Shown here piece after piece: positions 1-33,724 of a DNA stretch of 33,724 nucleotides. The notes below the pieces were generated by a model that saw only the letters and a program-made list of their open reading frames with translations, had not been told where the DNA came from and ran no database searches. Made by a program: the position numbers and the translations under genes. The stretch comes from Phycisphaerae bacterium (GTDB lineage: Bacteria > Planctomycetota > Phycisphaerae > UBA1845), in contig JAUIEW010000021.1 of assembly GCA_030429365.1 (NCBI GenBank), positions 1 to 33,724 of the forward strand, read 5' to 3'. Within the stretch, counting starts at the first letter, position 1, and every line of letters starts with the position of its first letter.

Positions 1-403
1 CGCAGAGGGCGGCTTCCAACTCGTCGCGGCGATCCTGACGAAACTGGTCGAGTTTGAATTCGCTCGGTGGCACGCCGTACTTTTCTTTGAACCGTCGCGA
101 GAAATCTGAAAGCGATGTGAAACCGCAGGCCAGTGAAATGTCGGTGAGCGACCTCGGTCCTTGGTGGGCGAGCATCCACAGCGCCCGTTCCAATCGCAGT
201 CGCCGCACGAATTGGTTCAATGTTTCACCCATGAGAGCGCTGAAGATGCGGTGAAAATGAAACGGCGAGAAACACGCGACTTCGGCGATGGCGTCGAGAT
301 TCAGCGGCTGATCGAGGTTGCGCACGATGTGATCGATGGCGCGGTTGACGCTCTTGAGGTAGTGCGGCGAGGCATCGGGAGGATTTTCTGAATCGATTCG
401 CAA
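1..403 (-). CDS. AraC family transcriptional regulator, N-terminal DNA-binding part (partial, runs off the left edge)
   Basis: The minus-strand frame reads as a complete AraC/XylS double helix-turn-helix domain: a segment with INRAIDHIV-like spacing, then the first HTH with FSPFHFHRIFSALMGETL, then the second with ACGFTSLSDFSRRFKEKYG and PPSEF. The domain begins within about 20 residues of the start, as in Rob/SoxS-like regulators that carry a GyrI-like effector-binding domain after the HTH. That second part would lie outside the window. An in-frame TGA lies three codons upstream, and the only start I see is TTG at 403, without a clear ribosome binding site. The gene is divergent from the VOC gene with a gap of about 64 bases, so it may control that gene and itself. 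Family is certain from the motif; ligand and targets are unknown. Confidence 0.85.
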   Translation of the reverse strand, partial: MRIDSENPPDASPHYLKSVNRAIDHIVRNLDQPLNLDAIAEVACFSPFHFHRIFSALMGETLNQFVRRLRLERALWMLAHQGPRSLTDISLACGFTSLSDFSRRFKEKYGVPPSEFKLDQFRQDRRDELEAALC

Positions 404-467
404 GATTTGTCAAACCGGATAGGGGGCGAGAATCTAATATCGGGCAACGATTGGAGAATGACTCAAC

Positions 468-953
468 ATGAAAAATGGTCTGACAATTCTCGGGGTCGCG
501 GCGGCACTCATGGTTGCATCGTGCAATAATAGTGCCCGTACCGAATCGTCGCAATTCCGTGTTTCGCAAGGGGATAACAATATGGAACTAGGTGCGTTTT
601 CCGTCAGTTTGGCCGTCAAAGATATCGCGGCTTCGCGGGCGTTCTATGAGAAGTTGGGATTCAAGAAGATTCACGGCGATCAGTCGCAGAATTGGCTCAT
701 CCTGCAAAACGGCGCCAGCACGATTGGACTGTTTCAGGGGATGTTTGAGCGTAACTGTCTGACGTTTAACCCCGGCTGGGCGAACGATGGGAACCATCCT
801 GATGAATTCACCGACGTTCGCGAAATACAGAAGCGTTTGAAAGCCGACGGGATAACGCTCACTCAAGAAGCCGACGAAACGACCGCGGGGCCGGCGCATT
901 GCGCGATGGTTGATCCGGATGGGAATCCAGTCTTGATCGACCAGCACCGCTAG
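468..953 (+). CDS. VOC (glyoxalase/bleomycin resistance) superfamily protein with lipoprotein-type signal peptide
   Basis: 161 residues. The first 19 form a short basic start, a hydrophobic run and a VASC lipobox with Cys19, predicting a lipid-anchored exported form. Residues about 42-160 are a single VOC module: [22 protein letters not shown] at the first beta-alpha unit, and [12 protein letters not shown] at the end, the usual VOC closing motif. VOC proteins bind metal and act on small toxic or aromatic molecules, or sequester them; substrate cannot be read here. A second ATG (Met39, base 582) sits right where an ordinary cytoplasmic VOC protein would begin and has AAGGGG upstream at good spacing, so two products are possible. 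The 468 start has GGAG about 11 bases upstream. Neighbours are an AraC regulator (divergent) and an aldo/keto reductase. Confidence 0.85.
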
Positions 954-977
954 CGGAAAGCAAAGGTTCAGTGGGTG

Positions 978-998
978 CCCCAGGCTTCTAGCCTGGGG
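978..998. repeat. GC-rich perfect hairpin (8-bp stem, 5-base loop)
   Basis: CCCCAGGC and GCCTGGGG flank a TTCTA loop, 25 bases after the VOC stop codon. No T-run follows, so it is not a classical intrinsic terminator, although it could stop or stabilise the VOC transcript. Its form resembles the short dispersed palindromes found in many planctomycete intergenic regions. That it is such a repeat is inference. Confidence 0.55.
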
Positions 999-1071
999 GA
1001 CTGATGGATGAACAAAGTCCAAATGCCTACGCGATCAATTGCATTGCCTTGGTTTTGATGGTTTGTCCGTC

Positions 1072-1092
1072 CCCCACCCTGGAAGGGCGGGG
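1072..1092. repeat. Second GC-rich imperfect hairpin in the same intergenic gap
   Basis: CCCC-A-CCCT and AGGG-C-GGGG pair around a GGA loop with one internal A/C mismatch. It lies about 75 bases after the hairpin at 978-998 and 49 bases before the aldo/keto reductase start. The intergenic gap 954-1140 holds these two palindromes and no gene. Role unknown: mRNA processing, attenuation or a dispersed repeat are all possible. Confidence 0.45.
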
Positions 1093-1140
1093 CGCCTGCG
1101 CTTGCTTGTTTCAAATTTGCTGGGCGTTTAGCATGCCCTA

Positions 1141-2091
1141 ATGCAATACGTGCGACTTGGCGAACGCGGACCGATGGTTTCACGCATAGGGTTTGGTGCG
1201 TGGGCGATCGGTGGAATGAACTGGGGACCGACCGATGACGGCGTCTCGTTGGCGGCGCTCAATGCGGCGCTCGATGCGGGCGTGACGTTCATCGATACCG
1301 CTGACGTTTACGGTTTCGGGCACTCCGAGAAATTGATCGAGCAGGTCGTTCGCGAGCGCAAGCCAAAAGACCTCGTCATCGCCACGAAAGCCGGCAACGA
1401 TTTCTACAACGCCGGCGACAGCGACGATGCTGGTTACGGGCCCATTCGCCAGACGTATGACAAGGATTACATCGTCTACGCGGCTGAGCAGAGCCTTAAA
1501 CGACTCAACGTCGAAGCGCTCGACATTCTGCAACTGCACAGCGGCGACATCGAGCAGCTTGAGCGTGACGATCCGTGGGAAGCACTCGAACTGCTGAAGA
1601 AGCAGGGCAAGATCAAACATGCCGGCTGGAGCATCCAGTCGTTTCAGGAAACAACGCAGGCGCACATCCTCGATGCCCATCGCGATTTAATCGACGTCAT
1701 TCAGGTGCGCTACAACCTGCTCGAACGCGAAGCCGAGAAGGTGCTCTTTCCGAAAGCGCTGGAGTATGGCACCGGGGTCATCGTTCGGATTCCGATCCTA
1801 TTCGGGTTGCTCACCGGCAAATTCACCCGCGATTCCATATTCGGTGAAGACGATCACCGCAACATGAACCTCTCAGCCGAGAAGCTCGATGCGTATCTGG
1901 GCCAACTGGAATCGCTGAAACCGCTGTATGATCAATTCCCCGACCAGACCATGACCCAGGTCAGCCTGCGGTTCTGCATCACGCACCCGGCGTGCCACGT
2001 GGCGATTCCCGGCGCAAAGACGCCCAAGCAAGCAGCCGAAAACGCAGCATCCGGCGGATTTGGTCCGTTGCCCGCCAATGCCCTCGCATAG
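1141..2091 (+). CDS. Aldo/keto reductase
   Basis: 316 residues, the normal length for a single (beta/alpha)8 aldo/keto reductase. The catalytic tetrad is visible: Asp52 in FIDTADVYG, Tyr57 in the same motif, Lys83 in VIATKAG, and His133 in ILQLHSGD. The late segment CITHPACHVAIPGAKTPKQAAENA is the NADPH-binding part of the fold. Members reduce aldehydes and ketones with NADPH in the cytoplasm. Beside a VOC protein and an AraC regulator, clean-up of reactive carbonyls is a reasonable guess, but the substrate is not determined. ATG at 1141 matches the family N-terminus (LG-x-S-R-IGFGAW type), though no clear ribosome binding site precedes it. Confidence 0.93.
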   Translation: MQYVRLGERGPMVSRIGFGAWAIGGMNWGPTDDGVSLAALNAALDAGVTFIDTADVYGFGHSEKLIEQVVRERKPKDLVIATKAGNDFYNAGDSDDAGYGPIRQTYDKDYIVYAAEQSLKRLNVEALDILQLHSGDIEQLERDDPWEALELLKKQGKIKHAGWSIQSFQETTQAHILDAHRDLIDVIQVRYNLLEREAEKVLFPKALEYGTGVIVRIPILFGLLTGKFTRDSIFGEDDHRNMNLSAEKLDAYLGQLESLKPLYDQFPDQTMTQVSLRFCITHPACHVAIPGAKTPKQAAENAASGGFGPLPANALA

Positions 2092-2240
2092 CGTCTCAGG
2101 CTCGCGATCGGCCTTCCGCAAATATTTTTGAGAAATCTCAAATCCTTGTGTCCATTCATTCGACGGCCGTTCGTCTATAGGATGAACGGGGCCGACGTGG
2201 CTACGACCAAGCTTGATTACTCAGAGCAGGAGACGTTTTC

Positions 2241-2588
2241 ATGGCAAAATACCTATTCATCTATCGTGGCGATTCGAATGATTCGTGTCAGCAACACTCG
2301 CCCGAGGAAATGCAGGCATTGATGGCAAAGTGGGGCGCATGGTTTGAAAAGGTCGGCGCCGGGATGGTTAGTGGAGGCGATGCTCTGCTCCCGACGGGTA
2401 AGTTGGTTCGCGGAAACACCGTCACCGATGGCCCATTCATTGAGGCCAAGGAATTAGTCGGAGGTTATTCGATCGTACAGGGCGACAGTTATGACGCGGC
2501 CGTCGAATATGCCAAGACCTGTCCGATCATCGAAGAAGGCGGAAGCGTCGAAGTGCGCGAGTTGGCCGGCTTCGATCAAGAAGGCTGA
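2241..2588 (+). CDS. YCII-related (DGPF domain) protein
   Basis: 115 residues, with the DGPF signature in VTDGPFIEAKELVGGY and the start MAKYLFIYRG typical of the family. The start is set by AGGAG at 2228-2232, eight bases before the ATG. YCII-related proteins are small dimeric alpha/beta proteins; their biochemical role is mostly unknown. The gene lies 24 bases upstream of an ECF42-type sigma factor. DGPF proteins are the standard genomic partners of ECF42 sigma factors, so the two are almost surely one operon, and this protein is likely part of or a target of that regulatory unit. Confidence 0.92.
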   Translation: MAKYLFIYRGDSNDSCQQHSPEEMQALMAKWGAWFEKVGAGMVSGGDALLPTGKLVRGNTVTDGPFIEAKELVGGYSIVQGDSYDAAVEYAKTCPIIEEGGSVEVRELAGFDQEG

Positions 2589-2612
2589 TGCGCCTGTAGG
2601 CGAGGTTCATCC

Positions 2613-3920
2613 TTGAGTATCGAGAATTCAACTGCTTCAGAAGGCGACTACGGTTCTGATTCGTCCCATTCATCGGGTGAATCAGAATCGCGTCGTCTGG
2701 TTGATCATTACTTTCGGCATGAGTACGCGCGGTTGGTGGCGTCGCTCACGCGAAAGTTTGGCATGCGGCACTGGGATGTTGTGGAGGACGTCGTCCAGTC
2801 ATCGTTGCAACGAGCGCTCAATTCCTGGTCGCTTCGTGGAATCCCGAAGAATCCGACGGCGTGGCTTTATCGGGTTGCGTCGAATCTTGCTTTCGATGTG
2901 CTGCGACGTGATCGCCGTTGGAACGAACTGGACCCATCGATTGAAGTACAATCCGAGTCGGGTTTGGAACTTGATGCGTTCGACGAATCGAATCTTCAGG
3001 ACGACTTGCTTCGGATGATTTTCGTATGCTGCGATCCCAGCGTGCCGCCGCAATCGCACATTGCCCTGGCGCTCAAAACACTTTGCGGTTTTGGAAATCT
3101 CGAAATCGCCCGGGCGCTTCTGACGACGGAGGCCAGCGTTGCAAAACGCATCATACGGGCCAAGAAATCGCTGCGATCATCACCGGTCGAAATTGGCGAA
3201 CTAGGTCCTGATGTCATTCGCGACCGCCTTCCCGATGCCCAGACGGTGATCTATCTGCTGTTTAACGAGGGGTACAGCTCGTCAATTGCGGACAAGTTGA
3301 TTCGCGAAGAGCTTTGTGAGGAAGCTGTGCGGTTGGCGCTGGTGCTGGCCGAACATCCGCACACAAACGGGCCCAGGTCGGCCGCCTTGCTGGCGCTCCT
3401 TTTGTTTCATGCGGCGCGGCTTGAGGCGCGCATCGATGTCAGTGGGGCGATGCTGCTTCTGAGGGAGCAGGATCGAACCCGTTGGGATCAGCGGTTGTTG
3501 GCGGCTGCTTTCCATTGGTTTCAAGCCGCGAACACCGGTGACGAGGTGACGCGCTACCATGCGGAGGCGTGGGTGGCGGCAGAGCATTGTCGGGCGCGTT
3601 CACTGGATGACACCAATTGGGATCGCATCGTGACGGCGTACGATTTACTGGAGCGCCTTGCCCCTTCGCCGGTACACGCATTGAGTCGAGCCATTGCCAT
3701 CGGGTATCGCGATGGACCACAAGCCGGCATGGGTGCGTTTTCGGCGATTGAGTCCGAATCGCTGGCTAAGGATTACTACCTTTGGCACGCCACCCACGCG
3801 GAACTCGCACGGCAGACCGGGGATATCGCGAAGGCAAGGAAAGCGCTGGATCGGGCTTGGGAACTGGCGCCGACGCATGCAGAGAAGGAACTCATTTCCC
3901 GAAAACTCGACGCAATGTGA
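2613..3920 (+). CDS. ECF42-type RNA polymerase sigma factor with C-terminal TPR-like (DUF6596) extension
   Basis: 435 residues, about twice the length of a simple ECF sigma factor. Sigma region 2 spans roughly residues 37-100 (DVVEDVVQSSLQRAL through the AWLYRVASNLAFDVLRR helix), and region 4 about 130-188 (LALKTLCGFGNLEIARALLTTEASVAKRI). The remaining 240 residues are helical and match the ECF42 C-terminal extension (FNEGYSSS, then VRLALVLAEHP and repeat-like helices up to LAPTHAEKELI), which in this group replaces anti-sigma control. The start is TTG at 2613, with GAGG seven bases upstream; no ATG fits. A serine-rich leader of about 25 residues precedes region 2. It is the second gene after the DGPF protein, the expected ECF42 pairing. 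It would direct transcription of stress genes, identity unknown. Confidence 0.92.
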   Translation: MSIENSTASEGDYGSDSSHSSGESESRRLVDHYFRHEYARLVASLTRKFGMRHWDVVEDVVQSSLQRALNSWSLRGIPKNPTAWLYRVASNLAFDVLRRDRRWNELDPSIEVQSESGLELDAFDESNLQDDLLRMIFVCCDPSVPPQSHIALALKTLCGFGNLEIARALLTTEASVAKRIIRAKKSLRSSPVEIGELGPDVIRDRLPDAQTVIYLLFNEGYSSSIADKLIREELCEEAVRLALVLAEHPHTNGPRSAALLALLLFHAARLEARIDVSGAMLLLREQDRTRWDQRLLAAAFHWFQAANTGDEVTRYHAEAWVAAEHCRARSLDDTNWDRIVTAYDLLERLAPSPVHALSRAIAIGYRDGPQAGMGAFSAIESESLAKDYYLWHATHAELARQTGDIAKARKALDRAWELAPTHAEKELISRKLDAM

Positions 3921-3959
3921 GCGTATCCCGCCATGTGCGGCGTGGCGCGCTGATTCGCT

Positions 3960-6900
3960 TTACGCCTTGGGGTCGGATGTGAGTCCGAAATCATCCAGAA
4001 TCGTGTAGAGGCTGGGGATGACCAGCAGCACCAGCACAGTGGACGCCAGCATTCCAAAGACGATGCTGATTGCGAGGGGGATGAGAACCTGTGCCTGCAG
4101 GCTGCGCTCGAACAGCAGCGGGGTCAGACCGGCCATCGTGGTTAGCGATGTGATGGTGATCGCGCGGAATCGTTCGCGGCTGGCACGGCATGCCGCTTCG
4201 TGTGCAGGGGTGCCGTCAGCCGCTCGCATTTTGAGAAACAGCACGAGCAAGATGGAGTCGTTCACCACGACGCCTGCCAGCGACACAAATCCCAGCAAAC
4301 TCGGCATGCTGACGTCTTTACCGAGAATGAGATGACCCCAGACGACGCCCACCAATGCGAGTGGAATTGCCACCATCACCACGAGTGGTTCGATGTAGCT
4401 ACGGAATTGGAAACTAAGCAGGATGAATACGCCGATGAGGCCGATCAACATGCCGCGCCGCATCGAGCTCTGCGTGACGCGAGCCTCTTTGGTTTCGCCT
4501 TCGATTGAATAGGCGACGCCATGATGGGCATCATGGAGTTTGGGAACGAACTCCGTTTCAAAGAGCTTCATGATCTGCGCCGTATTCGTCAGTTTGCTGT
4601 CGAGATCGCCGCGCAACGTCACCGTGCGTTGCCCATTGACCCGGGCGATGCGCGACCAGCCGACAGCCTCATCAATGGTGGCGACCGCGTCGAGTGGAAT
4701 CTGCTTGCCATCGGGCAGCGTGCAGTGGAAATAGTCGAGGTCGGCAAGGTTGTTGCGTGCATCATCTGCCAACCGAACTTCGATTTCATATGACTCGGGA
4801 CCCACTTGAAACTCATCGGCGGTTACACCCGCATAGGCTGCCCGCAATTGTCGGGCGACGTCGCGACCGAAAAGGCCCAACCCTGTCGCGCCGGCCCGCA
4901 TGCGAATGCGCATCTCCGACTTGCCTTCGTGAAGGTCGACCGCGAGATTGCTCACTCCGCGAAACGCTGCAAACCAATCTTGCGCTTCGATTGCGGCTGA
5001 TCGCAAATCATTCAAGTCGTCTCCCATGAAACGAACCTCGATGTTGCGGCCAGCGGGTCCCAATGACGGTTCGGTCAGGACAAGTTGCTGCACGTCGGGG
5101 ATCTCACCGATTGCCAATCGCCATTCTTCGAGGATGTCGTCAATGCGGGCGTCGCGTTTTTCGGCGGTGAGCAGGTCGGCGAAGATGGTGGCGACATGCG
5201 GCCCGGTTTCATACGCATCTTCATTGAGATTGAATCGCGAATAAACGGTGGCGACCAGATCCTGCTCGTCGGGTTGGCGCGGCTTGAATTTCTCGTTGAC
5301 CTTGGCCAAGCCATCTTTGACGCGATCGACGACGGCTTCGGACTTTTCGAATGGCGTCCCCGCAGGCATCAGCAATCGGGCGACGACCAGGTCGCCATCC
5401 AATTCTGGAAACGCCTGAAAGCGAACCACGCCGCTTGCAAACATCCCCGCGGACAACAGGAATACGAAGAACACACATCCCACCCAGAGGTATCGCCATT
5501 CGATCAACACATCGATGACGCGGCCAAACACGCGTTCGCGCACCCAATCGATCGCGTTGTCAAACCACTTGCGGAAGCGGTTGGCGGGTTTGTCTGGCGA
5601 GGCGTGGAGTGAATGTGCCAAATGGGCGGGCAGAATGCAAAACGCTTCAACAAGGCTGACGACCAACACAAGTATCAGGATGATCGGGACAACTTTGAGC
5701 ACTTTGCCGATGTTGCCCTCCAATGCGGCCAACGGCCCGAGCACGCTGACGGTGGTGACGAATGAACTGAACACACCGTTGGCGACTTCACTGACGCCGT
5801 CGATCGCCGCGTTGAGCGGTGATTTGCCGCGGGCGCGGTGCGACGCGATGTTTTCAGCGATCACAATGCCGTCGTCCATCAGCAAACCCAGCGCCAACAG
5901 CAACCCGACCATCGTCAACATATTGATGGTCAAATCAAACTGCGGCACGAAGAAGAACGCGCCAAGAAACGATACGGGCAGGCTCATCACCACCCAGAAA
6001 GAGAGCTTTATGTTGAAGAACATCCACATGACCAGGAAGACCAGGATCATTCCCTGCCACCCGTTGGTGATGAGCATCTGGAGTCGGTCAACCACCAGCC
6101 GCGAAAGGTCCTGCGTGATTTTGATCTCGAGTTGAGGGAAGCGCTCGCGCTCATCCTGCAGAAAACGCTTGACGGAACGGGCGACTCGGATGATGTCCTG
6201 ATTCTTGGTCTTCTTGATCTGCAGCAATCCCGCCCGCTGATCGCCAAGATTGATGCGGTCTTCTTTCAATTCGAACAAGTCGACGACGCGGCCCAGGTCG
6301 CGAAGCTTTAATTCCGCGCCGTTGCGACCGGCGACGATGATGAGTTCTTCGAGCTCTTGCGGTGTGGTGCGCTGTTCGGTGAAGCGGACGAGGATGTCGC
6401 GCTCTTCGGTTTCGATCACGCCGGCAGGCAAGTCAACGCTTTGGCGGGCGATGACATCGGAAATGTCGGCCACGCTCACGCCGAACTTCATCAACGCTTC
6501 GGGTTCGAGCTCGATTCGGAATTGATGATCGGCGAATCCTTCAATCTCGACCAACGATGTGACCGTTTGCATTTGCAGTCGGCGTTTGAGATCTTCGCAG
6601 TGGGCTTTGAGATCCGGCGCCGACATTGGGCCCGCAACCAGGACCGAAAGCACGGGGTCGGTCGTATGCAGTTGGGTGATGACCGCATCTTCCACATCGT
6701 CGGGAAAGTCGTCGATCGCGGCGACTTCGGTGTCGATCTCGTCTTTGAATTCGGCGAAGTCGGCGCCGTCTTCCATCTCAACGGTGATGACAGCCACCCC
6801 TTCGCGCGCTTCGGATCGGATTTCTTTGACGAAGCGCACGCCGTCGAGGACGTCTTCCACGCGCGTGCAGATGACCTGTTCGACCTCTTCAGCCGTCGCG

Positions 6901-7052
6901 CCGCGATAAGGAACGCGAATCTGCACTTCGCTGGCTGCGAAATCCGGAAACGTTTCGCGCCGCAGACTGCGCAGGCTCAATACGCCCATGACCAAAAAGA
7001 TCAGCATGAGCAAGTTGGCGGCTGTCGGATGCTTGGCAAAGTATCGGATCAT
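3960..7052 (-). CDS. RND efflux transporter permease (AcrB/HAE1-like), pump 1
   Basis: 1030 residues, full length for a tripartite-pump permease of the inner membrane. It begins with the usual cytoplasmic start and first membrane helix (residues about 11-30), then two large periplasmic loops and twelve predicted helices. The paired proton-relay aspartates are present in helix 4 (LGLLMDDGIVIAEN, Asp393/Asp394). The helix-10 segment reads GVVVNDSILLVLF, so the lysine that completes the relay in AcrB is missing, as in other RND subfamilies with VND there. The start ATG overlaps the adaptor stop by four bases (ATGA), so the pair is translationally coupled. The gene converges with the sigma factor gene, 39 bases apart. 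Substrate is unknown. No outer-membrane channel gene is nearby, so a shared TolC-like protein elsewhere is expected. Confidence 0.95.
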   Translation of the reverse strand: MIRYFAKHPTAANLLMLIFLVMGVLSLRSLRRETFPDFAASEVQIRVPYRGATAEEVEQVICTRVEDVLDGVRFVKEIRSEAREGVAVITVEMEDGADFAEFKDEIDTEVAAIDDFPDDVEDAVITQLHTTDPVLSVLVAGPMSAPDLKAHCEDLKRRLQMQTVTSLVEIEGFADHQFRIELEPEALMKFGVSVADISDVIARQSVDLPAGVIETEERDILVRFTEQRTTPQELEELIIVAGRNGAELKLRDLGRVVDLFELKEDRINLGDQRAGLLQIKKTKNQDIIRVARSVKRFLQDERERFPQLEIKITQDLSRLVVDRLQMLITNGWQGMILVFLVMWMFFNIKLSFWVVMSLPVSFLGAFFFVPQFDLTINMLTMVGLLLALGLLMDDGIVIAENIASHRARGKSPLNAAIDGVSEVANGVFSSFVTTVSVLGPLAALEGNIGKVLKVVPIILILVLVVSLVEAFCILPAHLAHSLHASPDKPANRFRKWFDNAIDWVRERVFGRVIDVLIEWRYLWVGCVFFVFLLSAGMFASGVVRFQAFPELDGDLVVARLLMPAGTPFEKSEAVVDRVKDGLAKVNEKFKPRQPDEQDLVATVYSRFNLNEDAYETGPHVATIFADLLTAEKRDARIDDILEEWRLAIGEIPDVQQLVLTEPSLGPAGRNIEVRFMGDDLNDLRSAAIEAQDWFAAFRGVSNLAVDLHEGKSEMRIRMRAGATGLGLFGRDVARQLRAAYAGVTADEFQVGPESYEIEVRLADDARNNLADLDYFHCTLPDGKQIPLDAVATIDEAVGWSRIARVNGQRTVTLRGDLDSKLTNTAQIMKLFETEFVPKLHDAHHGVAYSIEGETKEARVTQSSMRRGMLIGLIGVFILLSFQFRSYIEPLVVMVAIPLALVGVVWGHLILGKDVSMPSLLGFVSLAGVVVNDSILLVLFLKMRAADGTPAHEAACRASRERFRAITITSLTTMAGLTPLLFERSLQAQVLIPLAISIVFGMLASTVLVLLVIPSLYTILDDFGLTSDPKA

Positions 7053-8410
7053 GGCAGCGTGGTTTGACCTTCGGCTTCAGCGAGAAGCTCCGCAAGTGCG
7101 GTTTCGTCCGTCACGGGGTCGACCAACATGCCTTCGATTGCAGGCGTTGGGTCGGAGACGATAACCCGTTCGCCAGCCTCCACGCCGCCAGCGGCGACCG
7201 CCATGTTGCCTTGCTCGAATAGCAGCTGGAGGTCGCGAACGACCAGTCGATTGTCTTTGTCGACGATATAGACTTTGCCGCCATGGGCTGCAGACCGGGG
7301 AATGATAATGCGGTCGGGGATGGGTTTGCCGCGCAGTTCGACCTCACAGAAGACATCGCGAAACAGCGGCGGGCGTTTGCCGGGAATCGCCCGCTCGTAG
7401 GGTTTGTCGACGACGACGACCACCGCCACCGTCCTTGTGACCGGGTCGAGACGTTCGCGTACGCGGTCGAAGCGTGCGTCCCATTTGGCGACAAAATCGC
7501 CCCCGGTGACCCGCACGATTGCATCGATGTGGATCAGGCGTCGCAACATTTCCATATTTGGAACGGCTCCAAGCGTTTCGTCGGTATCGGAGCGAATCAA
7601 ATTGCGGACCTGGCTGATGGGCGTTTGTACTTCGACTTCGGTGGCGGCGATTCCGTCGGCGGTGAAGATCGCTTCCCCGCGTTGCACGTATTGCCCGACT
7701 TCGATACGCACGTCGCCAATTCGGCAACCAAACGGGGCGGTGATCTTCGTTCGGTCGAGATCGATCCGGGCTTGGGCGAGTCTTGCCCGGCGCACGCCGA
7801 GTGTTGCTTCGAGCGACGCTAGTTTGGACGGATACAGATTCAGGCTGTTTTCGAGCGATTGGACCTTTTGCTGCTGAGCGAGATAGGTACGTTCTTCACC
7901 GCGCAACTCCGTGCCGGCGACTGCGTCGTTGCCTGCCAGCTTACGCATGCGCTCCAAATCGTGTTGGGCCAATTCAAGCGAGGCCTTCTCGATCTCAAGC
8001 GATCGCCCGTCATTGACTTTGCGGGCGGTCAGTTCGGCTAGGCTTGCCTCAAGTTCAGCGATTTCGGCTTCCAACTGGGTGACGACGAGTTGGTACTCTT
8101 GCGGGTCGATGGTCAGGACGGGTTCGTCTTTGACCAGAAACGCGCCGGACTTGAGATTCGGATTGACTTCGACGATCTGCCCGCCGACTTCCGCGACCAC
8201 CCGCCACACCTTGGTCGGCTGCGACGTACCATAACCGATCGCCCGAGGCGTTACCGAGGCGACCGGCGCTTCGATCACGCGGAGTTTGCGGGCGACTTCA
8301 GCCACCGACTCTCGAACGGGCTCACGTGATCCGCGGACGAGCCAGATGAACAGGGCGATGGCGATGAGGACGGGTGGGATAATCAGGAGTCGTTTGGTTC
8401 GTTCAGTCAT
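7049..8410 (-). CDS. RND efflux periplasmic adaptor (membrane fusion protein), pump 1
   Basis: 453 residues. One N-terminal membrane helix (about residues 8-25) anchors it. A lipoyl-like half-motif follows (VVAEVGGQIVEVNPNLKSG), then a long coiled-coil hairpin (about 105-215, rich in E, A, L and Q), the returning lipoyl half (TKITAPFGCRIGDVRIEVGQYVQRG), and beta-barrel and membrane-proximal domains (IIIPRSAAHGGKVYIVD). This is the HlyD/AcrA architecture linking an inner-membrane pump to an outer-membrane channel. It is the first gene of a two-gene unit with the permease. The 264-base gap 8411-8674 to the divergent ABC-F gene must hold its promoter, but I see no convincing promoter boxes there. 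Confidence 0.94.
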   Translation of the reverse strand: MTERTKRLLIIPPVLIAIALFIWLVRGSREPVRESVAEVARKLRVIEAPVASVTPRAIGYGTSQPTKVWRVVAEVGGQIVEVNPNLKSGAFLVKDEPVLTIDPQEYQLVVTQLEAEIAELEASLAELTARKVNDGRSLEIEKASLELAQHDLERMRKLAGNDAVAGTELRGEERTYLAQQQKVQSLENSLNLYPSKLASLEATLGVRRARLAQARIDLDRTKITAPFGCRIGDVRIEVGQYVQRGEAIFTADGIAATEVEVQTPISQVRNLIRSDTDETLGAVPNMEMLRRLIHIDAIVRVTGGDFVAKWDARFDRVRERLDPVTRTVAVVVVVDKPYERAIPGKRPPLFRDVFCEVELRGKPIPDRIIIPRSAAHGGKVYIVDKDNRLVVRDLQLLFEQGNMAVAAGGVEAGERVIVSDPTPAIEGMLVDPVTDETALAELLAEAEGQTTLP

Positions 8411-8674
8411 CGTGTGTGGTTCGCTATCGATCGATCCAGGCGCTCTGTGTCTTTGTTGCGGAGTGCGGCATCGTGCCCGCTGAATATACCGCTGAATTCA
8501 CCGGCAGTATAGCCCAATTGCAAAGGTACGCCGGCCGACTCTACAAATGCGCGAATTCCGCTGCAGTCCATTAGCGTCATCGAATCGCCATCGTTATTCT
8601 ATCGCAATTGTCGAAAGGGAAATGCGGTACCTGGCGCGGTCCAACCTGCGCGATTACTTGAAAGCAGTAAAGAC

Positions 8675-10468
8675 ATGGGCGTATTGGTGACGTGCCAGGA
8701 CATTTCAAAGCACTTCGGAACCCGGACGCTCTTCGATGGACTTTCGATCAGTTTTGCCGACAACGAGCGCATCGGTTTTCTGGGGCCAAACGGCGCTGGA
8801 AAGACGACCTTCCTCAAAATCATCGCAGGCCTCGAACCGTTTGAGGGAGGTGACATAAGCCGCCGCCGGTCCGCACGGATCGCATTCCTTGAGCAACAGG
8901 ATCGGTTCCCGATCGGCGCGACGGTGACCTCCGTTCTCATCGAAGCGTTGGGCGATCAGCCCATGGAGTCATACGAACGTGAGACGCATGCGGCGATCAC
9001 ATTGACTCAGTTTGGATTTGAGAACCCGGACCAATTGGTTTCAGATCTTTCCGGTGGATGGCGAAAGCGGTTGGCCATCGCTCGGGCATTCATTCAGAAG
9101 CCCGACCTGTTGCTGATGGATGAGCCGACCAACCATCTTGATGTCGAGGGGATTCGTTGGCTTGAGCAGACGCTGCTGGCTGTGCCCTTCTCGTTCGTTG
9201 CGGTGAGCCACGATCGTTACTTTCTGGAGAATGTGACGAACCGAGTCATTGAATTGAATCCCGTCTATCGCGACGGGTATTTCAGCGTGAGCGGGAACTA
9301 CAGCACGTTTCTGGAAAAGCGGGCTGCATTCCTCGAATCGCAGCAAGCCCAGGAAGCTTCGCTTGCCAACATCGTTCGGCGCGAAAAAGCATTCCTGATG
9401 TCCAACGCGAAAGCCCGGCGCACAAAGTCCAAGTCGCGCACCGAAGAAGCATACCGCTTGCAGGACGAACTTCGCGAACTGTCGGACCGCAACTCCCGCG
9501 CGACAGTCGCCAGCATTGAGTTCGACGGAACCGGTCGCAAGTCGAAGAAGCTGCTCGACGCGAAAGGTTTGTCCAAATCGCTTGGTGGAAAGCTGTTGTT
9601 CGACGACCTGTCGCTGCTTTTGTCACCGGGGGTTCGCGTTGGTTTGCTTGGGGCGAATGCCAGCGGGAAGACAACGTTGATCCGCGTGTTGACTGGGGCG
9701 CTCCCACCCGATCAAGGTTCGGTTGAACTGGCTGAGGATTTGAAGATCGTTTTGTTCGATCAGAACCGCGAAGAGCTACCGCAGGATGTGACGCTGCGTT
9801 GGGCGCTTGCAGGCGAGAACAAGACCGTCGACTTTCGGGGCCGACCCATCCACATCACCGCATGGGCGAAGATGTTTCTGTTTTCGACGAGTCAACTCGA
9901 CATGCCCGTCAGCGATCTTTCCGGCGGTGAGCAAGCCCGCATTCTCATCGCCCGGCTGATGCTTCAGCCAGCCGACGTGTTGATCCTAGACGAACCGACC
10001 AACGATCTCGACATCACATCGCTTGATGTTCTCGAGGAAAGCCTGATCGATTTTCCCGGCGCGATCATCCTGGTCACGCACGATCGCTTCATGCTCGATC
10101 GCGTGTGCACCGAGATTTTGGGACTCGATGGCGGCGGACGCATCGGCAAATATGTCAACTGTGCTCAATGGGAAGCTACGCAGTCCAAGTCAAAGGATGG
10201 TTCAAAGCGCGACAAGTCAAAGAAGGGTAAATCCGCTTCGGCGCGAAGCGGACTGACGGCCAGCGAAGCGTCTGAACTAAAGGAGATGGAAGCAACGATC
10301 CAGGCGGCAGAAGAACACGTCGAAGCCTGCCTCAAAGCCACCGAAGATCCCGAAGTCGGAAGTGACCACGTCGAATTGCAGAAACGTTGGGAAGCCCTCG
10401 AAACATCCAAGCAAGCGGTCGAAGCGCTCTACGCCCGATGGGAAGCATTGGAAGCGAAGAAGTCCTAG
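8675..10468 (+). CDS. uup: ABC-F family ATPase, Uup type
   Basis: 597 residues with two ABC ATPase domains and no membrane segments. Domain 1 has Walker A at about 37-45 (GPNGAGKTT), LSGGWRKRLAIARA at about 125, and Walker B LLLMDEPTNHLD at about 145-156. Domain 2 has Walker A GANASGKTT at about 326-334, LSGGEQARILIARL, and VLILDEPTNDLD. The linker (ANIVRREKAFLMSNAKARRTKSKSR) is the Uup-type arm. The last 70 residues form the coiled-coil C-terminal domain of Uup (ELKEMEATIQAAEEHVEACL and onward). Uup acts on ribosomes or nucleic acid in the cytoplasm and is not a transporter. The stop codon overlaps that of the convergent RND permease (bases 10465-10468), so the two genes share their 3' ends. 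Confidence 0.94.
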   Translation: MGVLVTCQDISKHFGTRTLFDGLSISFADNERIGFLGPNGAGKTTFLKIIAGLEPFEGGDISRRRSARIAFLEQQDRFPIGATVTSVLIEALGDQPMESYERETHAAITLTQFGFENPDQLVSDLSGGWRKRLAIARAFIQKPDLLLMDEPTNHLDVEGIRWLEQTLLAVPFSFVAVSHDRYFLENVTNRVIELNPVYRDGYFSVSGNYSTFLEKRAAFLESQQAQEASLANIVRREKAFLMSNAKARRTKSKSRTEEAYRLQDELRELSDRNSRATVASIEFDGTGRKSKKLLDAKGLSKSLGGKLLFDDLSLLLSPGVRVGLLGANASGKTTLIRVLTGALPPDQGSVELAEDLKIVLFDQNREELPQDVTLRWALAGENKTVDFRGRPIHITAWAKMFLFSTSQLDMPVSDLSGGEQARILIARLMLQPADVLILDEPTNDLDITSLDVLEESLIDFPGAIILVTHDRFMLDRVCTEILGLDGGGRIGKYVNCAQWEATQSKSKDGSKRDKSKKGKSASARSGLTASEASELKEMEATIQAAEEHVEACLKATEDPEVGSDHVELQKRWEALETSKQAVEALYARWEALEAKKS

Positions 10469-13400
10469 TGCACGGGCTGTGCCATGGCGGTGGGCGTCGG
10501 CGAATCAGACTCTTCTGCGTATGCACCGTAGTGCCCATGGGACCAGCCGCGGATGATCAGGTGGCAGGCTGGCATCATCAGCAGGACGACGGCGGCTGAG
10601 AACATGATGCCGAAACCGAGGGCGATGGCCATCGGGATGAGGTAGCGTGCCTGCGGTGAGGTTTCGAAGATCATCGGGGCGAGGCCCATGAAGGTGGTAA
10701 GCGAGGTCAGGAGGATGGGGCGGAAGCGGCGCGTGCTGGCTTCGAGGGCGGCTTGTTCGAAGGGCATGCCTTGTGCGATGAAATCGTTCATCGTCACTGT
10801 CAGCACCAACCCACCGTTGACGACGACACCGCACGTCGCAATGATCCCAAGCACGCTCACGACCGACAGATCATAACCCATCAAGATGTGTCCAAGCAGG
10901 GCGGCCGCGATGGCGAATGGCACAACAAGCATGGTGATGAATGCTTCGCCATAGCTGCGATAGATCGCGGCCAACATGCCGAAGATCACCGCGAGCGATG
11001 CACCCAATCCAAAGATCAGCGCTCGCATGGCATCGATCTGTTCTTGCTGCCTACCGCCATAGTTGAAACTCAGGCCCGTGTGGTTGGCCAACAGTTGAGG
11101 GAACACATTGGCTTCGAGGTCCTCGCGAACCTTGTTGACGTTGGTGAGTTCAGGAACGATGTTGGCTGTCACCGTTAGAACGCGCTGGGCGTTGACGCGT
11201 TTGATCTCGGTGTGGGCACGCGTCTGCTTGAGATCGACGGCTTCGATCAGCGGCATCTCACCGCCAGCCGGCGTGCGAACAATCATGGTTTCCAGGTCGG
11301 CGAGCGAGCGTCGTTCCGCTTCCGGCAATCGCACCATGACTTTGACTTCATTGCGTGCCCGCTGCATGCGCAGGGCTTCGGCGCCATAGTATGCGTGGCG
11401 AATCTGGCGACCAATCGCTTCGTGCGTGAGTCCCAGCGAGCGGGCTTCGTCCTTGATTGACAGATCGAGTTGGGGTTTGCCTGCGGCGAAACCGTCGTCG
11501 ATGTCTGTCACGCCGGTGTAGGACTCGAGCGTTGTTGCAAGTTCATGCGCGGCGGCTTCGAGCGTTTGCCGGTCAGGGTGGGAAAGCTCCACCGTGAGAC
11601 CGCGCGAGCCGGACGGTCCAACTTCCCATTCAAAGTAAAGCGATTCGAGCCCCGGTAGCGGACCGATTTCTTCACGCCAAACGCGGACGAAGTCTGCCGG
11701 GGTGAAGTCGCGCTGCTCCTGGGGAACGAGGACGAAATTCACGTCGGCGGCATTGGAGCCAAGTCGCCCCTGGCTGTTCATCCAACCTGCGAGCACCTTG
11801 TCGCGCGGTCCAAAGTGATCGACGGTACGCAATCCAGCTTGCTCGATGATCTTGGATACGCGTGACGTTTCGCTAAATGGTGCTCCAAAGGGAACACGAA
11901 CTTCGGCATCAACGCGATCGCCTTCGATTCGCGGGTTAAACGTGAAGTTCAAGCGCCCGCTTTCATACCAGGCAGCCACAACGATCAGCCCGCTGAAGAA
12001 TATGGCAACGGTCATCCCGCGATATCGCAGAGTGATTGCCAAGAGCGGGGCATAGACGTTGTTCGTGAATCGTTCGAAGCCGGCGGCCAAACGTTGTTGG
12101 AGTCGCGCTATCGCCGGTAGTAAACCGCGGCGCTCGGGATTCACGGCTTTGGCATGGGCGAGGTGGGCGGGGAGAATGAGCAGGCTCTCAAACAGTGAGA
12201 TTAAGAATACCGTGATGACAACAAGCGGAATCGCCGCAAAAAAACGACCGGTTCGTCCCGGAACAAACATCAGCGGAATGAACGCCACGACGTTGGTGAT
12301 GACTGCAAATATGACCGGGACCGACATGCGTTTGGCGCCGGCGATTGCGGCTTCAAGTCGCGTTGCGCCGCGCTGGATGTTCTCAAAAACCTCCTCGCCA
12401 ATGATGACCGCATCGTCCACAAGAATTCCCAGCGTGATGATGAACGCGAACAACGAAATCATGTTGATCGTTGTGTCCATCATCGGCAGGAGCATGATGC
12501 CACCCAGTAGACACACGGGGACGGCTGACCCTACCCAAAATGCGAGTTTCGGTGCGAGAAAAATGCCGAGTACGATTAGCACCAAACCCATGCCGACTGC
12601 GCCGTTTTGCAGGAGCAACTCAAGTCGTTCGCGATACTCGCGAGCGCGGTCCCACATGACGATCATCTCGACCGACTCGGGCAGTTCGGCGTTCATGCGA
12701 TCGACGTATTCATAAACGATCTCTGCGATTTCCAGCGGTTTCTGATCACCGGTCTGATAGACCCAAAGCGTGACGCCGGGCTTGCCGTTGAATGACGAGA
12801 CGCGGTCGACGTCTTCAAATCCATCGGTGATCGTTGCAATGTCGCCAAGGGTCAGCGTCGAGCCGCCAGGTCCGCTGACGACGGGAATGTCGTAATACTC
12901 GCTGGCAAAGAAACGCCTTCCAGCACTTCGCAGGAGAACTTCGCCACCTTCGGTGCGCACTTCGCCACCGGGCACATCGCGGGCAGCGGCGCGAACGGTT
13001 TCCGCAATGTCGCCCAACGTAAGGTTCAGCGCCCGAAGTTGGGCTTGCGGCACCTCAATGGTAATTTCCGGCGAGCGAATTCCGCGGGTGACGATTTGGG
13101 TGATCTGATCGTTGGCAAGCAGATCGTTGCGAACGCGTTCGGAGAATTCGAACAGCGTGCGTTCGTCCATGTCGGCTGCGATGGCGATGGTGACCGTTGA
13201 GCGTTGACGGATCGCCAATTCGACGCGCGGCCGCTCCGCTTCTTCGGGAAATGACGACACACGATCGATGGCATTTTTAACGTCCTGCAACGCCCGGTTC
13301 GGATCAACGCCCTCGATCAACTCGACGGACATGCTCCCACTGCCTTCGACGGCCGTGGCTTCAATTCGCTTCACCGCCTCCAACCCGCGAACCGCCTCTT

Positions 13401-13632
13401 CTGCCGGCAGCAGGATGCCTTCTTCAACCTCTTCGGGCGTGGCACCGGGAAGCGACATCGAGAAGTTGACCACGTCCAATTCGTAGGCGGGGTACACCTC
13501 TTGTTTGATCTGCGATGCAACCACCATGCCGCCGATCACAAACAGCAGCATCAGAAGGTTGGCCGCCACATGGTTTTGCGCCATGAAGCCGATCAAGCCA
13601 CCGCGCGTTTGTAATTCAGGTGTGGGCGTCAT
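10465..13632 (-). CDS. RND efflux transporter permease (AcrB/HAE1-like), pump 2
   Basis: 1055 residues. The layout matches pump 1: first helix at about 22-40, two periplasmic loops and twelve helices. Helix 4 holds the aspartate pair (LGILVDDAVIIGEE, Asp406/Asp407). Helix 10 reads GVVVNGGLVLTVTMNDF, so neither the AcrB lysine nor the Asn-Asp pair of pump 1 is present there. This is a clear difference between the two pumps and suggests they are not recent duplicates. The ATG overlaps the adaptor stop by four bases (ATGA). The 3' end overlaps the stop codon of the ABC-F gene on the other strand. Substrate unknown. The residues support an RND pump; calling it a drug exporter would be inference. 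Confidence 0.95.
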   Translation of the reverse strand: MTPTPELQTRGGLIGFMAQNHVAANLLMLLFVIGGMVVASQIKQEVYPAYELDVVNFSMSLPGATPEEVEEGILLPAEEAVRGLEAVKRIEATAVEGSGSMSVELIEGVDPNRALQDVKNAIDRVSSFPEEAERPRVELAIRQRSTVTIAIAADMDERTLFEFSERVRNDLLANDQITQIVTRGIRSPEITIEVPQAQLRALNLTLGDIAETVRAAARDVPGGEVRTEGGEVLLRSAGRRFFASEYYDIPVVSGPGGSTLTLGDIATITDGFEDVDRVSSFNGKPGVTLWVYQTGDQKPLEIAEIVYEYVDRMNAELPESVEMIVMWDRAREYRERLELLLQNGAVGMGLVLIVLGIFLAPKLAFWVGSAVPVCLLGGIMLLPMMDTTINMISLFAFIITLGILVDDAVIIGEEVFENIQRGATRLEAAIAGAKRMSVPVIFAVITNVVAFIPLMFVPGRTGRFFAAIPLVVITVFLISLFESLLILPAHLAHAKAVNPERRGLLPAIARLQQRLAAGFERFTNNVYAPLLAITLRYRGMTVAIFFSGLIVVAAWYESGRLNFTFNPRIEGDRVDAEVRVPFGAPFSETSRVSKIIEQAGLRTVDHFGPRDKVLAGWMNSQGRLGSNAADVNFVLVPQEQRDFTPADFVRVWREEIGPLPGLESLYFEWEVGPSGSRGLTVELSHPDRQTLEAAAHELATTLESYTGVTDIDDGFAAGKPQLDLSIKDEARSLGLTHEAIGRQIRHAYYGAEALRMQRARNEVKVMVRLPEAERRSLADLETMIVRTPAGGEMPLIEAVDLKQTRAHTEIKRVNAQRVLTVTANIVPELTNVNKVREDLEANVFPQLLANHTGLSFNYGGRQQEQIDAMRALIFGLGASLAVIFGMLAAIYRSYGEAFITMLVVPFAIAAALLGHILMGYDLSVVSVLGIIATCGVVVNGGLVLTVTMNDFIAQGMPFEQAALEASTRRFRPILLTSLTTFMGLAPMIFETSPQARYLIPMAIALGFGIMFSAAVVLLMMPACHLIIRGWSHGHYGAYAEESDSPTPTAMAQPVH

Positions 13633-15173
13633 GGCGTGGCGCCCTTGTTCTCTGATACCGTTGCAGCATCGGCAGTCTGGGATGCGACAGGCGTCGTTTC
13701 TGAATCGATGGTTGCTGCGTCTTTGCGAATCCGTAGCGGCATGCCGGGAACCACGCTGGCCAAGTGCGTTGTCACCAGCATGTCATCAGGTTTAAAGCCG
13801 TTTCGCACGAGCACATCTTCCTGCCGCCGCCACACGATCTTCACGGGTCGAATCGCCAGGAGCCCCGCCGAATCGCGGACCCATACGCGATCGTTTTCGC
13901 GAAGCGCTTTTCGCGGGATCGAGTAAACATCCTCCAATGTGCCCGATTCGATACGCAATCGGACGTAACTTCCCAGCAGCACGCGCTGGACTGAATTCGT
14001 TGCGTTGGTGCCGCCATTGGCGGTCAAGCCAAGCGGGTTCTTGATTGCGACCAACACGGTGGCCATTCGCCCCAAAGGATCCAGATTGCCCAGCGGCCGA
14101 AGCGCCAACCCCGTCCATTCAACGGTGTGATCTCCGCTCGACATCGTGCTCGTGGACATCGAGACCGTTACCTCACTCGGATTATCCGGGTGGTCGACCG
14201 CGAATCGAAGGTCGCGGAGCCGCGTTACCGGGATGGCCGCTTCGGTCCAGAATTCGTCGGTCGAAACCAGGGTCGCGATGGCGGTTTGCGGCCCGACCCG
14301 CTGGCCTTTTTCCACGCCTTCGGTGACCACCAGCGCGTCAAAGGGGACGGTGACTTCGGTTCGCGAGAGAGCGACCTTCGCCACTTCCAGTCGGCGCTCC
14401 AGGACGCGCACGTTGGCGGCTGCACTCTCGACAGCGCGGTGTTGCTCAGCGATTTCGGCGTTAAGTGTCTGGCGTGCGGCCCGCTGACTGGCGAGACGGG
14501 TGGACGCGTCGCGCGCTTCGGATTCGCCCGCGGAATTTTGTTCGGCCAACCCGCCGACCCTTTCGGCATTCCATTTGAGGTATCCGATCTCAACATCGAT
14601 CTGCTCACCGCGACTTTCGAGCGAATCGATGCGGGCACGGATCTGTGCAGTTTCGTGGTTGGCGACATCGAGGTCAGCTTCGGCTTGGGCGACGGCGATT
14701 TCGTAATCGGTCGGGTCGATGCGAAAGAGAAGTTCGCCTTCTTTCAAGAGCCCCCCCGGTTCGAGGCTTGGGTTCAATTCGACAATACGGCCCGTCACTT
14801 CCGGAATGATCCGCAATTCGCGGGATGGCACAACCGTTCCAAAAGCGTTGACGAAGACGGGGAGGTCTTGCTTGATCAACTCCGCGACACCGACAACCGG
14901 TGCCAGTGATTCGGGAGTCGACTTGGGAACGTGGGGCGGCGAGCTGATCAATGCCGCGCCGATGCCAATGGCCGCGATGAGCAGCACGATCGGCAACCCC
15001 AGATTGGCAAGCAAACCCCGCCATCCTGTTGGAGCAACAGGCAAGGGTTTACCGCTGCTTCGGGCCGTGCGTACAGGCCGCTTGGGGGCGTTTGATGGCT
15101 CAACGCCTCTTGTGGTTTCCGATGTTTCCTGATGTTCACTCAAAGCTTGAATCGTCCTTGCAGTCGCGTCCAA
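13629..15173 (-). CDS. RND efflux periplasmic adaptor, pump 2 (start uncertain)
   Basis: 514 residues as drawn. A cytoplasmic leader of about 50 residues, rich in Pro, Arg and Ser, precedes one membrane helix (GLPIVLLIAAIGIGAALIS, about 58-76). Then come the split lipoyl domain (IIPEVTGRIVELNPSLEPGG and the later RTEVTVPFDALVV), a coiled-coil hairpin at about 155-290, a barrel domain, and a membrane-proximal part (YSIPRKALRENDRVWV). The last 30 residues are Ala/Thr-rich. No ATG is available: TTG at 15173 is the longest option, and TTG at 15143 has AAGGA ten bases upstream and may be the true start. The long N-terminal tail before the helix is longer than in pump 1. It is cotranscribed with its permease. 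Confidence 0.9.
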   Translation of the reverse strand: MDATARTIQALSEHQETSETTRGVEPSNAPKRPVRTARSSGKPLPVAPTGWRGLLANLGLPIVLLIAAIGIGAALISSPPHVPKSTPESLAPVVGVAELIKQDLPVFVNAFGTVVPSRELRIIPEVTGRIVELNPSLEPGGLLKEGELLFRIDPTDYEIAVAQAEADLDVANHETAQIRARIDSLESRGEQIDVEIGYLKWNAERVGGLAEQNSAGESEARDASTRLASQRAARQTLNAEIAEQHRAVESAAANVRVLERRLEVAKVALSRTEVTVPFDALVVTEGVEKGQRVGPQTAIATLVSTDEFWTEAAIPVTRLRDLRFAVDHPDNPSEVTVSMSTSTMSSGDHTVEWTGLALRPLGNLDPLGRMATVLVAIKNPLGLTANGGTNATNSVQRVLLGSYVRLRIESGTLEDVYSIPRKALRENDRVWVRDSAGLLAIRPVKIVWRRQEDVLVRNGFKPDDMLVTTHLASVVPGMPLRIRKDAATIDSETTPVASQTADAATVSENKGATP

Positions 15174-16125
15174 CGAATACCGGCAGGAATGACATTTTCG
15201 TGTCTTGCCTCTTCGTCATGGCGACGTTTGTCTCATGCTATCCGTCTCGTGCGGTCTGCAAATCACCGTGCCGTTTCACGAACTCAAGGCCAAGGCTAAC
15301 TTGGGCTTGTTTGGTGAGTTACGAACGAGAATCTGGTCTTACCTATACACGAAGCCGGCTCCATCATGCAATAAGGGCGAGACACGAAGGCGGCCCCGGT
15401 TTGATTCCGAATCGTGCGGGATTGTTGGAATGCACTCTTGCGGGGCCGCATTGCTGCACTGTGTTTGGTCGCATTGCGGTACGCGTCAGTGAAGTGTTAC
15501 ATCGACGTAACAACCCGAGGATCGGCGGGCCATCCCCTGTGGGCGATTGGTTGCTCGCACCAATTCGTTTGCGAAGTGGGTCAGATCCAACCGACTGCAG
15601 TGTAGACCCCATCGCGAGGTGTGCGTCCGTGCCGATGGTGTTCAATTCTGAAAAACTCGCGCCGGCAATGTGATTGAACGTTGAACGCGAACCCCGATAA
15701 CAACTCGATTGTGACACCATACGGCAGTGCGATATTGGGTTGGCGAAAATCAAGGCCGACACGAGGCGAGAGACGTCTATTTATTACTCATCAGTTCATC
15801 AACATGAACCGAAAAATGTCATGACCGGAGTAGAACCTTCGGAGTCCGTATTTGCATGGTTGTGGTGTTGGCTGATGATGACCGGATCTTGAAACCATTC
15901 CGTCAACTGTTGCTGAACACATCTGTGCCATGTCGGTGTTGGTTTTCTGGTCGTCATGCGGTGTAGCTTCGCTGGTGTGCCAGTTTCCATTGTCGCGTCA
16001 CTTGAAGCTGAAGTTGTTTCGTCGCATCGAATGTCAATCCATGTCGTTAGGACAGTGGCCTAGGTTTTGGGACTGCGGTGGCTTGGCCGTTGCCAGCTCA
16101 CCCACACGTGAAGAGAGAGAGTTCA
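15174..16125. other. About 950-base region without a convincing gene
   Basis: This gap separates the start of the pump 2 adaptor (leftward) from the chemoreceptor start (rightward), so it must hold both promoters. Open frames exist on both strands (for example 15364-15762 minus and 15205-15492 plus), but none shows a family motif, a ribosome binding site or a protein-like composition. A small inverted repeat, TGTTAC and GTAACA with a six-base spacer, lies at 15495-15512. The last 50 bases run into the GAGAGAGAG ribosome binding site of the chemoreceptor. The length is unusual for this otherwise tightly packed window; an untranslated RNA or a decayed gene are possible but not supported. Confidence 0.4.
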
Positions 16126-17952
16126 ATGGCAAAAAAGACCAAGAGTACGAAGAGCAGCACGGCGAGCAAGTCCAACAGTCTGTACCAACGGATGATCGAA
16201 GACACGCCGGCGAACATCATTTTGGCTGACAGGGAATTCAATATCACTTATGTGAACCCTGCGACCATCAAGAACCTGACGCCACTGGCCCATCTGCTTC
16301 CGATTCCGTTGGACCAACTCGTTGGCACCAACATCGATGTGTTCCACAAGAACCCGGCCGTACAGCGCGGCATCATCAACAACCCGGCCAACCTGCCGCA
16401 CCGTGCCCCCATCCAACTTGGTGATCAGAAGCTTGAATTGATGGTTAATGCCGTTTACGACGGCAATGGTGGCGTGCTCGGCACGATGGTGACTTGGGAC
16501 TTCATCGATCCTGAGAAAATCAAGCTCGAAGAACTCGCCCAGGACAACAAAGGGAAGTTGGATGCCATCAGCCGTTCGCAGGCCGTGATCGAATTCGAAA
16601 TGGACGGTACCATTCGCGACGCCAACGACAACTTCTGCAACGCGCTGGGTTACACGCAAAAGGAAATCGTCGGGCGACATCACAGCATGTTTGTCGAGGA
16701 TTCGTATCGACAAAGCAACGACTACCGCACATTCTGGGACACGCTGAACCGCGGCGAATTCCAGTCAGCCGAGTTCAAACGCGTTCGCAAGGATGGAAGT
16801 CCGATTTGGATTCAGGCTTCCTACAACCCGATCTTTGATGCCGATGGCAATCCCGTCAAAGTTGTCAAATTCGCCACAGACATCACCATGCAGGTTATTG
16901 CCCGTGAAGAAATCGCCAAGCTAATCGAAAAAGCAAGCAACGGCGACCTCACCGCCCGCGCCGATGCAGGCAAGCTCAGCGGCGAGTTCCTCGAATCGGT
17001 GGAGAGCATCAACAAGCTCGTTTCGAATGTCTGCGACACGATGCGACAGGTCTCGTCGGCAGTCGAGCAGATTGACGATGGAGCGAGCCAGGTGACGGGC
17101 TCCAGTCAGCAGTTGTCGGAAGGTGCGAGCGAACAAGCCGCATCACTTGAAGAAACATCATCGTCGCTTGAGGAAATGGCCGCCATGACCCGCACCAACG
17201 CCAGCAATGCGGCGCAGGTCAACGAGCTTTCCGGTTCGGCGCGTGATGCCGCCAACGAAGGCGACCAGACGATGGGGCAACTCAACCAGGCGATGGCGGA
17301 CATCAATGCTTCGTCTGACAAGATCAGCAAGATCATCAAGGTGATTGAAGAAATCGCGTTCCAGACCAACCTGTTGGCGTTGAATGCGGCCGTCGAAGCC
17401 GCCCGTGCGGGTGAACACGGCAAGGGATTTGCGGTTGTCGCCGACGAAGTCCGCAATCTCGCGCAGCGTGCCGCACAAGCCGCTGGCGAAACCACTGGCT
17501 TGATTGACGAATCGGTCAAGAAAGCACAGGAAGGCACGACCGTCGCAACCAGCGTCGGAAATGCACTCACCGCGATCGTTGAAAAGATCAACAAGGTGTC
17601 GGACCTGGTGGATGGCATCACCAAGGCATCTGAAGAACAGGCGCAAGGCGTTGACCAGGTCAACACCGCGGTCACCCAGATGAACACCGTGACCCAGCAG
17701 AATGCCGCCGGTTCGGAAGAGTTGGCCGCCGCCGCTGAGCAAATGTCGTCGCAGGTTGCATGTCTCCGCGACATGATCAGCCAGTACAAGTTGGTCGAAG
17801 GCGGCGCCAGTGCAGCCCCCGCGCACATGAGGGGCGGGGCGACGCAGCCCGCCAAAAGACAGGCTCAGTCGCGGGAACGTCAACCCGTCGGCGCCGGCGC
17901 CAGCGATAGCGATTTCTTCCCGATGGGTGATGACGACCTGTCGAACTTCTAG
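16126..17952 (+). CDS. Soluble methyl-accepting chemotaxis protein with two PAS domains
   Basis: 608 residues from ATG 16126, chosen over an upstream in-frame ATG at 16078 because a GAGAGAGAG run sits just before it and the Lys/Ser-rich start is typical. There is no membrane helix, so the receptor is cytoplasmic. PAS 1 covers about 18-128 ([19 protein letters not shown] and later [12 protein letters not shown]). PAS 2 covers about 145-255 ([36 protein letters not shown]). A short HAMP-like stretch follows (about 262-300). The signalling coiled coil follows, with the highly conserved tip [19 protein letters not shown] at 412-430 and [16 protein letters not shown]. It ends in an acidic tail, [12 protein letters not shown], without a classical NWETF-type CheR tether. 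It probably senses an internal cue such as redox state or oxygen through PAS. CheW follows on the same strand. Confidence 0.95.
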
Positions 17953-17964
17953 CTAAACGTTGAT

Positions 17965-17984
17965 CGCGGTGCCCAGGCACCGCG
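17965..17984. other. Perfect 9-bp hairpin just after the chemoreceptor gene
   Basis: CGCGGTGCC and GGCACCGCG flank a two-base CA spacer, 12 bases past the chemoreceptor stop codon. No T-run follows. Together with the larger hairpin 14 bases further on, it could form a 3' stabiliser or a two-part terminator in the transcript. Confidence 0.5.
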
Positions 17985-17998
17985 CCATCAAGGTCACC

Positions 17999-18050
17999 AA
18001 CCGTCCCCCGCATGGCCAAGCTTAAATGAGCGTGCCTGCGGGGGGCGGTT
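17999..18050 (+). terminator. Strong GC-rich stem-loop between the chemoreceptor and cheW, probable terminator or processing site
   Basis: AACCGTCCCCCGCA pairs with TGCGGGGGGCGGTT (14 positions, one G-T wobble) around a 24-base loop. Downstream bases are T-rich (TTCTTGTAGTTTTTC at about 18056-18070), but the run does not follow the stem directly, so termination may be partial. It would lower cheW expression relative to the receptor, or separate the two transcripts. Confidence 0.6.
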
Positions 18051-18137
18051 GAATGATTCTTGTAGTTTTTCAAATCGGCGCACAGGTCGAAACACCAAAG
18101 CCAAGTATTCCCGTATCTAAAGAAAGGTGATCGTGGC

Positions 18138-18659
18138 ATGAGTGCAACGCAAACACAGTTGAAGCAAGATCTCTCACCAGCCACGGATCAGAGTGCCGAC
18201 TTTGGTGGTAAGTATCTGACCTTTAATCTGGCGGACGAAGTATACGGTATTGATATTCGCAAGATTCACGAGATCAATGGCGTTTCGAATATCACCCCGG
18301 TGCCATCGATGCCCGATTTCATGAAGGGCGTCATCAACCTGCGCGGAAACGTGATACCCATCATCGATCTGCGACTGAAGATCGGGATGTGCGAAACGGA
18401 GTACAACGAAGAAACCTGTGTCGTTGTTGTCGATATTGGCCGGGACGTCGGCATCGTCGTAGATTCCGTTTCTGAGGTGCTCGACATTGACCCAGAGTGC
18501 ATCAAGCCCGCTCCTCCCATGGGAGCAGGCGTCGACAATTCATACATTCTCGGTATGGGAAACGCTGGCGATTCATTGACGATCCTCATCGACATCGAGA
18601 GAGTGCTGGGTGGTGTTCACGCGGATGACTTCGATGAAGAAGTCGAGTCCGAAGTGTAA
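18138..18659 (+). CDS. cheW: Chemotaxis coupling protein CheW
   Basis: 173 residues: a disordered leader of about 27 residues, then a single CheW domain (GKYLTFNLADEVYGIDI at about 29-45, ITPVPSMPDFMKGVINLRGNV, IPIIDLRLKIG, CVVVVDIGRDVGIVVDSVSEVL, and ILIDIERVLGG). CheW bridges receptors to the CheA kinase in the cytoplasm. AAAGAAAGG lies about ten bases before the ATG. It lies 185 bases after the soluble PAS receptor and probably serves it, with a strong hairpin in between. No cheA, cheY, cheB or cheR is in the window, so this is a satellite receptor-coupler pair that depends on a core array coded elsewhere. Confidence 0.95.
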   Translation: MSATQTQLKQDLSPATDQSADFGGKYLTFNLADEVYGIDIRKIHEINGVSNITPVPSMPDFMKGVINLRGNVIPIIDLRLKIGMCETEYNEETCVVVVDIGRDVGIVVDSVSEVLDIDPECIKPAPPMGAGVDNSYILGMGNAGDSLTILIDIERVLGGVHADDFDEEVESEV

Positions 18660-18786
18660 TCCAACAGCACGTCAAGTCGTCCCAATTGCCATCGCTTCGT
18701 TTGTTGCCAGATCATTTATCCATCTGCCCGCAGTCGTCCGATTTGCGGTAACAACGTTCATTGTACGTGAGCGTTTTTCGCACGCG

Positions 18787-20895
18787 CTATTCGGGCGCTA
18801 CATAGTGCCATTCGCATTGATCGGTCATGGTTTGCCCTTGGTCTGTGCCGACTGCGCGAATCGTGTTCGATCCGGCAGAGAGGATGACCGTGGGCCACTC
18901 GAAGATGTGGTTGTTGCTTTGCTTTACCGGGTATGATCGGTCACCGACGGATAGGCTCACCTCTGAACAATTACTGTAAACCTTGACCGGGACCGTTTGG
19001 TTGTAGCGCTGGTTGAATCTGCTACTCGTGATGTGAACGAATGGCTCATCCGACCAGTTGGCTTTGTACCAGAAGAACGCATCCTTCTTGATCTGACGGT
19101 CATAGGTGACCAGCCCCTTGTCGTTTCGCCCGGGCGCACCGCCTTCATTGCGTTGGTCGCAGGCGAAGTCGAACATGTTCCAAACGAAGCTTCCCCAGAT
19201 AAATGGCCGTGCGTCGATCTGCCGCCAATGACTTTCGTGAAAGAGCGCCTGGTATTCCTCCGGATGCCAATGGCTGTCGTGTTGCGATTTCTTCGGAGGC
19301 AGTTCATGGTGCGCAACGTTGGCGCCTGCGCCGTACTCGCTGATGCCGATGGGGACGGCGGGATGCTTCTCGTGCATTTGGTCGACCCAAGCCCCGAAAT
19401 CGTCGGCTGAATCGTGGTACCACCCGAAATAACGGTTGAATGCAACCAACTCCGTTTGCCAGTTGGCGGCATTTTCGTCCGGTGTGGTTGCAGCACACAC
19501 CGACTGGCGCGTCGGGTCTTCCGCCTTTGCAAGCTTGGCCAACTCCGTGACCAGCGGAATCGGATCGGGCCCCGGTTCCCATGGGGCGGTGATTTCATTG
19601 TGAACACCCCAAAAACAAATGGATGGGTGGTTGTAGTTCTGACGGATGAGTTCAATGAGTTGTTGGCGACTGTTTTCGCGAAACGCATTGGTGTGAAAGA
19701 CTCGGTTGATCAGTGGAATCTCAGCCCAAACGATCAGCCCCAATTGATCGCACAAATCGTAAGCGTATGGGTCTTGTTGATAGTGGGCAAGCCGAACGCA
19801 GGTGCAACCCAACTCACGGATCATCGCGAAATCTTCGTCGTGATGTTTGCGGCTGATCGCCCACCCGATGTCCTGGCGATCCTGATGGCGATTCACACCG
19901 TGGAGCGGATATGGTTTGCCGTTGAGCGTAAACCCTTGGTCTGGATCGACGTTGAACGTGCGAATGCCGAACGATTGCTCATCGCGATCAACGATTTGGT
20001 CTCCGTCAAGCAGCGTCAGCCGCGCTGTGTACATGTAAGGATCTTCGATGCCATGCCAGAGATGCGGCTTGGCGACTTCAACTGCGACCGATGTTGAGGA
20101 TTGACCGTGTCGAACGTTTTCAAGAACCGTTTCTTCGTTTGCGACAGTCTCGCCTTCGCGGTCGATGATTTCCATCCGTGCGCGGAGGTTCGATCTCGTC
20201 GAACCGCTGTTATCGAGCCTGATCGATACTGTGACCGTGGCACTTTCCGCGCCAACTTCTTGCGTCGTCACGTACACGCCCGACGACGCATGGTCCAATG
20301 GAGAAATGCAAAGCGGGCCGGTAAATAGAAGCGACACGTCGCGATATATTCCTCCGAAGAATGTGAAGTCCGCTCCATATGGCGGCACATCTGGGTGCAT
20401 GGCGTTGCTGACAAAAATCAGCAGATCGTTGTCCTGTCCCCAGTCGACAACGTCGGTCAGTTCGAAGACAAATGCGGCGTATCCACCGCGATGTTCGCCA
20501 ACGAATCGCCCATTGAGGAAGACATTCGCCACGGAATTCGCGGCTCCAACCTTCAAGAAGACACGCTCGTTTTCATAACGCTCCGGAATCGGGATGCGCT
20601 TCAGGTACGCCGCTGTCGTGCGAAGGTAATCGGCGCCGCCATCCTGACCATCCAGTGCATTCCAGGTGTGCGGGAGGTCGACGGCTGACGCGCCCGCTGC
20701 ATTGATGTAAGGGCAGCGGATGGACCGCATCGGCGACATGAGCACGTGCCAGCGGCCATTGATGTCCACCCAAGTGCGATAGCCTGGGTGCGAATGCATT
20801 GAAATTGCGTCATCCGCAAATAGATGGCTGGCTGATCCCATCATGCTGGCGGCCAAGATTGACATGATTCCCAGCGTTGGGCAGACGTTGCTCAT
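18787..20895 (-). CDS. Secreted glycoside hydrolase family 2 protein (beta-galactosidase/beta-glucuronidase-like)
   Basis: 702 residues. A signal peptide fills about the first 27 (hydrophobic run to SHLFADDA), so it is exported. A sugar-binding jelly-roll domain follows (about 40-190; DLPHTWNALDGQDGG, FLNGRFVGEHRGGYAAF, FTFFGGIYRDVSL), then an Ig-like domain (about 200-310) and a TIM barrel from about 315 (LHGVNRHQDRQDIGWAIS). The acid/base is Glu434 in CFWGVHNEI and the nucleophile Glu520 in GISEYGAG, both intact. An extra C-terminal beta domain ends the protein. GAAGGA about eight bases upstream supports the ATG. GH2 enzymes release galactose, glucuronate or mannose ends; the exact sugar cannot be read from these motifs. 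It converges with cheW and has no sugar-use neighbours. Confidence 0.93.
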   Translation of the reverse strand: MSNVCPTLGIMSILAASMMGSASHLFADDAISMHSHPGYRTWVDINGRWHVLMSPMRSIRCPYINAAGASAVDLPHTWNALDGQDGGADYLRTTAAYLKRIPIPERYENERVFLKVGAANSVANVFLNGRFVGEHRGGYAAFVFELTDVVDWGQDNDLLIFVSNAMHPDVPPYGADFTFFGGIYRDVSLLFTGPLCISPLDHASSGVYVTTQEVGAESATVTVSIRLDNSGSTRSNLRARMEIIDREGETVANEETVLENVRHGQSSTSVAVEVAKPHLWHGIEDPYMYTARLTLLDGDQIVDRDEQSFGIRTFNVDPDQGFTLNGKPYPLHGVNRHQDRQDIGWAISRKHHDEDFAMIRELGCTCVRLAHYQQDPYAYDLCDQLGLIVWAEIPLINRVFHTNAFRENSRQQLIELIRQNYNHPSICFWGVHNEITAPWEPGPDPIPLVTELAKLAKAEDPTRQSVCAATTPDENAANWQTELVAFNRYFGWYHDSADDFGAWVDQMHEKHPAVPIGISEYGAGANVAHHELPPKKSQHDSHWHPEEYQALFHESHWRQIDARPFIWGSFVWNMFDFACDQRNEGGAPGRNDKGLVTYDRQIKKDAFFWYKANWSDEPFVHITSSRFNQRYNQTVPVKVYSNCSEVSLSVGDRSYPVKQSNNHIFEWPTVILSAGSNTIRAVGTDQGQTMTDQCEWHYVAPE

Positions 20896-21359
20896 TGGTC
20901 GAATTCCTTCATTCTTATCAATTGTCCTACGCGCCGCCGCTTGGCGTTAGAATCAGGAGACGGGCAATTTCAAACCGTGCGGGGCGAATTGTCGCACGGC
21001 GAAGGAGGCAAGCGCGCGACCTAGAATTGGCGCAAGTATACCGTAGAGTCCGCGGTTACACCTGGCCGCATTGAGGGATTTGGGAGTCAATCGACCTGCT
21101 TCGCCCTCAACCTGTTCTCCAGAATGCCAGCCGCCCTTCGCCAGGTGTGACGCCGCGACCGATGTGCCCAATGCGATTTGCAAAGGATGGACCTCATGGT
21201 GTATATCTGCGTCCACACCGGTGATCATCGATCACGGGAAGCGTTATAATTAAATGACCTGAGCATTTTCACGGATACGCATTGGTCAGCTTGGTGTCGA
21301 AGAGCTGCTCCTTTGTGTCACAAAACGGAGCTGGCAGCGGAAGTGTGCCAGACTTTTCT
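20896..21359. other. Divergent intergenic region between the GH2 gene and the thiolase
   Basis: About 460 bases. A 91-codon frame (20953-21228, minus, ATG start) shows no family motif or ribosome binding site, and I do not call it. The right part holds the promoter-like site at 21221-21250, and a leader of about 100 bases to the thiolase ATG. The left part carries the GH2 ribosome binding site. I see no RNA structure that I can name. Confidence 0.45.
21221..21250 (+). promoter_or_regulatory. Putative thiolase promoter with overlapping inverted repeat
   Basis: A consensus -10 box, TATAAT, lies at 21245-21250. Where the -35 box should be stands an inverted repeat, GTGATC-ATC-GATCAC (21221-21235), and no good TTGACA. 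The palindrome in place of the -35 suggests activator-dependent or repressed transcription. Its half-site differs from the palindrome at 26814-26829, so the two promoters need not share a regulator. Confidence 0.45.
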
Positions 21360-22565
21360 ATGACACGTCGTGCTGCTGTTGTTGCTGCCGTTCGAACTCC
21401 TGTCGGGCGCTATGGCGGGAAGCTTGCATCGGTTCGCCCGGACGATCTCGCAGCGGTCGTCATTCGGGAAGTTGTCCGGCGGACAGGCATTGACGCCTCG
21501 TTCGTTGATGATGTGTACTTCGGGGCAGCCAACCAAGCCGGCGAAGACAACCGCAATGTCGCGAGGATGGCGGCTTTGCTCGCAGGGCTGCCGGAGACCA
21601 TTCCAGGTTCGACGGTGAATCGTCTGTGCGCGTCGGGGCTCGAAGCTGTGAACATCGCAGCCCGAATGATCGAGGCAAATCACGGTGATGTGTTCATCGC
21701 TGGTGGCGTTGAATCGATGAGCCGCGCGCCGTACGTACTGAGCAAAGCCGACTCGGCTTATGGGCGTGCGCAGGAGATTTTTGACACGTCCATCGGGTGG
21801 CGGTTTGTCAATCCTGCATTGTCCAAGCTGCATCATCCGTACGCGATGGGTGAGACCGCAGAAAACGTGGCGCGGAAGTACGAGATTGATCGAGAGGCGC
21901 AGGATCGATTTGCACTATCGAGCCAGCAGAAGTGGGCCGCCGCTCATGAACGTGGTGCCTTCAAGGAAGAAATCGTGCCGGTGGAAATCCCGCAGCGAAA
22001 GGGACCTTCGGTGATTGTGGATACTGACGAGCATCCGCGTCCTGATGTCACGATGGAGCAGTTGGCAAAACTCCGCCCGGTGTTTGCAAAGGATGACAAG
22101 GGGACGGTGACTGCGGGAAACTCTTCCGGTGTGAACGATGGTGCGGCAGCGCTGATGCTCGTGGAGGAATCGAAGGCCAAATCGCTTGGATTGGAACCGC
22201 TCGCGTTCGTGGGGTGCAGTGCATCGGCTGGCGTTGATCCGGCGTACATGGGACTAGGGCCGATTCCAGCGATTCGCAAGGCGCTGGATCGTGCAGAACT
22301 GACGCTTGACGACATGGGACTCGTCGAAATCAACGAAGCCTTCGCGGCACAGTCGATCGCATGTCAGCGCGAGCTTGGAATCGACGGCGACAAATTGAAC
22401 GTGAAGGGCGGGGCGATCGCAGTTGGGCATCCCCTTGGCTGCAGCGGCGCGCGCATCGCGACGACACTCGTTCACGAAATGAGGCAACGCGGCGTAGAAC
22501 GCGCCATCGCTTCACTGTGTGTTGGCGTGGGGCAAGGTCTGGCGACTGTTTTCGAAATGGCGTAG
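21360..22565 (+). CDS. Thiolase, PcaF-like (3-oxoadipyl-CoA thiolase / acetyl-CoA acyltransferase family)
   Basis: 401 residues from ATG 21360; the open frame extends to TTG 21282, but the thiolase N-terminus ([21 protein letters not shown]) begins at the ATG. Catalytic residues are present: Cys90 in [11 protein letters not shown], His357 in [12 protein letters not shown], and Cys387 in SLCVGVGQG. The stretches [20 protein letters not shown] and [11 protein letters not shown] are hallmarks of the PcaF/PaaJ branch, which cleaves 3-oxoadipyl-CoA to succinyl-CoA and acetyl-CoA; by motif I place it closer to that branch than to plain acetoacetyl-CoA thiolases. It faces the aminotransferase gene tail to tail, 26 bases apart, and would complete the pathway encoded by the minus-strand operon. 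Related enzymes accept several 3-oxoacyl-CoAs, so the substrate is open. Confidence 0.94.
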
Positions 22566-22591
22566 ACACCTTCTCCACAGGGCCCGCGCAC

Positions 22592-23914
22592 TTACGGCAT
22601 CGACGCGATCTTTGCCAAGCCCGATTCCATGGCGGCGACCAGGGCGTCAATCTCCACTTCGGTCATCGGGGTTGAAAGCGTCGCAGAGCACGTATTGATC
22701 ATCAGGAAACCTTCATCAAACAGATGATCGAGTAGCGCAGTCAACCGATTCTTCTCGGCGTCCGTGTTAAATGCTTCGCGGAAGTTGTGCGGAGGTTCTT
22801 CCTTCATATGGACACGCAGCATCGAGCCGCCACCCGTGACGCTTGCACGAGCACCAGTGGTGTCGATGGCTTTTTGAATTCCCTCGATCGCACGATTTGT
22901 CAATCCGTTGAGGCGAGCAATCTCCTTGTGGTCGAATAGTTGCATTGCGGTGAGCCCTGCCGACGTGGAGATGGGGTTGGCAGAGAATGTACCGGAATGC
23001 GGAAACAGATACTTGTGGGATTTGGGATTGAGCACGTCCATGACTTCGGCACGACCCGCCACTGCACCGACCGGGAAACCGCCGCCGATCATCTTGCCCA
23101 AGGCAGTGAGGTCGGGCTTGATGCCGAAGCGCGTCTGAAGGCCACCATATTCCGAGCGGAAGGTGATGACTTCGTCGAGCACGAGGAGGGCATTGTGTTC
23201 AGTGACCCAATTTCGTATGGCCTCAAGGTATTCAGGCTTTGCGAGATTCAGGCCGACGCGATGGGGCATGAGATCGAGTAGGACACAGGCAACCTCGTGG
23301 GCGTGTGCATTGAGGATATTGATGGCGCGCTCGGCGTTGTTAAACGGGATGATCACAACATCGCGAAGCGCAGACTCCGGTGTGCCGAAAACGAGCGGAA
23401 CGGAGTGCGGTTTGTCATCGCTGCCCCAGGTTTCCGGCGTCGGCGCCTGCGAGACCTCGGCGTAATCGTATCCCCCGTGGTAGGCGCCTTCGACCTTGGC
23501 GACCTTGTATTTACCAGTGAACGCACGGCTGGCTTTGATCGCGACCATGATGGCCTCGGTGCCGGAGTTGACGAATCGGAGCATGTCGAACGACGGCGAT
23601 CGTGAGCAAAGGTGCTCGGCGTATACGACTTCGGCTTCCGTGGCCATCATGAATGCTGAACCGCGGGCCATCTGCTCGTTGACGACCCGAACGATTTCGG
23701 GATGGGCGTGCCCATGGATGAGCGAGGCCATGTTGTTCGAGAAGTCGATTCGCGTAACGCCGTCAATGTCGGTGACCCGGCAGCCTTTGCCGAAAGCCAC
23801 GTATGGCGGGTAGGGGGCGCGAATGATGGAGTTGCGCGAGACGCCGCCAGGGAGGACTTTTTGCGCCCTCGCGTAGAGTTCGGCGCTTCTCGAGAGTTCA
23901 GTTTGCGTTTTCAT
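22592..23914 (-). CDS. Class III (PLP) aminotransferase, GSAM-like; candidate beta-amino acid transaminase
   Basis: 440 residues. PLP-binding motifs are intact: NSGTEAIMVAIKASRA at about 117-131, YHGGYDY at about 145, Asp247 in LLVLDEVITFR, and the Schiff-base Lys274 in LGKMIGGGFPVGAVAGR. The fold matches glutamate-1-semialdehyde aminomutase, but the N-terminal substrate loop reads PGGVSRNSIIRAPYPPY (Arg27) instead of the PGGVNSPVRAF of true aminomutases. A Gly-Gly-x-Ser/Thr-Arg loop before a Pro-aromatic-Pro is what I recall in beta-phenylalanine-type transaminases. It is the last gene of an operon in which its ATG overlaps the preceding stop (ATGA). The expected reaction is conversion of a beta-amino acid to a 3-oxoacid, which the CoA transferase can then activate. 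The fold is sure; the substrate is inference. Confidence 0.9.
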   Translation of the reverse strand: MKTQTELSRSAELYARAQKVLPGGVSRNSIIRAPYPPYVAFGKGCRVTDIDGVTRIDFSNNMASLIHGHAHPEIVRVVNEQMARGSAFMMATEAEVVYAEHLCSRSPSFDMLRFVNSGTEAIMVAIKASRAFTGKYKVAKVEGAYHGGYDYAEVSQAPTPETWGSDDKPHSVPLVFGTPESALRDVVIIPFNNAERAINILNAHAHEVACVLLDLMPHRVGLNLAKPEYLEAIRNWVTEHNALLVLDEVITFRSEYGGLQTRFGIKPDLTALGKMIGGGFPVGAVAGRAEVMDVLNPKSHKYLFPHSGTFSANPISTSAGLTAMQLFDHKEIARLNGLTNRAIEGIQKAIDTTGARASVTGGGSMLRVHMKEEPPHNFREAFNTDAEKNRLTALLDHLFDEGFLMINTCSATLSTPMTEVEIDALVAAMESGLAKIASMP

Positions 23915-24594
23915 TTCTTGCCTGCCGTAGCGCTTTCGCGAATGTCGCTGAGTGGAGCGCCGGTTTGGTTTTGAACGTCTTTGAATTCGACACCCGGGCT
24001 AAGTTCGGTAACCCCAAAGCCGCCCGGCGTAACGTCGATAACCGCGAGGTTTGTGTAAATACGATTAACCACTCCAAGCCCGGTCAGTGGGTACGTGCAT
24101 GATTCGACGAGTTTGGGCTCGCCCTGCTTGGTAGTGTGCTGAGTGATGACGTAAATGGACTTGACCCCGGCCACGAGGTCCATCGCGCCGCCGACAGCCG
24201 GTATCGCATCGGGCTGCCCCGTTGACCAGTTTGCAAGATCGCCGTTTTGAGCTACCTGCAACGCGCCAAGTACGCAGAGATCGATGTGCCCTCCGCGAAT
24301 CATGACAAAGCTGTCCGCGTGGTGAAAGTATGCGGCGCCTGGCATCGCGGTGACCTGCCGCTTGCCAGCATTGATCAGTTCCGGATCGCCCTGACCGGCA
24401 GCAGGTGACGGGCCCATACCAATCAGACCATTCTCCGTATGGTAGATCAGCGTTTTGTCTTCGGGCACGAATTTCGCAACGAGTTCGGGAATGCCGATGC
24501 CAAGATTCACGTACCACCCGTTGGGTATGTCTTGGGCGAGTCGGGCGGCCATCTCGTCTCGCGACCTTCCCGCTTTTAGATCATTGCTGGTCAT
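23911..24594 (-). CDS. 3-oxoacid CoA-transferase, subunit B (PcaJ/ScoB-like)
   Basis: 227 residues, usual length for the beta subunit. The catalytic glutamate is Glu54 in YHTENGLIGMGP, which forms the glutamyl-CoA intermediate. Other family stretches are VNLGIGIPELVAKFV, GGHIDLCVLGALQV, GGAMDLVAGVKSIYVITQHTT, and CTYPLTGLGVVNRIYTNLAVIDV; the last has the PcaJ-type form. With subunit A it would move CoA, probably from succinyl-CoA, to a 3-oxoacid. The start overlaps the stop of subunit A by four bases and the stop overlaps the aminotransferase ATG by four bases, so translation is coupled on both sides. Confidence 0.94.
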   Translation of the reverse strand: MTSNDLKAGRSRDEMAARLAQDIPNGWYVNLGIGIPELVAKFVPEDKTLIYHTENGLIGMGPSPAAGQGDPELINAGKRQVTAMPGAAYFHHADSFVMIRGGHIDLCVLGALQVAQNGDLANWSTGQPDAIPAVGGAMDLVAGVKSIYVITQHTTKQGEPKLVESCTYPLTGLGVVNRIYTNLAVIDVTPGGFGVTELSPGVEFKDVQNQTGAPLSDIRESATAGKK

Positions 24595-25301
24595 GGATAG
24601 GTGGCTCCCGCGGCGACGAGTTCGGATTCGTGGGCAGGCTGTGCAACTTGAACGACACGATCCACAAAGATGCCCGGCGTCACGATCGTCTCAGGGTCAA
24701 TCTCGCCAGCCTCCACGACACTTTCAACCTGAACGATGGTGGTTTCAGCGGCCGTCGCCATGATCGGTCCGAAGTTGCGAGCTGTTTTGTTATAGAGCAG
24801 GTTGCCGTGGACGTCAGCCATGCGCGCCTTGATGATGGTGAAGTCTGCCCGAAGGCCCCGTTCCATCACGTATTGCTTGCCTTCAAACTCACGCAGTTCC
24901 TTGCCCTCGGCCAGCGGCGTACCGACAGCCGTCGCGGTGTAGAAGGCAGGGACTCCCGCGCCGCCGCAGCGAATGCGCTCGGCCAGTGTGCCCTGCGGAA
25001 CCAGTTCGAGTTTGATTTGCCCGTTGCGGTATAGTTCGGTAAAGACGGTTGAGTTTGCGGTTCGTGGATACGAGCAGACCGCTTTCGAAACGCGGCCCGC
25101 TTTGATAAGGGCTGCAAGACCGACTTCGCCGGAACCGGTGTTGTTGCTCACGATGGTCAGGTCGGATGCGCCCTGATCGATGAGCGCGTGCAGCAACTCG
25201 ATAGGACTGCCTGCTTCGCCGAACCCACCGATCATGATGGTCGCGCCGTCGAAGACATCGGCGACCGCTTCATGTGCGGTGTTCACACGCTTGTCAATCA
25301 T
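24591..25301 (-). CDS. 3-oxoacid CoA-transferase, subunit A (PcaI/ScoA-like)
   Basis: 236 residues from the ATG at 25301. That ATG overlaps the aminomutase stop as ATGA, the same coupling used by the next two genes; an ATG three codons upstream (25310) is the alternative. The glycine-rich CoA loop is IMIGGFGEAGSPIELL. The run KAVCSYPRTANSTVFTELYR, then LELVPQGTLAERIRCGG and LLYNKTARNFGPIMATAAE, and the end TPGIFVDRVVQV match PcaI (3-oxoadipate CoA-transferase) closely by memory, more so than AtoD or ScoA. It functions as a heteromer with subunit B. Its position right after the aminomutase and before the transaminase ties CoA activation to amino acid breakdown. Confidence 0.94.
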   Translation of the reverse strand: MIDKRVNTAHEAVADVFDGATIMIGGFGEAGSPIELLHALIDQGASDLTIVSNNTGSGEVGLAALIKAGRVSKAVCSYPRTANSTVFTELYRNGQIKLELVPQGTLAERIRCGGAGVPAFYTATAVGTPLAEGKELREFEGKQYVMERGLRADFTIIKARMADVHGNLLYNKTARNFGPIMATAAETTIVQVESVVEAGEIDPETIVTPGIFVDRVVQVAQPAHESELVAAGATYP

Positions 25302-26764
25302 CCCGCGCATCCTGGTCTTTTGGAAGATGACGGATCACTGGTCGGCGCCTCGCCGGCTTTCTTCACCCGGTTGTAGTTATACAATCCGGCTTCGTCGAAG
25401 AGCACGCGGTCTTCATAGTCGTCGAACCAGACCGCCTTCGGGTTGCGACCGACGATACAAACCTTCCCCTTATCCGGCGCGCTGCCCGCATTGCGGAGAA
25501 TCTTGAAAATCACGACGCCATTCTCTGACCCAGGCAAACCCGGAATCGGTTCATTGGTGACAGCCGCCACCTCCGTCTTGCCTTTGTAGTGGGTAATCGA
25601 AAGTTTGGCATGGCATTCGACGCCAGACAATCCGCGCTGCGACGTGTTGAGAATATTCCATGCGTCTTCGATCGGGATGTTGAATGCCCGGTATGCGACG
25701 ATGTCGCGGCCGCAGAAAAAGTAATGATTCTCTCCGCCAGCCCGTTTGAATTCGCGTTGGAGAATGCGGAGCGCATCGGCGTCGTCGTTGATGCCTTTGA
25801 TGATGGGGGCTTGGTTCTCAACCGTCAGCCACCCGCGGGAAACGAGGCCTCGCATCGCCTTGCCAGTATCCGGAATCCACTGTTTGAAGCCCTTTTCATC
25901 CTCGATGAAGTTGCCATCGGCGTCCTTGGCGAGGATCTCGTCGGGATGCTGGAAGTGCAGCATGAAGTGCATGCCGACCTGCGGATAGGTCTCGTGAAAC
26001 TTGTCGAGCATTTCCAGGAAGTTGTTGTCGAAACGCTGGGGGTAGAATGCCATTTCCTTGGTGCCGACGCGGATGGATTCGATCCCGGCTTCTGCCAGTG
26101 CGCCAAACCATGCTGCGAGTTTGGAATTGCTCAAGACCATCGCATCGCCGCCCGAAAGGAGAATCTCGCGGAGTTTCTCGCGGCCGGTTTCGGGATGACG
26201 CCCGCCGTTGGCTTCGATGGCCGCGTTGGTTTCCTTAATATATGCGACGATCTCCGGAATCTGCGCAAGACCCTTCTTCGCGACCGTCCCATCCTGCCGC
26301 TCGATTTCTTTTCGGGCGATCAGTTCTTCGCGGTAGCAAAAACGGCAGTGCGCGGAGCACGTCGAAATGACGTACATCAGGCCCATTTCGTACTTGTGCA
26401 GCAGCCCCTCGACGGGTGAATAGTCCATCTGGTAACCGGGGTCTTCCGAACCTTGAAGGTTGTCGGTTTCGTCCGGGCTGGCTTTCACGATTCGGCTGAT
26501 CGCTGCGGAATTCTTTGCGAGTTCGTAATAGTGACGGGTCATCTTCACCGGCATGCGCTTCTCAACATCGCGCTCGGTCCCTTTCAGGACCCGCAAGGAG
26601 ACGACTTCGTCTTCGGAATAGAAATGCAGCATGTCCTCCGGCGCTTTTTCGTCGAAAAACGGCGAGAGTCCATTGATGATGTCGCGTTGGTATTGGGTGT
26701 CCTTGACCGTGTCGAGAAACGCCTGCTCGCGCGCGGTGGGAATGTGCTGTAGCTTCTGAATCAT
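25298..26764 (-). CDS. KamA-like radical SAM aminomutase (PLP-dependent 2,3-aminomutase family), divergent substrate site
   Basis: 488 residues from ATG 26764, which has GGAG eight bases upstream; a TTG one codon earlier is less likely. The radical SAM cluster motif is CSAHCRFCYREEL (Cys136, Cys140, Cys143), followed by LLSGGDAMVLS for SAM binding. The barrel end IIKGINDDADALRILQREF matches the KamA family (LLRGVND type). The PLP lysine is probably Lys396 in HYKGKTEV; the GGGGK loop of classical KamA is reduced. The two aspartates that hold the lysine side chain in lysine 2,3-aminomutase (Asp293, Asp330) align here with Arg353 and with a hydrophobic/Thr stretch. The protein is about 70 residues longer than the clostridial enzyme. 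It is the first gene of the operon and would shift an amino group from C2 to C3, probably of an acidic amino acid. Confidence 0.9.
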   Translation of the reverse strand: MIQKLQHIPTAREQAFLDTVKDTQYQRDIINGLSPFFDEKAPEDMLHFYSEDEVVSLRVLKGTERDVEKRMPVKMTRHYYELAKNSAAISRIVKASPDETDNLQGSEDPGYQMDYSPVEGLLHKYEMGLMYVISTCSAHCRFCYREELIARKEIERQDGTVAKKGLAQIPEIVAYIKETNAAIEANGGRHPETGREKLREILLSGGDAMVLSNSKLAAWFGALAEAGIESIRVGTKEMAFYPQRFDNNFLEMLDKFHETYPQVGMHFMLHFQHPDEILAKDADGNFIEDEKGFKQWIPDTGKAMRGLVSRGWLTVENQAPIIKGINDDADALRILQREFKRAGGENHYFFCGRDIVAYRAFNIPIEDAWNILNTSQRGLSGVECHAKLSITHYKGKTEVAAVTNEPIPGLPGSENGVVIFKILRNAGSAPDKGKVCIVGRNPKAVWFDDYEDRVLFDEAGLYNYNRVKKAGEAPTSDPSSSKRPGCAG

Positions 26765-26798
26765 CAATGGATCTCCGCTTCAGATGTCGATATTGTTT

Positions 26799-26826
26799 TT
26801 GATCTGTCTGTAACGTAGTGTACACT
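26799..26826 (+). promoter_or_regulatory. Putative promoter of the RpiR-type regulator gene
   Basis: A -35 box TTGATC (26799-26804) and a -10 box TACACT (26821-26826) are separated by 16 bases. The -10 box lies inside the palindrome, which fits autoregulation. The ribosome binding site AAAGGGGG at 26855-26862 follows, five bases before the TTG start codon. Confidence 0.4.
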
Positions 26827-26829
26827 ACG
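26814..26829. promoter_or_regulatory. 16-bp perfect palindrome, likely operator for the RpiR-type regulator
   Basis: CGTAGTGTACACTACG is a perfect inverted repeat in the 103-base gap between the divergent aminomutase and regulator genes. It covers the candidate -10 boxes of both promoters (TACACT on each strand, created by the palindrome itself), so a bound protein would block both. The neighbouring RpiR-type protein is the obvious ligand. Binding itself is inference. Confidence 0.65.
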
Positions 26830-26844
26830 AGCGTGGAATTGCAA
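26817..26844 (-). promoter_or_regulatory. Putative promoter of the aminomutase operon
   Basis: On the minus strand, TTGCAA (26844-26839) and TACACT (26822-26817) are separated by 16 bases, the same geometry as the plus-strand promoter. The two promoters overlap face to face through the palindrome. The predicted leader to the ATG is about 45 bases. Confidence 0.4.
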
Positions 26845-26867
26845 CAAAATGACCAAAGGGGGAATCC

Positions 26868-27716
26868 TTGTCGATTCAGGATCTCATTGCAGCCGCGGGC
26901 GACCGTCTGACACCTACCGATCGACGGATCGCAGAGGCGGTGGTTGAAAATCCGACCCTGGTGGCGTTTGGGACCGTATCGGACCTGGCCGACCATGTGG
27001 GAACGAGTCGACCTTCGATCGTCCGGTTTGCGACGAAGCTGGGGTTCAAGGGGTACTCGGACCTTCAAACGCACGAACGCAATCAGGTTTCGAATCAACT
27101 CGCCAGACCGAGCCACCGAATCCGACAGCATCAGGAGACGGGACCGCTACGTCGCTCGATACACGGGGCGATCGATGACGTGTTTGAGTCCCTCACCGAT
27201 GAGCGGCTGAACGCGCTGGTCAAACCGATGGTCGATGCGTCTCATGTTTGGGTCCTTTCCGGTGAGACGTCGATGGCCGGTGCGCACAAACTTTACACGG
27301 GATTGTCCATCCTCCGCCCCAATGTACGGTTGATGACCGAGTTTGAGATGGGGCGGGAACTGGTGGGGGCCCGCGCCGGCGAAGCGGCGATCGTATTCGA
27401 TTTCAGTCGATACCGGCGGCATTCGATCAGCGTTACGCAAGCGCTGGCGGATGCGGGCGTTACGATCCTGGCGATCACGGATGGGCCGCTATCCCCGCTC
27501 GCGCGGATGTCGCATGCTTGTGGCTATCTGAAGATTCCAGCGGTCGGGCCGTTTGACAGTTCGGTGCCTTCTGTTGTTGCGGCAGAACTCGTCGTTGCGC
27601 GCGCCGCAGTATTGCTGGGTGATGGGGCGCGCGAACGAATTGATCGGTTGGAATCTCTGTGGCAGGCGACAGGCATCTTCTTCGACGGTGAGCGAGGAAC
27701 CTCTAACGAAGCATAA
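26868..27716 (+). CDS. MurR/RpiR family transcriptional regulator (HTH + SIS domain)
   Basis: 282 residues starting at TTG 26868, with AAAGGGGG five bases upstream. The N-terminal HTH (about 1-78) has LTPTDRRIAEAVVENP, then VSDLADHVGTSRPSIVRFATKLGFKGYSDLQ, the RpiR signature. The SIS domain covers about 120-260 (VWVLSGETSMAGAHKL, EAAIVFDFSRYRRHSISVTQALADAG, ILAITDGPLSPLA). RpiR proteins usually sense phosphosugars through the SIS domain; here the neighbours are amino acid and CoA enzymes, so the ligand may be a pathway intermediate instead. The gene is divergent from the aminomutase operon across a perfect palindrome and is the likely local regulator. Confidence 0.94.
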   Translation: MSIQDLIAAAGDRLTPTDRRIAEAVVENPTLVAFGTVSDLADHVGTSRPSIVRFATKLGFKGYSDLQTHERNQVSNQLARPSHRIRQHQETGPLRRSIHGAIDDVFESLTDERLNALVKPMVDASHVWVLSGETSMAGAHKLYTGLSILRPNVRLMTEFEMGRELVGARAGEAAIVFDFSRYRRHSISVTQALADAGVTILAITDGPLSPLARMSHACGYLKIPAVGPFDSSVPSVVAAELVVARAAVLLGDGARERIDRLESLWQATGIFFDGERGTSNEA

Positions 27717-27791
27717 CATCCACTATAAGGGAATCGACTCCGGCTGACAGCGGCCACTATCGTGCGCGCTGTGATCGTTCAATAAGCCAAA

Positions 27792-27824
27792 CAGGCTCCG
27801 TGGGGCGTATTGCCTCGGAGCCTG
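27792..27824 (-). terminator. Stem-loop, probable terminator for the DUF2202 gene
   Basis: CAGGCTCCG and CGGAGCCTG form a perfect 9-bp stem around a 15-base loop, about 75 bases beyond the DUF2202 stop. On the minus strand the stem is followed by TTTGGCTTATT, on the plus strand by no T-run, so it suits the minus-strand gene. It lies between convergent genes and may also shield the RpiR transcript. Confidence 0.55.
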
Positions 27825-27899
27825 CCTATGGATCGCAACTTGCAAGTCTTGGCGGATGAGCTTTTTGTTCCACCGCGAATCACGCTTCGAGTCGCCGAC

Positions 27900-28967
27900 T
27901 CAATTGCCGTACCACTCCCGCGCTCGCTGGCGCTTCATCGGCTGCCACTGGTTCTGTCGGCGCTGCTGTTGAATTTGCAGACCTTGTGGTCCTTGCGGGC
28001 CGCCTTGGGAACCATCGATGATGGCGTCGAATTCATCCTGTGTGAGGAATTCCGGCGTATAGGTCTCGCCTTGTGCCGTCAGCAGTCGCACGAACGCTTT
28101 CAAGTGGTTGCAGGAGCCAGATTCAAGGTTTTCGAAGACTCGTACGACGCAGAAGCAGTCGACTTCGTTCAATGCGTTTCGCAGGTCGATAATGTCGAGG
28201 TCTTCGATGTACGCGCCAACGGTGAGGGCGCCCACCTGCGACGCCGATCCCTGTGCGACCAATTGCGTGTACAAATCATTAAGCGCAGGGTTGGTGAACA
28301 CGCCTGGCGTATCGTCCACGACCGGGTCGACGAGTTCGTACGTGTCAATAAGTGCCTTGATCGCATCCATGTGCTTCTGCTCGGAACGGCTGATGTTGTC
28401 GAATACCCGCACTCCCCAGAGATCAAACATGGCCAAGTATACGTCCCGGGCGAGTTTCTCCTCCTCGCGCATGAACAGGATGTGGGCGATTTCAACATCG
28501 GTGAGCGTTTGCACTTGAATCAATCGAGATTGCGAAACCGCCGCTGGATCCGACAGCACAAGTGAATTGCCGTTTTGCTTGGGCGGGGCTGGATCGGCGA
28601 TCACCCGAATGGAATCGGCGCCTTCAAAGGCCAAGCCCTGGTTGGTGAATCCGCTCAATACGAGTGTGGCAACGCCCGGCGCAACGATGGCCTCGACTTC
28701 ATCCTGGTGGAATTTGGCAACCAGATGGCCCAAGGCGTCTGACTTGGTCAGATAGGGCGCGATACCGCTAAGTTCAACCGTGTCGCGCTGCACAGCGCTT
28801 AGTGCGATGTCGGTATGCACGGTGACAGCCGCGCCTTTGTCCAATCCCAAGACGATATTGCTCGGGGAAATCTGCACGTCGATATGCACTGTGTCGTCGG
28901 CGATTGCGCCAGCAGCAAAAGTCACTGCAATCACTGGCGCTGCCAAGAGAATCATTCTGCGAATCAT
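27900..28967 (-). CDS. Secreted DUF2202 (ferritin-like) protein with N-terminal beta domain
   Basis: 355 residues from ATG 28967, which has a perfect AGGAGG seven bases upstream; the frame runs further up but that start is clearly right. A signal peptide (about 1-24, ending AGAIADD) exports it. Residues about 27-125 look like an Ig/cohesin-like beta module (VHIDVQISPSNIVLGLDKG, LVLSGFTNQGLAFEGADSIRVI). The DUF2202 domain spans about 150-315, with ferritin-like helices: REEEKLARDVYLAMFDLWG, SRSEQKHMDAIKALIDTY, GAYIEDLDIIDLRNAL, and CNHLKAFVRLL. The Glu and His residues in these helices could hold a di-metal centre, as proposed for this superfamily. A Gln/Pro-rich tail ends it. The function of DUF2202 is unproven. 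It follows the histidine kinase gene by 281 bases. Confidence 0.9.
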   Translation of the reverse strand: MIRRMILLAAPVIAVTFAAGAIADDTVHIDVQISPSNIVLGLDKGAAVTVHTDIALSAVQRDTVELSGIAPYLTKSDALGHLVAKFHQDEVEAIVAPGVATLVLSGFTNQGLAFEGADSIRVIADPAPPKQNGNSLVLSDPAAVSQSRLIQVQTLTDVEIAHILFMREEEKLARDVYLAMFDLWGVRVFDNISRSEQKHMDAIKALIDTYELVDPVVDDTPGVFTNPALNDLYTQLVAQGSASQVGALTVGAYIEDLDIIDLRNALNEVDCFCVVRVFENLESGSCNHLKAFVRLLTAQGETYTPEFLTQDEFDAIIDGSQGGPQGPQGLQIQQQRRQNQWQPMKRQRAREWYGN

Positions 28968-29248
28968 TTCAGAACCTCCTTTGTATGATGGACGCATTGG
29001 AAGCGCATTTGCGAACTGCGCTTTGGCGAAGCAAGACGTCTGCTCTCTGGGCCCTCCCAGACCAACTTGGTGATGAAGCAATATGACATTCAGAGCAACA
29101 ATCGCGCGCGTCGCAGTCTTCTTGCCGTCGGGCAATTCCAACTTGGAATCGCTCGACCAGAATTAAGAATAGCCTTGGGATTTCGCCGGTGCAGAGTTGC
29201 TTAAAGGGGATTAAGGCCCTGAGAGTACGACGCGTACGAAGAGGTTCG
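28968..29248. other. Upstream region of the DUF2202 gene
   Basis: 281 bases between the histidine kinase stop and the DUF2202 start, on the minus strand. It contains the AGGAGG site and presumably the DUF2202 promoter. No gene, strong hairpin or consensus promoter is apparent. The gap is large compared with the 19-45 base spacing further up, so the DUF2202 gene may have its own transcript. Confidence 0.4.
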
Positions 29249-31141
29249 CTACGTATTGGGATGCGTCGATGACCGCGTTGGTTCAGATCCATTCAACAGA
29301 CGCGCCGCTTGGGGAATTTCCGGCAGGTATACGCGTACGGTCGTGCCATTGCCCGGTGCACTTTCGATTTGTACAAACCCTCCCGCGTGGTTGACGGCCG
29401 CGTAGACAACTGCCAGCCCCATCCCGCGTGGTCCGGAGTCCGAGCGAGGCTTGGTCGAATACAGCGGCTCGAATACGTGTTCAAGCGCGGCCGGATCGAT
29501 TCCCTTTCCCGTGTCAGCAATGGACAGCAGCATGTGTGGCGTGGGCGGTCGATCTGTCAGGGGATGGGCAAACGATGCACGGATCACTGACACATCGATG
29601 GCGCCACCGTCGGGCATCGCGTCGATCGCGTTGTAGATCAAATTGAGTACGATCTGAGTCAAATGGTCGCGATCCATCAACACACAGCCGCCCGGCTCAC
29701 CGCTGACGTTGATGTCGATGCCTTCAAAAAGATCGTCGTCGAGCGCATCAAGGATAATTCGAACCGTTTCCGCCAGTTGGACCGATTCGGGTTCACCCTC
29801 ATCCGCAGCTGAAAATCGAGTCAACCGACGTGAAAGGTTGGCAGCTTGTCTACATGCCTCAATCGCCGTGGTGGCCCGCTCGATTGTTTCCGTTTGTTCG
29901 GCAGTCTCGCGAATGCCATCAAGCGACACTTGTGCGCTGTGCAGAAGATTCTTGAAGTCATGGGCGATTCCCCGTGCGAAATTCACCGCTGCTTCCATGG
30001 TGTCAGCTCGCCTAGCCGTCTTCTGGAGGTTGTGCCGCTCGGTTACGTTTCGAAAAACGATGGCCACAAAGGGCTCGGCTGCGTAGTGCACGCGGTAGGC
30101 GACGACGTCGACCGGAATGACTTGCCCTTCTGTCGTCGTGATCGTGACATCCGAATACCGAAGCGGGTTGGGCGTTTCCAGTACTTTCACAACGAGGTCT
30201 TTGAAACCGAGTCCATGAAGCTGCCAGTCGGGCCAGATCTCGAACACATTCTGTCCCGCACAGTTTTGGTGAGACGAAACAATAAGGTTCGTGTCGCCGC
30301 TATGGCACTCCTGTATGTCGCCAGATCGATCACAGATGACCACCGTATCGCGAAGATTCTCAAAGAGTCCCTGATACTTGCGCTGGGAACGATAGAGTGC
30401 TGCGGCCATCCCGTTCATCGTGTCCGCCAACTCGCCCAACTCGTCACGCACAGGTAGTTCAACGCGATGATCCAGCGCACCGCCCGCAAACGTCTGGGCA
30501 GCCGCCTGCAGCTTCTTGATCGGCTGCACCAGGCGTCGGCGAACGATGAGCATGCCTGTCACGACGAGCGCCACGCCAGCGATTCCGATCAGCGCTGCGA
30601 GAGCCAGCAACTTCGAATCGCGATCGAGCAACTCCAGGCTTCCGGCTTGCCGACTCGCCTCGATCGCCTGATGCATCTTTCCCAATTCTGTGTCGATCGG
30701 GCCAAGCAACTCACTTTCGACATCTGTTTTGAACAGGGCCTGCGCCGCGGCAAGGTCATGATTTTGCACGTGCGCCAGGATGCGATTGATACGGCTCTGC
30801 AGTCGTGCGATCGAGTCAGCGAACTCGTCGCGCTTTCGTGAGCCGCGCACGGACGCATACTGGGCGACGTCGCGCAATCGCGTCAGCGTGCTCTCAACTT
30901 CCGCTTCGAATTCCTCGTCGGGCGATCGGGTCCCCGAGATCAGTTCATGCAGATGTACGTCAAGCGTCTGCAGGTCGCCGCGACAACTGTCGACGTGGCC
31001 AATCTCACTGGTGTGTTGTTCAAAATGGAGCGCCGCCCGGCGCACCTGGAACCGGACCGCGTAAACGGTCGCGACGGCCGCGGCGAGGGCGAACACCGCA
31101 AAGGCTGCGTGTACCCAGATCAACCGCTTCCTTAGGGACAT
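29249..31141 (-). CDS. Membrane sensor histidine kinase (sensor loop, HAMP, PAS, HisKA-like, HATPase)
   Basis: 630 residues. Two membrane helices (about 8-28 and 178-200) enclose a helical periplasmic sensor of about 145 residues with four-helix-bundle character. HAMP follows (about 201-253; RRRLVQPIKKLQAAAQTFAGG), then a PAS domain (about 255-368; GLFENLRDTVVICDRSGDI to FVAIVFRNVTER). The phosphoacceptor is His394 in ARGIAHDFKNLLHS. The ATPase domain has the N box (NLIYNAIDAM, Asn504), G1 (IADTGKGI) and G2 (GPRGMGLAVVYAAV). All catalytic parts are intact; no receiver domain is fused. The start lies 19 bases after the prepilin stop. The partner may be the OmpR-type response regulator at the right edge, two genes upstream, which would make this an operon split by two exported proteins. 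Confidence 0.95.
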   Translation of the reverse strand: MSLRKRLIWVHAAFAVFALAAAVATVYAVRFQVRRAALHFEQHTSEIGHVDSCRGDLQTLDVHLHELISGTRSPDEEFEAEVESTLTRLRDVAQYASVRGSRKRDEFADSIARLQSRINRILAHVQNHDLAAAQALFKTDVESELLGPIDTELGKMHQAIEASRQAGSLELLDRDSKLLALAALIGIAGVALVVTGMLIVRRRLVQPIKKLQAAAQTFAGGALDHRVELPVRDELGELADTMNGMAAALYRSQRKYQGLFENLRDTVVICDRSGDIQECHSGDTNLIVSSHQNCAGQNVFEIWPDWQLHGLGFKDLVVKVLETPNPLRYSDVTITTTEGQVIPVDVVAYRVHYAAEPFVAIVFRNVTERHNLQKTARRADTMEAAVNFARGIAHDFKNLLHSAQVSLDGIRETAEQTETIERATTAIEACRQAANLSRRLTRFSAADEGEPESVQLAETVRIILDALDDDLFEGIDINVSGEPGGCVLMDRDHLTQIVLNLIYNAIDAMPDGGAIDVSVIRASFAHPLTDRPPTPHMLLSIADTGKGIDPAALEHVFEPLYSTKPRSDSGPRGMGLAVVYAAVNHAGGFVQIESAPGNGTTVRVYLPEIPQAARLLNGSEPTRSSTHPNT

Positions 31142-31160
31142 GAAGAATCACTCGTAAACG

Positions 31161-32003
31161 CTAGTCGCCAACCTGTGCGGCGTATGACCAATTCCAGACT
31201 TCGGTTTCTGGTTTGGTACTTGAGAGGACGTGTCCGCCGACGAAGGCGACGTTGGTTTGACCGGAATGTCGCTTGCTGGGCATCCAGAATCGGTCGGCGT
31301 CAAAAGGGTCACCGGGTGATTGAATCGAAGGCGCGATGTAAAATGGATCGGCGCCCTTGGCAGCAACTGCGTCACCATCCACATCCATCACCAAGGGTAC
31401 GTACGGCCGATTCAGAATGCTGTTTTGCACGCTCGTGACCGACACCGGTGCCAGCACGGTTGTGCTTCCGAGATTCAACGTTCCTCGATATAGACGCATG
31501 TTGAACGCGATGGATATCCCCGCAGGGGGGCTTAGTGACTGACTCCCACATGGAAAACCTTTACGCTTTTCCAGTCGCTTTGCGGAGCCAGCCGGACACA
31601 TGGTGATTTGCTTTCCGATCTGAAGCGTTCCGGTTGGCTGATCCTTTTGATCCCAGAATTCGTCCAGGCGGTAAAGTTGATCTTGGAAATCATTGATGTG
31701 GAATCGATTCGGTCCCAACGACTCGCTGTCACCTTGTCCAGTCGCCGAAGTGCCGTCAGCAAAATACTGAAACTCGACGGTGATGTTACGCAGATTCGCC
31801 GAGCAGTGTAGTTTCCGGGCTTGTCCGCGAACCGATCGAAGAGCCGGAAGGAGTATGCTGATCAAAATGGCAATGACTGTCAGAACGACGAGTAATTCGA
31901 CCAAGGTGAATGCACGTGCACTTCGCGGAGCGGCGTTCTGCGCGCCGTAATGCTCTGGCTTGCTGTGCCAAGATTTAACGGGCAAGCAATGCATGCCTCG
32001 CAT
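31161..32003 (-). CDS. Type IV prepilin-like protein with N-terminal cleavage/methylation motif (planctomycete secreted type)
   Basis: 280 residues. After a basic leader of 31 residues, the prepilin signal reads RAFTLVELLVVLTVIAILISILLPAL: cleavage would fall between Ala31 and Phe32, with Glu36 at position +5. The residue before the cut is Ala rather than the usual Gly. The globular part has several Cys (CSANLRN, MCPAGSAK, FPCGSQS) and ends with RHSGQTNVAFVGGHV, a variant of the H-x-G-x-N-x-x-F-x-DGH motif of the many planctomycete prepilin-like proteins, with GGH instead of DGH. These proteins are secretion-linked, possibly fibre or surface components. ATG 32003 has GGGAG four bases upstream; ATG 31994 is an alternative. 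It lies 45 bases after the dockerin-like gene and 19 before the kinase. Confidence 0.93.
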   Translation of the reverse strand: MRGMHCLPVKSWHSKPEHYGAQNAAPRSARAFTLVELLVVLTVIAILISILLPALRSVRGQARKLHCSANLRNITVEFQYFADGTSATGQGDSESLGPNRFHINDFQDQLYRLDEFWDQKDQPTGTLQIGKQITMCPAGSAKRLEKRKGFPCGSQSLSPPAGISIAFNMRLYRGTLNLGSTTVLAPVSVTSVQNSILNRPYVPLVMDVDGDAVAAKGADPFYIAPSIQSPGDPFDADRFWMPSKRHSGQTNVAFVGGHVLSSTKPETEVWNWSYAAQVGD

Positions 32004-32048
32004 TGTACTCCCAACCGCATTGGTTACGAAAGGTTTGGTTTTCAGGAT

Positions 32049-33611
32049 TCAGTAATCCATGGGGCCTGTCAGTACGTTTGCAAACCACTCGGCGTCATTC
32101 TGATCGATGGTTTGGTCAGCGTTTAGATCGAACAGCGGACAATCCCCAAGCAATTCCAACTCACCAAAGCACCGCTGAAACTGAGCGAAATCACTCAAGT
32201 CTACATCACCATCATCGTCTCCATCTCCCACATCGGACACGAGCAAGACATCGACTGGGCCAATTACCCCATCGTGGTTCGTGTCAAAAACTGAAAATCC
32301 TTCGGCGAAATTACTGAGCACGACCATTCCATCGAACGTGCCGTCATCTCCATCGTGCTCGCTGATTTCACTGTTGATTTCATCGGCATCATCCTCACTT
32401 GCTCCGTATTCGCCGTTGACGTCCCCCCGAATCGGATTGGGATACACGTCGGTCCATACGAAATACCCTCCAAGATTCGTGTACGCAGAACCCAGAAGGG
32501 CCGTCATCCGCCATTCGGTCGCATCGAGATACTGCCCGGGTGTTTTGTCATCCCAAGGCAGTATGAGAATTTCGTCGGGCATTCCGGTTGGAAACAATTC
32601 CACGACTTCGGCGCTGATGACTAGATCGCGAAGCGCTTCGTTGACCGAAGCTTGATCGCTGGGGTTATGATTCATCGGTTCCGGTTGCATTCCATGCTGG
32701 GCGGCGGCGCCGCCATTGGTCAATGGAAACACAAGCGAAATCAATGTCTGGTCAGACGTACAATCGTGAGCGAATCGGACCGTAGATTCAGGGGCGTATT
32801 CACCGGGGACAGTTCCACCGGCTGCGATGCTGAATGGCTCAAAGCCGTGCGCCCGATGGAACCATTCGCCGTCAATGATCCACTCCTCGTCGATTTCAAA
32901 ATCAAGGTCGCCATCTCCGGCGATTTCGATGACATCGGCATCTCCAAAGAGGCCGCCTAAGAATGCCAGGTGAAACTCTTCGCCGTGTCGTTCGACGTAT
33001 GGCTTGGTCGAGAAGTTGCCATCAAAATCTGAGTCGCTCGCAGCCTGACGATCGTGAAAGGCGTCGCCACCAAGCAAACCACCAAACCGAGCGACGTTGC
33101 CCAGGAATCGAAATTCCGGTGCATCCACTTCTCCCCCGGATTCAAAGTCGTCGTCCATGTCGATTTCGATGAATCCGTACACTGGATGTTGACCATAACG
33201 AAATGGATCGAAGCTGGAGAAGTCATTCGGCCCGGGCGGATTGATCAGACCGTCAACGGTTACGTCCAATCGAAAGAACACACCGCCGGCGGTGAATGAC
33301 CCATCAAACAAATCGACTTGCGGATTGTTGGGCGTCCAGCGCCCCGTTTCAATGCTGACGAGTTCGACCAAATGGTGAAGATCCGGATCGTACAGACCGA
33401 TCTCTCCGGGATCGGTAGGCCGCGGGGCAACGTCATACGGTGGATCCGTCAACAGTTGCGATAGATCGGACGGTTGGGCTTGCAATGGTGACACGTCCAA
33501 CGCAACCATGACCAGGGCAATTGCTATCGTGATGTGCGCGCAAAGCATCCGGCCTCGGACGTGCCGAAGAATCAATTGAATTGGGATGGTCCAAGACGCA
33601 TTCATTCTCAT
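32049..33611 (-). CDS. Secreted protein with C-terminal dockerin/EF-hand-like calcium-binding repeats
   Basis: 520 residues from ATG 33611, whose first base is the last base of the upstream response regulator stop (TGATG); no ribosome binding site is seen, so it is probably translated by coupling. A long basic leader and hydrophobic run (about 20-46, ending LQAQPSD) act as signal peptide. The body is acidic with repeated Asp/Gly/Phe-rich beta stretches and no family I recognise. The C-terminus carries several Asp-rich loops: DTNHDGVIGPVDVLL, DGDDDGDVDLSDFAQFQRCFG, and DLNADQTIDQNDAEWFANVLTGP, the pattern of planctomycete dockerin type I modules. It is probably an extracellular calcium-binding surface protein. 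Two exported proteins between a response regulator and a kinase is unusual. Confidence 0.88.
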   Translation of the reverse strand: MRMNASWTIPIQLILRHVRGRMLCAHITIAIALVMVALDVSPLQAQPSDLSQLLTDPPYDVAPRPTDPGEIGLYDPDLHHLVELVSIETGRWTPNNPQVDLFDGSFTAGGVFFRLDVTVDGLINPPGPNDFSSFDPFRYGQHPVYGFIEIDMDDDFESGGEVDAPEFRFLGNVARFGGLLGGDAFHDRQAASDSDFDGNFSTKPYVERHGEEFHLAFLGGLFGDADVIEIAGDGDLDFEIDEEWIIDGEWFHRAHGFEPFSIAAGGTVPGEYAPESTVRFAHDCTSDQTLISLVFPLTNGGAAAQHGMQPEPMNHNPSDQASVNEALRDLVISAEVVELFPTGMPDEILILPWDDKTPGQYLDATEWRMTALLGSAYTNLGGYFVWTDVYPNPIRGDVNGEYGASEDDADEINSEISEHDGDDGTFDGMVVLSNFAEGFSVFDTNHDGVIGPVDVLLVSDVGDGDDDGDVDLSDFAQFQRCFGELELLGDCPLFDLNADQTIDQNDAEWFANVLTGPMDY

Positions 33612-33724
33612 CAAATCATAGGCGGTTCGGCGGCCAATACGTAGCCGAATCCTCGCACTGTATGGATGACTCGCGGTTTGATTCCCTGTTCAGTCTTGTT
33701 GCGCAGATAGTTGGTGTAGACTTG
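33611..33724 (-). CDS. OmpR/PhoB-type response regulator, C-terminal end (partial, runs off the right edge)
   Basis: The 37 visible residues, [20 protein letters not shown] and [17 protein letters not shown], are the recognition helix and wing of the OmpR winged-helix domain (V-x-x-x-LR-x-K and the IHTVRG-x-GYVL ending). The stop is TGA at 33613-33611. The receiver domain lies beyond the window. It overlaps the next gene by one base. Its likely sensor partner is the histidine kinase at 31141, unless another kinase lies outside. Confidence 0.9.

Follow-up and report, generated by a model that had tools for sequence, protein, structure and literature searches.

In Bacillus subtilis the kamA-yodPQRST operon comprises genes for an aminomutase, a class III aminotransferase, CoA-transferase subunits, an acetyltransferase and a deacetylase, with no thiolase known among them. 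In Pseudomonas β-lysine is degraded via acetylation, followed by transamination, CoA activation and thiolysis. For lysine 2,3-aminomutase (KAM) the roles of the key residues are known: Arg134 contacts the substrate carboxylate, a lysine near the C-terminus holds PLP, and Asp293 and Asp330 are the ligands of the lysine ε-ammonium group. The glutaryl-CoA and HglS routes are known fates of 2-aminoadipate. In an earlier report, KamA (BSU19690) and YodT (BSU19740) of B. subtilis were both described as SigE-dependent, with lysine as the substrate of KamA (PMC6522883).

In our study we analyzed a stretch of 33,724 nucleotides from a Phycisphaerae bacterium (the window) which encodes an operon of four genes on the minus strand. 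A KamA-like radical SAM/PLP aminomutase, here named KamX (25298-26767, 489 aa from TTG 26767 with ATG 26764 as the probable start), is followed by CoA-transferase subunit A (CoA-A, 24591-25310), CoA-transferase subunit B (CoA-B, 23911-24594) and a class III, GSAM-like aminotransferase (22592-23914). The genes overlap by 13 bp (KamX/CoA-A), 4 bp (CoA-A/CoA-B) and 4 bp (CoA-B/aminotransferase), with ATGA at both 4-bp overlaps. A PcaF-like thiolase gene on the plus strand faces the operon (21360-22565; ATG 21360 was taken as start, the reading frame opens at TTG 21282), and a RpiR/HexR-type regulator is encoded divergently (26868-27716, plus strand). Open reading frames and family matches thus agree with the initial annotation, which had described these five families and the regulator at the same positions and the overlap of the four operon genes.

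We propose, with a probability of roughly 55%, that these genes form a self-contained catabolic module with one local regulator whose substrate is most likely L-2-aminoadipate. The logic of the module is strongly supported; its substrate is an inference. KamX would act as a radical-SAM, PLP-dependent 2,3-aminomutase on an L-α-amino dicarboxylate, most likely L-2-aminoadipate derived from lysine, and yield the β-amino acid (3-aminoadipate), which the aminotransferase would turn into the 3-oxoacid (3-oxoadipate). The PcaIJ-like transferase would then load CoA onto 3-oxoadipate, probably from succinyl-CoA, and the PcaF-like thiolase would cleave 3-oxoadipyl-CoA with CoA to succinyl-CoA and acetyl-CoA. 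The module resembles the B. subtilis kamA operon in combining an aminomutase with a class III aminotransferase and CoA-transferase subunits, but the latter has a true lysine aminomutase, an acetyltransferase and a deacetylase, no known thiolase and sporulation control instead of a local RpiR regulator. Transamination, CoA activation and thiolysis are common to the module and the Pseudomonas route, in which, however, the substrate is acetylated and the product is monoamino. The lower β-ketoadipate pathway (PcaIJ, PcaF) shares the chemistry and the families of CoA-transferase and thiolase. It differs in that the module has no recurrent linked gene beyond its six and that PcaD was found over cut-off in 0/27 genomes (26 of them KamX carriers); weaker matches to the PcaD model occurred in all 27, the best one of the window's genome reaching 153 bits (cut-off 255.85).

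The description of KamX as KamA-like held for its fold and catalytic residues, but the protein is a distant relative. It scored 85.3 bits against TIGR00238 (KamA family; curated cut-off 199.2), remained under the cut-off of all curated KamA-family models that it matched, and gave no Pfam match at 1e-3. The top match of the predicted fold was lysine 2,3-aminomutase (2a5h_A; Z 24.6, next row 11.8; rmsd 4.9) with only 20% identity over 320 aligned residues; the model has a pLDDT of 73 and is low near the active site. Two insertions distinguish KamX from KamA-like proteins, one of ~25 residues ahead of the SGGD motif and one of ~20 downstream of the HPDE motif. Counted from TTG 26767, the CxxxCxxC motif comprises C137/C141/C144, R146 corresponds to KAM R134 (present in 96/97 loci) and K397 to the PLP lysine K337 (invariant across 41 rows of alignment A4). 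R354 aligned with KAM Asp293 in both the pairwise and the profile alignment, although the pairwise stretch around this position is weak (0.6 to 5 bits), and the counterpart of Asp330 is about Ser390. Since Arg instead of Asp293 was found in 97/97 loci, the lysine-binding site appears to be altered in a way suggesting a distal carboxylate on the substrate.

The aminotransferase with its PLP lysine Lys274 was also considered as HemL (glutamate-1-semialdehyde aminomutase), but its 330.8 bits do not reach the equivalog cut-off of 527.3. The nearest solved structure, with only 39% identity over 400 aligned residues, was the omega-transaminase of Sphaerobacter thermophilus (6k8h), which accepts β- and γ-amino acids, neutral β-amino acids among them (PMC10589169). 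The enzyme is thus closest to a β/γ-amino-acid omega-transaminase and is predicted to act on β-amino acids. CoA-A belongs to the PcaI/ScoA subfamily (TIGR02429, 348.1 bits, cut-off 128.5) and stays below the acetate CoA-transferase equivalog (NF007394, 214.9 bits, cut-off 315). CoA-B belongs to the PcaJ/ScoB subfamily (TIGR02428, 291.8 bits, cut-off 243.55) and contains Glu54 within TENGLIGMG, which we take to be the catalytic Glu. The closest CoA-transferase (67%) is encoded on a Tistrella plasmid, where genes for an aldehyde dehydrogenase and a DUF1338 protein lie nearby.

The window thiolase contains Cys90, His357 and Cys387 and scored 567.5 bits against TIGR02430 (PcaF), missing the equivalog cut-off of 597. 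With the same model PaaJ reached 745, Sphingobium PcaF 679 and AtoB 397, and a Thermus thiolase adjoining a benzoate-CoA ligase gene reached 565.3, so that the window thiolase does not stand above it. The protein groups beside PcaF/PaaJ, with which it has 11 polar PcaF-diagnostic residues in common, including Arg136, Arg148 and His225. This affinity to PcaF makes 3-oxoadipyl-CoA its putative substrate.

The six-gene neighbourhood is conserved far beyond chance. One genome scan yielded KamX relatives in 371 stretches, 80 of them among the matches listed. Among the KamX loci (106, of which 97 unique), 78 reached at least 4.2 kb downstream, and in 75 of these CoA-A, CoA-B and the aminotransferase all followed KamX, so that the neighbourhood whose absence from relatives was to count against the pathway does recur. 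A divergent RpiR regulator was present in 52/86 loci. The facing thiolase was found in 46/74 loci and was missing from its expected place in 28/74. An additional thiolase in Verrucomicrobia (L056, L061, L089, L095) was considered as a replacement and is an unclear case; L056 and L089 also keep a PcaF-like thiolase within ~9 kb. Among further gene clusters within ~9 kb, which are only partly named, none recurred in more than 15 of the 97 loci. The module occurs in many planctomycetes, in Verrucomicrobia, in one acidimicrobial MAG and on one rhizobial plasmid; a Paenibacillus kamA locus gave no matches to the other window proteins. Moreover, co-occurrence of KamX and the aminotransferase was exclusive in our sample of 392 genomes of the phylum, where the 22 genomes with the aminotransferase all lay within the 23 with KamX, as the proposed co-occurrence predicts. 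When the window's own genome was left out, the aminotransferase was present in 21/22 KamX genomes versus 0/369 others, in one case (G406) on a separate contig from KamX.

The only KamX genome (of 23) without the aminotransferase, G381, has a β-phenylalanine-aminotransferase-type gene in the cluster instead (best match 4ao9, 1.2e-119). The thiolase of this cluster groups inside PcaF/PaaJ and exceeds the PcaF cut-off (647.9 bits versus 597). In the cluster on a Mesorhizobium plasmid, KamX and the aminotransferase are accompanied by the ferredoxin FdxA and by a CoA-transferase of the glutaconate type. In these two genomes three steps are replaced, and the substitutes are predicted to keep the chemistry. 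For this reason the previously proposed chain from α- to β-amino acid, 3-oxoacid, 3-oxoacyl-CoA and thiolysis is supported.

The same chain could serve other substrates. From L-glutamate it would lead via β-glutamate and 3-oxoglutarate to 3-oxoglutaryl-CoA and finally to acetyl-CoA and malonyl-CoA. Arg354 would fit the γ-carboxylate, and the glutamate 2,3-aminomutase of Clostridioides has a Lys at the Asp293 site, i.e. a basic residue at the distal-group site as in KamX. The corresponding equivalog model TIGR04368 does match KamX, but with 77.6 bits its cut-off of 650 is missed by a wide margin. Besides, the thiolase is PcaF-like, that of G381 is an equivalog-level 3-oxoadipyl-CoA thiolase, and simpler routes of glutamate degradation exist. 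The initial annotation had named 2-aminoadipate and glutamate as possible substrates; the former is favoured because the thiolase is PcaF-like and, weakly, because L-piperidine-6-carboxylate dehydrogenase co-occurs, and we consider glutamate quite unlikely. Lysine itself could be converted by identical gene logic via β-lysine and 3-oxo-6-aminohexanoate to the CoA ester and further to 4-aminobutyryl-CoA and acetyl-CoA. The Pseudomonas pathway, and perhaps also the kamA operon of B. subtilis, provides precedent, and the predicted fold of KamX is nearest to lysine 2,3-aminomutase. This route is very unlikely, since both ammonium ligands are replaced in KamX (Arg354, about Ser390), lys_2_3_AblA scored 69.6 bits versus 525.4, and an acetyltransferase or deacetylase is probably not a regular neighbour, each of the partly named further clusters being limited to at most 15 of the 97 loci.

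A neutral or unusual α-amino acid, e.g. leucine via β-leucine, would require only that Arg354 is structural. Arg occupies the 293 site in other planctomycete KamA-like families too, and the Sphaerobacter transaminase is among the enzymes accepting neutral β-amino acids; the PcaF-type and glutaconate-type partners nevertheless suggest dicarboxylates, which renders such a substrate unlikely. That KamX produces a β-amino acid for use as osmolyte or building block, with the other genes clearing the excess, is hardly credible. β-Glutamate and N-acetyl-β-lysine are known solutes, but the catabolic genes overlap in the window, their order is conserved, and no further gene cluster recurs widely.

L-piperidine-6-carboxylate dehydrogenase, which makes 2-aminoadipate, is encoded in the window's genome (814 bits, cut-off 730) and has orthologs in 21/22 other KamX genomes versus 140/369 non-KamX genomes; in two sister genomes its gene lies near the cluster. 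G381 has KamX without this dehydrogenase. As a discriminator of carriers within the family the enzyme was ruled out, because 34/40 relatives (own genome included) possess it, only 4 of the 34 together with KamX. By eye no shared lysine operon surrounded the gene in 20 loci (17 carrier, 3 other). The saccharopine/lysine-dehydrogenase type family PF16653 did not separate carriers (16/26) from non-carriers (11/20), and a lysine-ketoglutarate reductase query gave no close ortholog in any carrier, with three weak matches at 22-25%. In the own genus, the four carriers have a saccharopine-dehydrogenase-like gene and lack an ortholog of the reductase query. The non-carrier G003 encodes this reductase, and its match to PF16653 is weaker. 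In another non-carrier (G270) the PF16653 match lies directly upstream of the L-piperidine-6-carboxylate dehydrogenase gene. The evidence for lysine-ketoglutarate reductase/saccharopine dehydrogenase as a supplier of the precursor is therefore mixed, and for many carriers lysine is no more than a putative source of 2-aminoadipate. HglS (PF07063) was present in 5/22 carriers versus 26/369 others (p 0.02). As these five carriers hold both, HglS was ruled out as a complementary alternative, and the module is not simply an HglS substitute.

Searches of the openly available literature joining an aminomutase to 3-oxoadipate, β-ketoadipate or aminoadipate returned nothing related by title, those on Planctomycetes 'lysine aminomutase' concerned EF-P only, and those naming the active-site residues had no matches. 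3-Aminoadipate and its synonyms do occur in the literature. The pathway looks complete but undescribed, in line with the initial annotation; the gene set as such resembles that of B. subtilis, so its logic has precedent. We see a nearly even chance that it constitutes a new branch of lysine catabolism in planctomycetes, Verrucomicrobia, the acidimicrobial MAG and the rhizobial plasmid, in which a radical SAM enzyme with a new specificity, that of a 2-aminoadipate 2,3-aminomutase, channels 3-aminoadipate and 3-oxoadipate to the lower β-ketoadipate pathway and on to succinyl-CoA and acetyl-CoA, bypassing glutaryl-CoA and 2-oxoadipate. If true, this would give a distinct radical SAM subfamily a function, add another 2-aminoadipate fate to the glutaryl-CoA and HglS routes, tie lysine breakdown to the β-ketoadipate pathway and open an enzymatic route to 3-aminoadipate and 3-oxoadipate.

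The regulator contains HTH_6 (PF01418, 54.7 bits) and SIS (PF01380, 31.6 bits) domains. Between the divergent genes lies one conserved operator-like near-palindrome, TGTACACTACGTTACA (26809-26824, minus strand), which is a putative RpiR operator. RpiR would control the divergent promoter via this site, with binding and direction of regulation both being predictions. At least 7/8 core bases were found in 47/48 intergenic regions, compared with ~2.5 expected in shuffles. A relaxed pattern had one match in the window's genome, and across 15 genomes it matched in 4 other places, with 7 matches for the reversed control.

The six module genes lie where the initial annotation had placed them, each being found there on an open-reading-frame reading of the window. 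Four are transcribed on the reverse strand as an operon from the divergent promoter, in the order kamX (25298-26767), CoA-transferase A (24591-25310), CoA-transferase B (23911-24594) and aminotransferase (22592-23914), with successive overlaps of 13, 4 and 4 bp. On the forward strand, the thiolase gene (21360-22565) faces this operon and rpiR (26868-27716) diverges from kamX. Genes for a glycoside hydrolase family 2 protein (18787-20895) and a DUF2202 protein (27900-29141) flank the conserved module and lie outside it.

A contig scan covering one genome per species (84,980 species) revealed 371 stretches encoding relatives of KamX. The best 80 of these were retrieved and came mainly from Phycisphaerae and other planctomycetes, besides metagenome-assembled genomes (MAGs) labelled Spartobacteria, Chthoniobacterales, Verrucomicrobiota and Acidimicrobiia. 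The named contigs closest to the window, itself a planctomycete contig, belong to Phycisphaerales MAGs. Scan loci, further genome regions and a Mesorhizobium plasmid together gave 106 loci, 97 without duplicates. The neighbourhood proved to be conserved: among loci with sufficient downstream sequence, kamX was followed by CoA-transferase A in 86/89, CoA-transferase B in 83/86, the aminotransferase in 75/78 and all three together in 75/78. The facing thiolase occupied the expected position in 46 of 74 loci and a divergent RpiR was present in 52 of 86. One of the three aminotransferase misses is the Mesorhizobium plasmid, yet its gene lies slightly past the distance limit; L056 and L101 were counted as thiolase misses, yet the thiolase is located about 9 kb off. 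Since no other recurrent gene cluster within about 9 kb occurred in more than 15 of the 97 loci, the six genes mark the module boundary. Moreover, in a phylum sample of 392 genomes, own genome included, KamX (E<=1e-40) was found in 23 and the aminotransferase (E<=1e-120) in 22, all among the 23. With the own genome set aside, the aminotransferase occurred in 21/22 KamX genomes vs 0/369 others (Fisher p 7e-34, uncorrected for kinship). Both genes were retained even in G406, where they lie on separate contigs.

KamX, which is 64-80% identical to the 15 relatives of alignment A1, is by its sequence a distinct subfamily, because it scored only 85 bits against TIGR00238 (NCBIfam cut-off 199) and a Pfam search at 1e-3 gave no match. 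Its AlphaFold model (pLDDT 73) has the fold of lysine 2,3-aminomutase (Z 24.6), and the modelled active site is too weak for the placement of R354. This residue (numbered from the TTG start) aligns with position 293 of the lysine 2,3-aminomutase structure 2a5h; pairwise alignment is weak here (0.6 and 5.1 bits), and multiple and profile alignments concur. Position 293 is Asp in 2a5h, which we take to bind the lysine epsilon-ammonium, and presumably Lys in glutamate 2,3-aminomutase. The KamX substrate is predicted to carry a distal carboxylate, because Arg occupies this position in 97/97 loci and R146 (the alpha-carboxylate arginine) and K397 (the PLP lysine) are retained; caution is warranted as other planctomycete KamA-like proteins (L007, L018 and L022 types) also have this Arg. 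A second, distinct KamA-like family of about 390-460 aa (L007-L017, L019, L020, all in genomes of relatives), frequent in the family and order, likewise has Arg at the Asp293 position; L007, its one scanned member, fell under every NCBIfam cut-off.

In NCBIfam, CoA-transferases A and B exceeded the PcaI/ScoA and PcaJ/ScoB subfamily cut-offs, respectively, A remaining under the acetate CoA-transferase equivalog cut-off, and the aminotransferase is GSAM-like and remote from HemL. The proposed chain from alpha- to beta-amino acid, 3-oxoacid, 3-oxoacyl-CoA and thiolysis is well supported, and we put its probability at about 0.88. Beta-lysine catabolism and, presumably, the kamA operon of B. subtilis provide precedents for its logic. 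The order of the reactions is best supported by replacements. In the KamX carrier G381, whose cluster is rearranged, RpiR, both CoA-transferase subunits, a thiolase and a second aminotransferase type (33% identity) diverge from KamX. This aminotransferase is closest to the beta-phenylalanine aminotransferase 4ao9 and further beta-transaminases, and the thiolase (647.9 bits) exceeds the PcaF equivalog cut-off and falls within PcaF/PaaJ in a tree that contains few reference sequences. In the Mesorhizobium cluster, the closest structure to the CoA-transferase is glutaconate CoA-transferase, and a ferredoxin FdxA, a plausible reductant, adjoins KamX. Three steps in two genomes are thus taken by different genes that keep the predicted chemistry; via PcaF this is also the best support for 3-oxoadipate. 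An extra Thiolase_C_1-type thiolase in four verrucomicrobial loci (Pfam assignment from the L056 copy only) was rejected as a clear replacement, as 2/4 also retain the PcaF-like thiolase.

With 2-aminoadipate as substrate, 3-aminoadipate would be formed, then 3-oxoadipate and 3-oxoadipyl-CoA, which would be cleaved to succinyl-CoA and acetyl-CoA. The window thiolase matched PcaF models best (571.8 and 567.5 bits, falling short of the cut-offs of 605 and 597). On the PcaF model, E. coli PaaJ scored 745, a Sphingobium PcaF adjoining hydroxyquinol genes 679, the window thiolase 567 and AtoB 397 bits. The score alone leaves the substrate unfixed, because a Thermus thiolase next to a benzoate-CoA ligase scored equally high (565 bits). 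Eleven polar residues that distinguish four PcaF/PaaJ from AtoB, FadA and YqeF are conserved in at least 49/51 cluster thiolases. One of them, Arg136, lies in an insertion, and Arg148 and His225 also belong to this set; the Thermus enzyme lacks Arg136 and His225. A role of the module in aromatic catabolism is improbable: PcaD was above cut-off in 0/27 genomes examined (26 carriers), weaker matches occurring in all 27 (own best 153 bits, cut-off 256).

2-Aminoadipate could be supplied by L-piperidine-6-carboxylate dehydrogenase, which forms it and for which the own genome has a gene (814 bits, cut-off 730). Orthologs occurred in 21/22 other KamX genomes vs 140/369 others (p 5e-8, uncorrected), and the gene lies near the cluster in two sister genomes. 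Several findings count against this link: the gene was found in 34/40 relatives, four of which have KamX; G381 has none; HglS accompanied KamX in 5/22 carriers; and, among earlier lysine steps, PF16653 proteins (no match in 10/26 carriers) and lysine-ketoglutarate reductase were missing or unrecognised in many carriers. This association agrees with 2-aminoadipate, short of proof. 2-Aminoadipate, metabolised via 3-oxoadipate, is the most likely substrate, at slightly better than even odds; our confidence was slightly reduced by the Thermus score and the carriers without a PF16653 protein. The KamX subfamily and its likely substrate appear to be new, so far as the literature searched goes. HGLS (PF07063) matches in Phycisphaerae (e.g. 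L173-L175) were mostly within long frames (at least 576 aa), each match falling into two parts with a gap that suggests an inserted segment.

Among 48 loci with an excisable rpiR-kamX intergenic region, the motif TGTACAnTnnGTTACA was present with all 8 core bases in 26 and with 7 in 21, shuffled sequences giving expectations of 0.05 and 2.45. A relaxed pattern matched between rpiR and kamX in 11/15 genomes, with 4 matches elsewhere and 7 for the reversed control; the carriers G235, G381 and G406 had no exact match there. RpiR looks like a dedicated local regulator, since the motif sits between rpiR and kamX and the relaxed pattern matches the own genome only once, at this site (26809-26824).

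By eye, a DNA-modification-like gene splits the operon between CoA-transferases A and B in the verrucomicrobial L095, and methyltransferase-like genes follow it in L061. L048 (JANQQE010000029.1), titled Alphaproteobacteria, encodes a KamX 91% identical to that of the window (same genus), and the thiolase of L097 (CALQCP020000086.1), titled Chitinophaga pinensis, clusters with planctomycete thiolases; both are probably mislabelled MAG contigs. The Mesorhizobium kamX cluster (L045, NZ_AP023244.1), accompanied by FdxA and GlxA-type regulators, follows closely after a BREX-1 defence locus, and the plasmid that carries it is typed as conjugative.
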